Assembly (NCBI GenBank): GCA_958295905.1 | Contig: OY282382.1 | Coordinates: 3,310,001-3,374,000 of the forward strand | Direction of reading: 5' to 3' | DNA from: an uncultured Vicinamibacterales bacterium | GTDB lineage: Bacteria > Acidobacteriota > Vicinamibacteria > Vicinamibacterales > UBA8438 | Length of the DNA stretch: 64,000 nucleotides | In this document: piece after piece, positions 1 through 64,000 of the stretch | Layout: every line of letters starts with the position of its first letter | Position numbering within the stretch: the first letter of the stretch is position 1 | Notes under the pieces: generated by a model | What the model saw: only the letters and a program-made list of their open reading frames with translations | What the model was told of the DNA's origin: nothing | The model's database searches: none | Translations under genes and position numbers: made by a program

Positions 1-1
1 C

Positions 2-409
2 GGTGAGGTGCAGTGGATGACGGAATCGGCGGCGGGATGGCGGATCGACGACGACCCGGACGACGGCCTCGTGCGGGACGCCGTCAACCGGCATCAGCGG
101 AGTGACAAGGGGTTCGGCCCGGCCTTGGGTCCCGCTGCCGCCCCCCGCGCCGCGCATCTGTTCCGCGAGGCCGGGTACGACACCTGGCTCGCGGCGAGCG
201 GCTGGCGGCTCGAGGCCGCCGACCGCGGGCTGGCGGACCGGCTTGTCGAGGGATGGGCGGCGGCGGCGGCCGGGCTCCGGCCGGAGACGGCGGCCCGGGT
301 CGGGGCGTGGGCGTTGCGCCGCCGCGCCGCCGTGTCGCGCGGGTCGTTCCGGGTGACGGTCGGGCACTGCGATCTGCTGGCGCTGCCGAGGGGGCCGCAT
401 GAGCGGTAG
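2..409 (+). CDS. Methyltransferase-like protein, C-terminal part (5' end outside window)
   Basis: The frame is open from base 2, so the gene starts before the window and about 135 C-terminal residues are visible. They include RSDKGFGPALGP and a tail ending VGHCDLLALPRG. I read this as the C-terminal lobe of a class I SAM-dependent methyltransferase, because this DKGFGPALGP pattern recurs at the end of such enzymes as I know them. The SAM-binding Rossmann part is not visible, so substrate and activity cannot be judged. The stop overlaps the next gene by 11 bp, which suggests translational coupling with the membrane protein that follows. It could be another SAM-fold or unrelated protein; the family call is moderate. 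Confidence 0.5.
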   Translation, partial: GEVQWMTESAAGWRIDDDPDDGLVRDAVNRHQRSDKGFGPALGPAAAPRAAHLFREAGYDTWLAASGWRLEAADRGLADRLVEGWAAAAAGLRPETAARVGAWALRRRAAVSRGSFRVTVGHCDLLALPRGPHER

Positions 410-1484
410 CGGCGTGCCGGCGGCGGCGCTGCCGCGGCGCGACCCCGGACGCCTCGCGCTCGGCCTGCGGGCGGCGGTCAGTCTCGGCCTGCTGGCCGGT
501 CTCGCCGTTTGGCTGGACGCCGGCGCGGTGGCGTCGCGGCTCGCGTCGATGCGGCCGTCCTGGGTGCTGGCGGCGCTCGCGGTCTCCGTCGCGCAGGTGG
601 CGGTGCTCGCCTGGCGCTGGAGCTTCACCGCGCGCCGGCTGGGCGTCGACCTCCCGTGGCCGGTCGCCTGGCGCGAGTACTACCTGTCCATCTTCCTCAA
701 TCAGGTCCTGCCCGGCGGCGTCCTCGGGGACGTGGCCCGGGCCTGGCGCCAGGTGCGGTCGCAGATCCGGGTGCAGGCCCCGGGGGGGCCGGCGGTGCGG
801 GCGGTGGTGTTCGAACGCCTGTCCGCCCAGGTGGTGATGACCACGGCGGCCGGCGTCTCCCTGCTCTTTCTGCCGGTCACCGTGGCGCCCGGATCCCGGC
901 CGGTGATGATCGGGGCCGGTCTGCTGGCGGGGGGGCTCGTCGTCACGCTGATCGCGTGGATGCGCCGCCAGTCGTCCGAATGGTCGCTGTTCGGGCCGGT
1001 CCTGGCGGAGGTCGGCGCCGCCCACCTGTCGCCGGGCGCGTTCGCGGCGCAGCTCGCCAGCGCCCTCGTGGTTGTGGCGACGTATCTGGCGACCTATCTC
1101 CTGGCGGCGGGAGCGGTGGGGGTCGAGACGCCGTGGCCGGTCCTGCTCCCCCTCGTCGCCCCCGTTCTGATGTCGATGCTGATCCCGGTCACGGTGGCCG
1201 GGTGGGGGCTGCGCGAAGGGGCCGCCGCCGTCCTCTGGGGCGCGGTGGGGCTGACCGCAGCCGACGGCGTCGCGGTGTCGGTCGCTTACGGGTTCCTGGT
1301 ACTGGTGGGAAGCGTGCCCGGGGCCCTGTTCCTGATCCTCGGCCTCAGGCGCGGGCGTTCCCCGCGCCCGGTGGCCCGGCGGGTCGGCGCAGATCCAGGT
1401 CGAACAACACGTCGTCTCCGAGCGGGAAACGCCGGCACGGCGGGCGGAGGGCGCGGTCGAGGGACGGGACCGGCGGCAGGGTGA
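399..1484 (+). CDS. Flippase-like / lysylphosphatidylglycerol synthase TM-domain protein
   Basis: Polytopic inner-membrane protein of 361 residues with about seven or eight hydrophobic segments (for example residues 25-45, 50-72, 100-118, 145-165, 170-190, 215-240, 245-300). The SIFLNQVLPGGVLGDVARAW block near residue 105 is typical of the UPF0104/AglD2 family, the membrane half of LPG synthases. Members without the soluble aminoacyl-transfer domain are thought to move or modify lipid-linked molecules; the substrate here is unknown. The start overlaps the upstream methyltransferase by 11 bp. The last 140 bp overlap the convergent reductase gene, and the tail after about residue 315 is Arg/Gly-rich and probably not conserved. 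Confidence 0.8.
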   Translation: MSGSGVPAAALPRRDPGRLALGLRAAVSLGLLAGLAVWLDAGAVASRLASMRPSWVLAALAVSVAQVAVLAWRWSFTARRLGVDLPWPVAWREYYLSIFLNQVLPGGVLGDVARAWRQVRSQIRVQAPGGPAVRAVVFERLSAQVVMTTAAGVSLLFLPVTVAPGSRPVMIGAGLLAGGLVVTLIAWMRRQSSEWSLFGPVLAEVGAAHLSPGAFAAQLASALVVVATYLATYLLAAGAVGVETPWPVLLPLVAPVLMSMLIPVTVAGWGLREGAAAVLWGAVGLTAADGVAVSVAYGFLVLVGSVPGALFLILGLRRGRSPRPVARRVGADPGRTTRRLRAGNAGTAGGGRGRGTGPAAG

Positions 1485-2238
1485 GGGCGTGGCGGCCGGA
1501 TCCGATGACCATCGGCGCGACCGTGACGTGCAGGCGGGTCAGCACCCCGGCTTCGAGAAACCGTGAAACGGTCACCCCGCCCCCTTCGACGAGGATGCGC
1601 GACAGGCCCTGCGCGCGCAGGGCGGCGAGGATCGCGGACGGGGCGACGCGGCCGTCGGCGGACGACCCGTCGGCCGGCAGTTCCAGGAGGTCCCGCGTCG
1701 GCCCGGTGCGGGTACGACCGGCGGGAGCGCGGCGGATGACCACGGTCCGCGCCGCGCCGTCGCGAAAGACCGCCCGATCGTCGTCGAGGCGGCCGTTCGG
1801 GTCGAGGACGACGCGCACCGGGTTCCTGCCTTCCACCTGCCGCACCGTGAGGCGGGGGTCGTCCGCCGCGACGGTGCCGGCCCCGACGATGACGGCGTCG
1901 ACGAGCGCCCGCAACCGGTGCAGACGGCGGATGTCCGCGGGGCCGGTGATGTAGTGGGAATGCCCCTGCTCGGTCGCGATGCGGCCGTCCAGGCTCTGGC
2001 CGATCTGGCCGATGACGGGATCGGATTCGAGCTGCAGGGGCAGATAGAGGTCCAAGAGCTGCCGCGCCGCGTCGCTCGCCGGCGCCGAGGTTCGCCAGCC
2101 GCCGGCGGGGTCCACGTGCAGCCGGACCCCGCCGCTTGGATTATGATGTTCCCTGACGGTGCGGTTCGTTGCGAATGTGCCGCGAGACACCGCCCGCAGC
2201 AGTTTCCAGGCGGCGGTTTCCGTCACAAGCTGCGGCAC
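1345..2238 (-). CDS. RibD C-terminal-domain reductase
   Basis: Predicted cytosolic NADPH-dependent reductase of the RibD C-terminal/dihydrofolate-reductase fold, 297 residues. Visible family blocks are IGQSLDGRIAT (about residue 80), a GAGTVAADDPRLTVR block near residue 120, NPVRVVLDPNGRL, and ILVEGGGVTVSRFLEAG near the end. There is no deaminase domain, so it would do only the ribitylamino-pyrimidine reduction step or a related reduction. It is transcribed divergently from the GTP cyclohydrolase II gene, which supports a riboflavin role. Start codons are GTG at 2238 or GTG at 2226; the N-terminal 70 residues are less conserved-looking. The 3' end overlaps the convergent flippase-like gene. 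Confidence 0.8.
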   Translation of the reverse strand: MPQLVTETAAWKLLRAVSRGTFATNRTVREHHNPSGGVRLHVDPAGGWRTSAPASDAARQLLDLYLPLQLESDPVIGQIGQSLDGRIATEQGHSHYITGPADIRRLHRLRALVDAVIVGAGTVAADDPRLTVRQVEGRNPVRVVLDPNGRLDDDRAVFRDGAARTVVIRRAPAGRTRTGPTRDLLELPADGSSADGRVAPSAILAALRAQGLSRILVEGGGVTVSRFLEAGVLTRLHVTVAPMVIGSGRHALTLPPVPSLDRALRPPCRRFPLGDDVLFDLDLRRPAGPPGAGNARA

Positions 2239-2306
2239 CGGTGCTCCATCGTCGCCTGAACGTCGTCATTTTCGGGGGGCGCAGGCGCGAGACAGTGATT
2301 CGAAGC

Positions 2307-3434
2307 ATGCACGAGGCGGAACGCGGGCTGTTCGACCTTCGGCAGGGACGGCCTCTCTATGTCACCGAATCGGCCGACGCGGCCGGGAAACCGGGGGTGC
2401 TGCTGGCGACCGTGGAGACCCTGAGCCAGCGGACCCTCGAGACCCTGCGACGTCTCGACACCGCGCCGCGTCTCGCCGTGACCCACCATCGGGCGCAGGC
2501 GATGGGCTTGGCCGACAGCGGTTCCGCCCGTGATCTCAGCCTCGGGTTGAACGGGGCGACGCGGCCCGAGCAGATTCTTCGCCTGTGCACCGCGGCGGGC
2601 CGGTTCAGCGCGCCGGAGCTCGATCCGCGGCCGGCCACGACGCCGGAGACGAGCGGGCTCGCCCTGGCGCGGCTGGGCGGTCTGCTGCCGGCCATCGTGG
2701 GCGTCCCGATCAACGGGCGGGGCGGCGGCGAGCTGGGCGCGGGGCTCGCCAGCGGCGCGATTCTCTCCGTGTCCACCGTGCAGGTCGACGCGCTGGCCGC
2801 GGACGAGCGCGTCGAGGTCACCCACGTCAGCGACGGTCCGGTTCCCCTCGAGCACGCCGAGGACGCGCGTTTCATGGTGTTCCGGGAGGGGAACAGCTTT
2901 CGCGAGCACGTCGCGGTGCTCATCGGGGACCCCGCGCAGTGGCCCGACCCGGTGCCGGTCCGGTTGCACTCCGCCTGCCTCACCGGCGACCTCTTCGGCA
3001 GCCTCCGCTGCGACTGCGGCGAGCAGTTGCGGGGGAGCCTGCGCGTCTTCACCGCCGGTGGCGGGGGCGTGCTGCTCTATCTGGCCCAGGAGGGGCGCGG
3101 CATCGGGCTCGGAAACAAGTTGCGCGCCTACTCGTTGCAGCATACCGGTCTCGACACCGTGGACGCCGACGGGGTGCTGGGGTTCGGCGACGACGAGCGG
3201 CGCTACCACGCCGCGGTGGAGATGCTCCGGCATCTGCAGGTCCAGCGGGTGCTGCTGCTGACCAACAACCCCAACAAGGTCGAGGCGCTGCGTGACGGGG
3301 GCATCGACGTGGTCGAACGGCAGCCGCTGTTCGGCACCCTGAACCGCCACAATCTGCCCTATGTCCGGGCCAAGGTCAACCGGGCGGGCCACTGGCTCAC
3401 CGACATGCTTTCCGGCGCCCGCGGCAGCGACTAG
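2307..3434 (+). CDS. ribA: GTP cyclohydrolase II (RibA-type, with degenerate RibB-like N-terminus)
   Basis: Catalyses GTP to 2,5-diamino-6-ribosylamino-pyrimidinone phosphate, the first committed step of riboflavin synthesis. The C-terminal half has the zinc site HSACLTGDLFGS followed by LRCDCGEQL, the GTP-site block QEGRGIGLGNK, and TNNPNKVEAL. The N-terminal ~170 residues resemble a DHBP-synthase-like domain but I cannot see its acidic active-site motif, so it is probably structural. I chose ATG 2307 (GTG 2295 is possible); an upstream in-frame start at 2169 would overlap the divergent reductase. The TAG stop lies in a CTAG at 3431 where an A2 repeat begins. Confidence 0.9.
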   Translation: MHEAERGLFDLRQGRPLYVTESADAAGKPGVLLATVETLSQRTLETLRRLDTAPRLAVTHHRAQAMGLADSGSARDLSLGLNGATRPEQILRLCTAAGRFSAPELDPRPATTPETSGLALARLGGLLPAIVGVPINGRGGGELGAGLASGAILSVSTVQVDALAADERVEVTHVSDGPVPLEHAEDARFMVFREGNSFREHVAVLIGDPAQWPDPVPVRLHSACLTGDLFGSLRCDCGEQLRGSLRVFTAGGGGVLLYLAQEGRGIGLGNKLRAYSLQHTGLDTVDADGVLGFGDDERRYHAAVEMLRHLQVQRVLLLTNNPNKVEALRDGGIDVVERQPLFGTLNRHNLPYVRAKVNRAGHWLTDMLSGARGSD

Positions 3435-3626
3435 CCGCGCCGGTGGGTCGTCATGCCATAATCTTCGTATAGGTGGACTGGAGTCGACGGAGGCAGTCTC
3501 CTGCAGGGGGACTCTTCTGGGTTCGAGGCGGGTTCCCCGATGCCCCACGATGATGGCCTGAACGCCTCGGCCGGACCCGCAGGGCTCTCCTGGGTTCGAG
3601 GCGGGTTCCCCGATGCCCTGATATTG
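3431..3626. repeat. A2 repeat element carrying a repeat-spacer-repeat duplication
   Basis: Diverged relative of element A (copies at 10690 and 22375). It starts at the CTAG that contains the ribA stop codon. Inside it, a 36-bp segment at 3510-3545 recurs at 3583-3618 (34 of 36 identical), separated by 37 bp of unrelated sequence. The same repeat sequence is duplicated around a different spacer at 10754-10861, and is single at 22440. The rest of the gap to 3753 shows no gene. Confidence 0.75.
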
Positions 3627-3753
3627 GCTCGCAGCGCAACACCGGCGCCGGCCGCGGCGGCGCGTCCGCGGCCGGGGGTGGCCGGCCGGGAGCGCCGGGC
3701 GGGCGGAACCGTCTCCCGCCCGCGGTCCCCGTCGTGCCGAGGCGCGTTTCGCC

Positions 3754-4218
3754 TCACCCGACCTCACCGAGCAGCTCCTGCATCACCAAGTAGCCGGCGT
3801 GCTGCATGCCCAGACCTGCATACGTCGCTTGCGCGGCCGCGTTCCCGCGCTCCACGTAGAGCCTCAACCCCACCACGTCCGGATCTGCGGCCGCCAGTCC
3901 CTTCAAATGGGCGTACAGCGAGCGGCATACGCCCCGGCGGCGGTGGTCGGGATGCACGTACACGCTCTGGATCCACCAGATGTCGCCGTTGCGCCAGTCG
4001 CTCCACTCGCGCGTATGCATCATCTGCCCGACGATGCCGCCGTCGTACGCCACGTAGTACGATCCACGGGCGGCGTGGGACAGGACCCCCTGCACGCCGT
4101 TGCGCAGCGTTGCGCGATCGAGAAGCAGGCCTTCGCTCTCTTCGGCAAGGCGGGCGTTGAAGTCGACGATCGTCTCCAGATCGCCGTCGGTCGCCCTCCG
4201 GATGGCGAACTCGGTCAT
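3754..4218 (-). CDS. GNAT-family N-acetyltransferase
   Basis: Cytosolic acetyltransferase of 154 residues, transferring acetyl from acetyl-CoA to an unknown amine. The GNAT core is visible: the IWWIQSVYVHPDHRRRGV block at about residues 84-101 is motif A with the R-R-x-G pyrophosphate-binding loop, and GLRLYVERGNAAAQATYAGLGM (given as two overlapping parts, GLRLYVERGN and AAQATYAGLGM) is motif B. ATG start at 4218. No neighbour points to a substrate; the gene is flanked by an A2 element downstream and an element C upstream. Confidence 0.9.
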   Translation of the reverse strand: MTEFAIRRATDGDLETIVDFNARLAEESEGLLLDRATLRNGVQGVLSHAARGSYYVAYDGGIVGQMMHTREWSDWRNGDIWWIQSVYVHPDHRRRGVCRSLYAHLKGLAAADPDVVGLRLYVERGNAAAQATYAGLGMQHAGYLVMQELLGEVG

Positions 4219-4286
4219 CGGTCGTCTCCCCGGCCGGGAATGGGATGACTACACGCGGTCAACCCGTCCCGCCGTCCTCCCAGGAG

Positions 4287-4448
4287 CATCCCACGCTGGC
4301 TGCGCGTGACGGCTTCGCCCCCGATTCGAGGGGGCGCCACCGCCTTGCCGACCGGCCGGCGCCGCGTGAGACCCACGATTCCGCCCGTCCGGAGCCCCGG
4401 AACCCGCCACGATTCCGCCTGCGCACGGCGGCGGCGGAGCGTGGGATG
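4287..4448. mobile_element. Element C copy 1 (MITE-like, 162 bp)
   Basis: Bounded by the inverted repeat CATCCCACGCT at 4287-4297 and AGCGTGGGATG at 4438-4448. Internally similar, in opposite orientation, to copies at 26692, 47982, 54797 and 54980. There is no coding capacity; apparent reading frames through it are products of its GC-rich sequence. Confidence 0.85.
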
Positions 4449-4469
4449 GTCCCGCCGTCCTCCATCAGC

Positions 4470-4579
4470 CGTCACGCGGCGCCCGTCGGCGCGGAGCCGC
4501 TGTCGGCGCCTCGGGGCGGATGGGCACGCGCCAAGCTGGACGCGTCACGCGGCGCCCGTCGGCGCGGAGCCGCTGTCGG
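4470..4579. repeat. Repeat-spacer-repeat duplication (37-36-37 bp)
   Basis: An identical 37-bp segment occurs at 4470-4506 and 4543-4579 with 36 bp of unrelated sequence between. The second copy spans the stop codon and last codons of the creatininase-like gene, so the 3' end of that gene is duplicated downstream. Same geometry as about ten other loci in the window. Confidence 0.85.
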
Positions 4580-5399
4580 GGCGGCAAGGCGGCGACCGTC
4601 GGATCAGCCGGTCCAGCGGAAACCGGCGGGCATCCTCGATCACTTCGGCCAGCGCTTGTCCGTAGTGCGCCACGAGGCGGGCGCCGAGTTCGGCGCTCCC
4701 CAGCGTCGCATCGCCGGCGACGCCCTCCCGGTTGAGATCGCCGGCGAGCCAGGCGAACGCCGCGCCGCCCTCCGCGGAGACCTGCCGCAGCGCGGCGCTC
4801 AGATCCTCGTCCAGGGACGGGAACCGCCGCACCGCGTCGAGACGCACGAGGTCCGGCCGGAGATGCCGCATCATCGCGGTCTCGACGGCGCCGCCGTGCA
4901 GTCCGTATCGCCATTCCTCGTCCGGGAGCCCCGCGTCGGCGGGGCGCGGACCGTCGAAGTAGCTGGTCTTGACGACCAGCAGATCGTGTTCTTCCCGCAG
5001 CCGGCGCGCCGCGATGTCGATGGCCGACAGGTTGCCGCCGTGGCTGTTGGAGACGACCAGGCGCCGCACGCCGGCGGCCGCGACGGCGGCGCCGGTCTGG
5101 ACCAGGGACTCGATCAGCAGTTCGGGGGTCAGGCTGAGCGTGCCCGCGAAGCGGCGGTGCTCGCCGCTGGCGCCGACCGCCTGCGGCGGCAGCGCCCAGG
5201 CCGGGAGGTCCCGGGGCAGCCGGCGAAACGCCTCGGCCAGCAGCCCGAGGCCGAGCGCGAGGTCGGTCGAGAGCGGCAGATGCGGCCCGTGCTGCTCGAT
5301 CGCGGCCGTCGGCAACACGATCACCGGATCGCTCGCGGCGAGGGCCGCCGCCTCGACGGCGGTCAGGGTGTCCCAGTGGCGGATCGGATCGTCTGGCAT
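4545..5399 (-). CDS. Creatininase-family amidohydrolase
   Basis: Predicted metal-dependent cyclic amidohydrolase of 284 residues. The family metal and active-site blocks are visible: AIEQHGPHLPLSTD at about residue 32, VVSNSHGGN at about 115, and HGGAVETAMM at about 168, where creatininases have HAGxxETS. The family includes creatininase, mycofactocin MftE and 3-dehydro-scyllo-inosose hydrolases; no mycofactocin genes are nearby, so the substrate is unknown. I chose ATG 5399; a TTG at 5441 would add 14 residues. The last residues are encoded in a 37-bp segment that is duplicated downstream. Confidence 0.85.
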   Translation of the reverse strand: MPDDPIRHWDTLTAVEAAALAASDPVIVLPTAAIEQHGPHLPLSTDLALGLGLLAEAFRRLPRDLPAWALPPQAVGASGEHRRFAGTLSLTPELLIESLVQTGAAVAAAGVRRLVVSNSHGGNLSAIDIAARRLREEHDLLVVKTSYFDGPRPADAGLPDEEWRYGLHGGAVETAMMRHLRPDLVRLDAVRRFPSLDEDLSAALRQVSAEGGAAFAWLAGDLNREGVAGDATLGSAELGARLVAHYGQALAEVIEDARRFPLDRLIRRSPPCRPDSGSAPTGAA

Positions 5400-5441
5400 C
5401 GAGCTGGGGCAACCGGGGTTCGTGGCCGGGGTGCACGTCAA

Positions 5442-5831
5442 GAAGTGAGGCGCCGCCGCTGGAACCGGCCCCCGAGGGGACAGGGCCCCAAGAAAGCCGT
5501 TCGGGAGGGCCTCGACGTCGAGAACGGCACGGAAATCGCCGACCTGACGGCGCCGGGGGCAGTCACTTCACGGCACCCTCTTGGCCGGACGCCGGGAACC
5601 CGCCGGCCGCCCGTCCTCGGCGGATTCCGTTTCGAGATGGACGGTCGACCGGCCGGGCGTATCGGCCCGAAACGGCGCCCTATCAACCCGCGGCAAGACG
5701 CCGCGCCGCGCCGGAACGGGCCGGCGGTGGCGCGGAAACGGCTCGGAGCGGTCGGTTTTCAGCCATTCGACCGCGGCGCGACACGTTCTTGGGCCGAATA
5801 CACGGCTCCGGCCGGATGCGGCGCAACTGCC
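5442..5831. other. Intergenic stretch without recognisable gene
   Basis: Open frames exist on both strands because of the high G+C, but none gives a recognisable domain. I see no terminal inverted repeats or known element here. Confidence 0.5.
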
Positions 5832-5952
5832 GCCACGGACCGATATCGTATCTGATGCGGGCGGTGCTGACCGCATGCGCAACATCAGGACATCAGGAAG
5901 GGTCTGGAAGGGGAGCCACGGACCGATATCGTATCTGATGCGGGCGGTGCTG
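5832..5952. repeat. Repeat-spacer-repeat duplication (38-45-38 bp)
   Basis: An identical 38-bp segment at 5832-5869 and 5915-5952 is separated by 45 bp. The segment contains the ATG and first codons (M-R-A-V-L) of the PIN remnant that follows, so the start region of that broken gene has been duplicated. Confidence 0.85.
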
Positions 5953-6108
5953 GACATCAACGTGATCGTCGCCACCGCGCCTCGGAGCTCTCCGTCTGAC
6001 GGATCCGAGATGCGGGCCGCGCGGGAGGTCAACGTGATCGCCGCCGGCCTGCGGAGCCCCACCGGCGCGTCGGCCGCGTTGCTCGACCGTGCCCTGCAAA
6101 GGGCGTGA
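5938..6108 (+). pseudogene. PIN-domain (VapC-like) toxin remnant
   Basis: A 56-codon open frame reads MRAVLDINVIVA and then, 24 codons later, a second start-like block MRAAREVNVIAAGLRSPTGA continuing ASAALLDRALQRA before a stop. In intact PIN toxins of this type the N-terminus reads approximately M-R-A-V-L-D-T-N-V-x-V-A-G-L-R-S-P-x-G-A-S. The remnant therefore carries the N-terminal metal-site motif twice in frame and nothing after the first ~35 residues. No antitoxin is seen. Together with the duplication at 5832-5952 this looks like a decayed toxin gene. Confidence 0.65.
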
Positions 6109-6130
6109 AGGGTCGGCCGCCATGCCGCGC

Positions 6131-7042
6131 TCAGGGCCGCGTCCCGGCCGCGGAATCGGCGGCGCCGCGCGCGGGGGGCGCCGGGATTCCCGTGTCGACG
6201 GCCCGGTGGAAGAGCGCGAGATCGTATCCGATCCATCCCTTCGCCAGACAGGTCTGCAGGGCGGTTCCGCCGACAAGATGCCCGAACCGCGTCCGGTCCA
6301 GGGGCAGCCATCCGCTGACCGCGATGAACAGGGCGGCGGCGCGGTCCCGGGGACGCCCGAGCCGCAGATGCGGCGTGAGGTCGTCGGTGGAGAGATGCTC
6401 GAACCCGGCCCGGGCCGCGAGGGCGCGCAGCTCGTGTGGATGGAGCAGGGTATTGAGACGCCACCCCCGCCGGAACCGTGCGACCGTCCGCCGCGCCGCC
6501 GGGCCCTCGGCCGGCCGGAGGAAGTCGTCGCAGATGGCCAGCAGCCCCCCCGGCCGGACGATCCGGGCGCAGGCGGCGAAGAAACGGGCGGGGTCCGGCC
6601 CGTGGACCAGCGACTCGATCGCGAAGGCGAGGTCGGCGGCCGGCAGATCCGGCGGCGGATCGCAGTAGTCGGCTTCGAGGCACCGGACGCGGTCGGACAG
6701 CCCCGCCCCGCGGATGCGCCGTTCCGCGTGGCGCGCCTGCACCGCGCTCAGGGTGAGCCCGGTGCCGCGGATGGGCAGGCGCGCCGCGAGATGGCAGAGG
6801 CTGCCGCCCACGCCGCAGCCCAGATCCACGACATGGGCCGGCGGCTCCCCGGCCGGCGACGCCTCCAGGCGCGCGAGGAGCCGGTTCTCGACGTAATGGA
6901 CCGCGGCATCCGCATCGTCGACCCCCGGGCCCCACACCGCCCGGTGCAACGCGCCGGCCGCCCCGCCCTCCCCGTGGGCGATGAAGCTGCCGGTATGCCG
7001 GTCGTAGTACTCCCGCACGTCGGCGGCGTCGAACTCGGGCAT
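6131..7042 (-). CDS. Class I SAM-dependent methyltransferase
   Basis: Cytosolic methyltransferase of 303 residues. Motif I is VVDLGCGVGGSLCHLA near residue 70, followed by GTGLTLSAVQARHAERR and a motif II/III region with AIESLVHGPDPARFFAACAR, then VRPGGLLAICDDFL. This is the UbiE/SmtA-like layout used for small molecules, lipids or quinones; I cannot name the substrate. I chose ATG 7042, which places a short N-terminal helix before EYYDRHTGSFIAHGEGG; longer upstream frames lack conserved sequence. Convergent with the PIN remnant. Confidence 0.85.
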   Translation of the reverse strand: MPEFDAADVREYYDRHTGSFIAHGEGGAAGALHRAVWGPGVDDADAAVHYVENRLLARLEASPAGEPPAHVVDLGCGVGGSLCHLAARLPIRGTGLTLSAVQARHAERRIRGAGLSDRVRCLEADYCDPPPDLPAADLAFAIESLVHGPDPARFFAACARIVRPGGLLAICDDFLRPAEGPAARRTVARFRRGWRLNTLLHPHELRALAARAGFEHLSTDDLTPHLRLGRPRDRAAALFIAVSGWLPLDRTRFGHLVGGTALQTCLAKGWIGYDLALFHRAVDTGIPAPPARGAADSAAGTRP

Positions 7043-7332
7043 GTCCGAATCGTGTTCTCCGGGGACTCGCCGGCCGCCCTCCCGCAGGGCGAACCGCCGG
7101 TCAACGTCCTGCAGGGCCGTGCGATCCGGACCGTCTCGACCGCCGCGGTCCCGCGAGCGCGACGGGGGCGAATCGCTCCAAGGTGTCGTTGAGCGGAGTT
7201 CGTGGGCTGGCGTCGATCTCGATCCGTGCCGCGCCGGTCCGCCCGCCTGCTCCACCACGCGTACCCCGCAAGGGCGCGCGCCAGATTCGTGAGATAACTC
7301 TACCCTGAAATCTCGATGGCAGCCGTGGCAGC

Positions 7333-7449
7333 CTAGGAGTCTGCGCCGCAGAACGGTTTTTGGTCCGATCTAACACAATATTTAGCGGTCAATCGCCGGT
7401 GCTTGCGCAACATATGGTAGTCAGAATTTCCTGCGGCGCAGACTCCCAG
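7333..7449. mobile_element. Element B copy 1 (109-bp MITE-like) flanked by CTAG/CCAG
   Basis: The 109-bp element (7337-7445) has perfect inverted ends GAGTCTGCGCCGCAG. The flanks are CTAG on the left and CCAG on the right, consistent with a 4-bp target duplication that has mutated once. Same length and sequence family as the copy at 39395-39503 and as the element split by the IS at 46365-47934. Non-coding. Confidence 0.9.
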
Positions 7450-7499
7450 CATGGGGTCACAGTTAACACAGGTTCCATCATGCGGGCTGCGACAACGCC

Positions 7500-7655
7500 G
7501 TGCGCGACCTCCGGGGCGACATCGCAGCCGTCAACAAGCGCGTCGACGGCCTCGCGGCGCAGATCGGCGACCTCCGCGAACGCATGGCCAAGCTGGAAGG
7601 TTCACTCGACGGCTTCATGGCCGGCTGGCGCGGGCGGGACAAGGATGCGGCTTGA
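7500..7655 (+). pseudogene. Truncated coiled-coil ORF downstream of element B
   Basis: From GTG 7500 a 51-residue frame reads VRDLRGDIAAVNKRVDGLAA and continues QIGDLRERMAKLEGSLDGF to a TGA at 7653. The regular heptad spacing of Leu/Ile/Val/Met predicts a coiled coil. Similar short coiled-coil proteins often sit next to toxin-like genes in high-GC bacteria, but I cannot assign a family. The frame continues upstream without a good start until element B, so the 5' end was probably removed when B inserted. It could also be an intact very small gene. Confidence 0.45.
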
Positions 7656-7819
7656 ACGCCGCGAAGTGGGTTGGCGAGACGCCTGGTCAACCTTCGCCGC
7701 AGGCTTCCTGCGCTTCGAACTGCCGGCGAAGCTCGTACTCGGCACGGAGATTGTGCTGATAACGGCCGTAGCCCCGGGACCGATCCAAGTTGGGCACCGG
7801 AGGCGGGGAGCGCTGAAAC

Positions 7820-9193
7820 ATGGAGAACAAAACCGCGGAATCGCCGAACGGCAAACCCGACCCGAACGCCGCAGACGGCGCGCCGTACCCGATCGCCCGG
7901 CGAGCCCAGACCGCCGCCGCAGGGGCGGCGGTCTGGGCCGCCGCCCACGCCGGGGGGCTCTCCCCCCGGGCCCCCGCAGCAGCCGCCGCCCCCGCCGGGT
8001 GGCCGGAAACCGACGCGTTGGCCGGCGCGGCGCACATCATCCTCACTTGGGCGCCGGCCGAGGCCGCCGCCGTACTCGGCGGATTCGCCGTCGGCGCTGT
8101 GATCGCGGCCGAACCGCTGCGGCGGGAACGGGCGCGGATGCGGATACGGGCCGGCGGGATCGCCGGATTTGCGGGGCTCGCCGCCGCGTTCATCGGCGGA
8201 GGCACCGTCCTGGCTGCCGTGGGGCTCGCGACCCTCGCCGCGTCTGCGCTGAACGAATCCTGGCGGGCCGCGAGACCCGTGTTGTGGTTCGGAGCGATCG
8301 CCGCCGTACTCGGGCCGCTCGCGCTCCTGTACCGCGACTACCGCGGAATCCTGGAGACCGCCTCGGTCTGGAACCAAGACCCCGCAGTGCTGCTCGCGTG
8401 GGGTTCCGAATCCTGGAACCCGGATCCGCCGTGGGCGGCGGCGTCCCAGGAGAACGCGCTGATCGGCTCGTGGCGGAGCTGGGCGGGGATGCGGGCGGCC
8501 GTCGTCACGAAGAGCGGGGCGCTGGAACTCGCGGCCGGCACCGTCCCCGCCGCGGCGGCCGGAGTCGCCGCCGCGGCGCTCAGCGCCCGCCACAAGACGC
8601 ACAGCAGCGGTCCGGGGCCGCTGGTGTTCACGACCGCGCGGACCGCCGCCTGGGCCGCCCTGGGCGCGCTGTCGGCCGCGTGCGCCGTCCTGCTCGGATC
8701 GAGCGCGGGGTGGACCGGACTCGGCGCGCGGCTCGCGGAACCGCTGTCGCACGCCGCCGGCGTTCTCACCGCGTTCGCGGTCATCGGCGCCGCCACCGGG
8801 GTGCCCGCCGTCTTCCGCCGGGCCGGGGGACTCAAGGCGTGGATCGGCGCGCTCAGAACATGGACCGCCGCGCGGGCGGCGGAAACCACGCCGCGGGGAA
8901 CCGGTGCGCCGGGCAACCGGGACGACGGCTTGGAAGCTTGGAACGACCCCGCGGACACCGACCCCGCGCTGCTGCAGCGGGCGCTGGCCGCTTACCTGCT
9001 CGGGATTGGGGCGCTGTTCCTCGTCCCGGACGCCGCAACTACGCCGAACTGGCCGGGCGACCCGCTCTACGGGCACGGCGTTGCGACGGTGACCGCCATG
9101 ATCGCCGCCGGGGGTGTGGCGGCGCTCTGCATGGCCGGGTCGCTGCCGGGTGGAGACCCGGGATCACTGCTGTCCCACTATAGAGGCAAATGA
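7820..9193 (+). CDS. Polytopic membrane protein, unknown function
   Basis: A 457-residue alanine-rich protein with an N-terminal ~60-residue polar region and perhaps eight to ten hydrophobic segments (around 75-100, 110-150, 155-180, 240-260, 275-300, 315-335, 395-415, 425-445). I recognise no domain or catalytic motif. ATG at 7820 follows GGAGCGCTGAAAC, giving a weak ribosome site. The last 30 bp overlap the convergent FkbM gene. Amino-acid use is more extreme (Ala, Gly) than its neighbours. Nothing in the context suggests a role. Confidence 0.6.
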   Translation: MENKTAESPNGKPDPNAADGAPYPIARRAQTAAAGAAVWAAAHAGGLSPRAPAAAAAPAGWPETDALAGAAHIILTWAPAEAAAVLGGFAVGAVIAAEPLRRERARMRIRAGGIAGFAGLAAAFIGGGTVLAAVGLATLAASALNESWRAARPVLWFGAIAAVLGPLALLYRDYRGILETASVWNQDPAVLLAWGSESWNPDPPWAAASQENALIGSWRSWAGMRAAVVTKSGALELAAGTVPAAAAGVAAAALSARHKTHSSGPGPLVFTTARTAAWAALGALSAACAVLLGSSAGWTGLGARLAEPLSHAAGVLTAFAVIGAATGVPAVFRRAGGLKAWIGALRTWTAARAAETTPRGTGAPGNRDDGLEAWNDPADTDPALLQRALAAYLLGIGALFLVPDAATTPNWPGDPLYGHGVATVTAMIAAGGVAALCMAGSLPGGDPGSLLSHYRGK

Positions 9194-9952
9194 AACGGGC
9201 CCGGATCCCAGCCGCGCATAGACGTCGCCGGACCGGCGCTGGGCGGCGCCGGTCCGGAGCGCGTCGAGGAGGGTCCCGCCGTCGACCCAGCCGGCGGCGG
9301 CGAGCTCGTAGGACTCGCCCACCGACCAGTTGAAGCGGTAGGTTCCCAGGGCCTGCAGCCGGTCGACGCAGGTGCGCGTGTAGTCGAGTGTGCCCGGCAG
9401 GTACTCGAACGACAGGGCGGGGACCGGGTAGGTGAGCCCGGCCAGCACCGCCGGCTCCGCCCCCTCGACGTCGATCTTGACGAATGCGGGCCGCCCGAAG
9501 CGGGCGATGAGCGCGTCGAGGGTGACCATCTCCACGTCGATGTCGCGGTTCCACCGCACGCCGCTGAACACCGGGTCCCGCTCGCGGGCCGCGCGCCACG
9601 CGATCGCCAAGGTGGTCATCGTCGGGTTGCGGTCGCTCACCGACAGGGTCGCGACCCCCGTGCGGTCGCCGGCCGCCGCTTCGAGAATCGACACCCGCGG
9701 ATGGCGGCCGAACAGGAGGCGGAGCAGGCCCGCGAAGTCGGGCTGCGGTTCGAGGGCCACGACACGGCAGCCGAGGGCGGCGAGGGCGCGGGTCCGGTTG
9801 CCGGTGTGGGCGCCGACGTCGAAGACGAGGTCGCCGCGGCCGGCGAGGGTCGCGTAGAGCCGCCGCAACCGGCGCTGGCGCAGCGGAATCGCGTGATACA
9901 CCGCGAGGGACCGGATCAGGCCGTAGATGCGGTTCGGATGCGTCGACCTCAT
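9164..9952 (-). CDS. FkbM-family methyltransferase
   Basis: SAM-dependent O-methyltransferase of 262 residues. The SAM-binding block LVFDVGAHTGNRTRALAALG is near residue 42 and the family signature FVKIDVEGAEPAVLAGL near residue 157. FkbM proteins methylate hydroxyls on sugars, polyketides or glycans; this one is next to a DoxX protein and not in an obvious cluster. ATG 9952 is preceded, after 8 nt, by a minus-strand CAGAAT that could serve as a -10 element, suggesting a leaderless transcript. Confidence 0.85.
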   Translation of the reverse strand: MRSTHPNRIYGLIRSLAVYHAIPLRQRRLRRLYATLAGRGDLVFDVGAHTGNRTRALAALGCRVVALEPQPDFAGLLRLLFGRHPRVSILEAAAGDRTGVATLSVSDRNPTMTTLAIAWRAARERDPVFSGVRWNRDIDVEMVTLDALIARFGRPAFVKIDVEGAEPAVLAGLTYPVPALSFEYLPGTLDYTRTCVDRLQALGTYRFNWSVGESYELAAAGWVDGGTLLDALRTGAAQRRSGDVYARLGSGPVSFASIVGQQ

Positions 9953-9960
9953 GGCGGTGC

Positions 9961-9966
9961 ATTCTG
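9961..9966 (-). promoter_or_regulatory. Putative -10 element (CAGAAT) for FkbM gene
   Basis: On the minus strand CAGAAT lies 8 nt before the ATG at 9952. This spacing would put the transcription start at or near the start codon. No convincing -35 was found. Confidence 0.35.
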
Positions 9967-9985
9967 CGGCGAACCGGACGCGGTT

Positions 9986-9991
9986 TACAAT
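9986..9991 (+). promoter_or_regulatory. Putative -10 element (TACAAT) for DoxX gene
   Basis: TACAAT ends about 9-10 nt before the ATG at 10001, with no Shine-Dalgarno in between, which fits a leaderless mRNA. It faces away from the FkbM promoter, so the two genes share a short divergent control region. Confidence 0.45.
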
Positions 9992-10000
9992 GCCTCCGAC

Positions 10001-10444
10001 ATGCTCAATTCAAGCGCCGACGGACTCCGGCTGCTCTCGGTGGTCCTGGGGATCTTCCTGATCTGCATGGGATACGGCAAGCTGGGCTGGGCGGTCGACA
10101 GCAGCCTGCTCGAAGATCAGCTCCGGGCGTGGTGGGGACCGGCGCCCACGATCAGCAAGTGGTACATCGACTGGTTCGCGATGCCCGGTGTCCCCCTGTT
10201 CGCCCGGCTCGTGCTGCTGGGCGAGCTGTCCACGGGGCTAGCGCTGGTGGTCGGTTACCGCCCGCAGCTCGCGGCCCTGGCGGCGCTGCTCATGGTGCTG
10301 AACTTCCACTTCGCCATGGGCCTCCTGTTCACGTCCGAGTACCTGACCAACGGCTATGCGCTGCCGGTGGTGGGCGGGCTGGCGGCGCTCGCCGTCGGCG
10401 CCCGGCGCCTCCCGTTCTGCGTCGCCGGCGGGGAGCCGCGGTGA
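10001..10444 (+). CDS. DoxX-family membrane protein
   Basis: Inner-membrane protein of 147 residues with four hydrophobic segments (about 10-28, 62-82, 85-108, 118-137). The layout and the LARLVLLGELSTGLALVVGY block match the DoxX/quinol-oxidase-like family, whose members are linked to oxidative stress or thiosulfate:quinone oxidoreduction, though most are uncharacterised. ATG 10001 was chosen because a TACAAT box lies just upstream and no ribosome site is visible. The gene is followed by a dense block of repeats. Confidence 0.75.
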   Translation: MLNSSADGLRLLSVVLGIFLICMGYGKLGWAVDSSLLEDQLRAWWGPAPTISKWYIDWFAMPGVPLFARLVLLGELSTGLALVVGYRPQLAALAALLMVLNFHFAMGLLFTSEYLTNGYALPVVGGLAALAVGARRLPFCVAGGEPR

Positions 10445-10527
10445 CACCGCCGGTTGCGCCGAGACCGGCGAAGGGCCCGCGCGCGGGGCGCGGCGAGAGC
10501 GCCGGTCGGGCAGGGGCGGCCGCGGAG

Positions 10528-10658
10528 CCAATGCATTGCCATGATTAAAAATGGGGTCTCCGAGGAACTCGCTTCGGACCGAAAGAGTTCCCATGCAGAG
10601 GAAAACATCGTTCGGCTCAAGTCCGTCTGTCTGAAGATTATGACGTGACGGACCACTG
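10528..10658. mobile_element. Element A copy with decayed ends (131 bp)
   Basis: Same orientation as the copies at 20027 and 51398. The terminal CTAG tetranucleotides have decayed to CCAA and CTGG, so this is an older insertion. Internal blocks TGCATTGCCATGATTAAAA, TTCCCATGCAGAGGAAAAC and GACGTGACGGACCAC are clear. Non-coding. Confidence 0.8.
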
Positions 10659-10689
10659 GTCACCGGCCGGATCCGGCACCCGGCGGATG

Positions 10690-10868
10690 CAGCCGCGCCA
10701 TGATTTTCGGATAGACGGATTGGAGTCGAAAGATGCGATTCTCCTGCATGGGGGACTCTCTCGGGTTCGAGGCGAGTTCCCCGATGTCCCCAGTCAGCGT
10801 GGGATGCCCCTGGCGGACCTGGAAGACTCTCTCGGGTTCGAGGCGGGTTCCCCGATGCCCCTGATATC
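10690..10868. repeat. A2 repeat element with repeat-spacer-repeat (38-33-37 bp)
   Basis: Related to the element at 3431. The segment at 10754-10791 recurs at 10825-10861 with one mismatch and one gap. The 33-bp spacer (10792-10824) begins with 22 bases that are identical to the right end of element C and its flank at 26909-26930, while the spacer of the 3431 copy is different. Confidence 0.8.
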
Positions 10869-10925
10869 GGCCTGTGCCACCGCACTGCGCGCCGTCTCGT
10901 AAATTCGCAACGTGATTCTGCGCTG

Positions 10926-11021
10926 GGATCGGCGCAAGAACAACCCCCGGTTTCGCTGCAACGGTTTCGTGGCGCAGTGTCACTTCGGCCGCATCCATGC
11001 CACGTGTTCTTGCGCGGATCC
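10926..11021. mobile_element. Element D copy 1 (96-bp MITE-like)
   Basis: Bounded by near-perfect inverted repeats: GGATCGGCGCAAGAACA on the left and its complement with one mismatch on the right. Internal TTTCGTGGCGCAGT and CATCCATGCC are shared with the copies at 35447 and 35572. From 11022 to 11287 I see no gene. Confidence 0.85.
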
Positions 11022-11287
11022 TGGCGCAAGCCGGTCCCCGCGCACCGTGGCCTGCGCCGTTCGTCGGGGTCGCCGCGTCTCCGTCGGTCATCGGTTCATC
11101 GGCACGGGTGGCTGCCTGTTGTGATGTGAATTTCAGGGGACTGGACACGGGTGCGCCGTCCCGGAGAACGTAATTTAATTCGCTCGACATGTTGCCGGGG
11201 AGTCATGGCGTTTTCGCAAATCCCGAATGGCCCGTGACTTCTTGAGCATATTGACGAGACAGCCACGCTGTTACACGACAGAAGCCC

Positions 11288-12958
11288 ATGGAAACCACTG
11301 CGCCGGGTTGGGGCGGAGCGCGGTTCGCGGTCGTGCGGCGCGCCGCAGCGCTCTGCGCGGCGCTCGTGCTCGTGAACGTGTCGCTCACCTTCGCCAACGT
11401 CTGGCCCACCCTCGCGGTCCGCTTCAACCGCGACCTGTCGGTGGAGGCGGCGGCCGGGGTGCTCGCGCTCGTGGCGATGCGCGCCCGGGGGCGTCCGCTC
11501 CGCGCCGCCGTGCGGTGGCTGGCCGCCGCGTGGCTGCTGCTGGCGGCGGGGCGCTACGTCGAGGTCACCGTCGCCTCGCTCTACGGCCGCGGGGTGAATC
11601 TGTACTGGGACATGCAGCACGTGCCGAAGGTCGGCGCGATGTTCGCCGTCGTGGCCGACCCGTGGCTGAAGGCGGGCTTCGCGGCGGGGCTGATCCTGGC
11701 CCCGCTCGGACTCTATCTCGTGGCCCGCTGGGCGTGGGGGGGCATCGCCGAGGCCGCCGGCCGACCGGCGGCGCGCCGGGCCCTCGGCGCGGCGGCGGCC
11801 GGGGTGCTGCTGCTCGGTCTGGCGCAGTGGGCGGGCCTCGGGGTGCCCGGGAGCCTCCGGGTGGCGGAGCCGGTGTCGCCGGCCTTCGCCCGCGAACTCG
11901 GCGAGCTGGTCTACGAGGCGAGCGGGGCCGGCGTGCGCGACCTCGGGCCGCCTCCGGCGCTGCGATCGGACCTGTCGCGCGTTGAGGGCGCCGATGTGTT
12001 CGTCGTCTTCCTCGAGTCGTACGGGGCGGTGAGCTGGGAGCGGGACGCCTTCGTCGAGGCGCTCGCCCCGGCGCGCCGCGGGTTCGAGGCGGCGGTGAGC
12101 GGGACCGGCCGGCGGATGGCGTCCGCCTTCGTCGAGTCGACCACGTTCGGCGGCGAGTCGTGGCTCGCCCACATCAGCCTGCTGTCGGGCACCGAGGTGC
12201 GGGACCCCGCGACCAACGTGCGTCTCATGGCGCAGGAACGGGACACGGTCGTCAAGCTGTTCTCGCGCCGCGGGTTCCGCACCATCGCGATCATGCCGGG
12301 GCTCCTGGTCGGCTGGCCCGAGGGCGCGTTCTACGGCTTCGAGGAGATCTACGACCACGCGCGGCTCGACTACCGGGGGCCGCCGTTCGGGTGGTGGGGC
12401 GTCAACGATCAGTACGCCCTCGCGCGCGTCGACGCGGCCGAGATCGCCCCGCCGGACCGCCCGCCGGCCTTCGTGTTCTTCGCCACCATCTCGACCCACG
12501 CCCCGTTCGTGCCGGCCCCGCCCTATCAGGCCGACTGGGCCCGGGTGCTGGCCGAAACCCCCTACGACGCCGGCGAGCTCGACCGCGCGTGGTCGGCCTG
12601 GGCCGACTGGACGAACCTCGGCCCGAGCTACGTGGAGGCGCTGCAGTACGCCTTCGCGCACATCGGCGGCTATCTCCGGCTGCTGGCGGATCGCGATCTG
12701 GTGCTGGTGCTGGTGGGCGACCACCAGCCCCCGGCCCTGGTGAGCGGGGCCGGCGCGTCCTGGGAGGTGCCGGTGCACGTCGTCACGAGCCGCGCCGACC
12801 TCCTCGACCGGCTCGTCGACGGGCACGGGTTTGCGCCGGGACTCGAGCCGCGGCGTCCCGCCGTCGCGCGCATGGACGGGTTGCTGCCGATTCTGCTCGA
12901 TGCGTTCGGCGACGAGCCCGCCGCCGAGGATCCGCCGGGGCCGAGCGGATCGGAATGA
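11288..12958 (+). CDS. LTA-synthase-like sulfatase-fold membrane enzyme
   Basis: 556 residues: four or five N-terminal membrane helices (to about residue 175) and a periplasmic alkaline-phosphatase/sulfatase-fold domain. The domain opens with DVFVVFLESYGAVSW near residue 235. A catalytic-Thr region ESTTFGGESWLAHISLLSG follows near 280, then FFATISTHAPFVP and the metal block VLVGDHQPPAL. This layout is that of phosphoglycerol or phosphoethanolamine transferases, so it probably modifies a membrane glycan or lipid; the exact substrate is unknown. It stands alone after a repeat-rich gap and precedes the NfeD/flotillin genes. Confidence 0.8.
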   Translation: METTAPGWGGARFAVVRRAAALCAALVLVNVSLTFANVWPTLAVRFNRDLSVEAAAGVLALVAMRARGRPLRAAVRWLAAAWLLLAAGRYVEVTVASLYGRGVNLYWDMQHVPKVGAMFAVVADPWLKAGFAAGLILAPLGLYLVARWAWGGIAEAAGRPAARRALGAAAAGVLLLGLAQWAGLGVPGSLRVAEPVSPAFARELGELVYEASGAGVRDLGPPPALRSDLSRVEGADVFVVFLESYGAVSWERDAFVEALAPARRGFEAAVSGTGRRMASAFVESTTFGGESWLAHISLLSGTEVRDPATNVRLMAQERDTVVKLFSRRGFRTIAIMPGLLVGWPEGAFYGFEEIYDHARLDYRGPPFGWWGVNDQYALARVDAAEIAPPDRPPAFVFFATISTHAPFVPAPPYQADWARVLAETPYDAGELDRAWSAWADWTNLGPSYVEALQYAFAHIGGYLRLLADRDLVLVLVGDHQPPALVSGAGASWEVPVHVVTSRADLLDRLVDGHGFAPGLEPRRPAVARMDGLLPILLDAFGDEPAAEDPPGPSGSE

Positions 12959-12994
12959 CCGCCGTCGCGGGCCGCGAATATCCCGGGCGGGGGC

Positions 12995-13105
12995 GGGGCG
13001 GCGGTCGCATCGTCGGCGGGACGTCGGAATGACGAGACGGCCGCCTCCGGCAGCCCGTCGGACGCCAGCGGGGCGGCGGCCGCATCGTCGGCGGGGACGT
13101 CGGAA
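12995..13105. repeat. Repeat-spacer-repeat duplication (35-40-36 bp)
   Basis: A 35-36 bp segment at 12995-13029 recurs at 13070-13105 with one mismatch and one gap, separated by 40 bp. A shorter match (GGGYCGCGAATATCCCGG) also recurs at 12969 and 13119. It fills the gap between the sulfatase and NfeD-like genes; no gene is seen there. Confidence 0.75.
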
Positions 13106-13288
13106 CGGCCGCGGGGGCGGGTCGCGAATATCCCGGCGCGGGCGGCGTAATGACACCGTGAGGAGCGGCCGGGCGGGCGCGGCGGAGCCCCGCGGCCCGA
13201 CGGGACCGGCGGGCCGCGGGACGCGTCGCCGGTCGAACGTAGCGGGGACTCCTGCGGCGGGCGGCTGGAAGGAAGCTCCGGGAGCGTG

Positions 13289-13882
13289 ATGATGGCGCGC
13301 GCATGGGAACTGTTCTGGGACTGGTCGAACCTGATGGCGCTGGGCGGCGACGCCGTCACCTACTCGGCGATGGCCCTGGTGGGCACCGTCCTGTTCCTGC
13401 TGCGCCTCGCCCTGGCGATGTTCGGCGACGTCCTCGGCGACTTCGAGGTCGACGTGGACACCGGCACCGACGCCTCGTTCACGCTGTTCTCGCTGCTGTC
13501 GGTGATGGGGTTCATCATGGGCACGGGCTGGATGGGGCTGGCGTGCCGTTTCGACTGGGGGCTCAGCCGGCCGGTGTCGGTGGTCATCGCGGTCGGGTTC
13601 GGCGTCCTCATGATGTTCCTGGCGGCCGGCCTGATGTACGTGACCCGGACCCTCAACCGCACGGTGACCTACGACCTGGAGACGGCGGTGGGGAAGACCG
13701 CGCAGGTGTACAGGACCATTCCCGCCCGGGACGGCGGTCACGGACAGGTGCAGGTGACGGTGTCGGGGCGGTTGATGACGCTGGACGCGGTCAGCGGCGG
13801 CGAAGCGCTGGATGCCTTCTCCGATGCGATCGTGGTCGGCGTGCGCGACGACGACACCCTGATCGTCGCTCCCCATGGGTGA
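13289..13882 (+). CDS. NfeD-like membrane protein with OB-fold tail
   Basis: 197 residues: helices at about 20-45, 60-85 and 95-120, then a soluble beta-rich tail that begins with the block TAVGKTAQVYRTIPARDGGHG and continues GQVQVTVSGRLMTLDAVS. This is the layout of short NfeD proteins, which partner with flotillin-type SPFH proteins in membrane microdomains. The flotillin gene follows after 440 bp on the same strand. GTG 13286, ATG 13289 and ATG 13292 are in frame; GGAAGG lies upstream. Confidence 0.75.
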   Translation: MMARAWELFWDWSNLMALGGDAVTYSAMALVGTVLFLLRLALAMFGDVLGDFEVDVDTGTDASFTLFSLLSVMGFIMGTGWMGLACRFDWGLSRPVSVVIAVGFGVLMMFLAAGLMYVTRTLNRTVTYDLETAVGKTAQVYRTIPARDGGHGQVQVTVSGRLMTLDAVSGGEALDAFSDAIVVGVRDDDTLIVAPHG

Positions 13883-14004
13883 TGCGGCGCGCTGATGGGC
13901 GGCGGCGGGCGAAGGCGCGCGGCCGGGCGCCCGCACCGTGACCGCCGCACGGGCGCATGGAGGACTGGGCCGGGCGGCCGGCGGAGCCGCGGCCGGGCGG
14001 CCCG

Positions 14005-14283
14005 CGGGCCGGGATGCCGACGGCGGAGACGGGTGGCGGGGCGCAGGCGCGCGCGCATCGACCGCCTCACCGCAGCAACCCACGCGGCCATGAGGTGGTC
14101 CTGCGCAGGCGCTCACAGGGTGGTCCGGCGGCAGGCGGGGACCGCGAACCGACGGTCTTCGGGCCGGGATGCCGACGGCGGAGACGGGTGGCGGGGCGCA
14201 GGCGCGGTGGTCCTGCGCAGGTGCCCGCGGGTTGGTCCGGCGGCAGGCGGGGACCGCGAAACCAACGGTCTTCGGGCCGGGAT
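14005..14283. repeat. Imperfect tandem repeats, period about 112 bp
   Basis: A 47-bp block at about 14005-14052 recurs at 14159-14205. A second block of about 75 bp starting GTGGTCCTGCGCAGG at 14095 recurs at 14207. The arrangement occupies the spacer between the NfeD-like and flotillin genes; no coding frame is convincing. Confidence 0.7.
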
Positions 14284-14322
14284 GGAACGTCCCGGGACGG
14301 TGACGCAGGAGGCAGGTGACGG

Positions 14323-15876
14323 ATGACCGAGATGATCAACTTCGGCACCCTCGGGGTGGTGGCCACCATCGTCTTGTTGATGCTGTTCGTGCTGACGATG
14401 CTGACCCGTCAGTACCGGCGGTGCCCCTCGAACCGGGTGCTCGTCGTCTACGGCAAGGTCGCGGGGGCCCGCGCCGCCCGCTGCCTGCACGGCGGCGGGA
14501 CGTTCATCGTGCCCCTGCTCCAGAGCTACGCCTACCTCAATCTGGAGCCGATGACGATAGAGATCGACCTGACGAGCGCGCTGTCCAAGAAGAACATCCG
14601 CGTCAACGTGCCGTCCACGTTCACCATCGGCATCTCCATCCGGCCCGACATCATGAACAACGCGGCCGAGCGTCTGCTCGGCCTGAACGAGAAGGCGATC
14701 GCGGCCCAGGCCAGCGACATCATCCTCGGCCAGATGCGTCTGGTCATCGCGACCCTGTCCATCGAGGAGATCAACCAGGACCGCGAGAAGTTCCTCGACC
14801 TCGTCAACAAGAACGTCAGCACCGAGGTCAACAAGATCGGGCTCGAGCTGATCAACGTCAACGTCCGCGACATCACCGACGAGTCGGGTTACATCCTCGC
14901 GCTGGGCAAGAAGGCGGCGGCCGACGCCATCAACCAGGCCAAGATCGAGGTGGCCGACGCCGACCGCTCCGGCTCCATCGGTGAGGCGAGCGCCCACCGC
15001 GAAATGGCCGTCGAGGTGGCCCGCCAGCAGGCCGACTCGGCGGCGGGGCAGAAGCAGGCGGAACGGGACCAGCGCATCAAGGTGGCGAAGCTCGAGGCGG
15101 AGGGCGTCTCCGGCGAGGCGAACGCGATGCGCGAGCAGGAGATTGTGGTCGCCGAGCAGGATGCGTTGTCGGTGCAGGGGAAGAAGCAGGCGGAGATGGA
15201 CCAGCGCGTCAAGGTCGCCTCGCTCGAGGCGTCGGCGGTGCAGGGCGAGAACGAGTCGAAGGCGAACATCGCCGACTACGAGGCCAATCTCGCCGAGCGG
15301 CAGGCCGACGCCAGGCGGCGCGGCGAGATCGCCCTCGCCGACGCCGCCCGCGACGTGCTCCGGGCGGAGAAGGAGCAGGAGTTCGCCCGGCTCGAGAAGA
15401 CCCAGATCGCCCAGCAGCAGATCGAGCGCCAGAAGATCGAGATCGACGCCGAGGCTGAGGCGGAGAAGATTCGCCGCATCGCCCAGGGCGAGGCCGACGG
15501 CGTGCTGGCCCGGTATCTCGCCGAGGCGGAAGGCGTCCGGAAGGTCCTCGACGCCAAGGCCGCCGGTTACGAGAACCTGCTGCGCATCTGCGCCGATCGG
15601 CCGGAGCTGGCACCGTCGCTGCTGATCGTCGAGAAGCTGCCCGAACTGGTTGCCGAGCAGGTCAAGGCGATCCAGAATCTGAAGATCGACAAGGTCACGG
15701 TATGGGATTCCGGCGCCAACGGCCAGGACGGCAACGGAGCGACGGCGGGCTTTCTGCGGGGGCTCATCGGGGCCCTGCCCCCCCTCCACGAGCTGGCCGA
15801 GCAGGCCGGCATCGACCTGCCGGCGGCCCTCGGCAAGGTGCAGAACCCGCAGCCGCGGTCCGACGGCCGCCGGTGA
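14323..15876 (+). CDS. Flotillin-family SPFH protein
   Basis: 517 residues: an N-terminal membrane anchor (about 8-28), an SPFH/band-7 domain (about 30-200), and a long alanine/glutamate-rich coiled-coil (about 205-420) with repeated AEREQ/EAE patterns, then a short tail. This is the flotillin (FloT/YuaG) layout; such proteins scaffold membrane microdomains as oligomers. AGGAGG about 10 nt upstream of ATG 14323 is a strong ribosome site. It pairs with the upstream NfeD-like gene. Confidence 0.9.
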   Translation: MTEMINFGTLGVVATIVLLMLFVLTMLTRQYRRCPSNRVLVVYGKVAGARAARCLHGGGTFIVPLLQSYAYLNLEPMTIEIDLTSALSKKNIRVNVPSTFTIGISIRPDIMNNAAERLLGLNEKAIAAQASDIILGQMRLVIATLSIEEINQDREKFLDLVNKNVSTEVNKIGLELINVNVRDITDESGYILALGKKAAADAINQAKIEVADADRSGSIGEASAHREMAVEVARQQADSAAGQKQAERDQRIKVAKLEAEGVSGEANAMREQEIVVAEQDALSVQGKKQAEMDQRVKVASLEASAVQGENESKANIADYEANLAERQADARRRGEIALADAARDVLRAEKEQEFARLEKTQIAQQQIERQKIEIDAEAEAEKIRRIAQGEADGVLARYLAEAEGVRKVLDAKAAGYENLLRICADRPELAPSLLIVEKLPELVAEQVKAIQNLKIDKVTVWDSGANGQDGNGATAGFLRGLIGALPPLHELAEQAGIDLPAALGKVQNPQPRSDGRR

Positions 15877-16898
15877 CCGGAGTGAACGCCGGCGGCGGGG
15901 CGCCCGGCGCGATCCGGCCCCGGGGGGGCATCGCGCGATCCGGCCCTGGCCCCGGCCCCGGGGGAGGCATCGCGCGATCCGGCCGCCGGGCGGGTCATGC
16001 CGCCGCGCGGACCGTTCGCGCCGCGGGGGCCGGGCTTCTGGTCTCGGCCGCGATCTGGGGATGGCTGGCGCCGCCGGCCGCCGCCCAGGTGTCGCTCGAC
16101 GTGATGACGTTCAACATCCGGACGTCGAACGTCGACGACGGCGCGAACGCGTGGCCCCATCGCCGCGAGCTGGTCGTCGAGACGATCGCGGGGGCGGCGC
16201 CACACATCCTCGGTCTCCAGGAGGCGCTCGACGAGCAGATTGCGTATCTGCAGGCGATGCTGCCGGAGTACCGGTGGATCGGCGTCGACCGCGGTCTCAA
16301 CGGCGGGGTCGGGCTGAGCGAGTACACGCCGATCTTTTACCGGCACCGCGAGCTGAGCCCCATCGCGTCCGGCAACTTCTGGCTCAACGACACCCCCGAC
16401 GTTCCCCCGGCTCCGCGCGTGGAGCCGCGGCGGCGTTTTCGGCGGCCGCGCGGCCGCATCGTGACCTGGGCCCGCTTCTACCACCTGGCGAGCGGCCGCG
16501 AGATCTACGTCTTCAACACCCACCTGACCCTGCGTCGGGGTGCCCGCCAATACGCCTCGGCGCAGTTGATCGCAGACCGCGTCGCCGCCCTGCCGGCGGG
16601 AAGCGCGGTCGTGGTGACCGGCGACTTCAACGCGGGCGCCGGCGATACCGAAACCTGGCGCATCGCGACCGGACAGGGCCTGCGCGATGCCTGGTTCGCG
16701 GCCGACGAGCGCCGGGGCCCGCCGTTCACGAGCAACGGCTTCGGACCGCCGCCTCCCCACGACGAGGTGTGGCGCATCGACTGGATCCTGGTCGGGGGGC
16801 CGCTCGCCGTGAGAACTGCGCAGACCGTGCTGCACCACGACGACGGGCGATACCCCTCCGACCATTATCCGGTGGCGGCCCGTCTCGATTGGCCCTAG
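15873..16898 (+). CDS. Secreted endonuclease/exonuclease/phosphatase-family protein
   Basis: 341 residues with a probable signal segment (about 50-70, ending APPAAAQ) and then an EEP-fold catalytic domain. All key blocks are visible: LDVMTFNIR, ILGLQEALDEQ, YVFNTHLTLRRGAR, VVTGDFNAG, and RIDWILV ... YPSDHYPVAARL at the end. It probably cleaves phosphodiesters outside the cytoplasm. GTG 15873 overlaps the flotillin stop by 4 bp, suggesting coupling. The stop TAG is part of the CTAG that begins an element A fragment. Confidence 0.85.
   Translation: MTGVNAGGGAPGAIRPRGGIARSGPGPGPGGGIARSGRRAGHAAARTVRAAGAGLLVSAAIWGWLAPPAAAQVSLDVMTFNIRTSNVDDGANAWPHRRELVVETIAGAAPHILGLQEALDEQIAYLQAMLPEYRWIGVDRGLNGGVGLSEYTPIFYRHRELSPIASGNFWLNDTPDVPPAPRVEPRRRFRRPRGRIVTWARFYHLASGREIYVFNTHLTLRRGARQYASAQLIADRVAALPAGSAVVVTGDFNAGAGDTETWRIATGQGLRDAWFAADERRGPPFTSNGFGPPPPHDEVWRIDWILVGGPLAVRTAQTVLHHDDGRYPSDHYPVAARLDWP
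15916..15984. repeat. Short direct repeat (30 bp, period 38) at 5' end of EEP gene
   Basis: A 30-bp GC-rich segment containing GCATCGCGCGATCCGGCC occurs at 15916-15945 and 15954-15984. It lies in the poorly conserved N-terminal part of the EEP reading frame, before the signal segment, which makes the exact start uncertain. Confidence 0.7.
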
Positions 16899-16920
16899 TG
16901 CATCGCCACCACTAAAAATA
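16895..16920. mobile_element. Element A left-end fragment
   Basis: Only the first ~26 bp of element A (CTAGTGCATCGCCACCACTA and a few bases more) are present. The right part is missing and is replaced directly by the antitoxin remnant. It supplies the stop codon of the EEP gene. Confidence 0.8.
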
Positions 16921-17079
16921 GGAGCGCCGGAGCGCAAGCCGTGCGCGCGCCTGGTGCCCCTGGACCCGCCGCCGGAGCGCGTCCTCGGACGCTATCGCGA
17001 GCGTGACGGCGACGTGCCGGACTCGGTCTTCGAGCCCCTCGACGGCGCGGAACTGGCGGCCTGGGAGGGCGGCGAATGA
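16921..17079 (+). pseudogene. 5'-truncated Phd/YefM-like antitoxin
   Basis: The frame ending in TGA at 17077-17079 encodes ERKPCARLVPLDPPPERVLG, then RYRERDGDVPDSVFEPLDGA and ELAAWEGGE. That matches the C-terminal half of Phd/YefM-type antitoxins (K-P-x-A-R-L-V-P, then a toxin-binding tail ending W-E). The stop overlaps the toxin start (ATGA), the usual operon arrangement. The DNA-binding N-terminal half is gone: an element A fragment abuts the remnant and no start codon is in frame. The toxin downstream may therefore be uncontrolled or silent. Confidence 0.75.
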
Positions 17080-17537
17080 ACCCGCTGCTGGATACCTGCA
17101 CCCTGCGGTGGGCGTGGGGCCGGCCCGGACGGCTCAGCCCCCGGCTGCAGGGACTGCTGCGGGATCCGGACAACCAAGTGTGGATCAGCGCCGCGAGCGC
17201 CTGGGAGTTGGCGACCAAGCACCGCGTCGGCAGGTTTCCGGGCGGTGGGCCCATCCTTGCCGAGTGGGATGATCGTCTCGCCCGCGACGGCTTTCGCCCG
17301 TTGGCGATCTCGTCCCGCCACGCGTTGCGGGCCGGCTCGCTGCCCGGCGCGCATCGGGACTCGTTCGACCGCATGATCGCCGCTCGGAGCCTGATCGAGG
17401 CGCTCCGGGTCGCGACGCCCGATGCGGAAATCGCGGCGCTCGGCGCCGATACGGTCTGGTGGTTTCCGGCGGATGCGGAGGCCGCCGGGTCGGGCCCGCC
17501 GGCTACAGGTAGCGCCGCGGTACGTCGAGGAGCCTGA
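17076..17537 (+). CDS. PIN-domain ribonuclease toxin (VapC-like), orphaned
   Basis: 153 residues. PIN features visible: PLLDTCTLRWAW at the N-terminus (the first Asp; most relatives have D-T-H), ISAASAWELATKHRVGR with the conserved Glu, GSLPGAHRDSFDRMIAARSL with the later acidic residues, and a weak C-terminal strand. The family cleaves tRNA or rRNA. Its antitoxin is truncated. The normal end (near ...VWWF) is followed by about 15 extra residues encoded by a duplicated segment (17498-17533), so the C-terminus is abnormal. Activity is doubtful. Confidence 0.75.
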   Translation: MNPLLDTCTLRWAWGRPGRLSPRLQGLLRDPDNQVWISAASAWELATKHRVGRFPGGGPILAEWDDRLARDGFRPLAISSRHALRAGSLPGAHRDSFDRMIAARSLIEALRVATPDAEIAALGADTVWWFPADAEAAGSGPPATGSAAVRRGA

Positions 17538-17605
17538 TGAAGCCTGTGAATTTATCGGTCCGTCTTTTGGCCGGCTACAGGTAGCGCCGCGGTACGTCGA
17601 GGAGC
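17498..17605. repeat. Repeat-spacer-repeat duplication (36-36-36 bp) with AT-rich spacer
   Basis: An identical 36-bp segment at 17498-17533 and 17570-17605 is separated by 36 bp (17534-17569). The second copy includes the final codons and stop of the minus-strand methyltransferase; the first copy lies in the PIN tail. The spacer is only about 44 percent G+C, unlike everything around it. Confidence 0.9.
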
Positions 17606-18822
17606 ACCCGCCGACGCCTCAGCTCCGCGTAGCGCGGGCCGAGCCGCCGCGGATCGATCGGGCCGGACAGATCCGCGTCCACGGTCACGCGGTCGGGAAG
17701 ATAGCGCCGGCAGTCGCCGAACTCGGCCTCGTACTCGGGGGTCGGAAACCTCAGGGTCAACGCCGACCGGCCGCCGCGGACCTCGACCGTGTAGAGCGGG
17801 TTCACCGCGAGGACCCCGGCGACCCCGGCCGGCGGCGGGGCCGGGAGGGCCCGGCGTATTCCGTCGCGGCGGCTGGCGACGAGGGTCAGGGAAGGCTCGC
17901 CGCGAAGCTGATCCGGCGCGCGGTCGTCCGCCAGATCGACGCGCGCTTCCTCGATCAGCGCGTCGAGCAGCCGGGCGTCGCTGAACAGGGCGGGTTGGAG
18001 CGGCGCGAACAGATCGCGGTAGGCGGACGGGCTGAGGGGGTCGCCGGCGGAGACGTTCTCGCCCGCCGAGCTGTGGAGGTGCGGCAGCGCGATGATGCCG
18101 TCGTGACGCGTGACGCGCATCATCTCGTCGGCGCACAGCCGCTTGTGCCAGATGTAGGGGAAGGCGTCCATGAGGACGACCAGCGGGAAGCGGTCCGTCA
18201 CGAACGGCAGGGGGGCGTCGGCGCTGCAGCACACGCCGTCGGCGCCGGGCGCGGTGAGGTGGGTCGCGAGCCACAGCTTCCGGAAGTAGAGGTCGGCGAT
18301 GACCGTCCCCGCGCCCGGCGCGTTGCCGCCGGGGCCGGCGAGCGCGTGCGCCAGGTGTCCGGCGCCCCCGCAGAGGTCGAGCCAGGGGCCGCCGTGCTGC
18401 GCCGCGGCTGGGCCGAGCGCCCGCAGGAGAGCTTCGGCGGCGACGAACGTGGGGTCCGAGAAACGGTTCAGGAAGTATGTGCCCTCGGCGTCCGGGGCGA
18501 GCCGCGCGGCCGCCTCGCGATAGGTCAGCACGGCCGCTTCGTAGGTGCGCGAGAGATCCGCGGCTTGCGCGCGGTCGACGTCGAGGGCGGTCGCCAGCGC
18601 CCCGTTGCGGTCGCCGCGCTCCAGGGCGTGCATGGCGTCGCGCGTCCGGTCGTCGGCGAGCAGGATCGGAATGCCCGCGACGACGGGGAAGGCGCAGCAC
18701 TCGCAGCCGAGCACGCCGGCCTCGACGCGGCTCTCGGTGCGGGCGAGGGCCGCGTTGTCGACGAGCCGCAGCCGGGTCCCGCAGAACGGGCACCGCATTC
18801 CGTCGAGAAGCGTGAGCTGCAT
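17575..18822 (-). CDS. SAM-dependent methyltransferase with N-terminal zinc-ribbon-like segment
   Basis: 415 residues. The N-terminus has MRCPFCGTRL and VLGCECCAFPVVAGIPILL, a Trm112-like/zinc-ribbon segment often fused to methyltransferases of this type. The SAM-binding block WLDLCGGAGHLAHALAG lies near residue 130, and the region DRFPLVVLMDAFPYIWHKR near 200. The C-terminal third is not recognisable. It lies 14 bp downstream of the PIG-L deacetylase gene on the same strand, so they form an operon and may act on one glycan or natural product. The 3' end is duplicated downstream. Confidence 0.75.
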   Translation of the reverse strand: MQLTLLDGMRCPFCGTRLRLVDNAALARTESRVEAGVLGCECCAFPVVAGIPILLADDRTRDAMHALERGDRNGALATALDVDRAQAADLSRTYEAAVLTYREAAARLAPDAEGTYFLNRFSDPTFVAAEALLRALGPAAAQHGGPWLDLCGGAGHLAHALAGPGGNAPGAGTVIADLYFRKLWLATHLTAPGADGVCCSADAPLPFVTDRFPLVVLMDAFPYIWHKRLCADEMMRVTRHDGIIALPHLHSSAGENVSAGDPLSPSAYRDLFAPLQPALFSDARLLDALIEEARVDLADDRAPDQLRGEPSLTLVASRRDGIRRALPAPPPAGVAGVLAVNPLYTVEVRGGRSALTLRFPTPEYEAEFGDCRRYLPDRVTVDADLSGPIDPRRLGPRYAELRRRRVLLDVPRRYL

Positions 18823-18836
18823 GGCCTTGATCCCGC

Positions 18837-19715
18837 TCAGCCGCCCACCGCGGACCCGGCGCCGCCGGCATCCGGGGCGGCCAGTCGATCGACGATCGTG
18901 TCGCCCTGCGCTCCGACCTCGGAGCGCCGGTAATGTTCGGCGCCGAGCAGCCGCGCCGCGTCGTCCTCGTCGACGAACCGCAGCGCGCAGTCGTCGAACT
19001 GGCTGCGGTGGCAGCGCAGCGCCCGGAGCTTCTGCGCGGCGTGGTCGCGCGCGTGCACGACGAGGGTCGGTGCAGGCGCCCCGGCGCCGAACGCGTCCGC
19101 GTCGGCGACGCCGAGGATGGAGCGCGCGAACGGGCGCGGGAGCCGGCGCGCGGCGCTCACGCGGGCGGCGTGGTCGACGACCGCCCGCATCGAACCGGGC
19201 GGCACGGTCACGTGGAACAACGCCGGCGCCCGGCCGCCCAGGGCGGCCACCACCGCGGTGGTCCGCTCGTGCGCCGCGATGTGGTCCGGGTGCCAGTACA
19301 GCCCGTCCGCGTCGAAGGTGATCACCACGTCGGGGCCGGTGCGCAGAATCTCGTCCAGGATGTCGGCCTCGAGCCGCGCCGGGAGAATCCACGGCAGCAT
19401 CCCGTCCTCGTGGTCGAGCAGGCGGACGCGGGCGATGCCGAGCATGCGCGCCGCGGCCTCGAGCTCGCCGGCGCGCACCTGCCGCAGGGGACGGGCTCCG
19501 GGCCGGGGCGCGCCGCCGCCCGTTTGTCCGTGCTCTCCGTGGGTCAGGCAGAGCAGCGACACACGCACCCCGAGGGCCGCGCACCAGGCGAGGAGCCCGC
19601 CGCTCGCGAGGGACTCGTCGTCCGGGTGGGCGAATACCGCAAGCAACGCGGGCGGGCTGCCGGCCGCGGATTCGGGCCGCGGCGCGCCGTCGGGACAGTT
19701 CTCCCGTCCACTCAC
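18837..19715 (-). CDS. PIG-L/LmbE-family deacetylase
   Basis: Zn-dependent N-deacetylase of the PIG-L family, 292 residues. Metal-site motifs are clear: LLAVFAHPDDESLASGG near the N-terminus and the LYWHPDHIAAHERT block near residue 140. Relatives deacetylate GlcNAc-containing glycans, mycothiol/bacillithiol precursors or antibiotics. It sits upstream of a methyltransferase and near two glycosyltransferases, fitting a glycan-modification cluster. I chose GTG 19715 (VSGRENCPDG); GTG 19763 is an alternative that reaches into the element E region. Confidence 0.85.
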   Translation of the reverse strand: MSGRENCPDGAPRPESAAGSPPALLAVFAHPDDESLASGGLLAWCAALGVRVSLLCLTHGEHGQTGGGAPRPGARPLRQVRAGELEAAARMLGIARVRLLDHEDGMLPWILPARLEADILDEILRTGPDVVITFDADGLYWHPDHIAAHERTTAVVAALGGRAPALFHVTVPPGSMRAVVDHAARVSAARRLPRPFARSILGVADADAFGAGAPAPTLVVHARDHAAQKLRALRCHRSQFDDCALRFVDEDDAARLLGAEHYRRSEVGAQGDTIVDRLAAPDAGGAGSAVGG

Positions 19716-19767
19716 TGCCGTCCACCTCCGCGTCGGGTCTCCGCGCGGGCGGGAGCCCGGCACCCCG

Positions 19768-19997
19768 CAGCGGAAGTCCCCGCTGTCTTCGAGCGGCGAC
19801 GCCTCCCGCCTGACTGCGTTGTTCGTCGGTTACCCATACCCAAACCGTCATGATCGGGGACGCCGATCACCCCGACGCCGCGAAACGTCGGGACCTGTTT
19901 CACCGCAATAGGCACCCTCCTCACGCCTGGTCAGGCACGGGGCGTTCTTCAGCCCGCCGGCGCCCCCGCCGCTCTCGCGGGGTTTCGCCACGGGCTG
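19768..19997. mobile_element. Element E copy 1 (~230 bp)
   Basis: Matches element E copy 2 (38163-38358) on the opposite strand over most of its length, including the blocks CCTGACTGCGTTGTTC and TCAGGCACGGGGCGTTCTT. It carries about 60 bp of extra sequence in the middle. The right end GCCACGGGCTG matches the terminus of the IS at 46408-47864; the left end is decayed. Confidence 0.7.
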
Positions 19998-20026
19998 CCG
20001 GGGGCGGGAGCCTGGGCGGTGGGGGC

Positions 20027-20154
20027 CTAGTGCATCGCCACGACTAAAAATAGGGTCCCCGGGGCACTCACCTCGACCGCAAGAGTCCTATGCAGAGAAA
20101 TACGTCGTTCGACCCAAGTCCGCCTGTCCGAACTTATACGTGACGGACCACTAG
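20027..20154. mobile_element. Element A copy (128 bp) with intact CTAG ends
   Basis: CTAG at 20027-20030 and 20151-20154 bracket TGCATCGCCACGACTAAAAA ... CGTGACGGACCA. The minus-strand glycosyltransferase reads into it and terminates at TAA 20134-20136, so the last residues (LVVRHV) are encoded by the element. Confidence 0.9.
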
Positions 20155-21246
20155 CCCCCGGGTGGCACCGCCGGCCACCGTACCCGGCGCCGGGCGGGGC
20201 GCCGCCACGATGCGCCGGTACGCGTCGATGTGCGCGTCCACCATCCGTTCCGGCCGGAATCGTTCGAGCGCGCGCGCGCGCACCCGGCCGCGGTCTAGGG
20301 CCAGCACGTCGTCGAGGCCGCGGACGAGGGCGTCGAGCGAGGCGTAGGCATGTCCGGTCGAGCCCTCGTCGACGAGTTCTCGGACCGCGCCCCGGTCGAG
20401 GGCGGCGATCGGGGTGCCGCACATCATCGCCTCGATCAGCACCAGACCGAACGACTCCGCCGCCTGCAGCGGATAGAGCAGAGCGCGCGCCCCCTGCAGC
20501 AGGGCGACCTTGGCCTCGAGGTCGGCCTCGCCGGCGTGCACCACGCGGTCGCCGTCCACCAGCGGCGCCACCGCGGCGCGGTAGTACTCGTTGCCGGCCG
20601 CGGCCAGGACGAGGCGGTGGCCGGTGCGCCGCGCCACCTCCACGGCTTCCAGCACCCCCTTGCCGGCGGTGAACCGCCCGAGGAAGAGGAGATAGTCGTC
20701 GGGGGCCGCCCGGTAGCCGAAGACCCGGGGATCGACCGCGTGATGGATGGTGCCGGCCACGTTGAGGCCGGTCAGGAGGTCCGCTTGCGCGCGCGAGACG
20801 GCGACGAACGGCGCCTCCGGATAGCGCGACCACAGCGCCACCTCGGTGGGGGACGGCGCGTGGTGCAGCGTCTGCACCACCGGGACCGGCGACACCCGGG
20901 TCCAGGCGAGGGAGAGCGGGGCGTACTCGGCCTGGTAGTGGATGAGGTCGAACGCCGCGGCGCGCTCGACCGCGGCCGCGAGGTTGAGCAACTCGCACAG
21001 CTCCCAGGGCCACAGGTCGGTGTCGTGGTTGTAGCCGTCGGCGAACACGGCATGCAGCCGCGCCGCGGTGGTCGACGAGGCGGCGGCGAACAGGGTGACG
21101 TCCTGCCCGCGGGCCACGAGCCCGTCGGCGAGCATCGCGGTCACCGTCTCGATCGAGCCCGACCGCGCCGGGGGAATGGCCTGCGCCACCGGTCCGACGA
21201 GGGCGATCCGCAACGCGGGCGCGGGGGGGGGCGCCGGCGCCGTCAC
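20134..21246 (-). CDS. Glycosyltransferase family 4 protein
   Basis: GT-B fold glycosyltransferase of 370 residues. N-terminal domain: IALVGPVAQAIPPARSGSIE (acceptor side) with AEYAPLSLAWTR. C-terminal donor-binding domain: DYLLFLGRFTAGKGVLEAVE, then ALLYPLQAAESFGLVLIEAM with the E-x7-E motif. It transfers a nucleotide-activated sugar to an unknown acceptor in the cytoplasm. GTG 21246 overlaps the stop of the upstream glycosyltransferase by 4 bp, so the two are coupled. The final residues come from an element A insertion, which replaced the native 3' end or stop. Confidence 0.85.
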   Translation of the reverse strand: MTAPAPPPAPALRIALVGPVAQAIPPARSGSIETVTAMLADGLVARGQDVTLFAAASSTTAARLHAVFADGYNHDTDLWPWELCELLNLAAAVERAAAFDLIHYQAEYAPLSLAWTRVSPVPVVQTLHHAPSPTEVALWSRYPEAPFVAVSRAQADLLTGLNVAGTIHHAVDPRVFGYRAAPDDYLLFLGRFTAGKGVLEAVEVARRTGHRLVLAAAGNEYYRAAVAPLVDGDRVVHAGEADLEAKVALLQGARALLYPLQAAESFGLVLIEAMMCGTPIAALDRGAVRELVDEGSTGHAYASLDALVRGLDDVLALDRGRVRARALERFRPERMVDAHIDAYRRIVAAPRPAPGTVAGGATRGLVVRHV

Positions 21247-22364
21247 GCCACGGCCCTCTCGAGCAGCGGCGGAAGCACGCGCGACGCCTCGAACTGATCG
21301 CGGGCGATGGCGGCTGCCGCTTCGGCGTGGACGCGGTAGTCGGCTTCGAGCCGCGCGAGCCCCTCGATCGCCTCCTCCATCGTCGAGAACGCCAGCAGTC
21401 CGCGGCCCGCGGGCAGATGCGCGCTCCAGCCGGTGTCCTGGACGAGGGCCGGCCGGCCCGCGGCCAGGTAGCACTCGGTGCGGTCGCTGAACCAGCCCGA
21501 CCGATGCGCCACGTAGGCGTGCTTGGCGACGCCGAACTCCGCCTTCGAGCCCTGGATGAACGCGCGGTAGGCGTCGGCGCTGCGCGATACTTCCATCGCC
21601 GGCACCGGTCCCCAGCCGTGCTCGGCGAGCAGCCGGTCGGGGCCGTTCACCGCGAGGCCGAAGCGGCTCGGCGTGCGCTTCGGCAGATCGAGGAACCGCA
21701 GGAACTCCCGGTCCTTGTTGCCGTCGACGTCCTCGAAGCTCTCGGTCCGCCACGTCATCACCGTCGTGAACCGGTCCTGCGCCGCGGGGGCGTCGGTGCG
21801 CCACAAATCGGTGACCACCGGCTGCCAGGTCTTCCGCCAGTGGAAGCCGCCGGTGGGGACGCCGCAGCGCGGCGTCCCGATGTTGGCGCCGAAGGTGAAC
21901 AGGTGGTCGAACCGGCGGAAGAAGTCGACGTACCACGGCTCGCCCTTGGCGATCGCGAGCTGCGTGAAGACGGGGTCCGAGTCGATGAACACCCGCCGGG
22001 GGATGCGCGCGTACTCGTCGCGCCAGAACCATGCGCCGCCCGAGAGGTTGATCATCAGATCGGCATCGGCGCAGTATGCGCGCACCGCCTCCTTCGACAG
22101 CCCGTGATGGGTCCCGTCGTAGTTCACGAAGCTCCACCGGCCGCCGAGCCCGTGCGGCGCGAGGGTCTCGTGGATGTGCCGGGTGCCGTACGACGGATCG
22201 AGCGACACCGCGTCCTGCTCGGGGTCGTAGACGCACTCGCCGGTGTCCTCGACGTAGCACACCTCGTGGCCCAGCCTCCGCAGCCCGACCAGGTAGTTCA
22301 GGGAGCACCAAGCCACGCCCCCGAACGGGTAGCGGCCGATGATGCCTGCGAACAGAATCCTCAT
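21243..22364 (-). CDS. Putative glycosyltransferase (GT-B/CgeB-like)
   Basis: 373 residues beginning MRILFAGIIGRYPFGGVAWC, which looks like the first beta-strand and glycine loop of a GT-B enzyme. Later blocks are YVAHRSGWFSDRTECYLAAG and GRPALVQDTGWSAHLPAG near residues 290-325, resembling the donor-site region of CgeB/glycosyltransferase-like proteins (S-D-R-x-x-E-x-L-A-x-G-x-P). Substrate unknown. Translationally coupled to the downstream family 4 enzyme; the pair probably builds the same glycan as the PIG-L/methyltransferase genes nearby. Confidence 0.7.
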   Translation of the reverse strand: MRILFAGIIGRYPFGGVAWCSLNYLVGLRRLGHEVCYVEDTGECVYDPEQDAVSLDPSYGTRHIHETLAPHGLGGRWSFVNYDGTHHGLSKEAVRAYCADADLMINLSGGAWFWRDEYARIPRRVFIDSDPVFTQLAIAKGEPWYVDFFRRFDHLFTFGANIGTPRCGVPTGGFHWRKTWQPVVTDLWRTDAPAAQDRFTTVMTWRTESFEDVDGNKDREFLRFLDLPKRTPSRFGLAVNGPDRLLAEHGWGPVPAMEVSRSADAYRAFIQGSKAEFGVAKHAYVAHRSGWFSDRTECYLAAGRPALVQDTGWSAHLPAGRGLLAFSTMEEAIEGLARLEADYRVHAEAAAAIARDQFEASRVLPPLLERAVA

Positions 22365-22374
22365 GGGACCGCCA

Positions 22375-22487
22375 GCGGTTCGTCACGTAATAATATTCGG
22401 ATAAACGGACTTGAGTCGAATGACGCAATTCTCCTGCACGGGGGACTCTCCTGGGCTCGAGGTGAGTTCCCCATGCTCTAATATTTA
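22375..22487. repeat. A2 repeat element, single-repeat form
   Basis: Related to 3431 and 10690 through TCGTCACGTAATAATATTCG, ACGGACTTGAGTCGAATGA and the GGGGGACTCTCCTGGG block. Unlike those two, its 36-bp segment occurs once, so it may represent the uninterrupted form. Confidence 0.65.
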
Positions 22488-22501
22488 ACAGTGTCGACGC
22501 G

Positions 22502-22635
22502 CTGGTGGTTCGTCACGTCATCATCTTCAGCACAGACGGCCTTGAGTCGAACGATGTATTTTCTTCTGCATGGGGCTCTTTCGGTTCGAGGTGAGTCCCC
22601 CGGATACCCCATTCTTAGTCATGTCAATGCACTAG
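22502..22635. mobile_element. Element A copy (134 bp)
   Basis: CTGG at the left and CTAG at 22632-22635 on the right bracket the usual internal blocks. The minus-strand ABC transporter gene runs 12 bp into it, reading L-V-H and stopping at TGA 22624-22626. Confidence 0.85.
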
Positions 22636-24447
22636 GTCCTCGATGAGCTCGTCGACCGCCGGTTCCCGCACCGGCCGGCCGAGGCTGAGGCGGTTGCACA
22701 TGGTGCGGTACAGCTCGTTGGCCGCGAGCAGCTCGTCGTGCGATCCGCTCGCGGCCACCCGGCCCTGTTCCATGACCACGATGCGCGTGGCGTCGCGGAT
22801 GGTCGACAGCCGGTGGGCGATGACGAGGGTGGTGCGGCCGGCGCGAAGCCGTCGCAGCGCGTCGATCACCGCCGCCTCGGACATCGCGTCGAGGGCGGAG
22901 GTCGGCTCGTCGAGGATCAGGATGGGCGCGTCCTTGAGCAGCGCCCGCGCGATGCCGATGCGCTGGCGCTCGCCGCCCGACAGCGAGGCGCCGTCCTCGG
23001 CCACGTCGGTCCGGTACCCGTGCGGCAGGCGGACGACGAAGTCGTGGACGTGGGCGGCGCGGGCCGCCGCCTCGACGTCCGCGTCGGAGGCGTCCAGCCG
23101 GCCGTAGCGGATGTTGTCGGCGATGGTGCCGGTGAACAGGATCGGCTGCTGCGGGACCAGCGCGACCTGGCGGCGCAGCGACCGCAGCCCGTAGCGCGAG
23201 ACGTCGACGCCGTCGATGAGAATCCCGCCCCCCTGCTTCTCGAACAGCCGCGGAATCAGGTTCGCCACGGTGGTCTTGCCGGCGCCGGTGGGGCCGACGA
23301 GGGCGACGAGCTCGCCGGGATGGGCTTCGAAGCTCACGCCGTCGAGGACCGGCCGATCCGGCTCGTAGGCGAAGTCCACCGCCTCGAACCGGAGGTGGCC
23401 GCGCAGCCCGTCCGCCGCGACGCTGCCCGGGGCGTCGGCCGCCTCCGGGGTCAGCGCCAGCAGCTCGCGCACGCGGCGCGCGCTCACCACCGCCTGCTGC
23501 AGGGTTCCCGTGGTCCGCGCGATCTCCGAGATCGGGGTATAGACCGCGGCGAGGTAGGCGACGACGACGAGCAGGCTGCCCACCGTCAGCCGGCCGTCGA
23601 GGACGTGCAGGCCGCCGACCCCGAGGACGAGGGCGGTGCCGACCAGCGTCACCCCGGTCACGGTGACGGAGAAGAGGGACTCCCGCCAGGTCAGGTCGAG
23701 CCGGGCGCGCCGGGTCCGGTCGCCGACGTCGGCGAAGCGCTCGAGCTCGTAGCGCTCGCGCGTGAAGCTCTTGACGGCGGCGATGGACGACAGCACGTCG
23801 AGTATCCGCTCGATCAGCCCCGATTCCAGGTTCTTGACCCGCTCGGCCTGGCCGGTCATCGTCCGCGCGTGGTGCCGGAGGCACAGGTACAGGAACGGCG
23901 CGACGCTCAGCGACAGCAGGGCCAGCATGGCGTCCAGATAGACGAGCACCCCGAACATCAGGGTCAGGTTCATCGCCGCGACGGTCAGCGGAAAGACCCC
24001 GCCGATCACCAGATCGTCCACGCAGTAGGCGTCCGCATCGAGGCGGTAGACCGAGTCGGCGGTGCGGGACGCGACGTGGTGGCGCAAGGGCAGCGCCTGC
24101 AGATGATGCAGCAACTGCCCGCGCAGCCGGTAGACGACGCGCTGCGCCATGTCGACCTGCATCTGCGTATGCGCCATGCGCACCACCTCGCCCCCGAGCT
24201 GCACGAGCACGCCGGCCACGACCACCGCCGCGAGGAGGACCACGGCGCTCTCGAGGGCGGCGGCGGGGATCCGCGCCGCCACCGCGGGGGGGAACGGGGT
24301 GTCGCCCAGGACGTTGTCCACCAGGACCTTGAGGGGCCAGGGCGCGAGCGCGGTCAAGCCGGTCTCGGCGAGGACGAGGGCCACCACCGCGAGGGCGCGC
24401 CCGCGGTACGGCCGGAGATAGCCGAGGATCCACGCGGCGAGGTTCAC
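22624..24447 (-). CDS. ABC exporter, fused permease-ATPase (MsbA-like)
   Basis: 607 residues: an N-terminal six-helix membrane domain (about 1-320) and a C-terminal nucleotide-binding domain. Visible motifs: Walker A LVALVGPTGAGKTTVANLIP, Q-loop VPQQPILF, signature LSGGERQR, Walker B ILILDEPTSALD, and H-loop VIAHRLST. As a homodimer it would export a lipid, glycan or small molecule; the adjacent glycosyltransferases hint at a glycolipid. GTG 24447 lies 6 nt after a minus-strand TAGAAT, suggesting a leaderless transcript. The last three residues come from element A. Confidence 0.9.
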   Translation of the reverse strand: MNLAAWILGYLRPYRGRALAVVALVLAETGLTALAPWPLKVLVDNVLGDTPFPPAVAARIPAAALESAVVLLAAVVVAGVLVQLGGEVVRMAHTQMQVDMAQRVVYRLRGQLLHHLQALPLRHHVASRTADSVYRLDADAYCVDDLVIGGVFPLTVAAMNLTLMFGVLVYLDAMLALLSLSVAPFLYLCLRHHARTMTGQAERVKNLESGLIERILDVLSSIAAVKSFTRERYELERFADVGDRTRRARLDLTWRESLFSVTVTGVTLVGTALVLGVGGLHVLDGRLTVGSLLVVVAYLAAVYTPISEIARTTGTLQQAVVSARRVRELLALTPEAADAPGSVAADGLRGHLRFEAVDFAYEPDRPVLDGVSFEAHPGELVALVGPTGAGKTTVANLIPRLFEKQGGGILIDGVDVSRYGLRSLRRQVALVPQQPILFTGTIADNIRYGRLDASDADVEAAARAAHVHDFVVRLPHGYRTDVAEDGASLSGGERQRIGIARALLKDAPILILDEPTSALDAMSEAAVIDALRRLRAGRTTLVIAHRLSTIRDATRIVVMEQGRVAASGSHDELLAANELYRTMCNRLSLGRPVREPAVDELIEDLVH

Positions 24448-24453
24448 CGCGGA

Positions 24454-24459
24454 ATTCTA
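24454..24459 (-). promoter_or_regulatory. Putative -10 element (TAGAAT) for ABC exporter gene
   Basis: Minus-strand TAGAAT ends 6 nt before the GTG at 24447 with no ribosome-binding site between, consistent with leaderless transcription. Confidence 0.4.
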
Positions 24460-24597
24460 CCAGCCCCGCCCGGCGGGGCGGAGCGGGCCGCGGCGCCTGA
24501 TTCCGCGCGCCGGACGCACCCGGCCGCCCGTTGATCGCGCTTTGGTCGCCCCGGGGCCTCAGGACGGCGAGCGACGTGAGGTTGCCGGACCCCCCCG

Positions 24598-24645
24598 GGC
24601 GCAGCCCGGCTTTTGCGGTTTCGCGCGCTTGGCGCACGGCAGGGT
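24598..24645. repeat. Dispersed ~48-bp repeat (second copy at 38397-38446)
   Basis: GGGCGCAGCCCGGCTTTTGC and the following GGTTTCGCGCGCTTGGCGCA recur at 38397-38446 at about 80 percent identity. It overlaps the very end of the acyl-CoA ligase gene. Too short to assign to an element family. Confidence 0.55.
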
Positions 24646-26315
24646 CATGTCCGTCGGTGTCCCGGCTGTCCGCGGACGCCCCCGCCGGTCTCGGTGCGGC
24701 CCGGCGGTGTGCCGCGGGCGGCCAACTCGGCGCGCAGGACGTGCTTCTGGATCTTGCCGACGGCGGTGCGGGGCAGGGCCGCGCGGAACACCACCTGTTG
24801 CGGCACGCGGAAGCCGGCGAGGCGGCTGCGGCACCACGCGACGACCTCGTCCTCCCGCAGAGCGTCGTCGCCGGGCGCCACGACGGCGAGGATCGCTTCG
24901 TCCCGCATCTCGTCGGGGACCCCGATGACCGCGCAGTCGAACACCCCGGGATGCTCGCGGATCGCCGCCTCGACTTCGCTCGCGGCGACGTTCTCGCCCG
25001 CCCGCTTGATCATGTCCCCGGCCCGGTCCACGAAGTGGTAGTAGCCCTCGGGATCCTGCCGGGCGGTGTCGCCGGTCCACAACCAGCCGTCCCGGAGGGT
25101 CGCCGCGGTCGCCTCCGGGTTCTTGTAGTACCCCTTCATCAGGGTGCGGCCCGGCTCCCCGCGCACGACTATCTGCCCCGCCCCGCTCCGCGCCACCGGC
25201 CGCCCGTCGTCGTCGACGAGGTCCGTCATGTAGCCGGCGGCGGTCAGCCCCATGGACATGTTCCGCCGTCCGCCGTCGATGGGATTCATGATCGGCGGTC
25301 CCATCGTCTCCGTCATGCCCCACAGTTGCAGCAGTTGCGGCCCGAACCGGTCGCGCCAGTCGTCGAGCTGGGCCGGGGTGACGTTCTGCGCGAACAGCAC
25401 CACCCGCAGCGGATTCGACCGGAGCTCGGGACGCCGCGGTTGCGCCAGGAGCATCCGGATGGGAGCCGCGAACAGGCTCGACGCCGTGCACCCGTGGGCG
25501 ATCGCCTGGTCGAAGTAGCGGCTGGCGCTGAAGCGGGTGGTCATCGCCATGCTCGCGCCGGCGACCAGGGTGCTCATCGTCGAGTAGTACTGGGCGTTGC
25601 CGTGGAAGAACGGCAGGACCACGAGATGCCGGTCGCCGCGGGTGAGGCGAATGTGGTTCGCCACCGTCCGTCCCGCGTAGAGGTAGTTGGCGTGGGTGAC
25701 GAGGACTCCCTTCGGCCGCGCCGTCGTGCCCGAGGTGTACAGGATCGCCGCGTCGTCGGCCGGTCCGGGGGTCGGTCCGGGCGGCGGCGTGTCGGCGCGC
25801 GCCGCCGCCAGCCCGGTGAAGCTGGTCGACGGCGACGGCGCGCCGGGTCCGCAGACGAGGACCGACTCGACGTTCGGGCACCGCCCGGCGACCGCCTCGG
25901 CCGTCTCCAGATACGGTGCCTGCGTGAAGATCAGGCGGCTGTCGGAATGGCCCGCCAGGTACTTCAGCTCGGCCGCCGACGAGGCGGTGTTGACGGGCAC
26001 GACGACCGCGCCGATCACGGCCGCGCCGAACCACAGGTCGAGGAACTCCGGACAGTTCCCGAGCAGCAGCGTCACCCGGTCGCCGCGGCCGATCCCGAGG
26101 TCTCGGAGGAGGCGGGCGGTCCGGTTGACGTCGCCGGCGAACTCGCCGTACGTGCGCGCCGACACGCCGCCCTCGAGGTCGTCGAAGATGACGAACGGGG
26201 CGTCCGGGGTGGTCCGGGCGCGCTCGGCCACGAGGTCGCGCAGCGTCGAGGCGCCGGTGCCGGCATCTCGACCCGGCCGGAATGGTGGTTCGGCGGATGT
26301 GAGCTTCAGCGGCAT
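24645..26315 (-). CDS. AMP-dependent acyl-CoA synthetase/ligase
   Basis: ANL-superfamily enzyme of 556 residues that would activate a carboxylic acid to its acyl-AMP and then CoA thioester. Motifs: ILYTSGTTARPKGV (P-loop A3), LWGMTETMGP (A5), WLWTGDTARQDPEGYYHFVD (A7) and RTAVGKIQKHVLR with the catalytic Lys (A10). Overall resemblance is to CaiC/crotonobetaine-type ligases; substrate unknown. ATG 26315. It is monocistronic as far as visible. Confidence 0.9.
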   Translation of the reverse strand: MPLKLTSAEPPFRPGRDAGTGASTLRDLVAERARTTPDAPFVIFDDLEGGVSARTYGEFAGDVNRTARLLRDLGIGRGDRVTLLLGNCPEFLDLWFGAAVIGAVVVPVNTASSAAELKYLAGHSDSRLIFTQAPYLETAEAVAGRCPNVESVLVCGPGAPSPSTSFTGLAAARADTPPPGPTPGPADDAAILYTSGTTARPKGVLVTHANYLYAGRTVANHIRLTRGDRHLVVLPFFHGNAQYYSTMSTLVAGASMAMTTRFSASRYFDQAIAHGCTASSLFAAPIRMLLAQPRRPELRSNPLRVVLFAQNVTPAQLDDWRDRFGPQLLQLWGMTETMGPPIMNPIDGGRRNMSMGLTAAGYMTDLVDDDGRPVARSGAGQIVVRGEPGRTLMKGYYKNPEATAATLRDGWLWTGDTARQDPEGYYHFVDRAGDMIKRAGENVAASEVEAAIREHPGVFDCAVIGVPDEMRDEAILAVVAPGDDALREDEVVAWCRSRLAGFRVPQQVVFRAALPRTAVGKIQKHVLRAELAARGTPPGRTETGGGVRGQPGHRRT

Positions 26316-26691
26316 GTTCGTCGCGGCTCGGAGCGCCCGCCGGTTCCGCGCCGCCCCGGATGGTGCCGGTTCATCTTGACGTACTTCCGCAACCTCTGCG
26401 GGCCGGCGTCGGCCGCGGGTATGGATGGCGTCGGCTTCGTTCCAGGCCAGGCCCCGGACTTGCCCGGGAGACGTCGGCCGCGGATATGGAGCCCCATGGC
26501 GTCGGCCGTGATGCCTGACGCCCCCGGAATACGGTTCACGTCCGCCGGGTCCGGGCCAGGGTCGGGGGTGATCGGATGCCCGCCTGGAACGGCCGACAGC
26601 CGTCGTGCCATCGACAGGATGCCCGCTGCACCCATTCTCGCACCGAACCTCCTCCGGCGCCGGTCAATGAGTTCCGGTTCGTCGGCAGGAC
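26316..26691. other. Intergenic stretch without recognisable gene
   Basis: Long GC-rich frames occur on both strands but carry no domain I recognise. A minus-strand frame contains the block RLRKYVKMNRHHPGRRG, which could be a remnant of an unknown gene; I cannot support it as a CDS. Confidence 0.4.
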
Positions 26692-26921
26692 CATCCCACG
26701 CTCCGCCACCGCCGTGCGCAGGCGGAATCGTGGCGGTCCTGGGGCTCCGGACGTGCGGAATCGTGGGGCTCACGCGGCGCCGGCCGGTCGGCAAGACGGT
26801 GGCGACGTCTTAGCGGCCGCGAACCCCATGTCGCGCGTGCGCACGCGGCGCCGGCCGGTCGGCAAGACGGTGGCGACCCCTCGAATCGGGGCGGGCCGTC
26901 ACGCGCAGTCAGCGTGGGATG
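26692..26921. mobile_element. Element C copy 2, interrupted by a 36-35-36 bp duplication
   Basis: Ends CATCCCACGCT and AGCGTGGGATG as in the other copies, but 230 bp long instead of 161-162. The excess is explained by an identical 36-bp segment at 26771-26806 and 26842-26877 around a unique 35-bp spacer (26807-26841). All four other element C copies have this segment once, so they show the pre-insertion state. Confidence 0.9.
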
Positions 26922-27439
26922 CCCCTGGTTCGTCGGCAGATCAGATAGGCGGCGGAGGCTCCAAGCGCTGCCTTGAGCATCTCGAGGCTGGTGTAGGCGG
27001 CGTGCAGGATCCCGAAGGTGGCGAGGCTTGGCGGCGGGGGATCGCGCGGGAGGAAGTCGAGGCCGCGTCCGATCGAGATGATCGGCGGCGTGATGACCAC
27101 GGTCAGGGCCAGGGCGATCGCGAGCATCGCGCCGACGAGCCACCGGAGTCGGCGCTCGCCGGCCGGGCCGAGGACCAGCCAGAGGGTGACGCCGCCGAGC
27201 GGGATCTGGAAGAGGTTCCAGGACTGAAAGAACAGGCGGTTGAGCTCGGAGGACAGGTACCGGAGCAGATCGCGGGCAGCCGGCGCCCCGAGCTGGTCCA
27301 CGCCGTCGGCGAACGACGGATGCCCGCCTGCGGCGAGCAGGCGGTCGATGGTATGGAAGTTCTGGGTCGCCGCCACGCTGATGCAGACGGTGCCCATGAC
27401 CCAGATCCCGAGGCAGAACGTCGCCGCACGAGACTTCAT
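26909..27439 (-). CDS. Small four-helix membrane protein, unknown function
   Basis: 176 residues with hydrophobic segments at about 8-25, 72-92, 99-120 and 140-165, and a polar loop with FHTIDRLLAAGGHPSFADGV. The length and layout resemble DUF4149-like integral membrane proteins, but I am not certain of the family. ATG 27439 begins MKSRAATFCLGIW, a good membrane-insertion start. Its 3' end lies inside the right end of element C copy 2, so the last residues are element-encoded. Confidence 0.6.
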   Translation of the reverse strand: MKSRAATFCLGIWVMGTVCISVAATQNFHTIDRLLAAGGHPSFADGVDQLGAPAARDLLRYLSSELNRLFFQSWNLFQIPLGGVTLWLVLGPAGERRLRWLVGAMLAIALALTVVITPPIISIGRGLDFLPRDPPPPSLATFGILHAAYTSLEMLKAALGASAAYLICRRTRGIPR

Positions 27440-27598
27440 GGCGCGACTCCCTTTTGCTGCGCCGGTTCCGGCGTGACGGCCGCGCGCGCCCGCCGCGTCC
27501 ACGCTGCGCGGCGTCTTCCCCGGCCGCCGTCCCCGTTGAACTTGCGAAACAAGTGTCTTCTTGGATCAACCGAGCAAGCAGGACGAATGTCAACAGCG

Positions 27599-27604
27599 TA
27601 TAAT
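27599..27604 (+). promoter_or_regulatory. Putative -10 element (TATAAT) upstream of CBS-kor operon
   Basis: TATAAT on the plus strand about 265 nt before the CBS gene start at 27869. No clear -35 was found. It is the best promoter-like sequence in the 430-bp gap, which holds no convincing gene. Confidence 0.35.
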
Positions 27605-27868
27605 ACTTCCGCGTGGGCGATGACGGTGCGGCCGACCCGCGGATGTCGGTTCCGGACCTGGAACACCCGCCGTTACAGGTTCACGGCAGACAATCCGACA
27701 AGACTGGCAAGATGAGGCATTTGCGCGCGCGGAGTCTGTCGGCCGCGGATGGTTCGCAGGCGCGCGGGTCACGCTGCGCGGCCGGTCGGGATCGGCCGGA
27801 GGGCCGGAGCGGTAGGGCGTCCTCCAGCGCGGCCATGCGTGGCGTCGGATAGAGCCGAGTCGGTATCC

Positions 27869-28333
27869 ATGGGTTCCCGCCTGAGTCTGAACACCGAGAC
27901 CCTTCAACAGGTCGTCACGCTCGATCCGATCTGTCTCGATCCGCGCACCCCGGTGCGGGAGGCGTTCGAGCGGATGAAGGAGCAGCAGCGCGGCGCCGTG
28001 CTGATCTGCCGGGAGGGCAGGCTGACAGGCATCTTCACGGAACGCGATGCGTTGGCGCTGATGGCCGATGCCGTCGACCTGAGTCTGCCGATCGAGCGGG
28101 TGATGACCCCCGATCCGGTGGCTCTGTCCGAGCGCGATACGGTCGGCGCGGCCATCACCAGGATGGCGCAGGGCGGATACCGCCGGTTGCCGATCGTCGA
28201 CGCCGACGGCCGGCCCGTCGGGTTCGTCAAGGTCGGCAGCATCCTGCATTTTCTCGTCGATCACTTTCCCGCGACGGTGTACAACCTGCCGCCGGCGCCC
28301 CACCATTCGACGGTGGCACGCGAGGGTGCCTAG
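27869..28333 (+). CDS. CBS-domain pair protein
   Basis: 154 residues comprising two CBS domains. The first includes LDPRTPVREAFERMKEQQRG and GRLTGIFTERDALALMAD; the second includes VMTPDPVALSERDTVGAAIT and YRRLPIVDADGRPVGFVKVG. CBS pairs bind adenine nucleotides or SAM and act as regulatory modules. Located 36 bp upstream of the 2-oxoacid:ferredoxin oxidoreductase genes, with another CBS protein after them, so it probably senses energy status for that enzyme. ATG 27869 chosen; the longer upstream frame is not conserved-looking. Confidence 0.85.
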   Translation: MGSRLSLNTETLQQVVTLDPICLDPRTPVREAFERMKEQQRGAVLICREGRLTGIFTERDALALMADAVDLSLPIERVMTPDPVALSERDTVGAAITRMAQGGYRRLPIVDADGRPVGFVKVGSILHFLVDHFPATVYNLPPAPHHSTVAREGA

Positions 28334-28369
28334 GAACCTCCCCCAAGGACAACTGCGAGTATCAAGAGA

Positions 28370-30274
28370 ATGACGCGCGAGTCGACTGCAGCGGTGTCAA
28401 CCGAAGCGCCCCCGGTCTCCCCGGGTCTGCCGGCCTCCACGAAGGAGACCATCCGGCTCGACGGAGCCACGGTTCGGCTGGCCGGCGACTCCGGCGACGG
28501 CATGCAGGTGGTGGGCGGCCAGTTCACCAATACGTCGGCGCTGCACGGCAACGACGTCGCCACGTTCCCCGACTTTCCCGCCGAGATTCGCGCGCCCCGC
28601 GGCACCCTGGCCGGGGTCAGCGGATACCAGGTGCAGTTCGCCTCGCGCGACATCTTCACGCCGGGCGACACGTTGCAGGCGCTGGTCGCCATGAACCCGG
28701 CCGCCCTCGTCACCAATGTCGGGGACCTCGAGAAGGGCGGGATCCTGATCGTCAACGACGAGAGCTTCAAGGCGAAGGACCTGAAGCTGGCCCGGCTCGA
28801 GACCAATCCTCTCGAGGACGGAACCGTCGACGACTACCGCGTGATCAAGGTTCGTCTCGACACCCTCAACCGAGAGGCGGTCCGGGAGGTCGAGGGCCTG
28901 AGCTCGAAGCTGCAGGATCGCTGCAAGAACTTCTTCGCCCTGGGGTTGATCTACTGGCTGTTCGGGCGCGGGATCGAGCCGACCCTGCGGTTCGTCCGGG
29001 AGAAGTTCGGCAACAAGCCGGAGGTCGCGGCGGCCAACGAGAAGGCGTTGCGCGCCGGCTGGTACTACGGGGAGACGACGGAGGCGTTCGACCACAGCTA
29101 CCAGGTCGAGCCGGCCCGGCTCGCCCCCGGGACGTATCGGAACGTCATTGGCAACCAGGCCCTGGCCTGGGGACTGGTCACCGCGGCCAAGCTGAGCGGC
29201 AAGGAGCTGTACATCGGTTCGTATCCGATCACCCCGGCGAGCCCGGTCCTCGAGGAGCTGAGCGCCCTGAAGCACTTCGGCGTGCGCACGGTGCAGGCCG
29301 AGGACGAGATCGCCGCCATATGCTCGGCCATCGGCGCGGCTTTCGGGGGCGCGATGGCGGTCACCAGCTCGAGCGGTCCGGGCATCGCGCTGAAGGGCGA
29401 GGCGATGGGGCTGGGCATGATCCTCGAGCTGCCCATGCTCGTCATCAACATCCAGCGGGGCGGTCCCAGCACCGGCCTGCCCACGAAGACCGAGCAGTCG
29501 GACCTGTTGCAGGCGATGTTCGGCCGCAACGGCGAGTCGCCGCTCCCGATCATCGCGGCGCGCAGCCCGAGCGACTGCTTCGAGGTGGCGCTGGAAGCGT
29601 GGCGCATCGCCACCCGCTTCATGACCCCGGTCATTCTGTTGTCCGACGGGTACATCGCCAACGGCTCCGAGCCGTGGGAGATCCCGAACATGGACGACCT
29701 GCCGCGCATTTCGGTGGAGCACCCCGCCCCGCAGGCCAACGGCAAGCCGTTCCTGCCGTACGAGCGGAACGAGCGGCTGGCCCGCCCCTGGGCCCTCCCG
29801 GGGACCCCCGGCATGATGCACCGGGTGGGCGGTCTGGAGAAGGAAGACGTCACCGGCAACGTCAGCTACGATCCCGAGAACCACCAGCACATGACCAACG
29901 TCCGCGCCGAGCGGGTGGCCCGCATCGCGGACGACATCCCGTTGCAGGCGGTGGATGGGCCGCCGCGGGGGAAGCTGCTGGTGCTGAGCTGGGGGGGGAC
30001 GTTCGGCGCCTGCACGAGCGCCGTGGAGGAGTGCCGGGCCGGCGGGCTCTCGGTAGCCCACGCCCACCTGCGTTATCTGAACCCGTTTCCCGCCAATCTC
30101 GGCGAGGTGCTCGCCGCCTACGATCGGATTCTCGTGCCGGAGCTGAACACGGGGCAGCTCCGCATGCTGGTGCAGTCGCGCTTCCTTCGGGAATGCGTGG
30201 GGTTGAACAAGGTCAAGGGCAAGCCGTTCACGGTGTCCGATGTCGTATTCAAGACTAGAGAGCTGGTGGCGTAG
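28370..30274 (+). CDS. korA: 2-oxoacid:ferredoxin oxidoreductase, fused gamma-alpha subunit
   Basis: 634 residues. The N-terminal gamma domain (about 25-210) has VRLAGDSGDGMQVVGGQFTN. The alpha domain starts near 260 with IGSYPITPASPVLEELS, the Y-P-I-T-P motif, followed by VTSSSGPGIALKGEAMGLG and NIQRGGPSTGLPTKTEQSD. With KorB this oxidises 2-oxoglutarate (or another 2-oxoacid) to the acyl-CoA and reduces ferredoxin, and can run in reverse for CO2 fixation. It contains no ferredoxin domain. ATG 28370 with a weak AAGAGA upstream. Substrate preference is inferred from the family. Confidence 0.9.
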   Translation: MTRESTAAVSTEAPPVSPGLPASTKETIRLDGATVRLAGDSGDGMQVVGGQFTNTSALHGNDVATFPDFPAEIRAPRGTLAGVSGYQVQFASRDIFTPGDTLQALVAMNPAALVTNVGDLEKGGILIVNDESFKAKDLKLARLETNPLEDGTVDDYRVIKVRLDTLNREAVREVEGLSSKLQDRCKNFFALGLIYWLFGRGIEPTLRFVREKFGNKPEVAAANEKALRAGWYYGETTEAFDHSYQVEPARLAPGTYRNVIGNQALAWGLVTAAKLSGKELYIGSYPITPASPVLEELSALKHFGVRTVQAEDEIAAICSAIGAAFGGAMAVTSSSGPGIALKGEAMGLGMILELPMLVINIQRGGPSTGLPTKTEQSDLLQAMFGRNGESPLPIIAARSPSDCFEVALEAWRIATRFMTPVILLSDGYIANGSEPWEIPNMDDLPRISVEHPAPQANGKPFLPYERNERLARPWALPGTPGMMHRVGGLEKEDVTGNVSYDPENHQHMTNVRAERVARIADDIPLQAVDGPPRGKLLVLSWGGTFGACTSAVEECRAGGLSVAHAHLRYLNPFPANLGEVLAAYDRILVPELNTGQLRMLVQSRFLRECVGLNKVKGKPFTVSDVVFKTRELVA

Positions 30275-31535
30275 GGTTGCCCTCGGGCAGCAGGAGACGG
30301 AAGCTGACGGCGACGCGCCGGTCGCGCTGGCCGAGCCGCCGGACACGGCAGCTCGCGGCCCGGCGCCGGTCGCGCTGGCCGAGCCGCCGCCGGGCAACGG
30401 CGGGGGCGCCGCGGCAGGCCACCCGGGCCGAGACGGCGCCGCCGCGCTGGCCGAGCCGCCGCCGGGCAACGGCGGGGGGCGGCCGGTCGAGGCGGACGTG
30501 GCGGCGGAGGCCGCCGCGCCGGTGAAGTTGCCGGTGTTGAAGGCGGCCGACTTCGCCAGCGACCAGGACGTGCGGTGGTGTCCCGGATGCGGGGACTACG
30601 CCATTCTCGCGCAGATGAAGAAGATGCTGCCGTCGCTCGGCGTGCCGCGCGAGAACATCGTCTTCATCTCCGGAATCGGGTGCTCGAGCCGGTTTCCGTA
30701 CTACATGAACACCTACGGCATCCACAGCATCCACGGCCGGGCGCCGGCTTTCGCGACCGGGCTCAAGGCGGCGCGGCCGGATCTGATGGTGTGGGTCATC
30801 ACCGGCGACGGGGACGGGCTGAGCATCGGCGGCAATCACCTCATGCACGCCATCCGCCGCAACCTGGACGTCAACATCGTGCTCTTCAACAACCGCATCT
30901 ACGGTTTGACGAAGGGCCAGTACTCGCCGACGTCGCCGCTCGGCAAGAAGACCAAGACGTCGCCGATGGGGGCCATCGACAACCCCCTGCACCCTCTGTC
31001 CATCGCCATCGGCTGCGAGGCCACGTTCGTGGCGCGCTCCATCGACACGCACATCAAGCACCTCGAGAAAGTGTTGCGGCGCGCCGCCGAGCACCGGGGC
31101 ACCGCCTTCGTCGAGGTCTATCAGAACTGCAACGTGTTCAACGACAACGCCTGGCAATACGCCAGCGACCGCCGGACCAAGTCCGAGCACACCATCGAGC
31201 TCGAGCACGGGGCGCCGCTGGTCTTCGGCCACGACCGGCAGAAGGGCATCCGCCTCAACGGTCTCGAGCCCGAGGTGGTCGCGCTGGGGAACGGCACGAC
31301 CGAGGCCGGCCTGCTGGTGCACGACGAGAAGGCGTCCGAGCCGAGTCTGGCCTATCTGCTGAGCCGGCTCCGCCACGAAGACGGGTTCCCGGAGCCGATC
31401 GGCGTGTTCCGGGCCATCGACGCGCCGCGGTATGAAGAGGAGCTGGCGGCGCAGGTGGCGTCCGCCCGCGCGCGCTCGGGCGGGGGGGATCTGAACGCGC
31501 TCTTCAACTCGGGCGAGACCTGGACGGTTTCATGA
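30240..31535 (+). CDS. korB: 2-oxoacid:ferredoxin oxidoreductase, beta subunit
   Basis: Thiamine diphosphate and 4Fe-4S subunit. The cluster cysteines are visible in RWCPGCGDYAI, FISGIGCSSRFP and VYQNCNVFND; the TPP site is VITGDGDGLSIGGNHLMHA with NNRIYGLTKGQYSP. The frame from ATG 30240 overlaps korA by 35 bp and has a ~86-residue N-terminal extension of repeats (PVALAEPP and ALAEPPPGNGGG units). GTG 30498 gives a 345-residue protein of usual family length and may be the true start. Partner of KorA; last bases overlap the zinc-ribbon CBS gene by 4 bp. Confidence 0.9.
   Translation: MSYSRLESWWRRVALGQQETEADGDAPVALAEPPDTAARGPAPVALAEPPPGNGGGAAAGHPGRDGAAALAEPPPGNGGGRPVEADVAAEAAAPVKLPVLKAADFASDQDVRWCPGCGDYAILAQMKKMLPSLGVPRENIVFISGIGCSSRFPYYMNTYGIHSIHGRAPAFATGLKAARPDLMVWVITGDGDGLSIGGNHLMHAIRRNLDVNIVLFNNRIYGLTKGQYSPTSPLGKKTKTSPMGAIDNPLHPLSIAIGCEATFVARSIDTHIKHLEKVLRRAAEHRGTAFVEVYQNCNVFNDNAWQYASDRRTKSEHTIELEHGAPLVFGHDRQKGIRLNGLEPEVVALGNGTTEAGLLVHDEKASEPSLAYLLSRLRHEDGFPEPIGVFRAIDAPRYEEELAAQVASARARSGGGDLNALFNSGETWTVS
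30315..30478. repeat. In-frame direct repeats at the korB 5' end, incl. 36-36-36 bp unit
   Basis: An identical 36-bp segment at 30371-30406 and 30443-30478 is separated by 36 bp (period 72, in frame). A 27-bp part of the same segment also occurs at 30315-30341 (period 48). If translated these give ALAEPP repeats in the KorB extension; if korB starts at GTG 30498 they are non-coding. Confidence 0.85.
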
Positions 31536-32056
31536 TCTGCCCCTGCTGCGGGGCCGACAATCTCGACGGGGTGGACGACTGCGCCGAGTGCGGCCAATCG
31601 CTGAGCGACGCGCACCTGCCGGATCCCCCGACCGTCGTCGAGCAGAGCCTGCTGGCGGACCACGTGCCGGTTCTCGCCCCGCAGACCCCGGTGGTGGTGG
31701 CGGCCGACACGCCGGTCCGCGACGTGCTGCGGGCGATGGTGGACGCCGGCACCGGCTGCGTGGTGGTCGCCGACGGCAACCGTCCGGTCGGCGTCTTCAG
31801 CGAGCGTGACGCGCTCGTGAGACTGAACACCGAGGCCCCCGCGCTGGGCGGCCGCCCGGTGTCCGGTTTCATGACCGCCCCGCCCGAGACGCTGGAGCCG
31901 GATGCCAAGGTCGCGTTCGCCGTGCAGCGCATGGCCGTGGGCGGCTACCGGCACATCCCCATCGTCGGCGCTGGCGGAGAGCTGGCGGGAATCGTCTCGG
32001 TCCGCGACATCCTCCGCTATCTGGCCGAGAAGATGGGCGGGGGACCGGCGGCGTAA
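31532..32056 (+). CDS. Zinc-ribbon plus CBS-pair protein
   Basis: 174 residues. The N-terminus MICPCCGADNLDGVDDCAEC is a four-cysteine zinc ribbon (C-x2-C ... C-x2-C). It is followed by two CBS domains: AADTPVRDVLRAMVDAGTGC with GVFSERDALVRL, and FMTAPPETLEPDAKVAFAVQ with GYRHIPIVGAGGELAGIVSV. Its start overlaps korB (ATGA), so it belongs to the kor operon. Likely a nucleotide-sensing accessory protein for the KorAB enzyme. Confidence 0.85.
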   Translation: MICPCCGADNLDGVDDCAECGQSLSDAHLPDPPTVVEQSLLADHVPVLAPQTPVVVAADTPVRDVLRAMVDAGTGCVVVADGNRPVGVFSERDALVRLNTEAPALGGRPVSGFMTAPPETLEPDAKVAFAVQRMAVGGYRHIPIVGAGGELAGIVSVRDILRYLAEKMGGGPAA

Positions 32057-32115
32057 CGCGCAGGTTCTGAAGGGTCGGCCCGGCGGCGGACGGGGCCGCC
32101 GGCGGGATTTCGGGG

Positions 32116-32187
32116 CCGGGAGCCGGCGCCGCAGAACGGCGCGGGTTCCCGGAGGGCGGATTGGGCGGCGATTCGGGCCGCAGGCGA
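32116..32187. repeat. Double stem-loop repeat, copy 1 (copy 2 at 59992-60060)
   Basis: The outer arm CCGGGAG pairs with TTCCCGG and the inner arm GCGCCG pairs with CGGCGC. It is followed by a tail containing TTGGGCGGCGATTCGGGCCG. Copy 2 has the same two-stem layout with compensating changes in the outer stem. Located just after the kor operon. It may be a transposon-end relic (related to element B ends) or an RNA hairpin; no T-tract follows, so it is not a classical terminator. Confidence 0.6.
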
Positions 32188-32218
32188 CGATTCCCGGGCC
32201 AGCCGGGAGGAGGCCGGC

Positions 32219-32593
32219 ATGGTGGCAGGATGGTTCGCGGCAGGCGCCGGGCTGGCCGGGCTGGGGGTCCTCCTCGGGGCGTTCGGGGCCCACGGGTTGC
32301 GCGAGCGCATCACGCCCGACCTGCTGGCCGTCTACGACACCGGCATCCGCTATCACCTGATTCACGCGCTGGGGCTGCTGGCCGTTTCCTGGGCCGCCGA
32401 GCGCTGGTCCAACGCCTGGGTCGGCGCGGCCGGCTGGCTCTTCGTGGCCGGCATCGTCGTCTTCTCCGGCAGCCTCTACCTGCTCGCGGTCACCGGCGCC
32501 CGCTGGCTCGGCGCCGTCACTCCCATCGGCGGTCTCTGCTTCCTCATCGGCTGGGCGGCCCTCACCGTGGGCGTCCTGCGCGCCGGCGGCTGA
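32219..32593 (+). CDS. DUF423-family membrane protein
   Basis: 124 residues with four membrane helices (about 4-24, 42-60, 66-88, 98-120). The LLGAFGAHGLRERITPDLLA block followed by VYDTGIRYHLIHALGLL is the DUF423 (YgdD) signature. Function unknown; a small inner-membrane protein. ATG 32219 is preceded by GGGAGGAGG, a strong ribosome site. Confidence 0.9.
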   Translation: MVAGWFAAGAGLAGLGVLLGAFGAHGLRERITPDLLAVYDTGIRYHLIHALGLLAVSWAAERWSNAWVGAAGWLFVAGIVVFSGSLYLLAVTGARWLGAVTPIGGLCFLIGWAALTVGVLRAGG

Positions 32594-32692
32594 CGGCGCG
32601 GGTCTGGCGCGCGGCTCTCTGTGAAACGGCAACGCCGCCCCGGCCCGCCAGCTCGTCCGTGTCGATGACGTCGGATGGCTGCCCTGTTGATT

Positions 32693-33090
32693 TCAGCCGC
32701 GTCCCACGTTTCGCGACCGCAGCGGAGCGATCCGAGCTATCCGGTCGAAGTCGCGGTCGCGATGGAGCAGCGTGAGGTCGTTTCTCACCGCGCAGACGGC
32801 GATCAGACGGTCGCCGCTCGACCGCACCGTGAGCCCCGTCCGCCGGGCCACTCGGTACAGGTCGACTGCATCCTCGAACGCGGCCCTTCCCAGCGGCGCC
32901 TCGACGATCGGAAGCGCCCGCATGGCGTCCCGCGCAACGCGGAACGCGCGGTCGTCGCGGAATCCTGGAGCACCTCCTGCGCGACGGGCAGGCAGGTGAC
33001 GATCTCGTCAGGGTCGACCAGCGACCGAAGATCGATTCTCGGCGGCCGATGGAACACGTCGATCCAGACCGACGTGTCAACCAGATACAC
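32693..33090 (-). pseudogene. VapC-type PIN toxin broken by a one-base frameshift
   Basis: The frame from GTG 33090 reads VYLVDTSVWIDVFHRPPR ... VAQEVLQ and then leaves the family. Shifting frame at about 32965 restores GFRDDRAFRVARDAMRALPI and VRSSGDRLIAVCAVRNDLTL, then LHRDRDFDRIARIAPL to a stop at 32693. All PIN acidic residues are present across the two frames, so one base appears to be missing near 32965. Either the gene is inactive or the assembly has an error. It overlaps the intact antitoxin by 14 bp. Confidence 0.8.
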
Positions 33091-33310
33091 GGCGGGCCCG
33101 GGCCGGTGGGTTCGGTCGGTCGCCGCGCATGTCGGAGAGGTCGCCCTCCCAGAGTCCCGAGCCCGCGAGCTGGAAGATGCGCCCGGCTCTCGCCCGGCGG
33201 ACGAATTCCGTCAGCGCGTGATTGACGGTCTTCGAGTAGGTTCGCTCGCCGCTGAGCCGCAGCGTCTCCTTGAGGACCTGCTCGTCAAGCACAAGACTTG
33301 TGCGTTTCAT
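33077..33310 (-). CDS. VapB-type antitoxin
   Basis: 77 residues. The N-terminal ribbon-helix-helix-like part is MKRTSLVLDEQVLKETLRLS with YSKTVNHALTEFVRRARAG. The C-terminal toxin-binding part is IFQLAGSGLWEGDLSDMRGD. This matches VapB antitoxins that bind DNA as dimers and repress their own operon. The toxin gene downstream is frameshifted, so this antitoxin may now be an orphan. ATG 33310. Confidence 0.85.
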   Translation of the reverse strand: MKRTSLVLDEQVLKETLRLSGERTYSKTVNHALTEFVRRARAGRIFQLAGSGLWEGDLSDMRGDRPNPPARARRVSG

Positions 33311-33341
33311 GTGTTAATGATGCGCCCCGCCGGGACCGCGG

Positions 33342-33557
33342 TCAACGTTGACGCGACGGTCTGTCGAGACGGCCGGGCTCGACGGGTTCGTGTCCGTCGC
33401 ACCGCCGCATCGGAAGGCGCGGGTACTTCGGATACCGCGCGTCCGCCGCGGACCGTTCGCACCGGTAGTAGTTCTGGTTGGTGCGGGAACGAACGACGCG
33501 GACGTGGCGGCAGTGCAGGCACAGCCCCACCCCCTCCACCGGGTCAGTGGCCCGCAT
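33342..33557 (-). CDS. Small four-cysteine protein (putative zinc-binding), unknown function
   Basis: 71 residues. The core reads LCLHCRHVRVVRSRTNQNYY, then RCERSAADARYPKYPRLPMR and RCDGHEP. The spacing C-x2-C ... C ... C suggests one zinc site, and the PRYPKYPRLPxxRC pattern recurs in small uncharacterised proteins of high-GC bacteria that I have seen. ATG 33557 chosen (GTG 33569 possible). No functional context: it lies between VapB and the menaquinone genes. Confidence 0.6.
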   Translation of the reverse strand: MRATDPVEGVGLCLHCRHVRVVRSRTNQNYYRCERSAADARYPKYPRLPMRRCDGHEPVEPGRLDRPSRQR

Positions 33558-33693
33558 CGCCGGTCCCACCGGTCCGGCCGCCTCCGCGGTGACCGAAGGC
33601 GCGGCGTCCGGGATGCGGAACGTCCGCCGGACTCTCGGCCGACGCCGCGATGCGGGGCCCCGGCCGGTTGAAGTACCGGTTTCCGTCCGCCAT

Positions 33694-34554
33694 TCAGTAC
33701 ACCCTCAGCGGCGGCGCGCCGGAGGCGGCGAGGCCGGCCCGCCGGGCCTCGCGGTCGAGCGCCTGCAGGGCGGTCCGGCCGGTGTCGCGGAGGTCGGTGG
33801 TCCAGTCGTTCACGTAGAGGTCGACGTGCTGGAACATCACGTCGTCGGTCAGCTCCTGGGCGTAGCGGCGCATGGTGGGGGCCGTCTCCCGCCGATGGCT
33901 CCGGGCGTGGGCGAGCGAGTCGCGGATCACCGCGGTCACGGCGCGGATGGTGTCCGGGTCGAGCGCGTGCCGCGCGAGGATGCCGCCGAGGGGCAGGGGC
34001 GCGCCGGTGGCCTCCTCCCACACCGCGCCGAGGTCCTCGACGAGGGCGAGCCCGCGCGCGCGCCAAGTGAAGCGGCCCTCGTGGATGCACACGCCGAAGT
34101 CGGCGGCCCCGGCCGCGAGGGCGGGCATGATGTCGGAGAACACCACCTGATCGAGGGCGCCCTCGCCGGCATGGAACAGCTCGTAGAGCAGGGTGGCGGT
34201 GGTGTGCGCGCCCGGGCACAGCACGCGGGCGGGCCGCGAGCCGCCGCCTGGCCGGGGGAACGGGTCTACGGGCCGGGTTCCGGGGCGGGCGGCGAGCAGC
34301 AGGGGACCGACGCCGAAGCCGAGGGCCGAGCCGACGGGCAGCACGCCCAGCGTGCTCCGCAGCAGGAGCGCGGCATGGAAGCTGGCTTTCGCCACGTCGA
34401 AGTCGCCGGCGAACAGCCGACGGTTCAGCTCCTCGACGTCGAGCAACTCGATGCGGAAGTCCAGTCCGCGCGTGTCCACCTTCCGTTCGAGGATGCCGTG
34501 GAAGGCGAACGTGTCGTTGGGGCAGGTGGAGATTCCCAGATGGATCGGCGTCAC
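33694..34554 (-). CDS. mqnD: 1,4-dihydroxy-6-naphthoate synthase (futalosine pathway)
   Basis: 286 residues. Converts cyclic dehypoxanthinylfutalosine to 1,4-dihydroxy-6-naphthoate for menaquinone. The N-terminal LGISTCPNDTFAFHGIL block is the MqnD signature, followed by FDVAKASFHAALLL and PGAHTTATLLYELFHAG, the usual substrate-lobe blocks of this periplasmic-binding-protein-like fold. GTG 34554 overlaps the stop of mqnB by 4 bp, so the two pathway genes are translationally coupled. Confidence 0.9.
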   Translation of the reverse strand: MTPIHLGISTCPNDTFAFHGILERKVDTRGLDFRIELLDVEELNRRLFAGDFDVAKASFHAALLLRSTLGVLPVGSALGFGVGPLLLAARPGTRPVDPFPRPGGGSRPARVLCPGAHTTATLLYELFHAGEGALDQVVFSDIMPALAAGAADFGVCIHEGRFTWRARGLALVEDLGAVWEEATGAPLPLGGILARHALDPDTIRAVTAVIRDSLAHARSHRRETAPTMRRYAQELTDDVMFQHVDLYVNDWTTDLRDTGRTALQALDREARRAGLAASGAPPLRVY

Positions 34555-35216
34555 GCGTCGCGGCTCCAGGTGGGCCGGTCGATCAGGTCGGCCGCCACGA
34601 GGCAGGCGGCATCGAGCGCTTCCGGAATCTGCCAGCGCTCGAACCGCCGGTCGCCGACCGCGTTCGAGATGCCGCGGACGATGGCCACGGGCACCCCCGC
34701 GAGCCGTCCCGCCAACGCCACCGCGAAGCCCTCCATGTCCTCGGCCACCGCGTCGGGGAACCGCTCGCGGCGCCCGCGGGCCTCGGCCTCCGCCGCCGCC
34801 GCGGTGCACACCGTCAGGAGCGGGCCGGCGGCGGGGGGAACCGGACTGGCGAGAGCGAGCGCGTCCGGCCCGTCCGCCCCGCTCTTGCCGCTCCGCGGCC
34901 AGTGGCGGTACCCGAGGGCGGGGGCCGGCACGAACGAGGCGACGCCGACCCCGACCCCGTGCATCAGGACCGACGGAAAGACGGCGGCGGTGCCGACCGG
35001 GAGCCCCCCGGGGTCGAACGTGCCCGCGATGCCGACGAGGACGACCCGCTCGGGCTCGTGGACCGCGATGGCGTGGCGGGCCTGGGCGGCCGCCGCCACC
35101 GGCCCGAAGCCGCACAGCTCGCAGGGCGCCGCGACACCGAAACCCCGCCGCCGGGCGAGGTGACGGCGCTCGGTCTCGGTGGGGACCAGCACCAGGGTGT
35201 GGGGAGCGCTCGTCAC
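34551..35216 (-). CDS. mqnB: Futalosine hydrolase
   Basis: 221 residues. Cleaves futalosine to dehypoxanthinylfutalosine, one step before MqnC and MqnD. Nucleoside-phosphorylase/hydrolase fold with VVLVGIAGTFDPGGLPVGTA near residue 55 and AVAEDMEGFAVALAGRLAGV near 155, where the conserved D-M-E-G binds the ribose. GTG 35216 chosen; an upstream frame adds unconserved residues. Its presence shows the MqnB branch (futalosine hydrolysis) rather than an adenosine-deoxyfutalosine route is possible here. Confidence 0.85.
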   Translation of the reverse strand: MTSAPHTLVLVPTETERRHLARRRGFGVAAPCELCGFGPVAAAAQARHAIAVHEPERVVLVGIAGTFDPGGLPVGTAAVFPSVLMHGVGVGVASFVPAPALGYRHWPRSGKSGADGPDALALASPVPPAAGPLLTVCTAAAAEAEARGRRERFPDAVAEDMEGFAVALAGRLAGVPVAIVRGISNAVGDRRFERWQIPEALDAACLVAADLIDRPTWSRDA

Positions 35217-35446
35217 GCCCTGGTCCCGCTCCGCACCACCCCGGTCTCGTGGGCCGCCTCGGCCGCCGCCTTCGTCACCGCCTCGACCCCCGCCTTGTTG
35301 CGCCACGCGCCCCCAAGTGTATCGCGGGCCATGCCGGTTCGTGCCTCGCCGCCGGCGGGGGGCGGTGCCGCCGGCGGCCCATGGCGAATCAGGGAGGACA
35401 CCGCGCGGATCGAATCACAGCGGGGCCGCCCGCCGCCGGCGGCCAA

Positions 35447-35561
35447 GGATCGGCGCAAGAATAAACTCCCGGTTCGCCGCATCGGTTTCGTGGCGCAGTT
35501 CACTTCGGCCGGCTCCATGCCGCGCATCTGTCGTATTCGAGGAAGTTGTTCTTGCGCACCC
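35447..35561. mobile_element. Element D copy 2 (115 bp)
   Basis: Starts GGATCGGCGCAAGAATA and ends GTTGTTCTTGCGC. Shares GTTTCGTGGCGCAGT and CCATGCCGCGCATC with copy 3, which follows 10 bp later in the same orientation. Confidence 0.8.
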
Positions 35562-35571
35562 TACCAACCAA

Positions 35572-35785
35572 GGATCGGCGCAAGAATAGACTCCCGGTTC
35601 GCCGCATCGGTTTCGTGCCGCAGTTTCCCTTCGGCCGCCTCCATGCCGCGCATCGGTCGCCGTCGGCGTCGATCCCATTACCACCCCGTGGTGAAACCCC
35701 GCGCCGATCGAGTGCGGCGGGGACTTTCGCCTCGGGCGGTTGCGGCGTGATTGCGGCCCCTGAAGGAAGTTGTTCTTGCGCGGAC
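35572..35785. mobile_element. Element D copy 3 with nested element E remnant (214 bp)
   Basis: Same ends as copy 2. About 100 bp longer because it contains a mini element E: CCCGTGGTGAAACCCC (35685) and GGGGACTTTCGCCTCGGGC (about 35720) are the two E ends with almost nothing between them. Confidence 0.7.
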
Positions 35786-35789
35786 CCTG

Positions 35790-37178
35790 CTAAGCCCGGA
35801 GGTCGTAGCACTGCAGACGGGGCGCAGCCCCCGTGAGCAGATCGCGCGTGTTCTGGACGAAGTAGAGCAGGCCGCGGCTCAGCACCGGCAGGGTCCACGA
35901 CTCGTAGGCGGCGGCGAGCCAGGTCCGGGCGATCTCGCGGTACCCGTCCGGGGTGAGATTCAGCCACAGCAGGTGCCCGAGCTCGCCGAGGGCGAGGAAG
36001 TGCCCGTCGACCGCGAGGAGCGACCCCCGGGCGGTGCCGAGCTGGACCCGGCGCTCCCGCCCCCCCTGCCGGAAGGTCTCGGGCCACAGCGGCACCTCCC
36101 GCCAGACCACCCGCCCGGTCGCCGCCTCGACGCACGCGAGCGAGGCGTCGCCCTGGTTCCGGCCGTCGAAACCGTAGAGATAGCCGTCCTGGTGGATGGC
36201 GGTGTTGAAGTGCAGGGCGAACCCGCGGGTGGTCCAGACCACCTCGTGGGTGAAGTCGGGAAGGACCCGGAGCAGGGCGCCGCCGGTGCGGTAGCTGGCG
36301 GACACGAAGACCTTGTCGTCGAAAACCACCGGACACGACGCGTTGACTGATTCGTAGGTCCGGCTGCGGAACGGGAACGCGAAGTCCACGGTGCCGTCCG
36401 CCGGGTCGAGCGACAGCAGCCCTCCGGCCGGCGGCGACGACTCGCCGCCCGCGAACACGAAGACCCGCCGCCGGCCGTGCACGCCCGCGGGCACCGGCGA
36501 GGCGTAGCTGGGGCCCCAGTCGCCGGCCCGCCACAGCTCCCGGCCGGTGGCCGCCTCGAAGGCGACCACGCAGGCGCCGCGGGGCGCGCCGACGTTCACG
36601 ATGACCCGGCCGCCCTCGACGAGGGGCGTCGACGAGGTGCCGAAGAAGTCCTGACCTGCCTCGTACTCGGCCCGCAGATCGCGGGTCCAGAGACCGCGGC
36701 CGGTGGCGAGGTCGAAAGCGTGCAGCCGGCTCTCGGCCCCGAGGGTGAAGACGCGGCCGGCCGCGATGACCGGGCTCGAGCGCGGGCCGTTGTTGTAGCC
36801 GTAACGGTCGCGGTAGCGGGTGGGGTAGCGGAAGTCCCACTTGAGGGCGCCGGTCTCGGGGTGGCGGCACTCGACCACCTCTTCGTTACCCATCCGATGG
36901 AGGAACAGCAGGCGGTCTCCGGCGATGGCCGGCGACGTATAGCCGGCGCCCTTCTCCATCTCCCACACCAGCGGCGGGGGCAGGGACCGGCTGAGGCGGG
37001 TCTCCGTGGACACCGCGTTGTGGGTGGGGCCGAGGAACGAGGCCCAGTCGTGGGTGACGGCGTCGGGCGACAACGGGCGGGGCGGGTTCCGCATCACCGG
37101 CTGCGCGCCGGCCGTCCCGGCCAGGACCGTCCGTCCGGCGAGCGCCTGGAGCAGGGTCCGGCGGGACAGGACCTTCAT
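35790..37178 (-). CDS. Tat-exported PQQ-like beta-propeller protein
   Basis: 462 residues. The N-terminus MKVLSRRTLLQALAGRTVLA has a twin-arginine-type signal ending near GTAGAQP. The mature part is built of Trp/Gly-rich blades such as GALKWDFRY, FDLATGRGLWTRDL, EAATGRELWRAGDWG and EAATGRVVWREVPLW, as in PQQ-dependent dehydrogenase-like propellers. No quinoprotein catalytic Asp-Glu pair can be pinned down, so it may be structural or a lyase-like relative. A minus-strand TAGGAT lies 8 nt before the ATG, suggesting a leaderless transcript. Confidence 0.85.
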   Translation of the reverse strand: MKVLSRRTLLQALAGRTVLAGTAGAQPVMRNPPRPLSPDAVTHDWASFLGPTHNAVSTETRLSRSLPPPLVWEMEKGAGYTSPAIAGDRLLFLHRMGNEEVVECRHPETGALKWDFRYPTRYRDRYGYNNGPRSSPVIAAGRVFTLGAESRLHAFDLATGRGLWTRDLRAEYEAGQDFFGTSSTPLVEGGRVIVNVGAPRGACVVAFEAATGRELWRAGDWGPSYASPVPAGVHGRRRVFVFAGGESSPPAGGLLSLDPADGTVDFAFPFRSRTYESVNASCPVVFDDKVFVSASYRTGGALLRVLPDFTHEVVWTTRGFALHFNTAIHQDGYLYGFDGRNQGDASLACVEAATGRVVWREVPLWPETFRQGGRERRVQLGTARGSLLAVDGHFLALGELGHLLWLNLTPDGYREIARTWLAAAYESWTLPVLSRGLLYFVQNTRDLLTGAAPRLQCYDLRA

Positions 37179-37186
37179 GGCCGGCA

Positions 37187-37192
37187 ATCCTA
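37187..37192 (-). promoter_or_regulatory. Putative -10 element (TAGGAT) for propeller gene
   Basis: Minus-strand TAGGAT is 8 nt before ATG 37178, in the same leaderless spacing as several other genes here. Confidence 0.35.
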
Positions 37193-37226
37193 TCCGTTCC
37201 CGGACTCCGAAGAAAGGCCGGCGGGC

Positions 37227-37232
37227 TATAAT
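37227..37232 (+). promoter_or_regulatory. Putative -10 element (TATAAT) for 37288-38162 operon
   Basis: TATAAT about 55 nt upstream of the GTG at 37288, divergent from the propeller promoter. No good -35 visible. Confidence 0.45.
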
Positions 37233-37287
37233 CCGGGGGCTCGCCGCGGGACGGCGAAGACGGACACGGGCGGAAGCGAGGACGGAC

Positions 37288-37602
37288 GTGGCGGACACCG
37301 GGCCGAAGAGTGCGGTCGAACTGGCGATGGAACGTCTCCGGCGGCAGGATGCGGAGGCGGGGGACGGCGCGGCGGGCGGCCGCGGGCTGACCGACGACCA
37401 GAAGAAGGCCATCGCGGCGGCCCGCCGCGACTACGAGGCGAAGGTCGCCGAAGCGGAGATACTGATGCATTCGAAGCTCGCGGCCACCTTCGATTCGGAG
37501 GGCCGGCGGGAGATCGAGGCCAACCACCGCCGCGACCTCGGGCAGTTCGCGTCCGCGCGCGATCGGAAGATCGCGGCGATTCGGAAAGGCGTCCGGCCGT
37601 GA
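37288..37602 (+). CDS. Small charged helical protein, unknown function
   Basis: 104 residues, rich in Ala, Arg, Glu and Lys, with a predicted helix-rich core DDQKKAIAAARRDYEAKVAE and the tail ASARDRKIAAIRKGVRP. I recognise no catalytic motif. GTG 37288 was chosen because the block VADTGPKSAVELAMERLRRQ begins there and a TATAAT box lies upstream. The stop overlaps the start of the PqiA-like gene (GTGA), so the two are coupled; it may assist that membrane protein. Confidence 0.65.
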   Translation: MADTGPKSAVELAMERLRRQDAEAGDGAAGGRGLTDDQKKAIAAARRDYEAKVAEAEILMHSKLAATFDSEGRREIEANHRRDLGQFASARDRKIAAIRKGVRP

Positions 37603-38162
37603 CGAAGGCCGTCGTCGTCGCCCTCACCCTCGTCAACTTCCTGCTGCTCGTGCCCGGCGTGGTCCTGCCGGTCTACAGCGTCACCATCACCACCGAGGTC
37701 GCGGCGTCGATCATCCCGGATCCGGTGGAGGTCACCGTCTACGAGCAGACCCGATCCATCCTCGGGACCGTACGGGAGCTGTGGGGTTCGGCCGACTACC
37801 TGGTGTCGTTCCTGATCCTGCTCTTCAGCGTGCTGGTGCCGGTGACCAAGGCGGGGATGCTGCTGGCGTCGATCTACGCGGCCGGCGACGGGGTCCGGAA
37901 GCGGCTGGTGGTCGCCGTCGACCTTATCGGGAAGTGGTCGATGGCCGACGTCTTCGTGGTGGCGGTGTTCCTCGCGTTCCTGGCCACCCGCGACCAGGCC
38001 CAGGCCAACAGCTTCAGCGTGCCGGTGCTGCTGCGGCAGGTCGACGTGGACATGCAGACCCGGCTCACCTCCGGGCTCGGCGCCGGCTTCTACTGCTTTC
38101 TGGCCTACTGCCTGTTCTCCGTCGCCTGGACGCAGATCCTGAAGTACCGCCGGGCCGCGTAA
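37599..38162 (+). CDS. PqiA-like (paraquat-inducible protein A family) membrane protein
   Basis: 187 residues with four hydrophobic segments (about 5-25, 65-88, 105-128, 155-178). The SFLILLFSVLVPVTKAGMLL block, followed by a KWSMADVFVVAVFLAF block, is characteristic of the PqiA half-repeat, an inner-membrane component of MCE-type lipid transport in proteobacteria. It is a single unit, shorter than the two-unit enterobacterial PqiA, and no MCE protein is adjacent. GTG 37599. Its stop abuts the left end of element E copy 2. Confidence 0.8.
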   Translation: MTKAVVVALTLVNFLLLVPGVVLPVYSVTITTEVAASIIPDPVEVTVYEQTRSILGTVRELWGSADYLVSFLILLFSVLVPVTKAGMLLASIYAAGDGVRKRLVVAVDLIGKWSMADVFVVAVFLAFLATRDQAQANSFSVPVLLRQVDVDMQTRLTSGLGAGFYCFLAYCLFSVAWTQILKYRRAA

Positions 38163-38358
38163 CAGCCCGTGCCGAAACCCCGCGCCGCACCGAGAGCGGC
38201 GAGGGCGCTGGCGGGCTGGAGAGCGCCCGCGGGCAAAGAACGCCCGTGCCTGACGAGGTGTGAGGAGGGCGCCTATTGGGCATGGGCAACCGAAGAACAA
38301 CGCAGTCAGGCGGGATGCATCGCCGCTCGAATGCAGCGGGGACTTCCGCCACGGGCCG
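38163..38358. mobile_element. Element E copy 2 (196 bp)
   Basis: Left end CAGCCCGTGCCGAAACCCC directly follows the PqiA stop codon. The right end CCGCCACGGGC is the inverted counterpart. The flanks GTAA and GCAA could be a slightly decayed 4-bp target duplication. Ends resemble those of the IS at 46408-47864, which may be the source of the transposase. Confidence 0.75.
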
Positions 38359-38842
38359 GCAACGACAGTGATCGATATTGGAGTGCCATCCGCATCCGGG
38401 CGCAGCCCGTCTTCTGCGGCTCGGCGCGCCTGACACACGGCAAGGTGATTTCGTCAGCGTCCTGAGCGCGGGGCGCCGGCGCGGCGGCCCGTGGCGGATT
38501 CCGCACCGCACCTCGGCCGGCGGGTCGCCTGTAGCAGGCGGGGCGTGGCGAACGGGCGCGTCGGGCATGGGTGAGCAACGCCGCTCTGCCGAATCGGCCG
38601 GGATGCATCTGCCGTCGAACCCAGCGGCTCTCTCGGCCCTCTTGCTGCATGTGTCTGTTCCGGGCGGGGACGCGGCGGACGTGGGCGTCGAACGCAGGGG
38701 GCCCTCTTGGGCCTCTTGCCGCAGGCTGCCAGGCGCGGTCGCCGGGGTGATACCATCGGCCGGATTGCCACCTGCCGTTCCCGCAGCCCGGTCGGCGGCG
38801 CGGTTGCCGCGGCCGGCCGCACCATAGACGAGGAGATGTTTC
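38359..38842. other. Intergenic stretch: dispersed repeat and no gene
   Basis: Contains the second copy of the 48-bp dispersed repeat (38397-38446). A block with GCAACGCCGCTCTGCC and GGGATGCATCTGCCGTCGAA near 38580 vaguely resembles part of element E. No convincing coding frame. Confidence 0.5.
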
Positions 38843-39394
38843 ATGAGGTTCCGCAGCATCGCCGGTATGGCCGCCGGCATCGCGATCGTCCTGTCCGGCT
38901 CCGTCCTGTCCGCGCAGGACAACCCCGTCGTCGTGATGGAGACCAGCCTGGGGGCCATCACGGTGGAGCTGGCTCACGCCGAGGCGCCGATCAGCGTCGA
39001 CAACTTCCTGCAGTACGTGGACGCCGGGCACTACGACAACACCATCTTCCACCGCGTCATCCAGGGGTTCATGATTCAGGGCGGCGCTTACTCGCCGGAG
39101 ATGCGCACCCGGCCGACCCGCGATCCGATCAAGAACGAAGCGGAGAACGGGCTTACGAACGACCGTTACACGATCGCCATGGCGCGCACCAGCGCGATCG
39201 ACAGCGCCACGGATCAGTTCTTCATCAATACCGTCGACAACAACTTCCTCAACAACGGCGTGCGCGACTTCGGGTATGCGGTGTTCGGACGGGTGATCGA
39301 CGGAAACGGCGTCGTGGACCGTATTGCCGCCGTACCGGCGACGAACAGCCTGCCGAACGAGACGGTGGTCATTCAGTCCGTCAGGCGACGCTAG
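38843..39394 (+). CDS. Secreted cyclophilin-type peptidyl-prolyl isomerase
   Basis: 183 residues. Signal peptide MRFRSIAGMAAGIAIVLSGS ending near VLSAQD, then a bacterial cyclophilin domain: METSLGAITVELAHAEAPIS, YDNTIFHRVIQGFMIQGG (with the catalytic FHR), ATDQFFINTVDNNFLN and YAVFGRVIDGNGVVDRI. It would speed proline isomerisation during folding of exported proteins. GAGGAG precedes ATG 38843. The stop TAG is part of the CTAG target duplication of element B copy 2. Confidence 0.9.
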   Translation: MRFRSIAGMAAGIAIVLSGSVLSAQDNPVVVMETSLGAITVELAHAEAPISVDNFLQYVDAGHYDNTIFHRVIQGFMIQGGAYSPEMRTRPTRDPIKNEAENGLTNDRYTIAMARTSAIDSATDQFFINTVDNNFLNNGVRDFGYAVFGRVIDGNGVVDRIAAVPATNSLPNETVVIQSVRRR

Positions 39395-39507
39395 GAGTCT
39401 GCGCCGTAGAACTGTTTTGGGTCCGATCTGGCACAATATGTAGCGGTCTGTCGCCGGAGCTTGCACAACATATAGTAGTCAGGATTTCCTGCGGCGCAGA
39501 CTCCTAG
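39391..39507. mobile_element. Element B copy 2 (109 bp) with perfect CTAG duplication
   Basis: Element 39395-39503 with inverted ends GAGTCTGCGCCG...; flanked on both sides by CTAG (39391-39394 and 39504-39507). The left CTAG contains the cyclophilin stop codon. Same length as copy 1. Confidence 0.9.
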
Positions 39508-39640
39508 CTAGTGGTCCGTCACGTCATAATCTTCAGACAGACGGACTTGAGCCGAACGATGTATTTCCTCTGCATGGGAACTCTTTCGGTCCGAAGTGAT
39601 TTCCTCGGCGGCCCCATTTTTAGCCATGGCAATGCACTAG
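39508..39640. mobile_element. Element A copy (133 bp) directly abutting element B
   Basis: CTAG at 39508-39511 and 39637-39640. The left CTAG follows immediately on the right CTAG of element B, so the two elements are back to back. The next 187 bp up to 39827 show no gene. Confidence 0.9.
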
Positions 39641-39827
39641 TGTGGCGTCCCTCAAGTGCGTGGCATCGGGCGCTTCTCGCAACCGATGAATCTCGGCGGC
39701 ACTGAGTCCCGGCAGGGGTTGGTCGGGCGGCGCGGCCGGCTCCCGCGCGGGACGATACTCTGCCGGTGGAGAGACGCCGAAGCCGCGCCCGCGGAGGTTC
39801 CCCGGTCGCGCGGCCGGGCGGAACATC

Positions 39828-40418
39828 ATGCGTGACCGTTGGTACGGTGACAACCGCGACGTCGTGAAGTGGAGCGCCGTCGTGCATCTCGCGCGCCGCG
39901 AGGCGATCCCGGACGTTCTGCATGCGGCCCTGTATCGGCCGGATGACGAGTGGCCGCGGCTCGCCACCGCGCGCGGACCGGCGGCGTTGCCGGTCGAGGT
40001 CGTCCGCCACTTTCGCGACCTCGACGACCTGCAACGGCTTGCCGCGGCCACCGCATTGCGTATCGAGACGGTGAAGGAGCCGTTTCTCGATCGATCCGCC
40101 TACTTCCGGCGCGTCTGCGAGCGGGTCCGAGCGTACCGGGCCCCGGTGTTGGTGCTGCTCGACCCCGACACCGGACTCGCCCCGGATGGCGGCGGCGGTG
40201 CTCAACACGTGACGTCGGCCGAAGTGACCGCGATCTTCGCCGCGTTGCGGCCGGGCGACCTCCTCGCCTGCTATCAGCACGCGCGGCGGCAGAAGGACTG
40301 GCGCGGCCGGGCCCGGCGCGCCTTCGCGAACGCCCCCGGCGTGCCCTCGTTCGAGGTGGAGGTCCTGTGCTCGGACCTGGCCCGCGACGTGCTCATGCTG
40401 GCGGTGAAGAAGGGATAG
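39828..40418 (+). CDS. Conserved-looking protein of unknown function
   Basis: 196 residues starting MRDRWYGDNRDVVKWSAVVH. Later blocks are APVLVLLDPDTGLAP near residue 105 and RPGDLLACYQHARRQKDW near 145. The layout resembles a family of uncharacterised proteins with a L-D-P-D-T-G-L motif that may have a nucleotidyl- or methyltransferase-like fold; I do not know a function. ATG 39828. The last 9 bases lie in a 36-bp segment that is duplicated 39 bp downstream. Confidence 0.6.
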   Translation: MRDRWYGDNRDVVKWSAVVHLARREAIPDVLHAALYRPDDEWPRLATARGPAALPVEVVRHFRDLDDLQRLAAATALRIETVKEPFLDRSAYFRRVCERVRAYRAPVLVLLDPDTGLAPDGGGGAQHVTSAEVTAIFAALRPGDLLACYQHARRQKDWRGRARRAFANAPGVPSFEVEVLCSDLARDVLMLAVKKG

Positions 40419-40520
40419 CAGAAGTGCGGTTGGGGTCGGTGCTGCGTTCCTGCCGCGCATGGTGGGCAACTCGGATTTCACGCGAAGGGATGGCAGCGGT
40501 GCGGTTGGGGTCGGTGCTGC
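40410..40520. repeat. Repeat-spacer-repeat duplication (36-39-36 bp)
   Basis: A 36-bp segment at 40410-40445 recurs at 40485-40520 (33 of 36 identical). The first copy includes the stop of the gene at 39828; the second contains the ATG (40490) of the next gene at the position where the first copy has ATA. Confidence 0.8.
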
Positions 40521-41596
40521 CCATCATCGTGGGGTTGGCGGTTACGGCCGCGGCGCCCGCGCGCGCGGGCCAGTCCGACTTCTGGTTCACGGACGAGCTG
40601 GCGCCCTACCGCGAGCTGGTCGGGGCTTACCGCGGCGGGGACGCGGGAACCGCGATGGCCGGGGTGCGGGCGATGGCGCCGCCCGCCGTGCACGACCTGC
40701 TCGACCGGGTGCGCGCGCCGGACACCCGGCTGACCGGCGCCGACGCCGAGCCGGCCCTGAACGAGCGGCTGTTCCGGGCCGCGGCGATGTTGCACCTCGA
40801 CGTCGTGGAGCTGCTGCGCTCGCGGGGGCTGCACCGCGGCGCCGAGGATCAACTGGAGATCGCGATCCGCTGGGTGAACCTGTCCGCACGTGATCCCGAG
40901 CCCGTCGGTTCCTTCCGGCGCCGCTGGTTTCTGGGGGCGGCGCTCCTCGCCTTCGAGTACGGCGGATGGCAGGACGGGGTGGCCTTCTCGGATCTCGCCT
41001 GCGGGCTGCTCCCCGACGATGTGGCGTTGCTGACGGCCGCCGCGTGGTTCAACGAAGGTCTCGCCCTGGCGCCGCTCGACGCGACCGAGTTGGAGCGGGG
41101 CGACCTTCCGCGGCTGCAGGCGCGGAAGCGCAGCCGGTTGCTGGCGGCGGCCCGGCGGGCCGGGGCGGCGTTGCGGGTCGCCCCGACCGCGCCCGAGGCG
41201 ACCCTGCGGCTGGCCCGGGTCCGGATGCTGCTCGGGCAGGGGGAGTCGGTGCGGGAGCAGTTGACGGCGCTGGCGGACCGCGGCGGCGTCCCCCGCGCCC
41301 ATGCCTATCTGGGCCGGCTGCTGCTGGGCCGGCTGGACGTCGAGGCGGGCGAGCCCGCCGAGGCCGAGCGTCGGTTCCGGGACGCGATTGCGCTCATGCC
41401 GCAGGGCCAGGCGGCCCGGGTCGCGCTCGCGCGCCTGATCGAGGCGCGGGGCGATCGCCGGGGGGCGGCCGCGGTGCTCGATCCGGTGCTGCGGGGCGAG
41501 TTCGGGACGGCCATCGATCCCTGGGTGGACTATCTGCTGGGCACCGGCGCGGGTCCCGGCCTGCGGGACGGCCTGCGCCGGGAGGTGCGGCGGTGA
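40490..41596 (+). CDS. Secreted TPR-like helical repeat protein
   Basis: 368 residues with an N-terminal signal (about 1-25, ending ARAGQ). The C-terminal half has helix-pair repeats resembling TPRs (for example ARRAGAALRVAPTAPEATLR, YLGRLLLGRLDVEAGEPAEA, ERRFRDAIALMPQGQAARVA). Probably a periplasmic interaction protein. GTG overlap with the downstream VWFA protein indicates an operon; such TPR/VWA pairs are common in acidobacteria. ATG 40490 lies inside a duplicated segment, so the start region may be recent. Confidence 0.7.
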   Translation: MAAVRLGSVLPIIVGLAVTAAAPARAGQSDFWFTDELAPYRELVGAYRGGDAGTAMAGVRAMAPPAVHDLLDRVRAPDTRLTGADAEPALNERLFRAAAMLHLDVVELLRSRGLHRGAEDQLEIAIRWVNLSARDPEPVGSFRRRWFLGAALLAFEYGGWQDGVAFSDLACGLLPDDVALLTAAAWFNEGLALAPLDATELERGDLPRLQARKRSRLLAAARRAGAALRVAPTAPEATLRLARVRMLLGQGESVREQLTALADRGGVPRAHAYLGRLLLGRLDVEAGEPAEAERRFRDAIALMPQGQAARVALARLIEARGDRRGAAAVLDPVLRGEFGTAIDPWVDYLLGTGAGPGLRDGLRREVRR

Positions 41597-42531
41597 TCGG
41601 GACGCGGCGGCACCTGTTCCTGGGGGCCCTCGCGGCGATTCTCACCCCGGTCGTCGGCGTCGGCGCGGCGGCGGGGCAGACCTTCCGCAGCGGGGTCGAC
41701 GCGGTGGCCGTCGACGTGCTCGTGACCCGTGGGCGCGATGCGGTGTCGGGGCTGACCGCGGACGACTTCACGCTGCTGGACAACGGCGTGCGGCAGGACG
41801 TCGCGGCGGTCCTCGTGGAAGAGGTTCCGATCACCCTGCTGCTGGTCCTGGACACGAGCGGGAGCGTCCGCGGCACGCCCCTGCTCCAGTTGCGGGCGGC
41901 GGCCGAGGCGGCGGGAGAAGCGTTGCGGCCGGGCGACCGGGTCGGCCTCGTGACCTTCTCCGACAAGCTGCGCCTGGCCGTCGCGCCTCCGGCCCCGCCG
42001 GCCGGTCTCCCCGACGCCCTCCGACGGGTTCGGGCCGGCGGCGCGACCGCCCTCTACGACGCCGCGTTCGCCGCCCTCGCCCTGCGCGACGGGACGGTGG
42101 GCCGGACCGTGGTGCTCGTCTTCAGCGACGGATACGACACCGCGAGCTGGCTCGACCCCCTCGACGTCCTGGACGCCGCGCGCCGCAGCGACGTCGTCGT
42201 GTACGGCGTGCGCCACGACCATCTCGCCCGCGGGGGCTGGCGGCAGCGCGAAGGGCGCGGGCGGGCGCGCCGCTGGTTCGCGGCCGAGCCGCATCTCTTC
42301 CGGCGGGAGTTCTCGGCCCAGCTCGCGGCCGAAACCGGGGGCTCGGTGTACGTGGCGGCGGACCTCGATCACCTGCGCGAGGTGTTCTCCCGCGTCGTCG
42401 ACGAGTTCCGACGCCGCTATCTCCTGACCTACACGCCGCAGGGGGTCGCGGCCGGCGGGTGGCACGAGCTGGAGGTGCGGGTGCGGGGTCGCGGCCGGCG
42501 CGTGCAGGCCCGCCGCGGCTATCTCCGCTGA
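41593..42531 (+). CDS. Acidobacterial VWFA-related domain protein
   Basis: 312 residues with a signal segment (about 8-28). A complete MIDAS-type VWA domain follows: LLLVLDTSGSVRGTPLLQL near residue 95 (D-x-S-x-S), GGATALYDAAFAAL with the MIDAS Thr near 160, and VLVFSDGYDT near 180. The preceding segment AVAVDVLVTRGRDAVSGLTA, continuing DDFTLLDNGVRQDV, is the family lead-in. Members are numerous in Acidobacteriota and are thought to be secreted metal-dependent adhesion modules. Start GTG 41593 overlaps the upstream stop by 4 bp. Confidence 0.9.
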   Translation: MIGTRRHLFLGALAAILTPVVGVGAAAGQTFRSGVDAVAVDVLVTRGRDAVSGLTADDFTLLDNGVRQDVAAVLVEEVPITLLLVLDTSGSVRGTPLLQLRAAAEAAGEALRPGDRVGLVTFSDKLRLAVAPPAPPAGLPDALRRVRAGGATALYDAAFAALALRDGTVGRTVVLVFSDGYDTASWLDPLDVLDAARRSDVVVYGVRHDHLARGGWRQREGRGRARRWFAAEPHLFRREFSAQLAAETGGSVYVAADLDHLREVFSRVVDEFRRRYLLTYTPQGVAAGGWHELEVRVRGRGRRVQARRGYLR

Positions 42532-42871
42532 GGGGCGGGAGTTCTCGAAGCGTCTGCACGTCTCCAAGCGCAACGTCGCGACCAAGCCGCATCGTGCGCA
42601 CCGACTCCGTGCGCCGCCGGCTGTTGAAGAGAGCATGCAGACCAGTGATAGGCAGCCATAACCAAGATGGGCACCGCGGCCACGGCTCTCCCAGCTCCGC
42701 CCGGCCAGCGCGCCTCGCCGCCTCCCCCTCCCGCGTCGCGCCTCCCCCCGGCCAAGCTATCGAGGGCCGCCGCCGAGTCGTTGGTAGTCAATTCGGGCCG
42801 TCACCGCGCCGAATCCACCCGTGAATCCGTGAGGTTTCGGCCGGCCAACCACTTCCAAGTCTCGCTCCTCA
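42532..42871. other. Intergenic stretch without recognisable gene
   Basis: Lies between convergent genes. I see no inverted repeat with the terminal signatures of elements A-E and no convincing coding frame. Confidence 0.5.
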
Positions 42872-44845
42872 TCACCCGCACGACCTCAAGACCCTGGAGC
42901 CTCCCGTGAGCGCATAACCACGCTCGAAGAGCCCGTCCTCAAACTGCGCTCCTCCTCCATATCCATATCCCATCCAGATCGCCAAGTCGCCTCGTCGATC
43001 GAAGCGGATCGGGACCGAGAACCTGCCCTGGCTGACCGGCCCTTCGAACAGAGTCGCATCGACCATGTACCACCAGTCAGGCTCCTCGCCGGTGTAGGCG
43101 CGGCGATGCAGTACAGAGATGGTGATGGAATCCGCCCTAGCGTCAAGCACACGCCCACGGACCATCAAGGTCTGGCCCGTTCTGAGACACCCAGGTATCG
43201 CCGCATCAAGCACGATACCATGCCAGTCCCTTCGAGAATACCCTCGATAGGTGGTTGGTTCTGCCCAAGGGATTCTCGCGTGTGGTTGTTTCGGCGTGAT
43301 ATCCGTTCGAAGTCTAACGCGACGTCCGGTCGACTCATAGAACGAAGGTGTGCCCGTGACGAACATATCGGTGCCAAAGCGTTCGCCCATGCGCTTCGAG
43401 TAGAAGTTCCAGTAGTCCATCTCCCGCTGCGTCAGCAGACCGCCGCTTGAAACCACGATCGTAGCTCGACGCCATTCCCGCGGCACCACCGGCCCGCTGC
43501 GAGCACCGAACTCCGCCATGACGTCGTTTATGGTCCACACCCGTGCGGTGGCACCCAGCCGCTCGTACATAGAGTGGAACGGAAACTGATCCCGGAAGAC
43601 CACCATGTCCGGGACGGCGGATGGCGGAACGAGCCCCATCAGATACAAATGAAGGGGATGCTGCCGCTGTTCCCGGGTGTCTATCTCGCCACGATAGTTG
43701 TTGGGGCCGAGTTTTTTGATCAACTCCCACGGTTCCCACCAGTTCCCCACGCCGTTCTGTTGGGGGTACATTGTCGTCGTGTGGGTGGGGTCCCAGGCGT
43801 CGCAGCCGGACAATTCCCCCATGTTCAGATAGTCGGCCCACTGGTGCATCAACTCATGGTTGGAGACATGGTTGCTGCCGAGCCATCCCCCTTTGTAGAA
43901 CTGAACGCCCTTCAATCTGCCTTGGCTCCCCAGCTCCCTGGAGTCGTCAAAGACCCCCAAGCCGATACCGCGGACTTGGTTTTGGATGATGAAGTGCCTT
44001 GCGCCGCCCATCACCCACATGGCCTCCCGCTGAGCAACAAACGCCAACGTGTCGTAGAAGTCGGGGAAGTGCTGGTAGAACAGCTTCGCCGTCGGGCCGA
44101 AGGCCGGGATTGGGTCTGAGTCGAGCCACCCCTCCGTCAAGTTTCTCTCTGTGAAGTCATCGACTCTGAGGTTAACCACGTGGCTGCTGTACTGAACCTG
44201 CGCGTTGATCCGCCGCACTGGCGCTCGGGGGAGATTGGGGGACATGCGCAGGTCCAGCCCCCAAAGGTCGTCTTCTTCGCCGGACGGACTGACATACCCG
44301 AGCGGCATGGTAGGGACATCATAACCATAGGCTGGGTTGTTGTAGTAATTGTCGTCCCACGTCCCCGTCCCCCTCCCTCCCAGCGGTGCCTTGTCGGCTA
44401 ATCGGTCGAAGATGAACTGCGCAGGCCATGACAAGGTGAAGAGGCTGACGATCCGGCCATTGATCCGTTGTGTGCCCGTGCGACGCCATGTTTGCCTTGT
44501 GCCTCCGTCCTGATCCTGGTAATCCCGTCCCCAGAACTGTAGCTCCGGGAGATCTCCCACGATTCGCAGGTCCCGGATGTGCACAGGGCCGGTGTGGGCG
44601 CCGGTCAGAAACGGGGGATCCTGGGCGTAGTCAAGCGCGAAGAAGTCATAGCCGGCGAACCCGTCCGAGGCGCTGAAGCGGCGGAGATGAGGCGCTGCGC
44701 GGGTCGGACGGGTAGTGCCGCAGAACAACCCTGGACGGAGGTTCTGCGCTTCCGACGAATCCGGGAGCGCCAATAGCGAGGCGAGGCAGGCGAGGCCGAC
44801 CAACACTGCGCAACTCCCGTGTGCCGTCAGCAGAGTCTTTCTCAT
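42872..44845 (-). CDS. Putative secreted zinc metallopeptidase, lower-GC island
   Basis: 657 residues with a signal peptide (MRKTLLTAHGSCAVLVGLAC and on to about residue 34). Near residue 335 the block NHVSNHELMHQWADYLNMGE contains H-E-L-M-H, a HExxH zinc motif, followed by a Glu in MGEL that could be the third ligand of a gluzincin-like enzyme. The C-terminal region is beta-rich and may be an accessory domain. I do not recognise the family. Base composition is clearly lower in G+C than the neighbours, and an IS relic lies directly upstream, so it was probably acquired. AGGAG precedes ATG 44845. Confidence 0.6.
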   Translation of the reverse strand: MRKTLLTAHGSCAVLVGLACLASLLALPDSSEAQNLRPGLFCGTTRPTRAAPHLRRFSASDGFAGYDFFALDYAQDPPFLTGAHTGPVHIRDLRIVGDLPELQFWGRDYQDQDGGTRQTWRRTGTQRINGRIVSLFTLSWPAQFIFDRLADKAPLGGRGTGTWDDNYYNNPAYGYDVPTMPLGYVSPSGEEDDLWGLDLRMSPNLPRAPVRRINAQVQYSSHVVNLRVDDFTERNLTEGWLDSDPIPAFGPTAKLFYQHFPDFYDTLAFVAQREAMWVMGGARHFIIQNQVRGIGLGVFDDSRELGSQGRLKGVQFYKGGWLGSNHVSNHELMHQWADYLNMGELSGCDAWDPTHTTTMYPQQNGVGNWWEPWELIKKLGPNNYRGEIDTREQRQHPLHLYLMGLVPPSAVPDMVVFRDQFPFHSMYERLGATARVWTINDVMAEFGARSGPVVPREWRRATIVVSSGGLLTQREMDYWNFYSKRMGERFGTDMFVTGTPSFYESTGRRVRLRTDITPKQPHARIPWAEPTTYRGYSRRDWHGIVLDAAIPGCLRTGQTLMVRGRVLDARADSITISVLHRRAYTGEEPDWWYMVDATLFEGPVSQGRFSVPIRFDRRGDLAIWMGYGYGGGAQFEDGLFERGYALTGGSRVLRSCG

Positions 44846-44879
44846 CGTGTTCTCCTTCTGTTGCAAGGCCAACTGTCAG

Positions 44880-45227
44880 CAGTCCCGGATAGAAGTCCCC
44901 GGTGTTCAGACGGCTGGCTGAAGGGGCCGGCGGCTTGATGGCGCGGCGACCCGCGCCGAATGGGGCCGGAATCGCGTCAAGAGCCGCTCCAGACCGCTCC
45001 ACATGTCCACAAACCGCCCGATCAGCCCGCAGACGGCGGATACCACCCCGCCCCGCAGACCGGATTGCTGCTTATCGGACGCCCCGAGCTCTGCGGCAGA
45101 TCCGCCGTCGCGACCCACATCGATTGCTGCGGCCCGTCGTCGCGCGTCGCGCCCATCGCCATGCCCGCTAGTGTAGTACATGAGGGCCGCCCGGTCGATT
45201 CCCGAGCGCCGACTTTCGCCCGGGCTG
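44880..45227. mobile_element. IS relic: internally deleted copy of the 46408-47864 IS
   Basis: About 348 bp. The left ~170 bp match 46408-46590 of the intact IS (C-terminal part of the transposase) and the right ~150 bp match 47715-47864 (N-terminal part and end). About 1.1 kb of the middle is missing. Ends CAGTCCCGGATAGAAGTCC and GACTTTCGCCCGGGCTG are recognisable versions of the IS ends. No clear target duplication remains. Confidence 0.85.
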
Positions 45228-45370
45228 TTAACGTTCGATCCGATGATAGAGAGTCTCTGGATCCGAATCGAGTCGCACATGTGTTCGTGGGCAGCACTGA
45301 CCAAGGCGGTGGGGAGTGGCTTTCCGGCATCGCAGGACCGTGCGCGGCGGCGCGCAACGCATCACGCGAT

Positions 45371-46195
45371 CTAATGGCGGGGTGCGAAGGGGGCTGCGCG
45401 GGCGCTGAGGCCGTCGCCGCGCACGTCCACCTGCGGCGCCGGCGTCCCGGCCTCGCCGGGCAGGAAGGACACGACGTACTGCATCCCCAGCTCGCGCCCG
45501 ATGCCGGCGAGCGTTTCTCCCAGCCCCGTCGGGTCGTCGATCCGCGCGAAGCGGCCGCCGGTGGCGGCGGCGAGCCGCTCGAAGCCCGGGAGGGGAACGC
45601 GGGTGACGGAGACCCCGGAGAACTGCACCCCGTGGGCGGCCAGCAGGTCCGCGAGCCGATCGATGTCGCCGGAGAGATCCGCGGCGCGCCGCCGGCCGCG
45701 CACCTGCGACGACTGAAGCTCGGAGCGGGCCATCTCGCTGGCTTGGCCCAGCATGACGATGACCGGGCGCGTCGCGCCGCGGGCGTGCAGGTCGTCCACC
45801 GCCTCGACGATGGCCGCGTCCAGCCCACCCTCGACGCTCTGCATGTCGAGGATGCTCTCGTCGTCGAGGGCGCCGATCAGCCGGGCGATGCCGGCGTTGA
45901 GCTGCCGCTGGGTTACCGCGAGGTTCTCGAAGATGGCTACGATCTGGACGGACGGGGGCGCCGGCGCCACGTTCACCACGTCGAGCTCGACCCCGCCGGC
46001 GCGCACCGTGAAATCGTCGCGCGTGAGGCCCGCGACCGGCGCGCCGCCGCCGTCCACCACCGTCACGATCAGCCGGGCGGGAGACTGGGCCAGCGTCGCC
46101 CAGACCATGACGGGAAACACCAGCGTCGCCCAGACCATGACGGGAAACACCAGGGACGCCGCGGCCGCATGCCGTGAGGAGAAGATCGAAGTCAT
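45371..46195 (-). CDS. Acidobacterial VWFA-related protein with degenerate MIDAS
   Basis: 274 residues. Signal-like N-terminus with a duplicated 10-residue block (VFPVMVWATL twice). The family lead-in LIVTVVDGGGAPVAGLTRDD, continuing FTVRAGGVELDVV, is present and the fold continues through VIVMLGQASEMARSELQSSQ. The first MIDAS position reads IVAIFENLAVTQ rather than D-x-S-x-S, so metal binding is probably lost. Compare with the complete VWFA protein at 41593. A minus-strand TAGAAT at 46277-46282 could be its -10 element. Confidence 0.75.
   Translation of the reverse strand: MTSIFSSRHAAAASLVFPVMVWATLVFPVMVWATLAQSPARLIVTVVDGGGAPVAGLTRDDFTVRAGGVELDVVNVAPAPPSVQIVAIFENLAVTQRQLNAGIARLIGALDDESILDMQSVEGGLDAAIVEAVDDLHARGATRPVIVMLGQASEMARSELQSSQVRGRRRAADLSGDIDRLADLLAAHGVQFSGVSVTRVPLPGFERLAAATGGRFARIDDPTGLGETLAGIGRELGMQYVVSFLPGEAGTPAPQVDVRGDGLSARAAPFAPRH
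46091..46150. repeat. Perfect 30-bp tandem duplication in a signal-peptide region
   Basis: The same 30 bases occur at 46091-46120 and 46121-46150. Being a multiple of three it lengthens the hydrophobic signal segment of the VWFA protein by ten residues without breaking the frame. Confidence 0.9.
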
Positions 46196-46407
46196 GGGCG
46201 GTGCGGTTGTTGTGAAGTCGGTCTCGGAGGCTGTCCCATCCCGGCCTCGACGGCGAACGGCGCCGCGGGCGCAGGTATTCTACTACCGCCGTTTCATGCG
46301 GTCGGGTGAGCCGCGCGCCGCTCACGAGCTTTGGATTCGGGGGATGGATACCCACCACTAAAACGAGTCTGCGCCGCAGGAAATTATGACCACCATATAT
46401 TGCATAA

Positions 46408-47864
46408 CAGCCCGAGGTAGAAGTCCCCGGTGTTCAGATGGCTGGCTGAAGGGGCCGGTGGCTCGATAGCGCGGCGACCCGCGCCGAATTGGGCCGGAAT
46501 CGCGTCAAGAGCCGCTCCAGACCGCTCCACAGGCCCACAAACCGCCCAATCAGCCCGCAGACGGCGGATACCACCCCGCCCCGCAGGCCGCGGGGCGTGC
46601 CGGCGCCGATCGCCTGACGCAGAAGCAGCCCGAGGTTGAGGCCCGCGACGTGCACCAGCAGGCGCTTCAGGATGTTCGAATGCCCCCGAAGGTGCACCCG
46701 GCGCATCCCGCCGGTCTCAAACAGGTGCGCAAACGGACGCTCCACCAGCTCGCCACGACGCCGCAGCAAACGCCGGCCCCGCTTGCCCCGGATCCGGCGC
46801 CGGTTCCCATACACCGCGTCCCGAGCCTCCGGCGCGTTCTTCCAGCTCCGCCGGCCCCGGTCCGGCTCCGCAATGTAGCTCCGAACCTCCACCGCCGCCA
46901 AATCCACCATCGTCTCGTTGCTGTGGTAGCCCTTGTCCGCAACCACCTCCGAAACCCCCGCCGCCTCCGGCAACACCGTCTCCACCTGCTCCGTCGCCGT
47001 CACGAGGGTCTCGGCCATCGTCGCCGTATCCCCCTTGTCCGCCCCCTGGATCGTCACACCCACCACCGCACCCGTCTCCAGATCCACCGCATGCTCCACC
47101 TTGTGGGCCAGGTGGGTGCTGCCGTCCTTCATCTTCGCGACCTTCGCGTCCGGGTCGTGGGGGTGGGTCCAATCCTTGTTCGACGTCTTCTTCTTCCGCT
47201 TCCGGTCAAAACGCGCCAACTCCTCCGCCGTCGGCGTCTCGATGCCGGAAGCTTTCGCCAAACGGGTCAGGAACGCCGTGTAATCCTCGCCCGTGTCACG
47301 CCGAACGATGCTCCGCATCGCCGCGTTCGCCTCCAGCGTCGTCGCATCGACGCCCAACGTCTTCCCCGCAACCAAGCCCGCCCCCGCCAACTGCTCCAGC
47401 ACCCAAGTGAACACCGCCTGATGGGTCTCCACCGGGAACAGCCGACGCGTCCGCGAAATCGTCGAATGGTCCGGGGGCGCCGCCGGCGCCGCCAAACGCA
47501 GAAACGCCCGCATGCTCAGCGAATCCTCCGCGCGCCACGCGATGCCCCGCTCCGAGTCCAGCCCTTCGAAGTACCCGATGAGCAGCAATCGGAAGTACCG
47601 TCCGGGAGCCAGACTCGGCCGGCCCATCACCGCGTAGAACGGCGCGCACAGGCCTTCGACGAACGCGTCGAACCCTGCCGCCTCCAGAATCCGGTTCAGT
47701 CGCTCGTAGAACGGATGCCCCGCACTCTGCGACAGATCCGCCGTCGCGACCCACATCGACTGCTGCGACCCGTCGTCGCGCACCGTGCCCATTGCCATGC
47801 CCGCCAGTGTAGTACATGGGGGCCGCCCTGTCGATCCCTGGACGCCGACTTTCACCACGGGCTG
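46408..47864 (-). mobile_element. IS1182-like insertion sequence (1457 bp) with ATAA target duplication
   Basis: Inverted ends CAGCCCGAGGTAGAAGTC (left) and the complement of GACTTTCACCACGGGCTG (right), 18 bp with three mismatches. ATAA is present immediately outside both ends (46404-46407 and 47865-47868). One transposase gene. Inserted inside element B. Confidence 0.85.
46434..47798 (-). CDS. DDE transposase, IS1182-like
   Basis: 454 residues, apparently intact. The N-terminal DUF772-like domain has HPFYERLNRILEAAGFDAFV and GRPSLAPGRYFRLLLIGYFE. The catalytic triad is visible as D in TLGVDATTLEANAAM, D in VVADKGYHSNETM, and E in ELVERPFAHLFETGG. This N-terminal/DDE layout is that of IS1182/IS5-group enzymes; the precise family is inferred. 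ATG 47798 (MAMGTVRDDG) chosen; ATG 47792 is possible and a longer frame begins at 47858 near the IS end. It may also act on element E, whose ends are similar. Confidence 0.85.
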   Translation of the reverse strand: MAMGTVRDDGSQQSMWVATADLSQSAGHPFYERLNRILEAAGFDAFVEGLCAPFYAVMGRPSLAPGRYFRLLLIGYFEGLDSERGIAWRAEDSLSMRAFLRLAAPAAPPDHSTISRTRRLFPVETHQAVFTWVLEQLAGAGLVAGKTLGVDATTLEANAAMRSIVRRDTGEDYTAFLTRLAKASGIETPTAEELARFDRKRKKKTSNKDWTHPHDPDAKVAKMKDGSTHLAHKVEHAVDLETGAVVGVTIQGADKGDTATMAETLVTATEQVETVLPEAAGVSEVVADKGYHSNETMVDLAAVEVRSYIAEPDRGRRSWKNAPEARDAVYGNRRRIRGKRGRRLLRRRGELVERPFAHLFETGGMRRVHLRGHSNILKRLLVHVAGLNLGLLLRQAIGAGTPRGLRGGVVSAVCGLIGRFVGLWSGLERLLTRFRPNSARVAALSSHRPLQPAI

Positions 47865-47981
47865 ATAAGCGCAGGCGATTGACCGCTACATATTGTGCCA
47901 AATCGGACCCAAAACCGTTCTGCGGCGCAGACTCCTAAAACTAAAACTAAACACAACGACCACTGGCCTCGCCTCCAGGAC

Positions 47982-48142
47982 CATCCCACGCTTCGCCACC
48001 GCCGTGCGCAGGCGGAATCGTGGCGGGTCCTGGGGTTCCGGACGTGCGGAATCGTGGGTCTCACGCGGTGCCGGCCGGTCGGCAAGATGGTGGCGACCCC
48101 TCGAATCGGGGGCGGGCCGTCACGCGCAGTCAGCGTGGGATG
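47982..48142. mobile_element. Element C copy 3 (161 bp)
   Basis: Ends CATCCCACGCT and AGCGTGGGATG; internal sequence closely matches the 54.8-kb copies. No interruption. The remaining bases up to 48283 contain no gene. Confidence 0.9.
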
Positions 48143-48283
48143 CCGCCGGTCCCGCCTCCGCCGCCATTATCCCCCGCCGAACCCCGGCGCTTCGCCCTGA
48201 CGCATTTCACGCCTTCGTGGTGGCCGCGCAAGCGCGGCCATGACCGTTTGGAGCGGGCGGGGATTGGATGCCGACGGCGCGGG

Positions 48284-51178
48284 TCAGGCCGGGGGCAGGA
48301 GCTCGGCGAGCAGTTGCGCGGGGTGCACCGCCCGCGCGCCGGCGAGGTCGTGCACTTGGTGCCGGCAGGATACTCCGGCCGCGACCAGCCGCTCGTTCGG
48401 CCCGAGGGCGCGGGCGGCGGGCAGCAACCGCCGCTCGCCGATGCGGCGCGAGAGGTCGAAGTGCTCGCGGGCGTAGCCGAAGGACCCGGCCATGCCGCAG
48501 CAGCCGGCGTCGAGGTCCACCACCTCGGCGCCGGGGACGCGGGAGAGCAGGGCATGCGCCGGAGGCAGCAGGCCCAGCGACTTCTGGTGGCAGTGTCCGT
48601 GCAGCAGCAGCCGCTCGGGGCCGGGCCGCAGTTCGAGGTCGACGGCGCCCGCGCTCAGTTCGCGCTCGAGCCACTCCTCGAACAGGACGCAGGCGCCGGC
48701 GACGTCGCGGGCCTGCCGCTGCGCCTCGCCGCGAAGCAGCGACGGGAGGTCGTCGCGCAGGGCGGAGAGGCAGCTCGGCTCGAGGACCACGATGGCCTGC
48801 CCGCGCGCGGCGAGGGGATGGAGGCGGGCCACCGTGTCCGCCGTCCGTCGCCTGGCTTCCCGCAGCAGACCCTGCGAGATCAGCGGCCGGCCGCAGCAGA
48901 CGTCCGGCCCGAGCGCGACCCCGACCCCGGCGCGGTCGCACACGGCGGCCGCGGCCATCCCGATCTCGGGGTCGTAGTAGTTGGTGAAGGTATCCGCGAA
49001 CAGGACGACGGACGAACCGTTGCCGGCGGCGGGGCGGGGACGCGCACGCCAGTGCGCCCGCAGGGTGCGGTTCGCCCACCGCGGCAGCGCCCGGCGGCGG
49101 TCCAGCCCGAGCAGCCGTTCGTTCAGCGCGCGCACCCACGACCGGCCGAGCCACGGGTTGACGAGCCGCGCCAAGGGGCTCGCCACGGCCGAGAGATCGT
49201 GGATGTGCCCGAGCAGCCGCGCCCGCAGCGGCGTCCCGTGCCGGGCTTGGTAGTCGGCGAGGAACTCCGCCTTGAACCGCGCCATGTCCACGCCCACCGG
49301 GCATTCCGCCTTGCAGGCCCGGCACTCGAGGCAGAGGTCGAGCGCGTCGTAGACCCCCTGGTCGCCGAGCCCCGCCTCGCCGAGGCGGCCGGTCATCGCC
49401 GACCGCAGGGCGTTGGCCCGGCCCCGGGTCGAGTGGGTCTCGTCGCGCGTGGCCATGTAGGACGGGCACATGGTGCCGTCCAGGGTCTTCCGGCAGGCCC
49501 CGACGCCGCTGCACATCTCGACCGCGCGTCCGAGGCCCCCGTACGCCGCGTAGTCGAAGAAGCCCTCCGCCTGCGGGGTGCGGTAGTCGGGGCCGTAGCG
49601 GAGGTTGGCGGTGAGAGGAGGCGCGTCGACGATCTTGCCGGGGTTGAACAGCCCCGTCGGATCGAACGTGCGCTTGACGGTCCGGAACGCCTCGTACAGA
49701 TCGGGGCCGAACATCCGCTCCATGAACGGTCCGCGCACCAGCCCGTCGCCGTGCTCGCCGGAGAGGGCGCCGCCGAACTCCAGCACCAGCTCGGCGATGT
49801 CGTCGGCGATGGCCTCGAACCGGCGGACCCCCGCCGCCGTCTTCATGTTGACGACGGGGCGCACGTGCAGGCAGCCGACCGAGGCGTGGGCGTAGACGCC
49901 GGTGGTGCTGCCGTGGCCCTTCACGATGTCCAGGAACCGGGCGATGTAGTCGCGCAGCCGCGCTGGCGCCACCGCGGTGTCCTCGACGAACGAGATGCTC
50001 TTCGCGTCGCCCTTCATCGCCATCGACAGCCCCAACGACGACTGCCGCAGGCGCCAGATGCGGGCCTGGGCGGCCGCGTCGGTCGCCCGGGAAGCGCGGC
50101 AGGCGATGCGCCGCGCCGCGAGGTCCTGTTCGATGGCGCCGAGGCGGCCGGGCAGCTCGGCCGCATCGTCCGCGTAGAGCTCCACGCAGAGCAGGGCGCC
50201 GGGCGTCTCGTCGCCCTGCAGCACCGCCCGGCGCAGCGCGTCGAGGGCGGGGCTCTCGCGGGCGTGGTCGAGGATGAAGCGGTCCATCACCTCGACCGCC
50301 GACGGCCGGTGCTCGAGGATCGCGGGGGTGGCCCCGAGGGCGTCGAGGAGGTCGTCGAACTCGAGGGTCAGCACCGCCTTGGCGTTGGGCAGCGGCACCA
50401 GGTTCACCCGCGCCTCGACGACGAGGCCGAGGGTGCCCTCCGACCCCACGATCAGCTCCGCGAGGTTGAACGGCCGGTCGGGGCTGGTGAACCGGTCGAG
50501 GTTGTAGCCGCCGACCCGGCGCAGGATCTTCGGATACCGGCGGTCGATCTCGTCCGCGTGGGCCGGCGCCAGGCGGCGCACCATCCGGTAGCACGCCCCC
50601 TCCAGACTGTCGGCGGCGCAGGCCGCCTCGAGGGCGTCCGGGGCGAGCGGGCGCAGGTGGGCGATCGACCCGTCACTCAGCGCGACGTGGAGATCGAGCA
50701 CGTGGTCGATGGTCTTGCCGTACAGCACCGAGCGCGCGCCGCTCGAGTTGTTGCTGATCATCCCCCCCACGGTGGCCCGGTTGGCGGTCGAGATGTCGGG
50801 GGCGAAGCGCAGCCGGTGCGGCGCCAGGTGCGCGTTCAACTCGTCGAGCACGATGCCGGGTTCGATGCGCGCCCACCGCTCTTCCGGGTTCACCTCCAGC
50901 ACCCGGTTGAAGAACCGGGCGGTGTCGAGCTGCAGCCCCGAGCCGACGGCCTGGCCCGCCTGCGAGGTGCCGCCCCCCCGCGCGGTGATCGACACCCCGT
51001 GCCGGCGTGCGATCTCGATGGTGCGCAGCACGTCCCCGCGGTTGCGGACGACCACCACGCCGGCCGGTTCGATCTGGTAGACGCTGGCGTCGGTCGAGTA
51101 GAGGGCGCGGCTGATCCGGTCGAAGCGCACCTCGCCGTCGATGGACGCCTCCAGATCGCGTTGCAGGCGGTCGCTCAC
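48284..51178 (-). CDS. FAD-linked oxidase with C-terminal Fe-S/CCG domains (YdiJ-like)
   Basis: 964 residues. The N-terminal FAD-binding PCMH domain (about 35-270) has VSITARGGGTSQAGQAVGSG and VGGMISNNSSGARSVLYGKT. The FAD-oxidase C domain follows (about 280-550, with VEVMDRFILDHARES and LSGEHGDGLVRGPF). Two 4Fe-4S sites follow: MCSGVGACRKTLDGTMCPSY and LDLCLECRACKAECPVGVD. GlpC-like CCG domains finish the protein (DVCCGRPLISQG, DAGCCGMAGSFGY). This is the layout of D-2-hydroxyglutarate/D-lactate-type dehydrogenases that pass electrons to quinone. GTG 51178 lies 7 nt after TATACT, suggesting leaderless transcription. Confidence 0.9.
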   Translation of the reverse strand: MSDRLQRDLEASIDGEVRFDRISRALYSTDASVYQIEPAGVVVVRNRGDVLRTIEIARRHGVSITARGGGTSQAGQAVGSGLQLDTARFFNRVLEVNPEERWARIEPGIVLDELNAHLAPHRLRFAPDISTANRATVGGMISNNSSGARSVLYGKTIDHVLDLHVALSDGSIAHLRPLAPDALEAACAADSLEGACYRMVRRLAPAHADEIDRRYPKILRRVGGYNLDRFTSPDRPFNLAELIVGSEGTLGLVVEARVNLVPLPNAKAVLTLEFDDLLDALGATPAILEHRPSAVEVMDRFILDHARESPALDALRRAVLQGDETPGALLCVELYADDAAELPGRLGAIEQDLAARRIACRASRATDAAAQARIWRLRQSSLGLSMAMKGDAKSISFVEDTAVAPARLRDYIARFLDIVKGHGSTTGVYAHASVGCLHVRPVVNMKTAAGVRRFEAIADDIAELVLEFGGALSGEHGDGLVRGPFMERMFGPDLYEAFRTVKRTFDPTGLFNPGKIVDAPPLTANLRYGPDYRTPQAEGFFDYAAYGGLGRAVEMCSGVGACRKTLDGTMCPSYMATRDETHSTRGRANALRSAMTGRLGEAGLGDQGVYDALDLCLECRACKAECPVGVDMARFKAEFLADYQARHGTPLRARLLGHIHDLSAVASPLARLVNPWLGRSWVRALNERLLGLDRRRALPRWANRTLRAHWRARPRPAAGNGSSVVLFADTFTNYYDPEIGMAAAAVCDRAGVGVALGPDVCCGRPLISQGLLREARRRTADTVARLHPLAARGQAIVVLEPSCLSALRDDLPSLLRGEAQRQARDVAGACVLFEEWLERELSAGAVDLELRPGPERLLLHGHCHQKSLGLLPPAHALLSRVPGAEVVDLDAGCCGMAGSFGYAREHFDLSRRIGERRLLPAARALGPNERLVAAGVSCRHQVHDLAGARAVHPAQLLAELLPPA

Positions 51179-51185
51179 GGGGGTG

Positions 51186-51191
51186 AGTATA
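51186..51191 (-). promoter_or_regulatory. Putative -10 element (TATACT) for FAD/Fe-S dehydrogenase
   Basis: Minus-strand TATACT is 7 nt before the GTG at 51178 without a ribosome site between. Confidence 0.4.
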
Positions 51192-51332
51192 TCCCCGTCG
51201 CCGCCGACCCTGCGCCCCGCCGAGCCCCGCCGGCGCCGGCTTGCGGATCGGCGGCCCCGGCGATCTCGGTCGCACGGGTTTCGGGGGGCCGCGCGTGGAC
51301 CGGTACGGCGGGTCGGGATTGGATGCGGCGCC

Positions 51333-51575
51333 GACCCGCGCCCCGGCGCCGGCGTCTGCGGACCCTGGCTGCGGACTTGGCCGCGGAACTTCTCGGCCTA
51401 GTGCATCGCCACGACTAAAAACAGGGGTCGCCGGGGTACTCGCCTCGAACCGCAAAGAGTCCTATGCAGAAGAAATACGTCGTTCGACCCAAGTCCGTCT
51501 GTCCGAAACTTATGACGTGACGGACCGCTAGTCTGCCAGCGACCCGCGCCCCTGCGCCGCCGCCGGCGTCTGCGG
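51333..51575. repeat. Direct repeat flanking element A: possible disrupted repeat-spacer-repeat
   Basis: A 29-35 bp segment starting GACCCGCGCCCC occurs at 51333-51361 and, with a 6-bp internal addition, at 51541-51575. Between them lie about 36 bp, element A, and 9 bp. Removing element A leaves a spacer of about 45 bp, similar to the other loci. Confidence 0.5.
51398..51531. mobile_element. Element A copy (134 bp) with intact CTAG ends
   Basis: CTAG at 51398-51401 and 51528-51531. Same orientation as copies at 10528 and 20027. Lies between the dehydrogenase and aminotransferase genes without touching a stop codon. Confidence 0.9.
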
Positions 51576-51651
51576 GGGCGTGGGTCCCGCCCGCGGGATG
51601 ATAGATTGTCCGGCACCTGATCCGACCCGTCGAGAACCGGAGAGCCCGCGC

Positions 51652-52830
51652 ATGTCCTACCGAGCCGGCCGTCACTTCCTGCAGATTCCCGGACCGACCA
51701 ACGTGCCCGACCGGGTGCTGCGCGCGATGGCGCAGCCCACGATCGACCATCGCGGCCCCGAGTTCAAGGCGCTGGGGCGCGAGCTGCTGGACGGGGTCCG
51801 CGAAGTGTTCCGCACCACCCGGCCGGTGGTCATCTATCCCGCATCGGGCACCGGGGCGTGGGAGGCGGCGCTCGTCAACGTGCTGTCGCCCGGCGACCGC
51901 GTGCTGATGTTCGAAACCGGGCACTTCGCGACCCTCTGGAAGCAGATCGCCGAGCGCCTCGGCCTCGACGTCGAGTGGGTCCCCGGCGACTGGCGGCGCG
52001 GCGTCGATCCCGCGCAGGTCGAGGCGCATCTGCAGGAGGACCGCGGGCACGCCATCAAGGCGGTGTGCGTGGTTCACAACGAGACCTCGACGGGGGTGGC
52101 CAGCCGCATCCCCGCCATCCGCCACGCCATCGACCACGCCCGGCACCCCGCCCTCTACCTCGTCGACACCATCTCGTCGCTGGGGTCCATCGACTACCGG
52201 CACGACGAGTGGTCGGTCGACGTGACGGTGGGGGCGTCCCAGAAGGGGCTGATGCTGCCGCCGGGGCTCAGCTTCAACGCGGTCGGCGGGAAGGCCCTCG
52301 CCGCCCACGGCCGCGCGACGCTGCCGCGGGCCTACTGGGACTGGAGCCCGGTGCTCGCGGCCAACGAAAAGGGGTTCTTTCCCTATACGCCGGCCACCAA
52401 TCTCCTGTACGGGCTCAAGGAGGCGCTGGCCATGCTCCGGGAGGAAGGGTTGCCGCAGGTGTTCGCGCGGCACGCGCGCCACGCCGAAGCGACGCGCCGG
52501 GCGGTGCGGGCGTGGGGCCTGGAGATCCTGTGCGCCGACCCCCGCGAGTACAGCGCGTCGATCACCGCGGTGATGACGCCCCCCGGGCACGACGCCGACC
52601 GGTTGCGCAAGGTGGTGCTCGACCGCTTCGACATGTCGCTCGGGGTCGGACTCGCCAAGCTCGCCGGCGCCGTCTTCCGCATCGGCCATCTCGGCGATCT
52701 GAACGATCTGAGCCTGCTCGGCACGTTGGCCGGGGTCGAGATGGGCCTGCGGCTCAGCGCGATGCCGGTCGCCGCGAGCGGCGTCGAGGCGGCGATGCGC
52801 CATCTGGAGGAGCGCGCGCGGCCGGCCTAG
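51652..52830 (+). CDS. sgaA: Serine-glyoxylate aminotransferase family (class V PLP enzyme)
   Basis: 392 residues. Class V aminotransferase that would interconvert serine/glyoxylate and hydroxypyruvate/glycine. Visible: FLQIPGPTNVPDRVLRAMAQ at the N-terminus (the family G-P-T-N-x-P), IYPASGTGAWEAALVNVLSP for PLP phosphate binding, and DVTVGASQKGLMLPPGL containing the PLP-binding Lys. ATG 51652. The stop TAG is the CTAG of the next element A, so the true 3' end may be altered. It could also serve a serine-cycle or photorespiration-like salvage of 2-carbon acids. Confidence 0.85.
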   Translation: MSYRAGRHFLQIPGPTNVPDRVLRAMAQPTIDHRGPEFKALGRELLDGVREVFRTTRPVVIYPASGTGAWEAALVNVLSPGDRVLMFETGHFATLWKQIAERLGLDVEWVPGDWRRGVDPAQVEAHLQEDRGHAIKAVCVVHNETSTGVASRIPAIRHAIDHARHPALYLVDTISSLGSIDYRHDEWSVDVTVGASQKGLMLPPGLSFNAVGGKALAAHGRATLPRAYWDWSPVLAANEKGFFPYTPATNLLYGLKEALAMLREEGLPQVFARHARHAEATRRAVRAWGLEILCADPREYSASITAVMTPPGHDADRLRKVVLDRFDMSLGVGLAKLAGAVFRIGHLGDLNDLSLLGTLAGVEMGLRLSAMPVAASGVEAAMRHLEERARPA

Positions 52831-52959
52831 TGGTCCGTCACGTCATAAGTTTCGGATAGACGGACTTGGGTCGAACGACGTATTTCTTCTGCATAGGACT
52901 CCTTGCGGTTCGAGGTGAGTGTCCCGGAACCCCTATTTTTAGCCGTGGCAATGCGCTAG
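52827..52959. mobile_element. Element A copy (133 bp) supplying the sgaA stop codon
   Basis: CTAG at 52827-52830 and 52956-52959. Orientation opposite to the copy at 51398, so the aminotransferase gene is flanked by inverted element A copies about 1.4 kb apart. Confidence 0.9.
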
Positions 52960-53123
52960 TGACCAATCATCGTGCGGGTCGCGCCGGCCTTCGCCGCCGC
53001 GCGCTCCGCGGCCATTACAGCAGAACCATTCGCAAGAATCACGAATCGCGCGGCATGAATCCCGGGCCGGCACAACGGAGCCGCGATGCGTTGCGCCCCG
53101 TGCCGCCCCGGCTTCGGAGATGT

Positions 53124-53129
53124 CATACT
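53124..53129 (+). promoter_or_regulatory. Putative -10 element (CATACT) for AAA ATPase gene
   Basis: CATACT ends 7 nt before ATG 53137 with no ribosome site between, again suggesting a leaderless transcript. Confidence 0.35.
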
Positions 53130-53136
53130 GGCGGCG

Positions 53137-54720
53137 ATGCGGAAGTTCAATACGGAAGGTCCGGTCGTGGCGACGGACCACTACTGCATCCCGCCGCTGG
53201 AACGGGTGAACCTGGACGAGATACTCGCCCTGATCGACGACAAGCGGTACTTCGTCCTGCATGCGCCTCGGCAGACGGGGAAGACCTCGGTCCTGCTGGC
53301 GTTGCGCGATCGGCTGAATAGCGGGGGCGGCTCGCGGTGCGTTTATGTGAACGTCGAGGGTGCCCAGACCGCGCGCGAAGACGTGGGGCGGGCCATGCGC
53401 GCCATTCTGGGCAGCCTGGCGTCGCGGGCGCGTCTGCTGGGCGACGACTTCCTGGACGCGGTCTGGCCCGACGTGCTGGCGGCGTCGGGTCCCGAGGGCG
53501 CTCTCGGCGAGGTCCTGGTCCGCTGGAGCCAAGCCGACCCGAGGCCGCTGGTGCTGCTGATCGACGAGATCGATGCCCTGATCGGGGACACCCTCATCGC
53601 CGTGCTCCGGCAGTTGCGGGCCGGCTACGACCAGCGGCCCGGGAGCTTTCCCCGAAGCGTGGTCCTGTGCGGTGTGCGCGACGTGCGCGACTACCGCATC
53701 CGGTCGCGCGCGGAGAACGCGGCGATCGCCGGAGGCAGCGCGTTCAACGTCCGGGCCGAATCGATGCGCCTCGGGGACTTCACGGAGACCGAGGTGCGGG
53801 CGCTCCTCGCCCAACATACGCGCGACACCGGCCAGGCATTCACGCCGGCCGCGCTGGAGACGGTGTGGCGGCAGACGCAGGGCCAGCCGTGGCTGGTGAA
53901 TGCGCTCTGCCGCCGGGCCTGCTTCGACGTCGAGGCGGGCCGCGACCGCTCGCGCGCGATTGCCGGCGACGACGTGCTGGATGCCCAGGAGCACCTCATC
54001 CTGAGCCGGCAGATCCACCTCGACCAGCTCGCCGACAAGCTGCGGGAAGACCGCGTGCGGCGGGTCGTCGAGCCGTTGCTGGCAGGGGCCAGCGAGGACG
54101 AGTCGTCGATCCGTGACATCGAGTACGTCCGCGACCTCGGTCTGATAGCCTTCGACGATCCGCCGCGCATCGCCAATCCCATCTACGCCGAGGTCGTGCC
54201 GCGCGAGCTCACCGCCGCCGTCCAGGCGAAGTTGATCCAGGACGTGGCCTGGTACGTGGACGCCTCCGGCGGCCTCGACGTCGACAAGCTGCTCGCGGCC
54301 TTTCAGGGGTTCTTCCGCGAGCACTCGGAGCACTGGCTGGGTCGCTTCGACTACGCCGAGGCGGGGCCCCAGCTCATCCTGCAGGCGTTCCTTCAGCGCG
54401 TCGTGAACGGCGGCGGGCGCATCGAGCGCGAGTACGGCCTCGGACGGGGGCGGACCGACCTGCTCATCCTGTGGCCGGGCGGCGGCGGGGCGGCGTCGGC
54501 GGCCGGTCGGTTCGTGATCGAGTGCAAGGTGCTGCGCCGGGGCCTGGGGCAGACGGTGCGCCGCGGCCTGCAGCAGACCGCCGGGTACATGGAGCGCTGT
54601 GCGGCGCGCAACGGCCATCTCGTCGTCTTCGACCGGCGCGAAGGGAGATCGTGGGACGAGAAGATCTTCCGGCGCGACGAATCGGAAGGTGGCCGCGCCA
54701 TAACCGTGTGGGGCATGTAG
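53137..54720 (+). CDS. AAA-like P-loop ATPase with C-terminal PD-(D/E)XK nuclease-like domain
   Basis: 527 residues. The ATPase part has Walker A YFVLHAPRQTGKTSVLLALR near residue 40 and Walker B PLVLLIDEIDALIGD near 145, with a downstream winged-helix-like region (about 300-380). The C-terminal part has GRIEREYGLGRGRTDLLILW followed by RFVIECKVLRRGLGQTVRRG, the D-x(n)-E-x-K pattern of a PD-(D/E)XK nuclease. This AAA/nuclease layout (AAA-like domain family) is common in uncharacterised, mobile, possibly defence-related genes. It stands alone between element A and tandem element C copies. ATG 53137. Confidence 0.8.
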   Translation: MRKFNTEGPVVATDHYCIPPLERVNLDEILALIDDKRYFVLHAPRQTGKTSVLLALRDRLNSGGGSRCVYVNVEGAQTAREDVGRAMRAILGSLASRARLLGDDFLDAVWPDVLAASGPEGALGEVLVRWSQADPRPLVLLIDEIDALIGDTLIAVLRQLRAGYDQRPGSFPRSVVLCGVRDVRDYRIRSRAENAAIAGGSAFNVRAESMRLGDFTETEVRALLAQHTRDTGQAFTPAALETVWRQTQGQPWLVNALCRRACFDVEAGRDRSRAIAGDDVLDAQEHLILSRQIHLDQLADKLREDRVRRVVEPLLAGASEDESSIRDIEYVRDLGLIAFDDPPRIANPIYAEVVPRELTAAVQAKLIQDVAWYVDASGGLDVDKLLAAFQGFFREHSEHWLGRFDYAEAGPQLILQAFLQRVVNGGGRIEREYGLGRGRTDLLILWPGGGGAASAAGRFVIECKVLRRGLGQTVRRGLQQTAGYMERCAARNGHLVVFDRREGRSWDEKIFRRDESEGGRAITVWGM

Positions 54721-54796
54721 GTGCGGCGGGCCGGTCGCGCCGGTCCCGCCGGTTGGGCGAAGCGTGGCGGGAGCCGGGTCGGCATCCGGGCGGGGG

Positions 54797-54958
54797 CCTC
54801 CCACGCTCCGCCACCGCCGTGCGCAGGCGGAATCGTGATGGGTCCCGGGGCTCCGGACGTGCGGAATCGTGGGTCTCACGCGGCGCCGGCCGGTCGGCAA
54901 GACGGTGGCGACCCCTCGAATCGGGGGGCGGGCCGTCACGCGCAGTCCGCGTGGGATG
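54797..54958. mobile_element. Element C copy 4 (162 bp)
   Basis: Ends CCTCCCACGCT (one change from the consensus) and the CGTGGGATG block. Forms a tandem pair with copy 5: the surrounding GGCATCCGGGC sequence is repeated at 54781, 54964 and partly 55147, so a unit of 183 bp has been duplicated. Confidence 0.85.
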
Positions 54959-54979
54959 CTCCTGGCATCCGGGCAGGGG

Positions 54980-55140
54980 CATCCCACGCTCCGCCACCGC
55001 CGTGCGCAGGCGGAATCGTGATGGGTCTTGGGGCTCCGGACGTGCGGAATCGTGGGTCTCACGCGGCGCCGGCCGGTCGGCAAGACGGTGGCGACCCCTC
55101 GAATCGGGGGCGGGCCGTCACGCGCAGTCCGCGTGGGATG
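54980..55140. mobile_element. Element C copy 5 (161 bp)
   Basis: Ends CATCCCACGCT and GCGTGGGATG. Nearly identical to copy 4, as expected if the 183-bp unit was duplicated recently. Confidence 0.9.
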
Positions 55141-55196
55141 CTCCTGACATCCGGGACATTCAGGTTGATCGGACGCCGGCCCTGACGGAGAATGCT

Positions 55197-55378
55197 CCGA
55201 GCCGTGGTGATTTGCGCGGGCGTGCGGCGAGACGTGTCCGGATCCATCGGCGGCCGGACAGCCGGATCGACGCCGAGCCGCGGTGATTTGCGCGGGCGTG
55301 CGGCGAGACGGGTCGCAGGTTCCGGGTGCCAGTGGTGTCTACTGGGAGGTGACTGCGCGTGGGCGTGCGGGGAGACGG
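55197..55378. repeat. Repeat-spacer-repeat with two spacers (38-38-38-33-degenerate)
   Basis: A 38-bp segment at 55197-55234 recurs at 55273-55310 with one mismatch, after a 38-bp spacer. A third, degenerate copy occurs at about 55344-55378 after 33 bp. This is the only locus in the window with more than one spacer, and its last repeat is degenerate. It lies in the region before the cytochrome/monooxygenase-like gene. Confidence 0.8.
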
Positions 55379-55415
55379 GCGGCGCAACAACGGCGGGACG
55401 AGTGGGGGAGCTGAG

Positions 55416-56726
55416 ATGAACGCCAGGCAGAGACGGTGGGGCGGCGGTTTGGCGGGCGTCTGCATGCTCGCGGTTGCCGGCGGCGCGCTCCTGGCGCCGT
55501 CCGGCGCGGCGGCCGGACAGGCGGCGGACGGCGGCGTGACGTTCACCCGGGACGTGCTGCCGATCTTGCAGCGCGCCTGCCAGCAGTGCCACCGTCCCGG
55601 CTCGGTGGCCCCGATGTCGCTGCTGACCTACCAGGAGGTTCGGCCGTGGGCGCGGGCCATCCGCGACAAGACCGCGCAGCGCGAGATGCCCCCGTGGTTC
55701 ATCGAGCGCAACGTCGGGGTGCGGCGGTTCAAGGAGGACCCGTCGCTGTCCGACGCGGAGATCGCGGCCATCGGCCGCTGGGTCGACGCGGGCGCGCCGC
55801 GCGGGAACCCGGCCGACGCCCCGCCCCCGATCGAGCTCGAGTCGCTGGAGGAGTGGCGCATCGGCACTCCGGAGTGGATCGTCGAACTGCCCGAGCCGGT
55901 GGTGGTCGGCGACGTCGACGCCGACCGCTGGCTCGACATCTGGGCCGACTCGCGGTTGACGGCCGACCGCTACATCAAGGCGGTCGAGACCAAGCCGTCT
56001 CCCGGCGCGCACCGGGTCGTGCACCACGTGGCCACGTCCATGCGCTGGGAGGAGGAGGACGGCGAGGAGGGCGGCGGCTTCCTCAACGAGTACGCGATGG
56101 GGAAGAACGGCGACATCTTTCCCGACGGCACCGGCCGCCTCATCCGGGCGGGGACCCGGATTCGCTTCAACATGCACTACAGCTCGGTGGGGGAGGAGAT
56201 CGTCGACCGCACCCGGGTCGGCTTCCAGCTCTATCCCGAGGGCTACGTGCCCGACCGGGTGCTGATCTCGCGGCACGTCGGCGACAGCTTCGACACCCTC
56301 GACATCCCCGCCGGCGCCGACAACGTGCGCAGCGACGGCTACTACGTGCTGCCCGAACCGACCCAGGTGACCGGGTTCCAGCCCCACATGCACATTCGCG
56401 GAAAGCGGATGTGCGTCGAGGCCATCCACCCCAGCGGCCTCATCGAGACGCTGAGCTGCACGGGGCACAACTTCGGCTGGCACATCGTCTACAACTACGC
56501 GGACGAGGTCGCCCCGCTGCTGCCGGCGGGCACCATCCTCCACGTCATCGGCTGGCACGACAACACCGCCGCCAACCGCTACAACCCCGACCCCAAGAAC
56601 TGGGTGGGGTTCGGCAACCGGTCGATCGACGACATGAGCTTCGCGTGGATGAGCTTCTTCCACATGCCCGAGGTCGTCTACGAGCAGAAGCTCGCCGAGC
56701 GGCGGCGCGGCGACAGCGACGAGTAG
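55416..56726 (+). CDS. Secreted cytochrome-c-like / Cu type II monooxygenase-like protein
   Basis: 436 residues. Signal peptide (about 8-34, ending AAAGQAAD). An N-terminal single-heme motif is ACQQCHRPGSVAPMSLL (C-x2-C-H). The C-terminal half has paired His motifs HRVVHHVATSMRWE, IRFNMHYSSVG and GFQPHMHIRGKRMC with the later GTILHVIGWHDNTAANRYNP, as in the copper centres of ascorbate-dependent monooxygenases (PHM/DBM-like). Proteins of this composition are frequent in acidobacterial genomes; the substrate is unknown. ATG 55416. Followed by a likely co-regulated secreted protein. Confidence 0.8.
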   Translation: MNARQRRWGGGLAGVCMLAVAGGALLAPSGAAAGQAADGGVTFTRDVLPILQRACQQCHRPGSVAPMSLLTYQEVRPWARAIRDKTAQREMPPWFIERNVGVRRFKEDPSLSDAEIAAIGRWVDAGAPRGNPADAPPPIELESLEEWRIGTPEWIVELPEPVVVGDVDADRWLDIWADSRLTADRYIKAVETKPSPGAHRVVHHVATSMRWEEEDGEEGGGFLNEYAMGKNGDIFPDGTGRLIRAGTRIRFNMHYSSVGEEIVDRTRVGFQLYPEGYVPDRVLISRHVGDSFDTLDIPAGADNVRSDGYYVLPEPTQVTGFQPHMHIRGKRMCVEAIHPSGLIETLSCTGHNFGWHIVYNYADEVAPLLPAGTILHVIGWHDNTAANRYNPDPKNWVGFGNRSIDDMSFAWMSFFHMPEVVYEQKLAERRRGDSDE

Positions 56727-56774
56727 CCGCGGGGGGTGTCGTGCTGATTCTCCCCGGCGGTGACCGGGAGCCCC

Positions 56775-56879
56775 CGGCGGGGGCGGCACGGCTTGCGGGG
56801 AGGGAAGGGCAGTCGACCTCCTTGCGCGCCACGAGTGCCGGGCCGGCGGCGGGGGCGGCGCGGCTCGCGGGGAGGGGGA
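56775..56879. repeat. Repeat-spacer-repeat duplication (33-39-33 bp)
   Basis: A 33-bp GC-rich segment at 56775-56807 recurs at 56847-56879 (30 of 33 identical) around a 39-bp spacer. It fills the gap between the 55416 gene and the ATG at 56882. Confidence 0.7.
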
Positions 56880-56881
56880 AG

Positions 56882-57766
56882 ATGCAGGTGCCGGGTCGAC
56901 GCTCGTTCGGGGCCGCGGCGGGACGGGCGGGCCTCGCGTTCCTCGTGGCCGCGGCGGGGTTGACGGGTCTCGTGTCCCTGGCCGCGGCGCCGGCCGCGGA
57001 CGCGCAGACCTACCACAGCGGCCAGAACCTGCAGCCGGTCTTCGAGGGGTGGATGCGGAACCCCGACGGCAGCTTCGACATGCTGTTCGGGTACCTGAAC
57101 CGGAACTACGAGGAAGAGCTGAACGTTCCCGTCGGACCGAACAACTTCCTCGAGCCGGGCGACGTCGACCAGGGGCAGCCGACGTACTTCTACCCGCGCC
57201 GGCAGCGCTTCGCGTGGCGGGTGACGGTGCCCGCCGACTGGGGCGGCAAGGAGCTGGTGTGGACGGTGACCGCCCACGGCCGGACCGACCGCGCCGTCGG
57301 CTGGCTGGTGCCCGAGCAGATCATCGACGAGCAGGTCATCGCGATGAACCGCGCCGGCGGCGGCGCCCCCGAGATCGAGAACGACGCCCCGTCCATCACC
57401 CTGCCCGAGGGCCGTCGGCGCACCGTCGCGGTCGGCGGGACGCTGTCGCTGACCGCGGTCATCGCCGACGACGGCGTGCCCGAGATGCGTCCCGCCCGCA
57501 ACAGCCGCCCCCCGGGCCGCCGCAACGCCCTCGGCCTGCGGCTGGCCTGGATCCAGTACCGCGGACCGGGGACGGTGGACTTCGACCCGTTCGTCCGGCC
57601 GATGGTCGACCACACCCCGGGATGGACCCCGCCACCGTTGCCCGAGGACGGGCGCATCGTGACCACCGCCCGCTTCAGCGAGCCCGGCGCCTACGTGATC
57701 AGGGCGATGGCCGACGACGGCTACCTCTACACGCCGGCCGACGTGATGGTGACGGTGACGCCGTAG
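56882..57766 (+). CDS. Secreted protein of unknown function
   Basis: 294 residues. Signal segment (about 10-45, ending APAADAQ). The mature region YHSGQNLQPVFEGWMRNPDG, then FDMLFGYLNRNYEEELNVPV and PTYFYPRRQRFAWRVTVPAD, looks beta-rich; a second region near residue 190 (GGTLSLTAVIADDGVP) and the end VMVTVTP resemble Ig-like/cadherin-like strands. No catalytic motif. Follows the monooxygenase-like gene after 155 bp on the same strand, so they may act together. ATG 56882 with GGGGAAG upstream. Confidence 0.7.
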   Translation: MQVPGRRSFGAAAGRAGLAFLVAAAGLTGLVSLAAAPAADAQTYHSGQNLQPVFEGWMRNPDGSFDMLFGYLNRNYEEELNVPVGPNNFLEPGDVDQGQPTYFYPRRQRFAWRVTVPADWGGKELVWTVTAHGRTDRAVGWLVPEQIIDEQVIAMNRAGGGAPEIENDAPSITLPEGRRRTVAVGGTLSLTAVIADDGVPEMRPARNSRPPGRRNALGLRLAWIQYRGPGTVDFDPFVRPMVDHTPGWTPPPLPEDGRIVTTARFSEPGAYVIRAMADDGYLYTPADVMVTVTP

Positions 57767-57789
57767 CGGTCGGGCGGAAGGAGTAAGAG

Positions 57790-58767
57790 ATGAGCAGGAC
57801 GCGATTCGCGGCGCTCGGTGGCATTGGCCTGCTGTTCCTTGCGGGATGCGGCGGCTCCCCGCCGGCGGGGGAGGCGGCGGCCGAGGACGCGGCCGAGGCC
57901 AACCCGATGAGCCGGTTCGCCGGGGCGTGGTCGCTCGTGCACAGCGAGCGCCGCGACGCCGACGGCGAGGTGATCGGCGAGCCCGTCGAGGGCCGGGTGG
58001 GCTACATCATGTACGACGCGACCGGCTACATGGGGGTAGCCCTGATGAGCCCCGGCCGCGAGCCGTACTCCGAGGATGGGCCGACCCCCGACGAGGCCCT
58101 CGCCCAGCTCGGCAGCTACTCGTCGTACTTCGGGCGCTACAGCGTGAACGAGGCGGAAGGCTACGTCACCCATCACCTCGAGGGCGGCCTGAACCCGAGC
58201 GGCGCCGGGTCCGATTACCAGCGTTTCTTCACCTTCGAGGGCGACAACCTGATTCTGCAGCCGCCGGCCGGCGAAGACGGGGCGCGGTCGTTCATCACCT
58301 GGGAGCGGCTGCCCGACCTGCCCGAGTCGGCGCTCACCGACACCCACCGGCGGCTCTTCGGCTTCTACCGGGTCGAGTCGGTGTCGCGCGAGACCAGCGG
58401 CGGCGAGTCGGCGCCGGCCGATCAGTACGAGACGGCGTACATCGCGTACGCGCCGTCGGGGCATATGTCGGTGCACCTGATGCGCCCCGGCCGCCAGCCC
58501 TACGCCGGTGACGAGCCGACGGCGGACGAGGCGCTGGCCGTGGTGGAGTCGTACGGCAGCTACTTCGGGCCGTTCTCGGTCAACGAGGAGGAGAGCTACC
58601 TCGTGCACCACCGCATCGGCAACGAAGACCCGGGTCAGTCCGGCACCGACGCCCAGCGCTTCTTCGAGCTGACCGACACGCACCTCAATCTGATGCCGCC
58701 CCCGTCGACCGACGCCGAGGGGCGGGAGGTGCAGAGCACGATACGCTGGGCTCGGATCAGCGAGTGA
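57790..58767 (+). CDS. Lipoprotein with two lipocalin-like repeats
   Basis: 325 residues. Lipoprotein signal MSRTRFAALGGIGLLFLAGC with the lipobox L-A-G-C. Two homologous ~135-residue domains follow. Each has a W-or-Y block then Y-x-x-Y-x-x-x-G-x-M-x-V-x-L-M-x-P-G-R-x-P-Y: domain 1 YIMYDATGYMGVALMSPGRE, domain 2 AYIAYAPSGHMSVHLMRPGR, each followed by YSSYFGRYSVNEAEGYVTHH or YGSYFGPFSVNEEESYLVHH. This is the Lipocalin_5-type layout, membrane-anchored, ligand unknown. The 3' end is tandemly duplicated downstream. Confidence 0.75.
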   Translation: MSRTRFAALGGIGLLFLAGCGGSPPAGEAAAEDAAEANPMSRFAGAWSLVHSERRDADGEVIGEPVEGRVGYIMYDATGYMGVALMSPGREPYSEDGPTPDEALAQLGSYSSYFGRYSVNEAEGYVTHHLEGGLNPSGAGSDYQRFFTFEGDNLILQPPAGEDGARSFITWERLPDLPESALTDTHRRLFGFYRVESVSRETSGGESAPADQYETAYIAYAPSGHMSVHLMRPGRQPYAGDEPTADEALAVVESYGSYFGPFSVNEEESYLVHHRIGNEDPGQSGTDAQRFFELTDTHLNLMPPPSTDAEGREVQSTIRWARISE

Positions 58768-58960
58768 GGCTGGCGCCTGACCTGTCTCACGCCGCTCCGT
58801 CGATCGACGCCGGGGCGGGAGGCGCAGGGCACGAAACGCGCTGGGCCCGGATCAGCGAGTGGGCTGGCGCCTGACCTGTTTCACGCCGCCCCCCGACCGA
58901 CGCGTAGGGGCGGGAAGTGCGGAGCACGAAATAACGCCGGGCCGGGATCCGCGGGTGCGT
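58704..58960. repeat. Three tandem ~95-bp units derived from the lipoprotein 3' end
   Basis: Unit 1 (58704-58798) is the last ~64 bp of the lipoprotein gene plus following bases. Unit 2 (58799-58892) and a decayed unit 3 (58893-about 58960) repeat it with increasing divergence. The gap to 59031 holds no other gene. Confidence 0.85.
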
Positions 58961-59031
58961 GGAGCTCGTTGAAGCCCGAGCGGGCTTTGCCAAGGGTTCC
59001 CGCAGGGCTCGGCCCAAGGTGGAGGATTCTC

Positions 59032-59985
59032 ATGACGAAGAAGATCGCGTTGACGGCGGCGGCCGGGTTGTTCGTGCTGGGAGGTGCCTCGGCGGCGCGG
59101 GCGCAGTTGACGCCCGCCCGGGCCGAGGTGCTGCGTGCCGAGACCCGCGCTGCGGCCCGGATCGTGGCGCTCGCCCCCGAGACGCTCGGCCTGCTGATGG
59201 TGTCGCAGTTGACGGCGGCCCAGGACGGGCCGATTGTGTACGGACACCATCACTTGGTCGTGACCAGCATCGACGAGCACAAGCGGTTCTGGGTCGACAC
59301 CCTGGGCGGCGAGCTGGTCACCGTCGGCGGCAGGCTCGAGATCGTCAAGTTCCCCAACGTGCTCGTGTTCATGCGCGAGGGCGAGACGACCGGCGGCACC
59401 AAGGGCACGTCGGTGAACCATATCGGCTTCTCGGTGCCGAGCACCCGGGCCACCGTCGACCGTGTGCAGGCGGCCGGCTACCCCATCGTGACCCGGGAAG
59501 AGCTGCCGCCCGCCGTCGCCGTCGAGGACGGCCTGGCCCACATCGCCGACCAGGACACCTACATCGCTTACACCATGGCCCCCGACGACGTGAAGGTCGA
59601 GTTCGTGCAGAGTGCGGCCGAGCCCCCGATGGCCCTGCACCACCTGCACTTCGCGGGCCCCGTCGACGAGATGCAGGCGTGGTACGTCGACACGTTCGGC
59701 GCAGAGCGCGGTATGCGCGGCTCGTTCCAGGAGGCGGACCTGCCCGGCGTCAACCTGACCTTCTCGCCGTCGGCGGAGACCCCGGCGGGAACCCAGGGGA
59801 CGGCGCTCGACCACATCGGCTTCGAGGTGGACGGCCTGGAGGCGTTCTGCCGCGAGCTGGAGGCCAAGGGCATCGTCTTCGACCGGCCCTACGCCGAGAT
59901 CCCCGCGCTGAGCCTGGGCATCGCCTTCTTCACCGACCCCTTCGGCACCTACATCGAGCTGACCGAGGGGCTGGACGGCTACTGA
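59032..59985 (+). CDS. Exported double VOC-domain (glyoxalase-like) protein
   Basis: 317 residues. Signal peptide MTKKIALTAAAGLFVLGGAS ending near ARAQ. Two VOC modules: IVYGHHHLVVTSIDEHKRFW with TSVNHIGFSVPSTRATVDRV, and ALHHLHFAGPVDEMQAWYVD with ALDHIGFEVDGLEAFCRELE and the end GIAFFTDPFGTYIELTEGL. The conserved His and Glu positions suggest metal binding, as in dioxygenases and isomerases of this superfamily. Export of a VOC protein is unusual. GGAGG lies upstream of ATG 59032. Confidence 0.8.
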   Translation: MTKKIALTAAAGLFVLGGASAARAQLTPARAEVLRAETRAAARIVALAPETLGLLMVSQLTAAQDGPIVYGHHHLVVTSIDEHKRFWVDTLGGELVTVGGRLEIVKFPNVLVFMREGETTGGTKGTSVNHIGFSVPSTRATVDRVQAAGYPIVTREELPPAVAVEDGLAHIADQDTYIAYTMAPDDVKVEFVQSAAEPPMALHHLHFAGPVDEMQAWYVDTFGAERGMRGSFQEADLPGVNLTFSPSAETPAGTQGTALDHIGFEVDGLEAFCRELEAKGIVFDRPYAEIPALSLGIAFFTDPFGTYIELTEGLDGY

Positions 59986-59991
59986 GAGGAG

Positions 59992-60060
59992 CGCCAGGAG
60001 TCTGCGCCGTAGAACGGCGCGGGCTCCTGGCGGGTTGGTTGGGCGGTAATCGGAGGCCGC
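59992..60060. repeat. Double stem-loop repeat, copy 2
   Basis: The outer stem CGCCAGGAG/CTCCTGGCG (nine pairs) encloses TCT, an inner stem GCGCCGT/ACGGCGC, an AGA loop and GGG. The tail contains TTGGGCGGTAATCGGAGGCC, as in copy 1 at 32116. The left arm plus loop also resembles the end of element B (AGGAGTCTGCGCCGTAGAA). Confidence 0.7.
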
Positions 60061-60083
60061 AGCGCGACCTTGCGGTCGCGTTC

Positions 60084-60107
60084 GGAGTTTCGCTGGCGCG
60101 AAACTCC
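60084..60107. repeat. Perfect 10-bp hairpin
   Basis: GGAGTTTCGC and its exact inverse complement GCGAAACTCC are separated by TGGC. It lies between the VOC and PQQ-like genes. It could be a transcription or mRNA structure, or a decayed element end; no T-run follows. Confidence 0.7.
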
Positions 60108-60185
60108 TACGGCGACGATTTCGTCCCGGTGGAACGGGAAGGCCGGCACCCCCGCTCGGTCGGATCGGCGGGTCAGGAGGACTCC

Positions 60186-61547
60186 ATGCGCGCTACGTGG
60201 CTTGCGGTCTTCGTTCCAGTCGCGGCGCTCGCCGCAGGGCTCGCCCCCCCTGCGGCGGCGCAGCCCGGCCAGTGGCCCGGGTTCCGCGGCCCGAGCGCCG
60301 GCGCGGTCGCCGACGACCCCCGGCTGCCCGAGACCTGGAGCGAGACCGAGAACGTCGTCTGGGTCGCCGACGTGCCGGGCCTCGGCTGGAGCTCTCCCGT
60401 CGTCTGGGACGACCACGTCTTCGTGACCACCGCGGTCAGCGCCGGCGAGGAGCCGCCGCCGCAGCCGGGGCTTTACGACCCCGGGGCCGACTTCGGAGCC
60501 ATTCCGGCCGCGGCCGAGCACCGGTGGCTCGTCTACGACGTCTCGTTCTCGACGGGCGAGGTCCGCTGGGTGCGCGAGCTGTACTCGGCGGCGCCCGCCA
60601 TCGAGCGGCACATCAAGAACAGCTTCGCGTCGGAGACCCCGGTGACCGACGGCGAGCGGCTCTACGTCTACTTCGGGACCATCGGCCTCGTGGCCGCCCT
60701 CGACCTCGAGGGCGGGGTGGTCTGGACCCGCGGGATCGGCGTCTTCAACGGCTGGCAGCGCTTCGGCACCGCCGCCTCGCCGGCCCTGCACGACGGACGG
60801 CTCTACATCGTCAACGACAACACCACCGGGTCGTTCCTGCTCGCCCTCGACGCCCGCACCGGCGGCGAGATCTGGCGGGTCGAGCGCGACGAGAACGAGA
60901 ACTGGTCGAGCCCGTTCGTGTGGGAGAACGACCTCCGGACCGAGATCGTCACCGCGGGCCGCCGCCGGGTGCGCTCCTACGACCTCGACGGCCGCGAGCT
61001 GTGGGAGATCGGGGGCATGACCGTCAACGTCGTCCCCACCCCCTTCGCCCGCGATGGCCTCGTCTACATCAGCTCGGGGTACCCCGGCGGCATGCCGCGG
61101 CCGGTGTACGCGGTCCGCGCCGGCGCCTCGGGCGACATCTCGTTCGCCCCGGGCGAGAGCGGCAACGACTACGTCGTCTGGTACCAGCCGATGCTGGGCA
61201 CCTACAACACGTCGGCCCTCGTCTACCAGGGCGCCTACTACACGCTGCTCGACCGCGGGTTCCTCCTGAGCCACGACGCCCGCACCGGCCGCGAGATCTA
61301 CGGCCGCACCCGCGTCCGACCCGGCTCGGGGTTCACCGCCTCGCCGTGGGCCTACAACGGCCGCGTGTTCCTGCTCGGCGAGGACGGCGACACGTTCGTC
61401 GTGCGGGCCGGACCCGAGTTCGAGCTGCTGCGCACGAACTCGCTGAACGAGATGGCCCTCGCCACCCCCGCGGTGGTGCGCGGCAGCCTGATCCTGCGGA
61501 CCCAGTCGAAGCTGTACCGCATCAGCAACGAGACCGGGGGGCGCTGA
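60186..61547 (+). CDS. Exported PQQ-like beta-propeller protein
   Basis: 453 residues. Signal peptide MRATWLAVFVPVAALAAGLA ending near AAQ. Propeller blades with the family W-x-x-D/G pattern: PGQWPGFRGPSAGAVADDPR and NVVWVADVPGLGWSSPVVWD at the start, then LDLEGGVVWTRGIGVFNGWQ, LDARTGGEIWRVERDENENW and YDLDGRELWEIGGMTVNVVP, and the end KLYRISNETGGR. It belongs to the large acidobacterial PQQ-binding-like group. I see no bound-cofactor residues that prove enzyme activity. ATG 60186. Confidence 0.85.
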   Translation: MRATWLAVFVPVAALAAGLAPPAAAQPGQWPGFRGPSAGAVADDPRLPETWSETENVVWVADVPGLGWSSPVVWDDHVFVTTAVSAGEEPPPQPGLYDPGADFGAIPAAAEHRWLVYDVSFSTGEVRWVRELYSAAPAIERHIKNSFASETPVTDGERLYVYFGTIGLVAALDLEGGVVWTRGIGVFNGWQRFGTAASPALHDGRLYIVNDNTTGSFLLALDARTGGEIWRVERDENENWSSPFVWENDLRTEIVTAGRRRVRSYDLDGRELWEIGGMTVNVVPTPFARDGLVYISSGYPGGMPRPVYAVRAGASGDISFAPGESGNDYVVWYQPMLGTYNTSALVYQGAYYTLLDRGFLLSHDARTGREIYGRTRVRPGSGFTASPWAYNGRVFLLGEDGDTFVVRAGPEFELLRTNSLNEMALATPAVVRGSLILRTQSKLYRISNETGGR

Positions 61548-61699
61548 GGGGGCGGGCCGGCGTGCGCCGCGGGCTCCGGCGTTGCCCCGTCGACCTCTTG
61601 GAGCTGATCCGGCAAGCGGAGCCCCAGACTTCCCGAGCGTGATCCCTGCGTGCGCCCGCGCCGAACCAGCCCCTCCGGAACGGCGATATACTCTAGCGA

Positions 61700-61727
61700 A
61701 TGCAGCGGGGACTGTCGCCACGGGCTG
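61700..61727. repeat. Element E end fragment
   Basis: TGCAGCGGGGACTGTCGCCA followed by CGGGCTG matches one end of element E. It lies 14 bp before the start of the three-gene unknown operon. Confidence 0.6.
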
Positions 61728-61740
61728 CTGAGGCGTCACG

Positions 61741-62379
61741 ATGGCTGACCGATATCGTTTTCGGTTGTGCAACGTCAGCGTTGTTGTGACCGCCGAGTTT
61801 CACAATCCGTCGATTCTCAATCCGGATTTTCTGGTGTCGCGCGGGATCGTGCCCGAGGACTGGACCGTCGCCGAGACGCTCACGACGCCGCCCGTTTCCG
61901 TCGTGAGGTACACGAACGGGATGGCATGGACGGTAGATCAGTCGCGTCTGACCGTCACGGAGAACTGCGGACCGGCGTTTGGGGACCATTACGACAGCCA
62001 TGATCTCGTGAACGCGTACCTGAACAAGCTCCCACATGTGCCCTACCGCGTACTCGGGCTCAATTGCCGGGTGTCGACGTTGCAGTCCGATCCCCGGCGC
62101 TGGCTGGTCGAGCGATTCGCGGTGGACTGGCTCCGTGACGACCCGCAGGTTAGCGGGATGAGGCCGGCATTCGCACTGGACGCGGGGGATGCCGTATGCA
62201 ACATCACCTTCGATGAGGCCGCAAGTGACGCCGGTCCTTGTGTTGTCGCCGAGTGCAACATGCATCACCAGGGCCCCTTGAATGCGGATGGCCTGCGGGC
62301 AGCCATCGGGCGTTGGCAGGAACGCCAGCGATTCATCGTTGCCGCGCTTGCCAAGCTGTTGGAGACTCAGCGCACATGA
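61741..62379 (+). CDS. Unknown protein, first gene of a three-gene operon
   Basis: 212 residues. No signal peptide or membrane segment. Blocks: VVVTAEFHNPSILNPDFLVS, PPVSVVRYTNGMAWTVDQSR and NAYLNKLPHVPYRVLGLNCR. The N-P-S-I-L-N-P-D-F and L-P-H-V-x-Y-x-x-x-G patterns remind me of a family of uncharacterised cytosolic proteins, but I know no function. G+C content is visibly lower than in the rest of the window. The stop overlaps the next start (ATGA). A TATACT at about 61686 could be the operon promoter. Confidence 0.65.
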   Translation: MADRYRFRLCNVSVVVTAEFHNPSILNPDFLVSRGIVPEDWTVAETLTTPPVSVVRYTNGMAWTVDQSRLTVTENCGPAFGDHYDSHDLVNAYLNKLPHVPYRVLGLNCRVSTLQSDPRRWLVERFAVDWLRDDPQVSGMRPAFALDAGDAVCNITFDEAASDAGPCVVAECNMHHQGPLNADGLRAAIGRWQERQRFIVAALAKLLETQRT

Positions 62380-63041
62380 ACTCATCCGATGCGACCGTGA
62401 GTGCGGCGGTCGAGGAGATCTGGCGGGACGGGCTTCTGGAAGCGCTTGCGCGCCCACCCGGCTCGACAACGGACGAACGTGTCATGACGTCATCGTCAGC
62501 GACGATACCGCTCCCAGGCTGGCTCATTCAGAGGCTGCCTTGGCGCCTCCCGGGGGGCGGCGGGGGTTCAGGTGTTGACGGCCACTACCGGAACATCGCG
62601 GCGGACCGGATTCTCGCGGCGCGGCAACCAGAGGAGATCGTCGCGGCCCTGATTCTAGGGGGTTGTCGCGCCGCTGCTGATCGCATCGAAGACCTCCACG
62701 AGATGAATAGGGGCGGCTTTCCTGACGATCCCCCTATCGTCCTGTCCTCCCTGCGCGAGCTGGCTCTCTTCCTCCTGAGTCAGCGCCGGCTTGTCGATCC
62801 GCAGATCGGCCTCAGTCCGAACGGTCTGCTGCTGGCCGAGTGGGCCTCGGCGGCACGCGGCGTTCTGGCCATGAAGTTCCTGCCGGACGGGATCATCCAG
62901 TTCGCGGGTGTTTCGCCGGTCGGAAGTGCCGCCCACCGGCTCCGTGTCCACGGCGAGCTGCCGAAGGATCGCGCCCTGGACGCCGTGCGGGCGTTCCTTC
63001 CTGCAGTGGACGGTCCGGATACTCATCGTGTCGTTGCGTGA
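62376..63041 (+). CDS. Unknown protein, second gene of the operon
   Basis: 221 residues, cytosolic by composition. Blocks: VEEIWRDGLLEALARPPGST, GHYRNIAADRILAARQPEEI and LSSLRELALFLLSQRRLVDP; a Gly-rich stretch (GGGGGSG) lies near residue 65. I recognise no domain. ATG 62376 overlaps the previous stop; its own end overlaps the next gene. Lower G+C than the neighbouring genes. Confidence 0.6.
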   Translation: MNSSDATVSAAVEEIWRDGLLEALARPPGSTTDERVMTSSSATIPLPGWLIQRLPWRLPGGGGGSGVDGHYRNIAADRILAARQPEEIVAALILGGCRAAADRIEDLHEMNRGGFPDDPPIVLSSLRELALFLLSQRRLVDPQIGLSPNGLLLAEWASAARGVLAMKFLPDGIIQFAGVSPVGSAAHRLRVHGELPKDRALDAVRAFLPAVDGPDTHRVVA

Positions 63042-63453
63042 AGACGATCACCTGTCGCGATACTGCAAACCGACTGCCGTGGGTCGCGACGGGCTTCCGA
63101 CCGCGGCGGCGTTCGAACTCCGGCCGAACGAAGATCATCTGTCTGTCAACTGGCTCGAGTACTTCGGTTCACGGGACCTTGGCACCGCCGTCGAGCGTGT
63201 TCGGGAGGCGTTCCGCCGTAAGGGGTATCAACTCCGGCGCAACGGCAGATTCGCGGTGGTCGGTGTCGGCGCGGCCAAGACGGCGGTGGCGGAAGCCGTC
63301 GGACGCCCTGGCCGTGTCGAGCACCTGCCCCTCAGCGACGACGAATCGCACGCCGGTATCTTTGGGTACGCGGCGGACGATCTGGCTGTCGCCGTTGAGC
63401 TGCGGGCCCGGGTCCGGCGTGAACAGGTCTATCCAGCGGTTTTCGGCCCGTAA
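63028..63453 (+). CDS. Unknown protein, third gene of the operon
   Basis: 141 residues. Blocks: VSLREDDHLSRYCKPTAVGR, FELRPNEDHLSVNWLEYFGS, VREAFRRKGYQLRRNGRFAV and LPLSDDESHAGIFGYAADDL. The N-E-x-H-L-S-V-N-W-L-E-Y-F segment looks conserved. GTG 63028 is chosen, overlapping the upstream gene by 14 bp. The alternating Asp/Glu/Arg composition and small size fit a cytosolic partner protein; function unknown. Confidence 0.6.
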   Translation: MSLREDDHLSRYCKPTAVGRDGLPTAAAFELRPNEDHLSVNWLEYFGSRDLGTAVERVREAFRRKGYQLRRNGRFAVVGVGAAKTAVAEAVGRPGRVEHLPLSDDESHAGIFGYAADDLAVAVELRARVRREQVYPAVFGP

Positions 63454-63722
63454 CGCACGGGACGGACGTTACCCCCTTGGTCTGATCGGCCCCGAACATC
63501 GTGGTGCGCACGTCGTCATCGGGTTCCAGTGCCGCTGGCGGCCAAAGAACGACGACCGCGCCCCACCTCCCGACATCTCGTGCGGCAACTTGGCCCCCCA
63601 CGTGTTGGGCCGGGCTACACGAAGCTGGCAACGGAAGTCAGGGTCGGGCGTAGAATCGGTGTCAGGCGCGGTCGGCGTCCTTGGCGGTTGGCGGCGTGGG
63701 CAGGGAGAGAGGATAGAGGGGC
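63454..63722. other. Intergenic stretch; no gene
   Basis: TAGAAT at about 63651 is a possible promoter for the Sel1-repeat gene. No element ends of families A-E were found. Confidence 0.4.
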
Positions 63723-64000
63723 GTGATACCTGGAACAGCCGCGCGCCGGCGACGCCGGCGCGCTGTCGGTGCCGCCGCGCGCCGACGCGCCGCCGTCGCG
63801 GCGGCAGTGCTTCTGGCGGCGGCGCCGCCGATGGCCGCCGCCCAGCTTCCGGACGGCCTGCGCGAGCGGGCCGAGCAGGGAGACGCGGCCGCCCAGGCTG
63901 ACTTGGGCCGCCGCCACTACGTCGGGGAGGGCGTGCCGCAGGACGACGGCGAGGCCGCCCGCTGGACCCGGCTCGCGGCCGAGCAGGGCTACGCGCCGGC
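63723..64000 (+). CDS. Exported Sel1-repeat (SLR) protein, 3' end outside window
   Basis: Starts at GTG 63723. About 92 residues are visible: a basic, alanine-rich signal segment ending near MAAAQ, then LRERAEQGDAAAQADLGRRH, YVGEGVPQDDGEAARWTRLA and AEQGYAP. The A-x-x-L-G-x-x-Y-x-x-G-x-G-V-x-x-D pattern is the Sel1-like repeat, used for protein-protein interactions in periplasmic proteins. It continues beyond base 64000. Confidence 0.8.
   Translation, partial: MIPGTAARRRRRRAVGAAARRRAAVAAAVLLAAAPPMAAAQLPDGLRERAEQGDAAAQADLGRRHYVGEGVPQDDGEAARWTRLAAEQGYAP

What the first reader, a model, noticed from the sequence alone, without database searches (positions are those of the whole stretch)
17498..17605. 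AT-rich 36-bp spacer between perfect 36-bp repeats
The spacer 17534-17569 is about 44 percent G+C in a genome near 70 percent, unlike both flanks. This suggests foreign origin of the inserted segment rather than local slippage. The duplication also altered the 3' end of the PIN toxin.
Basis: partly seen in the sequence, partly recalled or inferred. Interest (0 to 1): 0.7.

Follow-up and report, generated by a model that had tools for sequence, protein, structure and literature searches.

The report
Stray CRISPR spacers scattered genome-wide
The odd repeat-spacer-repeat beside a toxin gene looks like one of many misplaced CRISPR memory inserts in this bacterium: a CRISPR insertion enzyme seems to have pasted foreign-looking 36-letter pieces at many sites outside its proper arrays, which shows how new CRISPR arrays could begin.

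Summary
In detail: a perfect 36-bp direct repeat (17498-17533, 17570-17605) around a 36-bp, 44% GC spacer. Both sister genomes lack spacer and duplication, so the event is "duplicate 36 bp of target, insert about 36 bp of new DNA", the signature of CRISPR spacer integration outside an array. It is not isolated. In 1.644 Mb of the genome (26%) I found 76 such units outside the CRISPR arrays, each with a repeat of about 36 bp and an unrelated gap of about 37 bp. Their period (mean 73.2, sd 1.7) matches the genome's own type I-G arrays (73.8 and 73.7). At one dispersed element, eight loci carry eight different 35-40 bp inserts at exactly the same base, each with the same 36-bp duplication, against 99 uninterrupted copies. 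Some sites grew to 3-4 repeats. Two Cas1-negative relatives gave 0 units in 300 kb. Best explanation: off-target Cas1-Cas2 integration, probably by the type I-G Cas4/1 system, whose repeat is 36 bp. Off-target integration is known; this density, extrapolating to about 290 events, is what appears new. Whether any unit makes working crRNA is untested.

The parts
17498..17533 (.). Repeat copy 1 (duplicated target, left); now codes part of the C-terminal extension of the PIN protein
   Evidence: 100% identical; ORF; single copy in sister alignments
17534..17569 (.). 36-bp spacer, 44% GC, absent from both sister genomes; contains the TGA (17535-17537) that now ends the PIN frame
17570..17605 (.). 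Repeat copy 2 = original 3' end of the convergent gene (stop 17575-17577, minus strand)
17076..17537 (+). PIN-domain protein (Pfam PF01850, E 5.3e-7), probable toxin of a toxin-antitoxin pair, with extended C-terminus compared with sisters
17575..18936 (-). 3' part of the convergent gene whose end supplied the target; conserved in Vicinamibacteria (76% identity), no Pfam family at 1e-3; methyltransferase-like by eye only
26771..26877 (.). Second unit in the window: 36-bp repeat (26771-26806, 26842-26877), 35-bp spacer; one of eight at the same base of a dispersed element
4470..4579 (.). Unit: perfect 37-bp repeats, 36-bp gap
30371..30478 (.). Unit: perfect 36-bp repeats, 36-bp gap; related shorter repeat at 30315/30363
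40409..40520 (.). Unit: 37-bp repeats, 3 mismatches (older), 38-bp gap
55197..55310 (.). Unit: 38-bp repeats, 1 mismatch, 38-bp gap
3512..3618 (.). Unit: 34-bp repeats, 1 mismatch, 39-bp gap; sits in a dispersed repeat
10754..10857 (.). Doubtful unit: 33-bp repeats, 38-bp gap; the gap itself has 23-25 base matches elsewhere in the genome, so it may be nested repeats

Best explanation
The feature is an off-target CRISPR spacer integration (a one-spacer 'neo-CRISPR'). A Cas1-Cas2 integrase joined a captured prespacer of about 36 bp to both ends of a 36-bp stretch of chromosome; fill-in of the staggered joints duplicated that stretch on either side of the new spacer. Shown by sequence: target duplication of 36 bp, unrelated insert of spacer length, empty sites, many more events of the same size in the same genome, re-use of one exact target, sites with several spacers. 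Inferred: that Cas1-Cas2 did it, and that the type I-G Cas4/1-Cas2 beside array A is the main culprit (its repeat is 36 bp; array B's is 37 bp, array E's about 28 bp). Inferred, without a direct match: that the inserts came from mobile elements. Here the integration hit the 3' end of a convergent gene next to a PIN toxin gene, leaving the convergent gene whole and giving the toxin frame a new end.
For: (1) Anatomy and empty site: against both sisters the model with one repeat copy and no spacer scores best (G001 428 against 402, 368, 358, 343; G002 279 against 248, 236, 212, 211). (2) Genome-wide class: in 1.644 Mb, repeats of 32-42 bp number 77 at periods 69-79, against 48 at the 110 other periods tested (4.8 expected, Poisson p 2e-63); 39 of 49 direct repeats of 36-37 bp have period 69-79. 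Counts by batch after one filter: window 8 in 64 kb, loci 14 in 380 kb, later stretches 54 in 1.2 Mb. (3) Same ruler as the host's arrays: unit period 73.16 sd 1.72; array A 73.77 sd 1.87 (88 repeats of 36 bp), array B 73.70 sd 1.73 (199 repeats of 37 bp); KS p 0.16 and 0.18; GC spread of gaps like that of array spacers. Duplication length among perfect units with repeat >=36 fits 36 rather than 37 (ML fraction 0.94). (4) Hot spot: eight loci of a dispersed element have different inserts of 35-40 bp at the same base with the same 36-bp duplication; 99 copies uninterrupted. (5) Inserts rarely match the sampled genome: of 84 queried, near full-length matches elsewhere for 2, local duplicates for 2 more. 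(6) Sites with 3-4 repeats and shifting register. (7) Three cas1 genes; array A beside a Cas4g/Cas1g fusion (815 bits), Cas2, Cas3g, Csx17, Csb1, closest solved structure a Cas4/Cas1 fusion, 7mi4, E 3.6e-222. (8) Two Cas1-negative relatives: 0 units in 200 kb and 0 in 100 kb. (9) Published work on a type I-G Cas4/1 saw 60-70% of spacer-side integration at the correct site and smears suggesting nonspecific sites (PMC10504553, section 7 read).
Against: No protospacer found for this spacer (76/78), nor for the four others tried in viral contigs or phages (best an E 0.4 hit to a phage terminase gene). Relatives with cas1 do not all show the excess: G018 0 in 100 kb, G033 0 in 160 kb, G028 1 (tandem-like) in 120 kb, G023 2 in 120 kb; sisters G001 2 in 225 kb and G002, with no cas1 found, 2 in 166 kb. 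So a cas1 gene alone does not explain the density, and two sister units are in a genome without detected cas1. No hairpin preference of targets and only a weak end preference, G or C at 91% of repeat ends, so what guides the enzyme is unknown. Some listed units are doubtful (about 5 expected by chance; U3320754, U5007118, U3052372 have gaps repeated nearby or elsewhere).
Confidence: 0.9

Rival explanations
1. Local rearrangement: slippage or template switching duplicated 36 bp across an existing AT-rich intergenic stretch.
For: A short perfect direct repeat alone is compatible with it; G000 is rich in repeats (235 direct repeats of >=28 bp at periods 40-160 in 1.644 Mb).
Against: Spacer absent from both sisters; model with the spacer ancestral scores lower against both; at the hot spot the uninterrupted copies lack any insert and the eight inserts all differ; the period peak at 69-79 has no reason under this model.
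Confidence: 0.04
2. Footprint or product of a transposable element with a 36-bp target duplication, not CRISPR.
For: Target duplication plus insert is the general form of a transposition product; the hot spot lies in a dispersed element.
Against: The inserts are 35-40 bp, mutually unrelated, and have no counterpart elsewhere in the sampled genome in nearly all cases; I know of no element with such duplications (recall); lengths equal those of the host's own CRISPR arrays.
Confidence: 0.04
3. Same off-target integration, but mainly by system B (Cas4, Cas1c-like, Cas2; 37-bp repeats) rather than by the Cas4/1 fusion of system A.
For: B has the largest array (199 repeats) and the sister with only one detected cas1, in a 672-residue frame, shows few units (2 in 225 kb); period distribution fits B about as well as A.
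Against: Perfect units fit a 36-bp duplication rather than 37 (ML fraction 0.94); all eight hot-spot duplications are 36 bp.
Confidence: 0.25
4. Leftover of a canonical CRISPR array at this place (degenerate array).
For: Repeat-spacer-repeat form and length.
Against: The repeat is the coding end of a conserved gene, is present once in the sister alignment, and occurs nowhere else in G000.
Confidence: 0.02

Closest known systems
Non-canonical (off-target) spacer integration, 'spontaneous CRISPR loci generation' (Nivala, Shipman and Church 2018, Nat Microbiol; paper not held; seen only as a reference and a citing sentence in PMC9456107; content otherwise recalled)
   Same: A spacer-sized insert flanked by a duplicated, repeat-sized piece of chromosome outside any array; natural cases were reported there as 'several' (recalled).
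   Different: Here 76 candidate units in 26% of one wild genome (about 290 by extrapolation), with one exact target hit eight times and sites of up to 4 repeats; host carries type I-G systems, not the E. coli I-E studied there (recalled).
Type I-G Cas4/1 adaptation module (Cas4/Cas1 fusion structure 7mi4; M. barkeri Cas4/1, PMC10504553)
   Same: G000's fusion aligns over its Cas4 and Cas1 domains to 7mi4 (E 3.6e-222); imperfect site fidelity reported in vitro for the M. barkeri enzyme.
   Different: The parts I read show no in vivo off-target integration by this enzyme; activity of the G000 protein is untested.
Ectopic spacer acquisition inside arrays (S. thermophilus CRISPR3, PMC7999890; listing and abstract start only)
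   Same: Integration at an unusual place.
   Different: That is within a CRISPR array; here it is in ordinary chromosome.

Membership tests
Off-target CRISPR spacer integration (neo-CRISPR) | Repeat-sized duplication of the target on both sides of a spacer-sized insert | tested here: met
Off-target CRISPR spacer integration (neo-CRISPR) | Empty site without insert in relatives or paralogous copies | tested here: met
Off-target CRISPR spacer integration (neo-CRISPR) | Host carries Cas1-Cas2 whose own arrays have the same repeat and spacer lengths | tested here: met
Off-target CRISPR spacer integration (neo-CRISPR) | Insert derives from a mobile element or other foreign DNA | tested here: inconclusive
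   Absent from sisters, rarely found in the sampled genome, but no protospacer
Off-target CRISPR spacer integration (neo-CRISPR) | Target resembles the native leader-repeat site | tested here: inconclusive
   Weak end preference for G or C, one strong hot spot, no hairpin preference
Off-target CRISPR spacer integration (neo-CRISPR) | Dependence on cas1 and cas2 | not testable with these tools
   Only indirect: 0 units in 300 kb of two Cas1-negative relatives, but 2 in 166 kb of G002, which has no detected cas1
Canonical CRISPR array | Repeats identical to a family of array repeats with leader | tested here: not met
   Repeat occurs only at this locus and differs from arrays A, B and E
Insertion sequence or MITE with target duplication | Inserts share sequence or ends | tested here: not met
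   Eight different inserts at one site; no near full-length cross matches between unit gaps except the cases named
Tandem duplication / slippage | Gap resembles the sequence flanking the copies | tested here: not met
   Identity 0.03 and 0.25
Type I-G CRISPR-Cas (system A) | Cas4g/Cas1g fusion, Cas3g, Cas8g1/Csx17, Cas7g/Csb1, Cas2 | tested here: met

The most novel reading that the evidence does not exclude
This lineage keeps a second, dispersed CRISPR memory: a relaxed type I-G integrase seeds spacers all over the chromosome, favours certain dispersed elements as ready-made repeat platforms, lets some grow into 3-4-repeat arrays with shifting register, and a fraction of these are transcribed and used, so that new CRISPR arrays are being born in a wild genome in large numbers.
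Probability: 0.12. Interest if true: 0.93.

Novelty: new variant of a known kind. Interest (0 to 1): 0.8.

Why it matters
How new CRISPR arrays arise is an open question; off-target integration has been the proposed route with only a few natural examples (recalled). A genome that appears to carry hundreds of such events, one exact target used eight times, and sites caught at 1, 2 and 3 spacers turns that idea into something that can be counted and tested. The fact that only 8 of 76 units lie in gene-like reading frames, which cover 55% of the sampled DNA, suggests that adaptation is also an insertional mutagen filtered by selection. It also offers a natural case of poor integrase specificity, useful for learning what normally confines Cas1-Cas2 to the leader, and a warning for tools that call very short arrays.

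Tried and rejected
Hairpin targeting: folding energy of the 36-bp targets was no better than shuffles or random genomic 36-mers (p 0.22), so rejected. Motif search by orientation EM: score 239 against 179 for a single random control set; only a weak preference. Spacer sources: finding's spacer against phages (none), plasmids (one 21-base E=4 hit), viral contigs by three exact pieces (0, 0, and 4 contigs with the 20-mer but 22-25 of 36 overall, all AT-rich); four other units' pieces in viral contigs (0 each) and one in phages (E 0.4 to a terminase gene). Self-origin of spacers: rejected for nearly all. Six short clusters hidden by my array mask were looked at and are ordinary tandem repeats of other periods, not mini-arrays. 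Off-target events of array E's integrase (about 28+37): at most a couple of candidates at period 65, not pursued. First idea that the 694-residue Cas1 frame was an RT-Cas1 fusion: wrong, it is Cas4g/Cas1g.

Rows dropped before counts: of 84 direct repeats with length 30-45 and period 69-79, 77 have length 32-42 and 76 remain after dropping one whose gap resembles its flanks. Ungapped scanning misses units with indels; one such hot-spot locus (162149) was found only.

Literature: searches showed no paper in the held library describing mass off-target integration in a natural genome; the key 2018 paper is not held. Papers: PMC9456107 passages; PMC10504553 abstract, passages and section 7; PMC8616872 passages (nothing on this); others listing only.

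Full report
What was reported and what is there. The window holds a perfect 36-bp direct repeat at 17498-17533 and 17570-17605 around a 36-bp spacer of 44% GC. It is not a chance repeat (0 matches in 100 shuffles) and its repeat exists nowhere else in the 6.3-Mb genome within 3 mismatches. The right copy is the natural 3' end of a minus-strand gene conserved in Vicinamibacteria. The left copy is the new one: it now forms part of the C-terminus of a PIN-domain protein (PF01850) whose frame ends on a TGA inside the spacer. In the sisters G001 and G002 that frame stops at a TAG which here is TGG, 75 bp before the present stop, so two changes, not one, altered the toxin's end.

Empty site. G001 and G002 (Vicinamibacteria MAGs) have no spacer of this kind at the site. 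Removing spacer plus one repeat copy gives the best alignment to both: 428 against at most 402 for G001 and 279 against at most 248 for G002. The spacer is not in either sister genome (28-base piece, up to 3 mismatches). G002 has, in the same intergenic space, a 2.2-kb insertion with an AIPR-family gene (PF10592), with a 25-bp duplicate of the toxin end and a diverged second copy of the convergent gene's end, so the site is an insertion-prone one in general.

The event belongs to a class. A scan of the window for close direct repeats showed others of period 71-76. Stretches totalling 1.644 Mb of the genome, 26%, were then read. They contain three long CRISPR arrays: A, 88 repeats of 36 bp; B, 199 repeats of 37 bp; E, 105 repeats of about 28 bp. 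Outside them, direct repeats of 32-42 bp occur 77 times at periods 69-79 and 48 times at the other 110 periods tested; 4.8 would be expected by that background (p 2e-63). After one filter 76 units remain: 41 without a mismatch between copies, 35 with 1-4, which suggests a spread of ages. Of all 49 direct repeats of 36-37 bp at periods 40-160, 39 have this period. By batch there were 8 in the 64-kb window, 14 in 380 kb, 54 in 1.2 Mb. By extrapolation (76 x 6.297/1.644) the genome holds about 290.

The ruler is that of the CRISPR arrays. Unit period has mean 73.16, sd 1.72; array A 73.77, sd 1.87; array B 73.70, sd 1.73 (KS p 0.16 and 0.18). The GC spread of the gaps is like that of array spacers. 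Allowing for chance extension, the duplication length fits 36 rather than 37 bp (ML fraction 0.94), which points to array A's system. Gaps mostly do not resemble the flanks. Of 84 gaps queried against the sampled 26% of the genome, near full-length matches elsewhere were seen for two (U379847, U3743691), and local duplicates for two more (U5007118, U3052372); a host origin would have given about a quarter.

The hot spot. A dispersed element has 115 core copies in the sample. Sixteen of these form eight adjacent pairs; 99 are uninterrupted. In all eight the interruption is at the same base, the same 36 bp (CACGCGG...GGCGAC) are doubled, and the inserts (35, 36, 38, 38, 38, 38, 39, 40 bp) are all different; both flanks continue essentially as in the uninterrupted consensus (spanning paralogues listed at 90-97% identity). 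One of the eight is in the window at 26771. These read as eight independent insertions with target duplication; no ordinary rearrangement explains them.

Growth. At 155240, 3557908, 3663698 and 3742026 there are three or four repeat copies with two or three different gaps, the register shifting by some bases at each step. This is what repeated integration without a fixed leader would give.

The machinery. Three cas1 genes are present. Array A adjoins a type I-G set with a Cas4g/Cas1g fusion (NF049935, 815 bits), Cas2, Cas3g, Csx17 and Csb1; the closest solved structure is the Cas4/Cas1 fusion 7mi4 (E 3.6e-222). Array B adjoins separate Cas4, a Cas1 nearest Cas1c and Cas2, with Cas3g, Csb2 and Csb1. 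Array E adjoins Csc2, a Cas3'-like helicase, Cas4 and Cas1b-like genes. Catalytic residues were not checked.

Controls and contrary results. Cas1-negative relatives: G005 0 units in 200 kb, G030 0 in 100 kb (Cas1 status, counts). Cas1-positive relatives: G018 0 in 100 kb, G033 0 in 160 kb, G028 1 (a tandem-like case) in 120 kb, G023 2 in 120 kb. Sisters: G001 2 in 225 kb; G002, without detected cas1 in a 440-contig assembly, 2 in 166 kb. Thus the density is peculiar to G000 among the nine genomes scanned, and having cas1 is not enough. For the units as a whole only three of 76 had sister alignments spanning both junctions in the stretches held (U387229, U3000166 and the finding). Targets show no hairpin preference and only weak end preference. 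Only 8 of 76 units lie in gene-like frames, which cover 54.7% of the sample (p 1e-15); either selection or site choice could cause this.

Origin of the spacer. No phage match, an insignificant plasmid match, and no exact 24- or 20-base match in IMG/VR for two pieces. A third piece, 20 bases, is in four AT-rich viral contigs (35-37% GC), three of them from one related gene, with a frame reading DEACEFI in each, but the full spacer agrees at only 22-25 of 36 bases. This is at most a hint of an AT-rich viral coding source.

Conclusion. The finding is best read as off-target CRISPR spacer integration, and the genome as a natural case in which this has happened very often. That Cas1-Cas2 did it is an inference from dimensions, empty sites and hot-spot re-use, which I hold at 0.9; which of the two I-G-like modules is mainly responsible is less sure. 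Off-target integration is known from E. coli and, as recalled, from several natural cases; the scale, the hot spot and the growing mini-arrays were not found described in the literature searches listed under Tried and rejected.

Noticed in passing
G000 arrays: C1:3982379-3997008 (L032/L027), 5238009-5244459 (L031/L026), 4985136-4992176 (L028): Three long CRISPR arrays (199, 88 and 105 repeats) with two type I-G-like systems and one I-D/I-B-like system in one genome.
   Followed up: partly
dispersed element, e.g. window around 26771 and many copies in G000 loci: A dispersed repeat of at least about 150 bp with 115 core copies in 1.644 Mb; nature unknown (no coding or terminal-repeat analysis done).
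   Followed up: partly
L009:1193-3407 (G002): 2.2-kb insertion with an AIPR-family gene at the homologous PIN/convergent-gene site in a sister genome, with a 25-bp duplicate of the toxin end and a diverged copy of the convergent gene's end.
   Followed up: partly
L031:17069-17900 (C1:5237069-5237900): Four unit-like repeats within 0.9 kb just outside the end of array A.
   Followed up: no
window 5832-5952: Perfect 38-bp repeat with 45-bp gap (period 83, gap GC 58%), outside the main period peak; a small bump at periods 83-84 was seen.
   Followed up: no
window 14005-14290 and 54799-55146: Complex overlapping direct repeats of longer period (112-183 bp).
   Followed up: no
L026:8324-9547: UPF0236-family (transposase-like by recall) gene next to the Cas2 gene of system A (PF06782).
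   Followed up: no

Follow-up and report, generated by a model that had tools for sequence, protein, structure and literature searches.

Within a 64,000-nucleotide window (the whole stretch of DNA that was analysed, positions 3,310,001 to 3,374,000 of contig OY282382.1 from an uncultured Vicinamibacterales bacterium), one copy of a small repeated element, here called element C, contains a 36-bp segment twice around 35 bp that are absent from the other copies. How did a short, unique sequence come to be inserted with a duplication of this length? The initial annotation proposed that a short sequence was inserted into an empty element and the target duplicated, either by Cas1-type integration or by a patch-repair duplication. 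The observation is correct. The order of events is supported and, of the two mechanisms, Cas1-type integration is strongly favored, although the initial annotation did not recognize that the phenomenon extends across the genome.

An insert within a repeated element

The window contains five copies of element C. Four carry the 36-bp segment CACGCGGCGCCGGCCGGTCGGCAAGACGGTGGCGAC once (with small differences) while the fifth carries two identical copies of it. Element C has 17-nt inverted ends and short target duplications of its own and no coding capacity, and it is thus a MITE. The features of the window, including seven further candidate insertions considered below, are as follows (no strand is assigned unless given).

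26686-26927, plus strand: element C copy with insert; terminal inverted repeats at 26686-26702 and 26911-26927 (17-nt arms, 88% complementary)
26676-26688, plus strand: left target duplication of the MITE (GGTTCGTCGG plus CAG of the repeat end), part of a 13-bp exact direct repeat flanking the element, of which about 10 bp lie outside the element
26927-26939, plus strand: right target duplication of the MITE
26771-26806, plus strand: 36-bp target segment, first copy
26807-26841: 35-bp spacer-like insert
26842-26877, plus strand: 36-bp target segment, second copy
47976-48150, plus strand: element C copy without insert (empty site)
54799-55146, plus strand: two tandem element C copies without insert (empty sites)
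4280-4452, minus strand: element C copy without insert (empty site)
3512-3618: ectopic unit, 34-bp duplication, 39-bp insert (3546-3584); same target sequence as the unit at 10754
4470-4579: ectopic unit, 37-bp duplication, 36-bp insert (4507-4542), beside an element C copy
10754-10857: ectopic unit, 33-bp duplication, 38-bp insert (10787-10824); the insert contains a piece of the right end of element C
17498-17605: ectopic unit, 36-bp duplication, 36-bp insert (17534-17569)
30371-30478: possible ectopic unit (36-bp duplication, 36-bp insert), doubtful because it overlaps a 36-bp tandem repeat
40409-40520: ectopic unit, 37-bp duplication, 38-bp insert (40446-40483)
55197-55310: ectopic unit, 38-bp duplication, 38-bp insert (55235-55272), just after two element C copies

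The genome (6.3 Mb, about 70% GC) holds 255 matches to the 36-mer with up to three mismatches and none to the reversed control pattern. As the initial annotation had suggested, insertions, their positions and their duplication lengths were counted across the copies of element C. Searches with patterns for two cores at short distance found 13 and then 17 places. Of the 17, one is not element C (C1:1204767; C1 and C2 denote contigs of this genome) and one, at C1:1837647, is an ordinary internal tandem duplication of element sequence (C1:1837590-1837849). The remaining 15 carry inserts of 35-40 bp between two copies of a 36-bp target segment, and all 15 inserts differ. Fourteen lie at exactly the same central site; the fifteenth, at C1:4703k, is shifted by 16 bp but again reads as a 36-bp duplication with a 36-bp insert. 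The duplication is always 36 bp apart from later mutations. At a second site near the right end, two further copies (C1:312k and C1:1151k) carry the same kind of insertion, and a copy at C1:1106714-1106944 has a 47-bp insertion that could be another 36-bp duplication event followed by a small deletion. Flanking repeats of 6-14 bp were found at 12 of the 15 insert-bearing copies and none were found at 3. About 94% of copies are empty, every insert is different, and the insert-bearing copies checked mostly have their own separate short MITE target duplications; the proposed order (empty element, then insertion with target duplication) therefore holds. Insertion happened many times independently after the copies had dispersed. 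Element C itself was found only in this genome among the related ones searched, apart from a 22-bp match in one same-genus genome.

Stepwise unequal recombination between element C copies, which the initial annotation had named as the alternative that would overturn its reading, is very unlikely. Element C is abundant and sometimes tandem, and the copy at 1837k fits such a process, but it looks quite different from the other 15, whose inserts are not element C sequence. A transposon or casposon family with very short cargo would also produce an insertion with target duplication, but the inserts share no ends or sequence with each other, which refutes this reading. Casposon target duplications are 14-15 bp.

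Units of the same anatomy across the genome

The same anatomy (36-bp duplication, 35-40 bp unique insert) occurs throughout the genome at unrelated sequences. When an unbiased 1.6 Mb of the chromosome was tiled and direct repeats were counted by distance, exact repeats of 22-45 bp peaked sharply at start-to-start distances of 71-75 bp (8, 18, 14, 8 and 4) against about one per distance elsewhere. A stricter event search found 49 units at distances of 70-77 bp against 0-5 in other bins of equal width (8 distances). Control DNA has essentially none: 0 in 300 kb of Sinorhizobium pSymB, 0 in 200 kb of a same-order genome, 0 in 281 kb of viral contigs and 1 in 839 kb of mixed genomes, although the last control was collected by a search for a short repeated pattern and is not GC matched. 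An exact search of all genomes with a short double pattern gave chance hits only. One same-genus genome showed a single candidate in 64 kb (41-bp duplication, distance 72), so the phenomenon may extend to the genus. By extrapolation from the 1.6 Mb, about 190 units are expected in the genome. The window holds eight candidates including the element C insert, one of them (30371) doubtful. By GC phase, none of the 49 units lies inside a gene, against 48% of random sites.

Among perfect duplications in all stretches read (2.23 Mb of the 6.3 Mb), 11 are 36 bp and 12 are 37 bp, with numbers falling off above; 35 bp is rare (2) and shorter ones fit later mutation. Chance extension of a 36-bp duplication at both ends predicts most of the tail. 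Inserts average 37.1 bp (sd 1.5). Events at 1377010 and C2:16771 were left out of these statistics, as the insert of the first recurs as a local repeat family and the second was judged repeat-like. Of the 79 units in these stretches, 49 have target sequences found nowhere else in the 2.23 Mb, and these unique inserts at single-copy sites refute unequal recombination for most events. Two paralogous intergenic sites in the window (3512 and 10754) carry different spacer-like inserts at the same target sequence. Replication slippage, template switching or patch repair, the last being the other mechanism raised by the initial annotation, do make duplications with short templated insertions, and one element C copy (1837k) is a plain internal duplication. 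However, such errors do not predict fixed lengths at dozens of unrelated sites or inserts from phage-like or distant chromosomal genes, and this explanation is contradicted by the fixed lengths and considered unlikely.

Resident CRISPR-Cas systems and the content of the inserts

The genome has three cas1 loci, two of which are type I-G. Locus A has a Cas4g/Cas1g fusion, Csx17/Cas8g and Csb1, with 88 repeats of 36 bp; locus B has separate cas4 and cas1, Csb1 and Csb2, with 199 repeats of 36-37 bp; and locus C has Csc2 (type I-D-like), with about 105 repeats of 28 bp. Only the I-G loci have a repeat length equal to the 36-bp duplication. Spacers of arrays A, B and C average 37.8, 36.7 and 37.5 bp, all within about 0.7 bp of the mean of the ectopic inserts, but insert lengths differ slightly from arrays A and B by rank test (p 0.02-0.04) and attribution to one system is therefore tentative. 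A Cas4g/Cas1g match at C2:41448-42179, on the 147-kb second contig, covers only profile positions 1-244 and contains a stop, and is apparently a broken copy. Three ectopic-looking units lie within 700 bp of the trailer side of array A (C1:5237338-5237850). Additionally, four copies of a roughly 29-bp repeat (GCGGGTCGCGCGCACGCGTGTGCCGGCCG) with 36-38 bp unique spacers at C1:3399959-3400210 form a possible small array with a repeat length near that of the type I-D-like system.

The inserts are spacer-like in content, although no source was identified for most of them. The insert at 940k shares 25 of 26 bp with a spacer of array C (44.1 bits, against at most 32.2 in 556 shuffled inserts) and 16 bp with a spacer of array B. 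All three read VAHPPC in one frame with synonymous differences. A degenerate search for this motif found 30 viral contigs, in each of which it lies in an open frame reading VAHPPCA.WG. One of these proteins belongs to the phage family phrog_12600 (function unknown), and the insert and spacers match several of the contigs at roughly 90-100% over 20-31 bp. A 19-base hit in one viral contig was set aside as chance since its reading frame differs from that of the spacers. A search of phage genomes with the joined inserts found nothing significant, and an exact 23-base search of viral contigs with the 3961k insert found nothing.

Other inserts resemble chromosomal genes (gene names were read by eye from the translated products). 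The insert at 26807-26841 matches the genome's own serS gene (C1:756558-756591) on the opposite strand at 32 of 34 positions, with synonymous changes, and base 35 also differs. The 1862k insert matches mqnC at 38 of 39 bases and the 1679k insert matches an ATPase-like gene perfectly. In all, 8 of 47 inserts match the chromosome at 91-100% outside their own site against 0 of 25 array spacers (Fisher p 0.04). The mismatches suggest either related donors or age. The excess fits the removal of self spacers from working arrays but is based on small numbers. No consistent PAM was seen at the few self matches, which were inspected only by eye.

Off-target spacer integration as the likely origin

The best explanation, with a probability of about 0.92, is that the 35-bp insert is a CRISPR spacer integrated at the wrong place. 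In this model, a Cas1-Cas2 complex, most likely from one of the two type I-G systems, captures DNA fragments of 35-40 bp and, instead of using the leader-repeat junction, sometimes attacks the two strands of an unrelated sequence 36 bp apart. Gap filling would then duplicate the 36 bp, giving repeat-spacer-repeat. Cas1-Cas2 joins a fragment to two strands at a fixed spacing, and repair duplicates the segment between. A fixed spacing of 36 bp at sites of unrelated sequence is what off-target use of a type I-G integrase predicts. The analysis establishes the anatomy, the fixed 36-bp ruler, the spacer-like lengths, the diversity and partly phage or chromosomal origin of the inserts, their spread across the genome and their avoidance of genes. 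The integration event itself, its dependence on cas1, the enzyme responsible, the role of a leader-like motif and the functional silence of most units are inferred from sequence alone.

Element C is a hot spot, possibly because its center resembles the leader-repeat junction of one of the arrays: it reads GATTCGAGGGGTCGCC where the junction of array B reads GATTAGGGTGTCGCC, a likeness reached by about 2% of random sites. No general leader-like motif was found at the ectopic sites, which show only weak biases (no T at position +1, purines at -5). Their resemblance to the array B junction was no better than chance overall, and slightly higher scores against the array A junction may reflect GC content.

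The units could instead be dispersed, functional mini-CRISPR arrays, with element C as a mobile leader-repeat carrier that spreads landing pads for new spacers. The strong hot spot in a mobile element and the junction likeness are consistent with this, as are a few sites (155k, 640k, 212k and 3557k) that hold two or three spacers, some with two spacers between three repeats, as if new arrays had begun to grow. However, this is unlikely. The 36-mers differ from all three array repeats and from each other between sites, making Cas6-type processing unlikely; nearly all units have a single spacer rather than several next to a leader; only about 6% of element C copies are occupied; most ectopic units are not in element C; and near-self inserts would be harmful if functional.

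Off-target spacer integration is already known from the laboratory. Overexpressed type I-E Cas1-Cas2 in E. coli reportedly integrates spacer-sized fragments outside arrays and duplicates the target to a repeat length, forming new repeat-spacer-repeat units (Nivala, Shipman and Church 2018, Nat Microbiol 3:310, as cited in PMC11788318 and PMC9456107), whereas the units described here are in a natural genome, apparently derive from type I-G and have a preferred site inside a MITE. Frequent integration outside the CRISPR locus is also reported for type V-C Cas1 (as cited in PMC13034035), a different type with roughly half-size repeats and spacers. In type I-G adaptation with a Cas4/1 fusion (PMC10504553), which involves the same enzyme family (Cas4g/Cas1g) as encoded here, prespacers enter a leader-repeat plasmid, while the sites here are unrelated to the repeat. 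Ectopic acquisition in Streptococcus thermophilus places spacers at unusual positions but within a CRISPR array (PMC7999890, PMC5338259). No natural genome with a genome-wide record of this kind was found in the literature searched, which mostly excluded subscription papers, so the novelty of the finding is provisional.

How CRISPR arrays are born and how faithful adaptation is in nature are open questions. It is somewhat more likely than not that this genome preserves a largely unselected record of spacer capture, comprising roughly 200 off-target integrations by type I-G adaptation machinery with a transposable element acting as a repeated landing pad. The 36-bp duplications at a distance of 71-76 bp provide a simple signature with which other genomes can be screened. 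Because ectopic spacers are probably not made into guides, they would keep self and near-self fragments that true arrays lose through autoimmunity, so that the raw intake of CRISPR adaptation could be read in the wild, along with possible births of new arrays. With about 190 expected datable integrations and hundreds of natural empty sites for comparison, site choice, ruler length, prey choice before selection and the growth of new arrays become directly measurable.
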